Shown here piece after piece: positions 1-16,438 of a stretch of DNA of 16,438 nucleotides (the first letter of the stretch is position 1; each line of letters begins with the position of its first letter). This stretch comes from Deltaproteobacteria bacterium. GTDB lineage: Bacteria > DRYD01. The DNA lies in assembly GCA_028276365.1 (NCBI GenBank), contig JAPYWL010000028.1, forward strand, positions 1 through 16,438. Direction: 5' to 3'. The notes under the pieces are model-generated. The model did not search any database and was not told the origin of the DNA. It worked only from the letters and a program-made list of their open reading frames with translations. A program made the position numbers and the translations under genes.

Positions 1-2
1 AA

Positions 3-94
3 GGAGAGGTGGCCGAGTGGTCTAAGGCGCTCGCCTGCTAAGCGAGAGTGTCGCTTAATAGGTGACACCGCGGGTTCGAATCCCGCCCTCTCCG
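3..94 (+). tRNA. tRNA-Ser (anticodon GCT)
   Basis: This is a complete class II tRNA that reads the serine codons AGC and AGT. The acceptor stem pairs 3-9 with 87-93, all seven pairs Watson-Crick, and G94 is the discriminator base expected for serine. The anticodon stem is 30-34 with 42-46, and the seven-base loop holds GCT at 37-39. The long variable arm is a five-pair helix (48-52 with 64-68), the hallmark of tRNA-Ser. The T arm is 70-74 with 82-86 around TTCGAAT. CCA is not encoded, so the end must be added by a nucleotidyltransferase. It lies about 100 bases ahead of a second tRNA and then the SRP RNA. Confidence 0.97.
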
Positions 95-190
95 ATTAAG
101 TATAAATAGGAGCAGCAAGGAAATTTTAGGAAAAATAAAAAACAAAAAGCAAAGAAAAAAGTGGGTTAATCAATCAAAAAATGTTTTCAC

Positions 191-264
191 GTGCCCGTAG
201 CTCAAATGGATAGAGCATCAGATTGCGGATCTGAAGGTTAGGGGTTCAAGTCCCCTCGGGCACA
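191..264 (+). tRNA. tRNA-Arg (anticodon GCG)
   Basis: This is a complete 74-base cloverleaf. The acceptor stem is 191-197 with 257-263 and A264 is the discriminator. The D stem is 200-203 with 213-216, the anticodon stem is 218-222 with 230-234, and the T stem is 240-244 with 252-256. The seven-base anticodon loop, TTGCGGA at 223-229, places GCG at 225-227, so it reads CGC and, by G-U wobble, CGT. C35, and an A following GG in the D loop, agree with arginine identity. CCA is not encoded. Most bacteria carry ACG here and deaminate it to inosine, so the genomic GCG is unusual. Confidence 0.96.
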
Positions 265-282
265 GGAAGAAATACAAAAAAA

Positions 283-311
283 TTAAAGGTTTTTTATAAA
301 ATTTATAGAAT
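283..311 (+). promoter_or_regulatory. candidate promoter for the SRP RNA
   Basis: TTAAAG at 283-288 and TAGAAT at 306-311 are separated by 17 bases. The -10 element matches the consensus at five of six positions, the -35 at about three. The start of the SRP RNA helix lies about ten bases downstream. In such A+T-rich DNA similar matches arise by chance, so the support is mainly the position. Confidence 0.4.
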
Positions 312-320
312 AGTAAAAAA

Positions 321-420
321 AGAGGGTAGGGCTGTTAGGGCTTATCTTACGAACCCCGCCAGGTCCGGAAGGAAGCAACGGTAAGTAAGCTCTAAGCCGC
401 TAACATAACCCTACCCTCCT
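321..420 (+). ncRNA. ffs: signal recognition particle RNA, short 4.5S type
   Basis: This is the RNA scaffold of the signal recognition particle, which binds the Ffh GTPase and targets nascent membrane proteins. The conserved domain IV core is plain at about 355-385: the asymmetric and symmetric internal-loop sequences around CCAGGTCCGGAAGGAAGCAA, with a GGAA tetraloop at 367-370 closed by C366-G371. The ends form a long stem, 322-331 with 409-418, ten consecutive pairs. The roughly 100-base length marks the short bacterial form without an Alu domain. Bacillus and most Clostridia have the longer form, which argues against a typical member of those groups. Confidence 0.96.
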
Positions 421-424
421 TTTT
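409..424 (+). terminator. intrinsic terminator shared with the SRP RNA 3' end
   Basis: The closing stem of the SRP RNA (322-331 with 409-418) is followed at once by five T residues at 420-424, so the mature RNA helix probably serves as the terminator hairpin. Confidence 0.6.
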
Positions 425-465
425 AAATATCTTCTTTTTTTATTTAGTAAGCATAAAAATATATT

Positions 466-494
466 TTAAAAAGAATCTTTAATTTCTATATAAA
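466..494 (+). promoter_or_regulatory. weak candidate promoter for the TPR gene
   Basis: TTAAAA at 466-471 and TATAAA at 489-494 are 17 bases apart, about 35 bases ahead of the TPR gene's ATG. The rest of the 110-base gap after the SRP RNA is A+T-rich with no other structure I can name. In this composition the match is weak evidence. Confidence 0.22.
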
Positions 495-530
495 TAAATA
501 ATAGTAATATAACATAATTAAAAAAATTTT

Positions 531-3500
531 ATGCCTTTAGATCTAAAAAAATTAGAAGCTTTAACTAAATTAGAACCTAATAATCCTAAGCATTGGTTTT
601 ATTTAGCAGTGTATTATATATCTGTTAAAGATGTAGCTCAAGCTTATAAAGCCTTAGAAACTGCTATTAAAATTAATCCCTATTTTTCACAAGCTCAATT
701 TTTAATTGGATTTATTGTAATATATAATAGAGAATTTAAAACAGGTCTTAAATACTTAGAGAAAGCTTATACTATCGATGAAAAAGTATTTTTAAAAATT
801 AAATCTGATAGAGAAGTAGAAAAAATCTTAGATGATTTAATTAATGGTAGTATCAAAGTTATTCAAGATCAAATAGAATTAAATCCAAATAATTTAGAAA
901 ATTTATATGTTATGGGGAGGATTTTATTTTATGTACATAAACTTGAATCTGCAATTAATTATTTTAGAAAAATAATAGAGATAAAGCCTGATAACTGGGA
1001 GGTTTATATTTACTTAGCTTTATCTTATAAAGAATTGAATAACTATGAAAATGCAATAAATTACCTAAAAAAATCAATTTTAATAAATAGTTATTATGCT
1101 GATAGTTATTGGTTATTGGGGGAAATTTATATAGATTTAGGGAATTATGGATTGGCTTTAAAGAATTTAGAAAAAGCTGTAGAATTAGATCCTAATAATA
1201 GTAGATATCTGAATTCTTTAGCTAAGGTATATTTAGAATTGGATAGGATCCCTCAAGCTATAAGGACTTTACAAATTTCTATAGATACTAACCCTAATTC
1301 TAAATGGTCCTATTTTTATTTAGGAAAAGCTTTAGAAAAGGAGTTTCAATTTGAGTTAGCTATTGAGCAGTACTTAAAATCTATAGAAATAGATCCTAAT
1401 TTTACGGAAGCTAAAATTTCTGTAGCTAAATTATATTCGTATCTTAATGATTATAACAAAGCTATAGAGATTTTAGAGAGTATATTTGATAAGCTAATTG
1501 ATCCGGAAATATATTTTATGTTAGGTCAATTTTATTATAATACTAAAAATTATGAAAAATCTATTAATAATTTGGAAAGTTATATAAAAATTATTAATAA
1601 TAACTGGCAGGCTTTTTATTTATTATATTTGGATTATATTGCTATAAATAATAAAGAAAAAGCTTTGTTTTATTTAGAAAAAACTTATGAATTAAATCCT
1701 AAAGATACTAAAATTATAGTAGATTTGTTTAAGATATATGTTGATACAAGAGATTTATCTAAAGCTGAAAGATTCTTAGATTCTATTAAGAATTTAGTAA
1801 AAGATACTGAAGTAATTAAAAGAGTAATATTTATTTATTTTGAAAAGAAAGATTATGAGAATGCTTTTAGTATATTTTTTGAAAATAAATTATATAATGA
1901 TATTAATTATTTAATGGAGTTATTTAATTTCATAAAAAATAAGGATAAAGAAATTTATTTATCTTTTTTATCTAAAGTTTTTAATTTTATTGATCATAAT
2001 CAAAATCAAGAAGTATATTTAAAATTACAAATTGAATATATAGGTAATATATATGAAATTAATACTTTACAAGCTTATGAGTATTTCAATTCTAAGATTG
2101 GAACTGAATTTCTAAATGATTTAGCTAAAATTACAGATTATCAAGAAATTTTTAATAACAAGTTTTATTTAATTTATATTGATTTACTTTTAGTTTATTT
2201 GAAAATAATTTTTACTTTATTTGCTGAATATAAAGATGATGAATATTTAAGAAGATATTTAGATATTATTGAAAAAATAAAATCATTTAATTTTTGGTTT
2301 ATAAAAGAGGATGATAATTTAAGTATTAATAATAAATTAATTTTATTTATGCTGTCTTCTGTTATTGATAAAGATAATTTGAAGGGTATTATATTGTTTT
2401 ACATGTTAATAATTAATTTTGATTTTGTTACGTATGTTTATAATTTTAGGGATTATATTTTAAAGCACAAAGATTTTATTAATTTTAGAAACAGTCTAGT
2501 AATTAAGGTTTTTGAGGATTTGATTCCTATATTAATAGAGTATGAAATTATAGATATTGCTATTGATTTTATTGAATTATTTAGCGATTTTAATTATCCG
2601 ATTTTCATTAGATATAAGATAGATATATTAGATTTAGAAAATAAATCTTATCAAATTTTAGAGGAGATAAAAAGATATTATTCCCGATTTTCTTATGATA
2701 GTTATATAGAACTAGTTAGATTGAAAAATTTAATTAATTTAGGGGAATTAAAAGAAGTTGTAAAGGAAGATTTGGAAAAATTAGTTTTAGAGTTTAATCC
2801 ATTAGCTATGGCTTTATATGCTAATATTATTGTTTTTGAAAATAAAAATGAAGCTTTTAAACTTTTAGATAAGGCTTTTGAAATTATTATAGAAGATAAA
2901 TTTAAATTTACTTACAATTATCAGATTATATCTACAGTTATATATTTATCTAAAATTTATTCTAAGTACTATAGTATTTATAAATTAATTAAGTATTTGA
3001 ACGATTTAGCAAGAAAGTTTAATAATAATTATAGAATTAATTATTTATTAGCTTATTATTTATATTTAGTTGAAGAATTTGTAGATGCTGAAATTATTGC
3101 TAAAAAACTAATAAAATTAGCTAAAACTAATAATTTGTTAATAGAGGCTCAAAAGTTATTAGCTACTATAAAAACTGAACGTGAAAATTATAATAATTTT
3201 CTATTTACTTTGGAATCTAATTTTAAAGGTATTGTATCTATTATTACTTCTTATTTAAATCTTATAAAAAAAGGGAAGATAGAGGAATTACTTAAATATT
3301 TAGAAGAACTCCGAGATGATACTAAGATAGAAAATGTTATTATTAAAGCTATTCTTTATGATAAATTGGAAATTTATCAACATTTTATTTATTATTATAA
3401 TCTATTTAAAATATGGGCATTAGATAATAACTTAGATACTTTAGTAGATATTATAGATAAAAAGCTTTATAATTATTCAGAGTTATCTGATTTTGAAGAA

Positions 3501-4748
3501 TTAAAATTAAAAGCTCAAATAAATTATAATTCTTTATTTAAACCTGAAATCCAAACTCGATTAACAAAGCAAGAACAAGCTATTGAATCTAAGTTATCAC
3601 AAAAAAATATTGAGCAAATTCAACAGGAAACTGAAGAAAAAATTGAATCAAATCAATTAGACCAAAAATTAAACCAAGAAAAAATTGATGATATTGAAAT
3701 TGATAATATAGAATTGAATTTAGATTCCTTACCAGAATCATTGGAAGTATTGGAATTAAAAAAATTAGATGAAAAGTTAGATGAAAAATTAATTGAAGAA
3801 CAACATTTAAATAAAACACAAGAAATAGATAAGCAAATGATAATAGAAAAGGAAATAGAATTAATAGAATTAAGAGAATTAACAGAATTAACAGAATTAA
3901 CAGAATCAATAAAATTAAATGAAGATCAAATGCTAGATGAAATTAAAGAAATATCTAAACCTCAAGAATCAGATGAACATTTGAAATCAAAAGAATCAAT
4001 TGAAATATACCTAAAAGATAATACTCAAGAAAATGCCACTCAGCAAAATATTACACAAGAAAATGCTATACAAGAAAAAAATATACAAGAAATAGAAAAA
4101 CAAGTTGAAATAAAAGAAAAAATTGAATTAGAAGATAAACAGGAGCTAATTGAAACAATAGAAACTCTTAATAAAGATTATAATAAAGATTATCAAGAAG
4201 AAAATATTTCTCAAAAATCTATTAGTGATTTATTTGAATCTGAAAATGTTAATTTGGAAGCATTGGGTTTTTATTTATCAAATTTAGATAAAATAAAACT
4301 TAAAAATTTAGATGATGTTATTATAATTAATACATTTTATATAATATATTTACTTAAACTACAAAATAAGCTAAATATAGAAGAAATAGTTGATAAAATT
4401 AGTTTTGATTTATTTTTAGAAGAACGAGATAACTTTATTAAGCAAAATTTATCATTGAAAGAGTTTTTTGATTCTATAAAAGAAATAGAGAGCAATATAT
4501 TTGATATTAAAATTGTTTTAATGAAATTAAAAGAATTTATGATTAAATTTAAAGTTAATACTTATTATTTTTCTTTTCTATTGTTTATATTGTCTTTAGT
4601 ATATCTAAATTTAAATAAAATAGCAGATTATAATAAATATTCTAAAGTTATTTTGGATAATTTTGAAAATATTAATAAGAATATGTATAATTTCTTTAGT
4701 TTTATAAATAGTATTGTAGTTAATTTTATAAGTAAATATGTTAATTAG
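531..4748 (+). CDS. large tetratricopeptide-repeat (TPR) protein, 1405 residues
   Basis: This is a long soluble scaffold-like protein of unknown specific role. Residues about 17-425 contain roughly nine or ten TPR units with the usual 34-residue spacing and the W/Y-L-G-Y-A-P pattern (for example units near 120-153, 154-187, 188-221, 222-255 and 257-290). TPR units form helical pairs that bind partner proteins. Residues about 425-1010 remain helix-rich but diverge from the TPR consensus. Residues about 1014-1234 are a low-complexity tail rich in E, K, Q, I and N with short tandem repeats, probably a linker or coiled coil. Residues about 1235-1405 look folded and helical again. There is no signal peptide or clear membrane segment. 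The ATG has no Shine-Dalgarno sequence, but the first TPR starts right after it and no other early ATG exists. The stop overlaps the ribosome binding site of the next gene. The partner cannot be inferred. Confidence 0.93.
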   Translation: MPLDLKKLEALTKLEPNNPKHWFYLAVYYISVKDVAQAYKALETAIKINPYFSQAQFLIGFIVIYNREFKTGLKYLEKAYTIDEKVFLKIKSDREVEKILDDLINGSIKVIQDQIELNPNNLENLYVMGRILFYVHKLESAINYFRKIIEIKPDNWEVYIYLALSYKELNNYENAINYLKKSILINSYYADSYWLLGEIYIDLGNYGLALKNLEKAVELDPNNSRYLNSLAKVYLELDRIPQAIRTLQISIDTNPNSKWSYFYLGKALEKEFQFELAIEQYLKSIEIDPNFTEAKISVAKLYSYLNDYNKAIEILESIFDKLIDPEIYFMLGQFYYNTKNYEKSINNLESYIKIINNNWQAFYLLYLDYIAINNKEKALFYLEKTYELNPKDTKIIVDLFKIYVDTRDLSKAERFLDSIKNLVKDTEVIKRVIFIYFEKKDYENAFSIFFENKLYNDINYLMELFNFIKNKDKEIYLSFLSKVFNFIDHNQNQEVYLKLQIEYIGNIYEINTLQAYEYFNSKIGTEFLNDLAKITDYQEIFNNKFYLIYIDLLLVYLKIIFTLFAEYKDDEYLRRYLDIIEKIKSFNFWFIKEDDNLSINNKLILFMLSSVIDKDNLKGIILFYMLIINFDFVTYVYNFRDYILKHKDFINFRNSLVIKVFEDLIPILIEYEIIDIAIDFIELFSDFNYPIFIRYKIDILDLENKSYQILEEIKRYYSRFSYDSYIELVRLKNLINLGELKEVVKEDLEKLVLEFNPLAMALYANIIVFENKNEAFKLLDKAFEIIIEDKFKFTYNYQIISTVIYLSKIYSKYYSIYKLIKYLNDLARKFNNNYRINYLLAYYLYLVEEFVDAEIIAKKLIKLAKTNNLLIEAQKLLATIKTERENYNNFLFTLESNFKGIVSIITSYLNLIKKGKIEELLKYLEELRDDTKIENVIIKAILYDKLEIYQHFIYYYNLFKIWALDNNLDTLVDIIDKKLYNYSELSDFEELKLKAQINYNSLFKPEIQTRLTKQEQAIESKLSQKNIEQIQQETEEKIESNQLDQKLNQEKIDDIEIDNIELNLDSLPESLEVLELKKLDEKLDEKLIEEQHLNKTQEIDKQMIIEKEIELIELRELTELTELTESIKLNEDQMLDEIKEISKPQESDEHLKSKESIEIYLKDNTQENATQQNITQENAIQEKNIQEIEKQVEIKEKIELEDKQELIETIETLNKDYNKDYQEENISQKSISDLFESENVNLEALGFYLSNLDKIKLKNLDDVIIINTFYIIYLLKLQNKLNIEEIVDKISFDLFLEERDNFIKQNLSLKEFFDSIKEIESNIFDIKIVLMKLKEFMIKFKVNTYYFSFLLFILSLVYLNLNKIADYNKYSKVILDNFENINKNMYNFFSFINSIVVNFISKYVN
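3858..3911 (+). repeat. nine-base tandem repeat inside the TPR gene
   Basis: Six in-frame nine-base units of the form GAA-TTA-N3 (the last with TCA) encode E-L-x triplets, three of them identical (GAATTAACA). They lie in the low-complexity tail of the TPR protein. Such repeats change length by replication slippage without breaking the frame, so copy number may vary between strains. Confidence 0.85.
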
Positions 4749-4753
4749 GAGGT
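4747..4753 (+). promoter_or_regulatory. strong ribosome binding site overlapping the TPR stop codon
   Basis: AGGAGGT begins inside the TAG stop (4746-4748) of the TPR gene and lies six bases before the ATG at 4760. This favours translational coupling of the dehydrogenase to the TPR gene, and fixes the dehydrogenase start. Confidence 0.85.
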
Positions 4754-4759
4754 AAATTT

Positions 4760-5755
4760 ATGAAAGTTTTAATAACTAGGAGATTACCAGGGGATTATCA
4801 TAAATTAGTTGCTAAAGATTATGAAATTATATTATGGGATAAAGATGAAGTAGTTTCAAGAGAGTTTTTATTAGATAATATAAGGGATGTTGATGGTATA
4901 CTATGTTTATTAACTGATAAAATAGATAAGGAGGTAATTGATAAAGCTAATAAGTTAAAAGTGATAAGTAATTATGCAGTAGGATTTGATAATATAGATG
5001 TAGAGTATGCTATTTCAAGAGGAATAGTAGTTACTAATACACCAGGGGTTTTGACTGAAACGAGTGCTGACTTAGTTTGGGCTTTGATACTCTCTTCAAG
5101 GAGACATATAGTTAGTGCTGATAAGTTTTTAAGGGAAGGCAAGTTTAAAGGTTGGGATCCTAATTTATTTTTAGGGTATGATATTTATTCTAAAACTTTA
5201 GGTATAATAGGGTTAGGTAGGATTGGTACAGCAGTTGCTAAAAGAGCTAAAGGCTTTGATATGAAGGTTATTTATTATAATAAATCTCCTAAACCTGAAA
5301 CTGAGCAATATTTATTAAAAGAATATAATTTAAAAGTAGAATATAGAGATTTGGAGAGTTTATTAAAAGAATCTGATATAGTTTCTATTAATACTCCTTT
5401 AAATAAAGATACATATCATTTAATAACTTATGAAAAATTAAAATTAATGAAAAGAACGGCTACGATTGTTAATACTGCTAGAGGACCTGTTATAAAGGAG
5501 GATGATTTGGTTAGAGCTTTAAAAGAGGGATTAATTTTTTCTGCAGGATTAGATGTTTTTGAATTTGAACCTCAAGTAAATAAAGAATTATTAGAATTAG
5601 ATAATGTGGTTTTATTACCTCATATAGGTAGTGCTAGTTTTGAAACAAGACAAAAGATGGCTGAAATTGCTGTAAATAATTTGTTACTTGTTTTACAAAA
5701 TAAGGAACCTCTTTACTCTGTTAATTATCACCAACTAAAAAATGCTATTTTATAA
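4760..5755 (+). CDS. gyaR: D-2-hydroxyacid dehydrogenase, glyoxylate/hydroxypyruvate reductase type
   Basis: This is a cytoplasmic NAD(P)-dependent enzyme that reduces a 2-oxoacid, most likely glyoxylate or hydroxypyruvate, to the D-hydroxyacid (glycolate or D-glycerate). The length of 331 residues is usual for GyaR. The nucleotide-binding motif GLGRIG is at 151-156. The catalytic set is Arg241 in TARGP, Glu270 in the FEFEP segment and His288 in PHIGS. After the second strand of the Rossmann fold the sequence is YYNKSPKPE, with no acidic residue at the usual NAD-selecting position, so NADPH use is possible. The start is set by a strong ribosome binding site six bases upstream. It appears co-transcribed with the TPR gene. 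Related enzymes (phosphoglycerate, formate or lactate dehydrogenase) are less likely by length and motifs, but substrate is inferred. Confidence 0.93.
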   Translation: MKVLITRRLPGDYHKLVAKDYEIILWDKDEVVSREFLLDNIRDVDGILCLLTDKIDKEVIDKANKLKVISNYAVGFDNIDVEYAISRGIVVTNTPGVLTETSADLVWALILSSRRHIVSADKFLREGKFKGWDPNLFLGYDIYSKTLGIIGLGRIGTAVAKRAKGFDMKVIYYNKSPKPETEQYLLKEYNLKVEYRDLESLLKESDIVSINTPLNKDTYHLITYEKLKLMKRTATIVNTARGPVIKEDDLVRALKEGLIFSAGLDVFEFEPQVNKELLELDNVVLLPHIGSASFETRQKMAEIAVNNLLLVLQNKEPLYSVNYHQLKNAIL

Positions 5756-5820
5756 AAATGTATAGATTAATTAAATTAATTTAAATAAAGATGTTTAATA
5801 TTATTAATTCTTTTTTTAAG

Positions 5821-5830
5821 TTTTTTTTTT
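5821..5830 (+). other. T10 homopolymer, possible slippage site upstream of the YvcK gene
   Basis: Ten T residues separate an ATG-initiated frame (ATG at 5791, closed by TAA at 5830-5832) from the open frame that continues into YvcK. Adding one T, or a -1 slip, would join the two into one protein. Long T runs are known sites of polymerase slippage, ribosomal frameshifting and sequencing error. Confidence 0.4.
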
Positions 5831-5936
5831 AATTTTAAAGGCTCGGGGTTTAAAAAGATATATCCTTAGTTTTTTCTTATTTTTAATTACTTTTATTTTT
5901 CTTTTTTTAGTTATTTTTTATTACTTTAAGAAAATA

Positions 5937-7043
5937 TTGATTATTATTATCATGTTTTTTTTGTTAATTTTTATATATTTATTTGGGCTTTATATTTTTT
6001 TGGTTAAATTTTTTAAAAATGAGGAAAATTTAAAGGAATATATAAGTGATAATTTTTTAATAAAGAGGGGTAAGGTAGTAGTTATAGGGGGAGGAAGTGG
6101 TATATCTAATATATTAAGGGGAATAAAAAATGAGTTTGATTATGTTGTTTCAATATCTACAGTAACTGATGATGGGGGGTCTACTGGTAAGATTTTAAAA
6201 ATTTATGAAGATATTTTACCTGTTGGGGATCTAAGAAATTGTTTAGCAAGTTTATCTTCTAATGAAGTTTTACAAAAACTATTACAATATAGATTTGATA
6301 GAGGAGAGTTGGCGGGACATGCTTTAGGAAATTTTATACTTTTAGCTTTATATAAAATATCTAATAATAATCTTAGTTTAATGGGGGAATATATTAATAA
6401 TATTTTTAAAATTAAGGGAGTAGTTTTACCTTCTGCTAAGAGAAGAGGTATTTTAGTAGCTTATTTATCTAATAATCAAGTTGTAAAGGGAGAAACTAAT
6501 ATTAATGAGTTTATTTCTTCTAATCCTGATGTTTGTATTGATAAAATATATTTAGAAGATTTAACTGATGAAGATGTTAATGAGCAAGCTATAGATAATA
6601 TTTTAACAGCTGATATAATAGTAGTTGGTCCTGGAAGTTTGTATTCCAGTATATTACCTAATTTTTTATTAACCCCTATTTTGAATGCTTATAAAAACTC
6701 TAAAGCTACTAAAATTTATATCTCTAATATTATGAATCAACCTAATGAAATTAAACAATATAAGCTATCAAATTATTTAGAAATTCTAAAAAAATATGGA
6801 TTATCTTTTGATTATATATTGTTTAACAATAAGCCTATAAAAAAAGATATATTGGATAAGTATTTTAATAAGGAAAAATTTTATAAAATTATTGAAAATG
6901 ATTTGGATTTAGATTATTTGAATAAAAATAAAATAGTATTAATAGAAGGCGATTTTATAGATGATGAATCTGATTTAATAAGACATGATTCTTTTAAAGT
7001 TTCAAAAATAATTAAAAATATTTATTTAAGTAAAATACCTTAA
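5937..7043 (+). CDS. yvcK: YvcK/CofD-like protein (gluconeogenesis factor family), membrane-anchored form
   Basis: YvcK proteins bind UDP-sugars and are needed for growth on gluconeogenic carbon and for normal cell-wall synthesis. The 2-phospho-L-lactate transferase-like fold is shown by GGGSG at 51-55, DDGGSTG at 78-84, GDLRNCL at 97-103, GHALGN at 127-132 and GPGSLYSS at 231-238. Residues 1-26 from the TTG at 5937 are a hydrophobic segment; an ATG lies at 5952. Neither start has a good ribosome binding site. The same frame is open back to 5820 and encodes a basic GLKRY motif followed by another long hydrophobic stretch, as in cyanobacterial YvcK with two membrane segments. The true N-terminus is therefore probably upstream, but no ATG, GTG, TTG or CTG lies in that stretch. 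The usual Firmicutes neighbours rapZ and whiA are absent. Confidence 0.92.
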   Translation: MIIIIMFFLLIFIYLFGLYIFLVKFFKNEENLKEYISDNFLIKRGKVVVIGGGSGISNILRGIKNEFDYVVSISTVTDDGGSTGKILKIYEDILPVGDLRNCLASLSSNEVLQKLLQYRFDRGELAGHALGNFILLALYKISNNNLSLMGEYINNIFKIKGVVLPSAKRRGILVAYLSNNQVVKGETNINEFISSNPDVCIDKIYLEDLTDEDVNEQAIDNILTADIIVVGPGSLYSSILPNFLLTPILNAYKNSKATKIYISNIMNQPNEIKQYKLSNYLEILKKYGLSFDYILFNNKPIKKDILDKYFNKEKFYKIIENDLDLDYLNKNKIVLIEGDFIDDESDLIRHDSFKVSKIIKNIYLSKIP

Positions 7044-7077
7044 TTTAGTATACTACTAAAACGATATTAAATATTAA

Positions 7078-7138
7078 TTAATCTCTAAAATTTTTATATT
7101 GTTATATTTTTTATATTGATTTTTAGAGGTTAATTTTT
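7078..7138 (+). terminator. probable intrinsic terminator after the YvcK gene
   Basis: A 13-base arm at 7078-7090 pairs with 7121-7133 (twelve Watson-Crick pairs and one wobble) around a 30-base A+T-rich loop, followed by five T at 7134-7138. The loop is long for a terminator. A smaller perfect hairpin (7044-7050 with 7054-7060) sits directly after the YvcK stop but has no T run. Confidence 0.5.
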
Positions 7139-7190
7139 AGTTTGTATAGAATTATAAAGTAAGTAGTGTTTTTTATTATTTTTATTTTAA

Positions 7191-7196
7191 TATAAT
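7191..7196 (+). promoter_or_regulatory. candidate -10 element ahead of the small zinc protein
   Basis: A perfect TATAAT lies 35 bases before the ATG at 7232, downstream of a probable terminator, so a new transcript could start here. No convincing -35 element is visible 17 bases upstream. In A+T-rich DNA this hexamer is common. Confidence 0.25.
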
Positions 7197-7231
7197 TATT
7201 ATTAATGTAAATTGTAGGAGGTAGAGGTAGT

Positions 7232-7402
7232 ATGGGTGGTAAAAAGAAGATGAGTACTAAAAAACCAGGACCTGCTAAGTGTAGATATTGTAGGGGATTA
7301 ATAGAAGGTGGTAAATTTGTTAAAATAGGTGGTAGAAAGTGGCATAGAGAATGTGCTTTAAAAGCTGGTAAAAAAATTCCAAGAGAATACGCTGAAATAT
7401 AA
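7232..7402 (+). CDS. 56-residue LIM-like zinc-finger protein, function unknown
   Basis: This small frame has a clear ribosome binding site, AGGAGG at 7216-7221, ten bases before the ATG. The protein begins with a lysine-rich stretch (residues 1-16) and then shows Cys17-x2-Cys20 and His38-x2-Cys41, the spacing of one LIM-type zinc finger, with GGRKWH leading into the second pair of ligands. The C-terminus is short and basic. It is therefore probably a zinc-binding protein that touches nucleic acid or the ribosome, but I do not recognise a named family. It lies 76 bases ahead of the EF-G paralogue on the same strand and may share its transcript. An internal ATG at codon 7 is a possible alternative start. 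Confidence 0.8.
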   Translation: MGGKKKMSTKKPGPAKCRYCRGLIEGGKFVKIGGRKWHRECALKAGKKIPREYAEI

Positions 7403-7464
7403 AATTGAAGAAATTTATTTTTAGTAGTACTTTTATTAAATTTTAAGTATTTTATTATCTTATA

Positions 7465-7470
7465 AGGAGG
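7465..7470 (+). promoter_or_regulatory. ribosome binding site that decides the EF-G paralogue start
   Basis: AGGAGG lies eight bases before the ATG at 7479 but only two bases before an in-frame GTG at 7473. The spacing selects the ATG. Confidence 0.85.
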
Positions 7471-7478
7471 AAGTGATT

Positions 7479-9533
7479 ATGGTAATAAGGAATTTAACTT
7501 TGTTAGGGCATACTGCTAGTGGAAAATCATCTGTAATAGAATCGTTAGCTTTTATAAATAAAACAAATAAACAAGATATTCCTAATTCTTATGGTACTCC
7601 AAGTTTGATGGATGTAGATGAAGAAGAAAAAAGAAGAAAAACTACTACTTTAACTAAAGTTTTTCCTATTAAAACTAAAAATTATAAACTAAATTTAATT
7701 GATACTCCTGGTTTTAGTGATTTTATTGGAGAGATTTTAGGTGGGGTTTTTGCTTCTGATAACTTAGCTATAATTATAAACGCTTCTAACCCTATTGAAG
7801 TAGGTACTGAAAGATCATGGTTTATTGCTACTGAAAAAACTGATTTACCTATTATCTTTATTATTAATCATTTTGATAAAGAAAATCTTAATTTTGAAAA
7901 TATTGTAAATCAATTAACTGAAAATTTTTCAAGTAGGATTATTCCTTTAACTGTTCCTATATATGAGTCTAATAGTTTTAAGGGATTAGTTGATGTATTA
8001 AATAAAAAAGCATACACTTTTTTTAATGAGGAATTAAAAGAAACAGAAGTCCCTTCAAATTTATCTAATTTAGTTAATTCTTATTATGAAAAGATAGCTG
8101 AGAGTGTTGCTGAAACTAATGAAGAGCTTCTAAACTATTATTTAGAACATGGAGAACTTCAATTTGATCAAATAATAAAAGGTTTAAAAGATGCTTATAA
8201 TCAAAGATTATTATATCCTTTACTTACAATAAGTGCTAAAGTATTACCTTCTGTTAAATTATTAAATACTTATTTGGAAAAAATATTAATTAATTCTGAT
8301 GAAAGAGTTATTAAGGATATAGAAGGAAAAGTGGTAAATAAAGATAATTTGAGTGCGTTAGTTTTTAAAACTATTTCTGATCCTTATAAAGGTAGAGTAT
8401 CGTTTATAAGGGTTTTTACAGGTAAGTTAGTTAAAGATTCTACAGTCTTGAATGTATATAAGGATGAAAAAGAAAAGATAGGTTCTTTGGTTGAAGTTAT
8501 TATTGATCAACATAATCCTATAAACGAATGTTTGGCAGGTGATATATGTGCTGTTTATAAATTAGAGAAAACTTTATCTGGAGATGTATTAAGTTCACTA
8601 AGCAATCCTGTTAAACTAAAAAGTATTGAATATCCTGAACCTTTATATGAAAAAGGATTAGAACCTAAAACTAAAGCTGATGAAGAAAAGTTATCTTCTG
8701 CTATTACTAGGATCTTAGAAGAAGATCCTACTTTTAAAGCTTTTAGGGATCATGATGTTAAACAATTTGTTATTTCTACTATAGGTGATGTTCATTTGGA
8801 TTATATTATCTCTAAATTGAGAAATAAATATAAGGTTAATATAGATTTAACAGTAAGGAAGATACCATATTTAGAGACTATAAAAGGTAAGGCACAAGCT
8901 TTAGGTAAGTATATAAAGCAATCTGGCGGTAGAGGACAGTACGGAGTAGCTCATATAGAAATTGAACCTTTACCAAGGGGACAAGGGTTTGAATTTGTAG
9001 ATAAGATCTTTGGTGGAGCTATTCCTAAGAATTTTATACCTTCTGTTGAAAAAGGAATAAGGAATGCTATGGAAGAAGGTATATTATCTGGTAATAAAGT
9101 GGTAGATGTTAGAGTAATTTTATTTGATGGTAAATATCATGAAGTAGATTCAAGTGATTTAGCATTCCAAATAGCGGGAGCTATGGCTTTTAGAGAAGCT
9201 ATGTCTAAAGCTAATCCGATATTATTAGAACCTATTATGGAAATGGAAGTATTTGTACCTGATAGCTTTTTAGGAGATGTTATGGGATTACTTAATACTA
9301 AAAGAGCTAGAATAATAGGGATGGAAGCAAGTTATAGGAAGGGTTGGCAAGTTATAAAAGCTCAGGTACCTTGGATGGAAATAAGGGATTTCGCTGTAGA
9401 ACTTAAATCTGCTACTCAAGGAAAAGCTAATTATACTTTAAAATTATCCCATTATGAAGAAGCTCCACCTCATATAGCTCAACAAGTTATTAATGAAACC
9501 AAAAAACAGCAGCAAACTGAAGTATCTTCCTAA
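7479..9533 (+). CDS. elongation factor G paralogue (EF-G-2/FusA2-like GTPase)
   Basis: This is a cytoplasmic translational GTPase with full EF-G domain order, 684 residues from the ATG. The P-loop is GHTASGKS at 10-17, the G3 motif is DTPGF at 75-79 and the G4 motif reads NHFD at 130-133 instead of the usual NKxD. The switch I region is RRKTTTLTK, unlike the RGITI of canonical EF-G. The C-terminal half keeps EF-G domains III-V, including the domain IV segment YHEVDSSDLAFQIAG, which in EF-G faces the decoding site. These deviations place it with EF-G-like second copies such as Thermus EF-G-2, whose role is unsettled. It is not the main EF-G: there are no rpsL, rpsG or tuf neighbours. The tail (residues about 670-684) is Lys/Gln-rich. 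Confidence 0.93.
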   Translation: MVIRNLTLLGHTASGKSSVIESLAFINKTNKQDIPNSYGTPSLMDVDEEEKRRKTTTLTKVFPIKTKNYKLNLIDTPGFSDFIGEILGGVFASDNLAIIINASNPIEVGTERSWFIATEKTDLPIIFIINHFDKENLNFENIVNQLTENFSSRIIPLTVPIYESNSFKGLVDVLNKKAYTFFNEELKETEVPSNLSNLVNSYYEKIAESVAETNEELLNYYLEHGELQFDQIIKGLKDAYNQRLLYPLLTISAKVLPSVKLLNTYLEKILINSDERVIKDIEGKVVNKDNLSALVFKTISDPYKGRVSFIRVFTGKLVKDSTVLNVYKDEKEKIGSLVEVIIDQHNPINECLAGDICAVYKLEKTLSGDVLSSLSNPVKLKSIEYPEPLYEKGLEPKTKADEEKLSSAITRILEEDPTFKAFRDHDVKQFVISTIGDVHLDYIISKLRNKYKVNIDLTVRKIPYLETIKGKAQALGKYIKQSGGRGQYGVAHIEIEPLPRGQGFEFVDKIFGGAIPKNFIPSVEKGIRNAMEEGILSGNKVVDVRVILFDGKYHEVDSSDLAFQIAGAMAFREAMSKANPILLEPIMEMEVFVPDSFLGDVMGLLNTKRARIIGMEASYRKGWQVIKAQVPWMEIRDFAVELKSATQGKANYTLKLSHYEEAPPHIAQQVINETKKQQQTEVSS

Positions 9534-9638
9534 AATATTTAAATTTAGTAAAAGAACGTTTTTATTTGCTTTTAGAAATAATTTTATTTGTAATTATTTT
9601 ATATCATATTTGTAAAATTTTTAAAAGTGATTAAAAAG

Positions 9639-10433
9639 ATGTTTTTTGATACTCATTGCCATTTAACAGATCCTAAATATAACGATAAAGATTTGGAATT
9701 GATATTAAAAAAAATCCAAGAGGATAATATTTTTTGTATTTCAATGGCAACAGATTTAAATGAAATAGAAAAACTTGAAATTTTATCGAGTAATAAGAAT
9801 GTTTATTTTGGTTTTGGAATTCATCCTTATGAAGCTCATAAATATTACCCTATCTCTAAATATCAAGATTTACTAAAAAATAGTTTCTTAAAATATAAGC
9901 AAAATCAAAAATTGATTTTTATAGGGGAAGTAGGAATAGATTTATATAATCAAATAGAAACTAAGAATCAGCAGACAGAGGTATTTGAATATTTTGTATA
10001 TTTAGCTAGTGAATATAATTTTCCATTAAGTATTCATACTAGGTCTGCTGAAAATGAAGTAATAAATATCTTAAAAAAATACGAATTAAAAAAGCATATT
10101 AAAGCAGTTTTTCATTGTTTTGTATCTGATAGTAAAGATATTTTAAACGAAATATTGAATAATAACTGGTATATAGGAGTAGGTGGGGTTATTACTTTTA
10201 AAAATAAAAAAAACGATTACCTAAGAGAAATATTGCTAAATATAGATCTAACTAACGTTTTATTAGAAACAGATAGCCCTTATTTAACTCCTGAGCCTTA
10301 TAGGGGAAAAACTAATTATCCTTTTCATGTTAAAATAATATATGAATATATTTCTAATCTAAGAAAAATTGATTTAGAGGATCTTAAACAGACTATATTT
10401 AATAATTTAAAAAAGATAACCGATAATTTTTAG
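9639..10433 (+). CDS. tatD: TatD-family metal-dependent deoxyribonuclease
   Basis: TatD-family proteins are cytoplasmic TIM-barrel hydrolases that cut DNA, with roles in repair and quality control. The metal ligands are all visible, numbering from the ATG: His6 and His8 in DTHCHL, Glu97 in GEVGID, His133 in SIHTRS, His159 in VFHCF and Asp212 in LETDSPYL. The tail motif TPEPYRGKTNYP is also typical. The length of 264 residues matches the family. I chose the ATG at 9639 because family members usually begin within a few residues of the D-x-H-x-H motif; an in-frame GTG at 9627 would add four residues. Neither has a Shine-Dalgarno sequence. It is the last + strand gene before a convergent junction. 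The gap from the EF-G paralogue is about 100 bases with no visible signal. Confidence 0.93.
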   Translation: MFFDTHCHLTDPKYNDKDLELILKKIQEDNIFCISMATDLNEIEKLEILSSNKNVYFGFGIHPYEAHKYYPISKYQDLLKNSFLKYKQNQKLIFIGEVGIDLYNQIETKNQQTEVFEYFVYLASEYNFPLSIHTRSAENEVINILKKYELKKHIKAVFHCFVSDSKDILNEILNNNWYIGVGGVITFKNKKNDYLREILLNIDLTNVLLETDSPYLTPEPYRGKTNYPFHVKIIYEYISNLRKIDLEDLKQTIFNNLKKITDNF

Positions 10434-10439
10434 AAATTT

Positions 10440-10461
10440 AAATAATAATTATTTATTTTTT
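10440..10461. terminator. weak A+T hairpin at the convergent junction
   Basis: AAATAA at 10440-10445 pairs with TTATTT at 10449-10454 around TAA, followed by A and six T at 10456-10461. It sits between the TatD stop and the acyl-CoA synthetase stop. All pairs are A-T, so stability would be low. Confidence 0.3.
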
Positions 10462-10466
10462 AAGAA

Positions 10467-12416
10467 TTACTTTATAGAATTAATAATATCTGGTATTATT
10501 TCAGGATTAACTAGATTAGTGGTATCGCCTTTAACTTCTTTATAAATTAGTATATCTCTTAGAATTCTTCTCATAAGTTTAGCATTTCTAGTTTTAGGTA
10601 TATCTTTTACTATATAAATTTCTTTTAAAGAAAAAGGTTTCCCTAATTTAGTAGTTATTGAGCTAAATAATTCTCTTTTTAATTCATTTATTTTATTTTG
10701 ATCTTGTATATTGTTTTTCAATACAACAAATGCAACTGGTACATTACCTTTAAGTTCATCGGGGATTCCAACAACTGCTGATTCCTTTACTTCTGGATGT
10801 TCATTTAATATTGTTTCATACTCAGCAGGACCTATTCTTTTGCCTGCTATTTTTAAGGTATCATCTGCTCTACCAAGTATAAAAAAGAATCCATCATTAT
10901 CTTTATAAGCTAAATCTCCATGGTACCATACATTTTCATATTTACTCCAATAAGTCTCTAAATATCTTTGGTGTTCATTTAAAAAAGTTTTAGCTAATCC
11001 TGGGTTATGGTTTTTTATAACCAAATATCCCTCTTCATTAGTTATGCTATTCCCATTTTCATCAAAAACATCTGCATCAATTCCAGGTACTGTAGTATTA
11101 AAACTAAGAGGTTTTATATCTTTTATATTAACATTACCTAAAATTCCTCCTGATATTTCAGTACCACCTGAATAATTTATTATTGGTAGTTTGTTTTTAC
11201 ATACGTTTTCAGAGGTCCATATCCAGCTGTTGTAATCCCATACTTCTCCGGTAGATCCTATAGCTTTTAATGAGGGCATATCTATTTCTTTTACCTTAGA
11301 TTTATTAGAGATAGCTCTTATATATGAAGGAGATAAGCCTACTATATTTATATTATATTTTTTAGTTAGCTCCCAGATTATATCGATATTAGGGTAATCT
11401 GGAGAACCATTATATATAAATATGGTAGCTTTGTTAATAAGGGCACCAAATATTAACCACGGGCCCATCATCCACCCTATATCTGTTATCCACGTTATTA
11501 TATCATTTTCTTTTATATCAAATATATGATACATATCTTGGGCAGATTTTATTGGGAAACCGGCATGATAATGAACTATTCCTTTGGGGTTACCAGTTGT
11601 ACCAGATGTATATATTATCATTAATTCTTTATAACTATCAAACTCAGGGATATTTATATAAGGAGAACTATTTTTATAATCCTCAAAATTAATTATTTCT
11701 ACGTTTTTAAATTTATTGTTTATTTTGGAATTCAGTTTATATTTATCAATAAGAAAAATTTTTTGTACTGAAGTATCATTTAAAGATTGAAATAAGATCT
11801 CTTCCATATTTATAAGTTTATTTCTTCTTAAATTATGTTTATATGAAATAATGTATTTAGAGTTACTGATTTTAAGTCTAAGATTAACAGCATCACTCCC
11901 GAATCCAGAAAATAAAGGTATTATACTAGCTCCTATTCTACTTAATGCTAAAATAGATAAAACAGACTCTAAAGATAAAGGCATAAATAATGCTACTTTA
12001 TCATCTTCTTTTACACCATTATTTGCTAAAAAATTAGCTAATTTATTAACATTTTCTTCTAATTCTTTGTAATTTAGTTTATATTCATTTAGATTTTCAT
12101 CTACTTCTATTACACTTATGGCTTCTTTATTAAGATTATCTAAGCAGTTAATTGATATATTCAATTTACCATTAATAAACCATTTTGTATCATATAATTT
12201 ATCCCCTTTTTCTAAAATTTTTTCTGGAAATTTTAACCATTTGAAATTTATATCATTAAAGAATTCGGTCCAAAACCATTCGGGATCTTTTATTGATTTT
12301 TCTAAAAATTCCTCATAACTTAAGTTAAATTTATTTAATATTTTAGTGATATTTGAATTAGAGATTATATCATTTGTAGGTTTATAAACTATTGGCAAGT
12401 TTTCTATTATTTGCAT
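10467..12416 (-). CDS. AMP-forming acyl-CoA synthetase (acetyl-CoA synthetase superfamily)
   Basis: It activates a carboxylic acid with ATP to an acyl-adenylate and passes it to CoA. The order of domains is standard over 649 residues: an ACAS N-terminal region at about 25-85 (EEFLEK, DPEWFWTEF), the ATP loop YTSGTTGNPKG at 269-279, the GGTE motif at 417-420, YHGD at 498-501, the hinge region GRADDTLKIAGKRIGP at 515-530 and the catalytic Lys613 in TRNAKLMRR. Acetyl-CoA synthetases have WWQTE where this protein has YSGGTE; the bulky Trp that limits the pocket is gone. This suggests an acid larger than acetate, and the signature resembles the plant AAE17/18-type group. Substrate is not determinable. 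No Shine-Dalgarno precedes the ATG; a structured leader does. It is separated by 90 bases from fliJ. Confidence 0.92.
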   Translation of the reverse strand: MQIIENLPIVYKPTNDIISNSNITKILNKFNLSYEEFLEKSIKDPEWFWTEFFNDINFKWLKFPEKILEKGDKLYDTKWFINGKLNISINCLDNLNKEAISVIEVDENLNEYKLNYKELEENVNKLANFLANNGVKEDDKVALFMPLSLESVLSILALSRIGASIIPLFSGFGSDAVNLRLKISNSKYIISYKHNLRRNKLINMEEILFQSLNDTSVQKIFLIDKYKLNSKINNKFKNVEIINFEDYKNSSPYINIPEFDSYKELMIIYTSGTTGNPKGIVHYHAGFPIKSAQDMYHIFDIKENDIITWITDIGWMMGPWLIFGALINKATIFIYNGSPDYPNIDIIWELTKKYNINIVGLSPSYIRAISNKSKVKEIDMPSLKAIGSTGEVWDYNSWIWTSENVCKNKLPIINYSGGTEISGGILGNVNIKDIKPLSFNTTVPGIDADVFDENGNSITNEEGYLVIKNHNPGLAKTFLNEHQRYLETYWSKYENVWYHGDLAYKDNDGFFFILGRADDTLKIAGKRIGPAEYETILNEHPEVKESAVVGIPDELKGNVPVAFVVLKNNIQDQNKINELKRELFSSITTKLGKPFSLKEIYIVKDIPKTRNAKLMRRILRDILIYKEVKGDTTNLVNPEIIPDIINSIK

Positions 12417-12432
12417 AATTTTAAATAGTTTT

Positions 12433-12485
12433 TACCTTATAAGGCAAGTAAAGGTATGTTTATTCTGCCCCTTTACTTGGCAGAA
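12433..12485 (-). promoter_or_regulatory. structured leader of the acyl-CoA synthetase gene with overlapping inverted repeats
   Basis: Three pairings overlap here: 12463-12469 with 12479-12485 (seven pairs, nine-base loop 12470-12478); 12445-12454 with 12470-12479 (ten pairs); and 12433-12438 with 12451-12456 (six pairs). The loop of the first is one arm of the second, which is H-type pseudoknot geometry or a mutually exclusive switch. On the - strand the element ends 16 bases before the ATG. No T run follows, so it is not a plain terminator. It is clearly more G+C-rich than its surroundings. It could be a regulatory RNA, a protein-binding site or the fliJ transcript end. Confidence 0.5.
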
Positions 12486-12506
12486 AATATATTATTTAAT
12501 TTAAAT

Positions 12507-12965
12507 TTATTCATTTTGTTTATTACGTGTGTATCTAATATTTGATAGTTCATCTAAGAACTTATTTTCTGCTAGTTTTTGTTCAGCTAAATATTTTTGA
12601 TATTCTTTTTCTTTTAATTTCTCAAAGCTTTTTCTTTCATTCATTTTTTCTTGTAATTTTTGTTTTTCTATTTCAACTTCTACTTTACATTTTTCTACAA
12701 CTATTTTTTGTAGTTCTATATCTTTTTTTAGTTTTTCTAAGTAATCGCTAAAAGATTTAAAGAAATGAGCTTCATTGGCTTGTAATAACTTTATCTTAAA
12801 TTCTTCTTTTTTATATTCTAATAAGTTTTCAAGTTTTTTTAATTTTTCTTCTTCATCTTGTAATTTTTTCATAGCTTTAGCAAATACTTTCTTTTGTTCT
12901 TCCTCTTCTTCTATTTTCATTTGTAATATTTTTTCTAATTTAAATTTAAAAGGTTTGGAATACAT
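12507..12965 (-). CDS. fliJ: flagellar export protein FliJ-like coiled coil
   Basis: FliJ is the stalk-like protein of the flagellar type III export apparatus; it inserts into the FliI hexamer and contacts FlhA, and shuttles chaperones. This 152-residue protein begins with FKFKLEKILQMKIEEEEE, the typical FliJ opening, and is almost entirely charged heptad coiled coil (E, K, L-rich) with no Pro or Gly breaks. The length fits FliJ (about 145-155). It follows fliI by 25 bases on the same strand, the usual order. Coiled coils carry little family signal, so the neighbour is the main support. There is no Shine-Dalgarno sequence. Confidence 0.83.
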   Translation of the reverse strand: MYSKPFKFKLEKILQMKIEEEEEQKKVFAKAMKKLQDEEEKLKKLENLLEYKKEEFKIKLLQANEAHFFKSFSDYLEKLKKDIELQKIVVEKCKVEVEIEKQKLQEKMNERKSFEKLKEKEYQKYLAEQKLAENKFLDELSNIRYTRNKQNE

Positions 12966-12990
12966 TTTAATAATTTCTTAAAAATTTTTT

Positions 12991-14346
12991 TTATTTTTTT
13001 AGTTTTTTAATTACTTTTTCTTCATAATCTGAAGTTATCTCTATCATTCTATTTATAGCATTTTCCAAGTTATCTTCTTCAAAAACCCCTTGCTTTAAAA
13101 AATTATTTACTTCATCTATTTTTTCTATAGCATAGTCTATTCTAGGATCGCTCCCTTTTTTATACATTCCTAAGGAAATTATATCTTCATTTTTTTTATA
13201 AGTTCCTAAAATTTCTCTCATAATAGAAGCTGCTTTTTGATGTTCTTTAGTAGTAATTTCTACAAATAATCTACTAACTGATTGTAGTACATCTATAGCA
13301 GGGTAGTGATTTAAGTGAGCTAGGGCTCTTGATAAAACTATATGACCATCTAATATACCTCTAGTTGTATCTGCAATAGGTTCATTCATATCATCTCCTT
13401 CTACAAGGACTGTGTATATAGCAGTTATGCTACCTGTAGGTGAAGTGCCTGGACGTTCCATTAATTTAGGTAATAATGCGAATACTGAAGGAGTATATCC
13501 TTTAGTAGATGGTGGTTCTCCTATAGCTAATCCTATTTCTCTTTGAGCCATAGCAAACCGAGTAACACTATCCATCATTAATAATACATCTTTTCCTTGA
13601 TCTCTAAAGTATTCAGCTATAGCAGTAGCAACATAGGCAGCTTTTAATCTAACGAGTGCTGGGGTATCTGAGGTAGCTACTACTACTACTGATCTTTTTA
13701 ATCCTTCTTCTCCTAAATCTCTTTCTATGAAATCTCTTAATTCTCTACCTCTTTCTCCTACTAGGCATAATACTGTCAAATCTGCTTGAGTAAATCTAGT
13801 TATCATTGATAGAGTAGTACTTTTACCAACCCCTGATCCTGCAAATATTCCTACTCTTTGCCCTTTTCCTAAGGTTAATAACCCATCTATTGCTCTTACT
13901 CCCATGGATAGCGGAGTTTTTATTCTTGGTCTTAAGAATGGATTGGGTGGATCATTGTATATGGGGTATTCTGTTTCATATTCTAAAGGGCCTTTACCGT
14001 CTATAGGATTACCTAGTCCATCTAATATTCTTCCTAAAATTTTAGGCCCTACTTTTACCATTAATTGCTTTCCCGTGGCTCTAACTTCACTACCTGGTGA
14101 AATACCAACTAATGAACCAATTGGCATTAATAATACTCTTTCATCTTTAAAACCTACTACTTCCGCTACTATTGGTTCTTGATATGAGCTTAAGGGATAG
14201 ATATAGCAAATTTCTCCTACTTGACAAGGTGGTCCATCGCTTTCTATAACTAATCCTACAATCTGCTTAACTTTTCCATATACTTTTACTAAATCCTTCG
14301 GATTTATACTATCTATTAAGTTATTATATTTTTCTAAATTTAACAT
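12991..14346 (-). CDS. fliI: flagellum-specific ATPase FliI
   Basis: FliI is the F1-beta-like ATPase at the cytoplasmic base of the flagellar export gate, where it detaches chaperones and helps load substrates. The N-terminal beta barrel is about residues 1-95. The Walker A motif is AGSGVGKS at 169-176, GERGRE at 197-202 holds the catalytic Glu, and Walker B is VLLMMDSVTR at 254-263. The export-ATPase signature EPPSTKGYTPSVF is at 277-289 and DGHIVLSR at 333-340. The length of 451 is slightly longer than many FliI. AGSGVGKST, instead of the GGAGVGKT of ATP synthase beta, separates it from F1. A virulence-type T3SS ATPase is possible by sequence alone, but nothing nearby suggests it. fliH is not adjacent. 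There is no Shine-Dalgarno sequence. Confidence 0.95.
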   Translation of the reverse strand: MLNLEKYNNLIDSINPKDLVKVYGKVKQIVGLVIESDGPPCQVGEICYIYPLSSYQEPIVAEVVGFKDERVLLMPIGSLVGISPGSEVRATGKQLMVKVGPKILGRILDGLGNPIDGKGPLEYETEYPIYNDPPNPFLRPRIKTPLSMGVRAIDGLLTLGKGQRVGIFAGSGVGKSTTLSMITRFTQADLTVLCLVGERGRELRDFIERDLGEEGLKRSVVVVATSDTPALVRLKAAYVATAIAEYFRDQGKDVLLMMDSVTRFAMAQREIGLAIGEPPSTKGYTPSVFALLPKLMERPGTSPTGSITAIYTVLVEGDDMNEPIADTTRGILDGHIVLSRALAHLNHYPAIDVLQSVSRLFVEITTKEHQKAASIMREILGTYKKNEDIISLGMYKKGSDPRIDYAIEKIDEVNNFLKQGVFEEDNLENAINRMIEITSDYEEKVIKKLKK

Positions 14347-14440
14347 TTTTAATTTTTTTGATTTAATATGATTTAGTTTTATATTGTCTCTATTTTTATT
14401 TTAAGAAGTTTTAATTAAAATTCCTTTTTTGGATAATTTT

Positions 14441-15352
14441 TTAAATCCAGAAATAACTTTTAGAGGCTATTAATGATTTTAAATTATTATCTTTTTTAAC
14501 TTTAAACCCTATATCTGATAATCTTTTTGATATTGTATGTAATAAATCTTTATTTCTGTATTTTTTTCCTACTTCTCCTACATAATGAAATAGTATTCCT
14601 TTAGGTTTTAGTAATTTATAAAAAGTGATATATAATTCATTTGAATATAGATTCCCAGTTTTGGGGGATAATTTAGGGGGATCATGGATAATAACGTCAA
14701 AATAATCTTCTATATTATTTTTAAGGATTTTTGTAGTATCTCCTATTATTAAAGTAATATTTTTATTAGTAAAAAGATCTTTGGAATATGGGTTAATCTT
14801 AGCTAATTTAATAACGAAAGGATCTATTTCAATAGTAATAACTTTGGCACCTTTTTGAGCTGCTTTTATTGCTGTATATCCAAATCCGCAACAAGTATCT
14901 AAAACCCTATATCCTCGTTTTATTTTTAAGGTTTCTATTTTTTGGATTATTTCATTTTCTACATTAGTTGTATGCATTCTTATACCATCTATTTCTAAAG
15001 ATGGTGGAATAGTTGATAATATTCTATAAAACCTATTTTCAAAGAATACTAATGGAATTAAACCTTCTTCATTTATTAAATATAATAACTCTTCTTTTTT
15101 TGAATATTTCTTTATTGTATCATAATCTAATTTGAGATTTACTTGGGGAAAATATATTCCGTTTCTTTCTAAATATACTCTATATTGTTTATGAGTAGTA
15201 TTTAAATCTAAATTCAATAAAATAAAATTATCTTTATTATTTTCTGAATTATCTAAATTATTTTTTATGTCTTTCACTAATTTTTTATCTGATGATTTAA
15301 TATTTGATAATTTAATAAGAATTTCTTTTAATTGTTTTCCTGAAATAAACAT
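14441..15352 (-). CDS. class I SAM-dependent methyltransferase, COG2521 (archaeal-type)
   Basis: This is a predicted S-adenosylmethionine methyltransferase with unknown substrate. Residues about 40-125 form a small beta-rich N-terminal domain ending in EIDGIRMH. Motif I is VLDTCCGFGYTA at 150-161, the acidic residue ending the second strand is in TIEID at 173-177, and motif IV is HDPPK at 223-227. A DPP[RK] motif IV occurs in several nucleic-acid and protein methyltransferases. The run LFHYVGEVGKKYR at 254-266 and the whole architecture match the family described as predicted archaeal methyltransferase (COG2521). In this window it lies between the YqgF-like gene (22-base gap) and fliI (94-base gap). 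A role in rRNA or tRNA modification is only inferred from the YqgF neighbour. Confidence 0.88.
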   Translation of the reverse strand: MFISGKQLKEILIKLSNIKSSDKKLVKDIKNNLDNSENNKDNFILLNLDLNTTHKQYRVYLERNGIYFPQVNLKLDYDTIKKYSKKEELLYLINEEGLIPLVFFENRFYRILSTIPPSLEIDGIRMHTTNVENEIIQKIETLKIKRGYRVLDTCCGFGYTAIKAAQKGAKVITIEIDPFVIKLAKINPYSKDLFTNKNITLIIGDTTKILKNNIEDYFDVIIHDPPKLSPKTGNLYSNELYITFYKLLKPKGILFHYVGEVGKKYRNKDLLHTISKRLSDIGFKVKKDNNLKSLIASKSYFWI

Positions 15353-15374
15353 TTTAGTATTTTATGTATTTTTA

Positions 15375-15854
15375 TTAAAAATTATCTTTATTTGTTTCAA
15401 TATTGGGTATGTTATTTATGTTTTTAATTTTGTTTAAATTGGCTAAATATTTTTGTAGGATAACAATAGCACTATAGTCATCTATATCTATAAAAAATGA
15501 TTTTATAAAGCGAATTAATTTTGCTAACCAGTTTTTAGCTTCATTTATATATAATTTTCTAGCTTGAAAAGTGGTATTATGTTCGCTTATTATTTCTACT
15601 GATAAATTTTTACTGAAATTTTGTAGGGAATTTAAGGAATTTATTAAAAACAATATTTTTTTATATCCTGTTCCATTTCCTAAAACTATTTTAATTATTT
15701 CATATTCATTTATCATAGTTTGTATTACATCTAAGAAATTAAAAATTTTTGTTATATTTTTATAAATAATGGTATTATTTTTGGTATCAAGGATAGCAAT
15801 ACCGATTTTATAATTCCCTGGATCTATTCCTAAAATATATCTGTTTTTTTTCAT
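15375..15854 (-). CDS. RNase H-fold nuclease, YqgF/RuvX-like
   Basis: YqgF/RuvX proteins are small RNase H-fold nucleases; the E. coli member matures the 5' end of 16S rRNA. This 159-residue protein has the first-strand motif LGIDPGNYKIGIAILD with Asp11, the GNGTG motif at 59-63, the SEHNTT motif with Glu91 (the family's D/E-E-R/K-x-T-T element), ARKLY at 98-102 and a C-terminal DDYSAIVIL with Asp125/Asp126, giving the expected acidic triad. GNGTG and the W-x2-L-I segment resemble the cyanobacterial and clostridial subtype more than E. coli YqgF. It follows the DUF3084 gene by 30 bases. Holliday junction resolvase is an older label for this family. There is no Shine-Dalgarno sequence. Confidence 0.85.
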   Translation of the reverse strand: MKKNRYILGIDPGNYKIGIAILDTKNNTIIYKNITKIFNFLDVIQTMINEYEIIKIVLGNGTGYKKILFLINSLNSLQNFSKNLSVEIISEHNTTFQARKLYINEAKNWLAKLIRFIKSFFIDIDDYSAIVILQKYLANLNKIKNINNIPNIETNKDNF

Positions 15855-15884
15855 AATTTATCTTAATTTATTTATATTCCATAT

Positions 15885-16438
15885 TTATTTATATTCTATT
15901 ATTTTTATTTTTAAGTTAAATTTGTTTGCAATATATATATCGTTTTCATTTATTAACAAAATTTTAAATTTTTGTTTATTTTTTATTAATTCTGCTTGAT
16001 TTTTGACTTCAATAGCTGTATTTATTATATCTGCTAGTGATATGTTGCCACCTATTGTATTATCTGTTGGTATTTTCCCTTTTTTTATTAGCTCTTGTTG
16101 AATATTATTTAATTCTTGTATTATTAAAGTTATAGTTTGTTCTACATTTTCAGGATTAATTATTTCTATTTCTCCTAATATTGAATTCTTTTTTAAAATT
16201 AATTTATCCTCTAATAGGTATAGATTAACATCTACATATTCTCCTAAGAATATGTTTCTGCTTGCTAAAAATAACAATACATATTTTTTATCATTATTAG
16301 CGGATATTTTCTTTACTATATTTGATAATTGGTTTTTATCAATTCTAATTAAATTTGAATAGATTGTTTCCTTAGTTTGTTTTAGATTTAGATTATAGAT
16401 ATATTTTTGTTTAATATTTTCATTTGCTTCTTGAATTA
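15885..16438 (-). CDS. DUF3084 protein, C-terminal part (gene runs off the right edge)
   Basis: The frame has no stop from 15885 to the window edge, so the 5' end lies outside. A TTG at 16275-16277 could start a 130-residue protein, but the frame upstream reads on with family-like sequence (for example NLIRIDKNQLSNIV), so an internal start is unlikely. The visible C-terminal 184 residues show the DUF3084 pattern: a strand ending in A-S-R-N-x3-L-G-E, then LKKNSILGEI, then a helix and GKIPTDNTIGGNISLADIIN, ending in two short strands. Full proteins of this family usually have an N-terminal membrane segment and a long coiled coil before this region. The first visible residues (EANENIKQK) look like the end of that coil. 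Function is unknown. It is followed by the YqgF-like gene, a pairing also seen elsewhere. Confidence 0.78.
   Translation of the reverse strand, partial: IQEANENIKQKYIYNLNLKQTKETIYSNLIRIDKNQLSNIVKKISANNDKKYVLLFLASRNIFLGEYVDVNLYLLEDKLILKKNSILGEIEIINPENVEQTITLIIQELNNIQQELIKKGKIPTDNTIGGNISLADIINTAIEVKNQAELIKNKQKFKILLINENDIYIANKFNLKIKIIEYK

Follow-up and report, generated by a model that had tools for sequence, protein, structure and literature searches.

A yvcK gene split at a T10 run, with four further genes split at A/T runs in two species of one genus, probably kept expressed by transcriptional slippage

The question that this locus raises is how a YvcK protein with a membrane-anchor N-terminus is made when the reading frame encoding that N-terminus has no canonical start in front of it. 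The window, that is, the whole analysed stretch of 16,438 nucleotides, is contig 78 of G000, a 1.59-Mb draft genome with a GC content of 24% in the part that was sampled, and as judged by reading of the translations it also carries fliI and a fliJ-like gene. On the forward strand, the yvcK frame is closed upstream by TAA at 5817-5819 and stays open between 5820 and the stop at 7043. Re-reading of the sequence confirmed the claim of the first-pass annotation that this frame holds no ATG, GTG, TTG or CTG before 5937: the first canonical start is TTG5937 and the next is ATG5952, these two being the only ones nearby. The stretch of 5820-5936 encodes, on the evidence of the sequence and of the N-terminal alignment, the GLKRY motif and a first hydrophobic segment, and the remaining 5937-7043 encodes a second hydrophobic segment and the CofD/YvcK core. 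This CofD-related core lies above the curated cutoff, with 270 bits against TIGR01826 (cutoff 196) and 231 against PF01933 (cutoff 30).

Further upstream, ATG5791 opens a mini-ORF (5791-5832, forward strand) that encodes MFNIINSFFKFFF and ends with the stop TAA at 5830-5832 directly after a T10 run at exactly 5821-5830; position 5830, where the mini-ORF had been said to close, is the first base of that stop codon. One extra T in the T10 run joins the two frames, as had been claimed, with the joined translation MFNIINSFFKFFFLILKARGLKRYIL... continuing across the whole YvcK domain. A frame shift at the T7 run of 5811-5817 is ruled out, because an added T there runs into TAA. We propose that transcriptional slippage keeps a split yvcK expressed in this genus, and that the same holds for the four further genes described below, with a probability of about 0.7. 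In the proposed mechanism, RNA polymerase would slip back on T10 and add one U in a fraction of the transcripts (+1, or −2/+4). On the slipped mRNAs, the ribosomes starting from ATG5791, the proposed true start, would pass into the yvcK frame and produce YvcK at full length with the two-membrane-segment anchor, the mini-ORF giving its first 13 residues, and the faithful mRNAs would give only the 13-residue peptide.

The order is represented by seven genomes, among which G001 is the sole other genome of the genus of G000. Its YvcK is 75% identical to that of G000, and its yvcK has the same layout of ATG, 30 nt, T10 and stop, the run being of equal length. The mini-ORF there encodes MYNIFYSFFRFFF, which has 9 of the 13 residues in common with its G000 counterpart, and the −1 frame then reads LILKTRGLKRYIFGFF, with LILKTRGLKRY. 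The two 13-codon mini-ORFs differ by four non-synonymous substitutions and one synonymous substitution, which are too few for dN/dS. Since the starts in the joined frame of G001 are the mini-ORF ATG, a GTG within the first hydrophobic segment and, later, only TTG and GTG, neither TTG5937 nor ATG5952 is common to the two species. It is noted that the YvcK N-terminus has G-x-KR-(W/Y) and, after it, two hydrophobic segments in several lineages, among them another family of the order, represented by G006, where the anchored YvcK is unbroken; the mini-ORF residues align with other YvcK N-termini. The first-pass annotation had described this N-terminus as known from cyanobacterial YvcK, which is too narrow as to lineage. 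Homologues that start near 5937 with no conservation upstream, which would have spoken against its proposal, are not seen in G001; in the sister genus g2, YvcK does consist of the core only, without the membrane segment.

ATT starts occur in bacteria, and translation could begin from ATT5832 or another non-canonical codon, with the mini-ORF being irrelevant, as would be consistent with the 20-nt stretch from the T run through AATTTTAAA being identical in G000 and G001. Such a start, however, would leave 7 residues ahead of KRY, compared with 13-21 in the homologues and 21 from ATG5791, and no SD is present nearby. Moreover, it fails for recF and the other three genes below, because these break inside the protein. 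An ATT start is thus possible but weaker, and its chance is small.

The four further genes were found in an analysis that covered about 416 kb of sampled sequence from G000 and 440 kb from G001, together with the surroundings of all the G000 runs of at least 10 T and of the runs listed for G001. They are recF and a family-2 glycosyltransferase (GT2) gene, both broken at T10, a CCA-adding-type (PolyA_pol) nucleotidyltransferase gene, broken at A10, and a DUF58-like gene, broken at T9 in the sampled sequence (the label being a reading of the protein layout, with no match in Pfam). In all five genes, yvcK included, the break is common to the two species, lies at a run of at least 9 A or T and needs one extra base (+1 nt). 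For recF, the GT2 gene and the DUF58-like gene, neither G000 nor G001 was found to have an intact second copy; a distant second nucleotidyltransferase is present in G000. The orthologues of all four genes are unbroken in g2, and recF is unbroken in G006 too. The joined recF, nucleotidyltransferase and DUF58-like proteins align without gaps through the junction and the joined GT2 protein with a two-residue insertion, and the Pfam domains SMC_N (residues 3-355) and Glycos_transf_2 (residues 5-189) extend over the breaks. Most simply, this is read as breaks that arose before the two species split, with no decay of the downstream parts afterwards. This genomic pattern is solid, and being genus-wide it lies beyond the single-window view of the first-pass annotation, whose option of slippage or frameshifting is supported by G001 and these four genes. 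Because the yvcK break is common to the two species and four like breaks exist, rescue by a stutter in RNA copying is suggested, which would restore the four genes in the same way; the addition of the extra base in the RNA, its frequency and its regulatory use, if any, are what we infer from this pattern.

Two other candidates at A8 runs, the HIT protein/aspartyl-tRNA synthetase pair in G000 and the aldolase/Gfo-Idh pair in G001, are ordinary adjacent genes, each with its own start, and background decay or error is assumed for the breaks away from runs in an MFS gene of G001 and an alcohol dehydrogenase gene of G000. A 5'-nucleotidase-like gene (L174 on contig 88 of G000; L175 in G001) has no canonical start before its NDMHGK motif; T10 cuts off its leader MIIQKLINEFKNKINN in G000, whereas the similar leader of G001 is in frame and closes with TAA, no run lying close to it.

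The lengths of the runs in genes are also informative. Relative to synonymous-codon shuffles, the in-frame A/T runs of 6-8 come close to expectation (a ratio of 0.77 to 1.22), whereas in-frame T9 falls to 0.55 and 0.35 of expectation. In-frame T10 in intact genes numbers 0 versus 8.1 ± 2.3 expected in G000 and 1 versus 11.8 ± 2.5 in G001, and in-frame A10 numbers 3 versus 6.7 and 0 versus 12.8; the avoidance of long in-frame runs is stronger for T than for A. Together with the matching layout in G001, the depletion of in-frame T10 in both genomes marks the yvcK arrangement as more than a chance feature. In G000, all the T10 runs that can be placed in the sense direction in genes are at breaks (yvcK, recF, GT2 and 5'-nucleotidase-like genes), and several genes, e.g., ruvX and trmD, have A10 in frame. 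The exact run length is kept between the species in 4 of 18 distinct, comparable in-frame runs of at least 9, compared with 5 of 6 break-site runs of G000, the sixth being that of the 5'-nucleotidase-like gene (one-sided Fisher p about 0.015); this test is supportive only, because the choice of cases was not blind.

If the true runs were one base longer and had been under-called in both genomes, it would be expected that all five shared sites appear to need +1, as they do, and that runs of 11 would be missing, as in the whole genome of G000, which has no T or A run of exactly 11 despite about 35 runs of 10. Against this, the same under-calling must have recurred at the identical five genes in two separate assemblies, one of the shared sites being T9, and it implies several in-frame T11 alongside zero in-frame T10. 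Longer runs and the in-frame A10 of ruvX and trmD are normally called, and G001 has runs of 11. The second species has the break at an identical position with an identical run length, and like breaks occur at four other genes, which makes the sequencing error that had been listed among the options unlikely; we give an assembly artefact only a very slight chance.

It is also noted that putative lipoprotein genes have long T runs in a conserved leader about 45-80 nt 5' of their starts (L061, L069, L078 and L080 in G000; L083, L094 and L100 in G001). The runs are T10-T17 in these loci, with T12-T17 occurring in G000, and they reach T26 at other places in G001. Differing in length from copy to copy, they resemble phase-variable promoters or leaders. 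By analogy with these variable runs in both genomes, the run length in the DNA of the five genes might differ between cells, with the assemblies having caught the off state. RecF and the CCA-adding-type enzyme, however, are not surface contingency genes, and the 'off' length would have to be identical in both species at all five genes, which leaves this explanation with hardly any probability.

Ribosomal −1 frameshifting must be weighed as well, for U10 contains the slippery heptamer U UUU UUU just before UAA, and a slip there would join the mini-ORF to yvcK with both the DNA and the RNA having ten bases. The −1 direction suits each of the five shared sites, and both yvcK genes have a weak hairpin immediately 3' of the run. 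If the ribosome were the slipping machine, the heptamer would suffice, yet the frame breaks cluster at 9-10 nt, though runs of 7-8 nt are far commoner, and T is avoided more strongly than A. The folding downstream of the runs is near chance and inconsistent between the species (z from −2.2 to +1.1 over 11 sequences), and no SD-like motif was found upstream of the break sites. The 9-10 nt threshold, the stronger avoidance of T, the +1 at the five shared sites and the lack of consistent stimulators together point to RNA polymerase rather than the ribosome, so that ribosomal frameshifting is possible but weaker, and in our estimate rather improbable. Transcriptional slippage fits the +1 direction because transcription insertions are mostly single bases in A/T runs, the dominant transcription indel, and rise exponentially with run length (PMC5574713); moreover, in many bacterial genomes selection against A/T runs can be seen from a length of 9 nt (PMC1088944).

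Some observations count against transcriptional slippage. In Buchnera no restored frame was detected (PMC5574713), and run avoidance can also be explained by replication slippage. Run breaks present in G001 only lie on contig 7 (L184, L189), on contig 2 near 1895 and on contig 24 near 3976 (L098), in genes for a FAD-dependent oxidoreductase (T7, +1), a flippase-like protein (T9, +1) and a DpnII-like protein (A10, −1). The T7 break and the opposite-direction A10 break may be plain pseudogenes; the same oxidoreductase gene is independently broken at a different place in G002 of the sister genus (contig 5 near 44,400-45,250, L187). A stronger version of the slippage reading is that the runs are a genus-wide programmed device, where selection keeps 9-10 nt slippery runs in all five genes and slippage determines the amounts of the products, including membrane-anchored YvcK, and may adjust them to growth conditions. 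Control of the amount of membrane-anchored YvcK by slippage is possible, and the device as a whole we regard as tentative and on balance unlikely.

If transcriptional slippage does rescue these genes, the phenomenon would be wider and long-lived, with at least five sites in two species and in genes of DNA repair, tRNA maturation and cell-wall control. In AT-rich metagenome-assembled genomes, such genes would be wrongly truncated or discarded by gene callers. It is expected from transcriptional slippage that metatranscriptomes show run-length heterogeneity at these sites.

Finally, we compare the present case with known systems. The core domain is that of YvcK/GlmR, the UDP-GlcNAc-binding protein (TIGR01826), with a match far above the cutoff, the difference here being the membrane-anchor N-terminus coded across a frame break. 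As in the bacterial cases of transcriptional slippage in Thermus dnaX (A9), Shigella spa13 and IS elements (PMC1088944, PMC5009743), an A/T run of at least 9 lies within the gene and the product depends on added bases, whereas those cases are programmed and the use of both products would be speculative here. The closest likeness is with Blochmannia and Buchnera, where homopolymer frameshifts rescued by transcriptional slippage are described in PMC3017870 (citing Tamas 2008 and Wernegreen 2010) and in the review PMC5009743, eight genes of Blochmannia vafer having such frameshifts (PMC3017870). There too the genome is AT-rich, a single indel lies in a poly(A/T) of about 9-11 with no further decay, the frameshifts are common to different species and housekeeping genes are hit. 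By contrast, the yvcK break here lies 10 codons past the start, slippage is predicted from the genomes, and these are of 1.6-1.9 Mb with flagellar genes, while Blochmannia and Buchnera are strongly reduced endosymbionts. Slippage-rescued homopolymer frameshifts are best known from such endosymbionts of insects, in which genome decay is taken to produce them as a by-product; this kind of rescue is itself already known, and what is new is its proposed presence in a lineage whose genomes are larger and carry flagellar genes.
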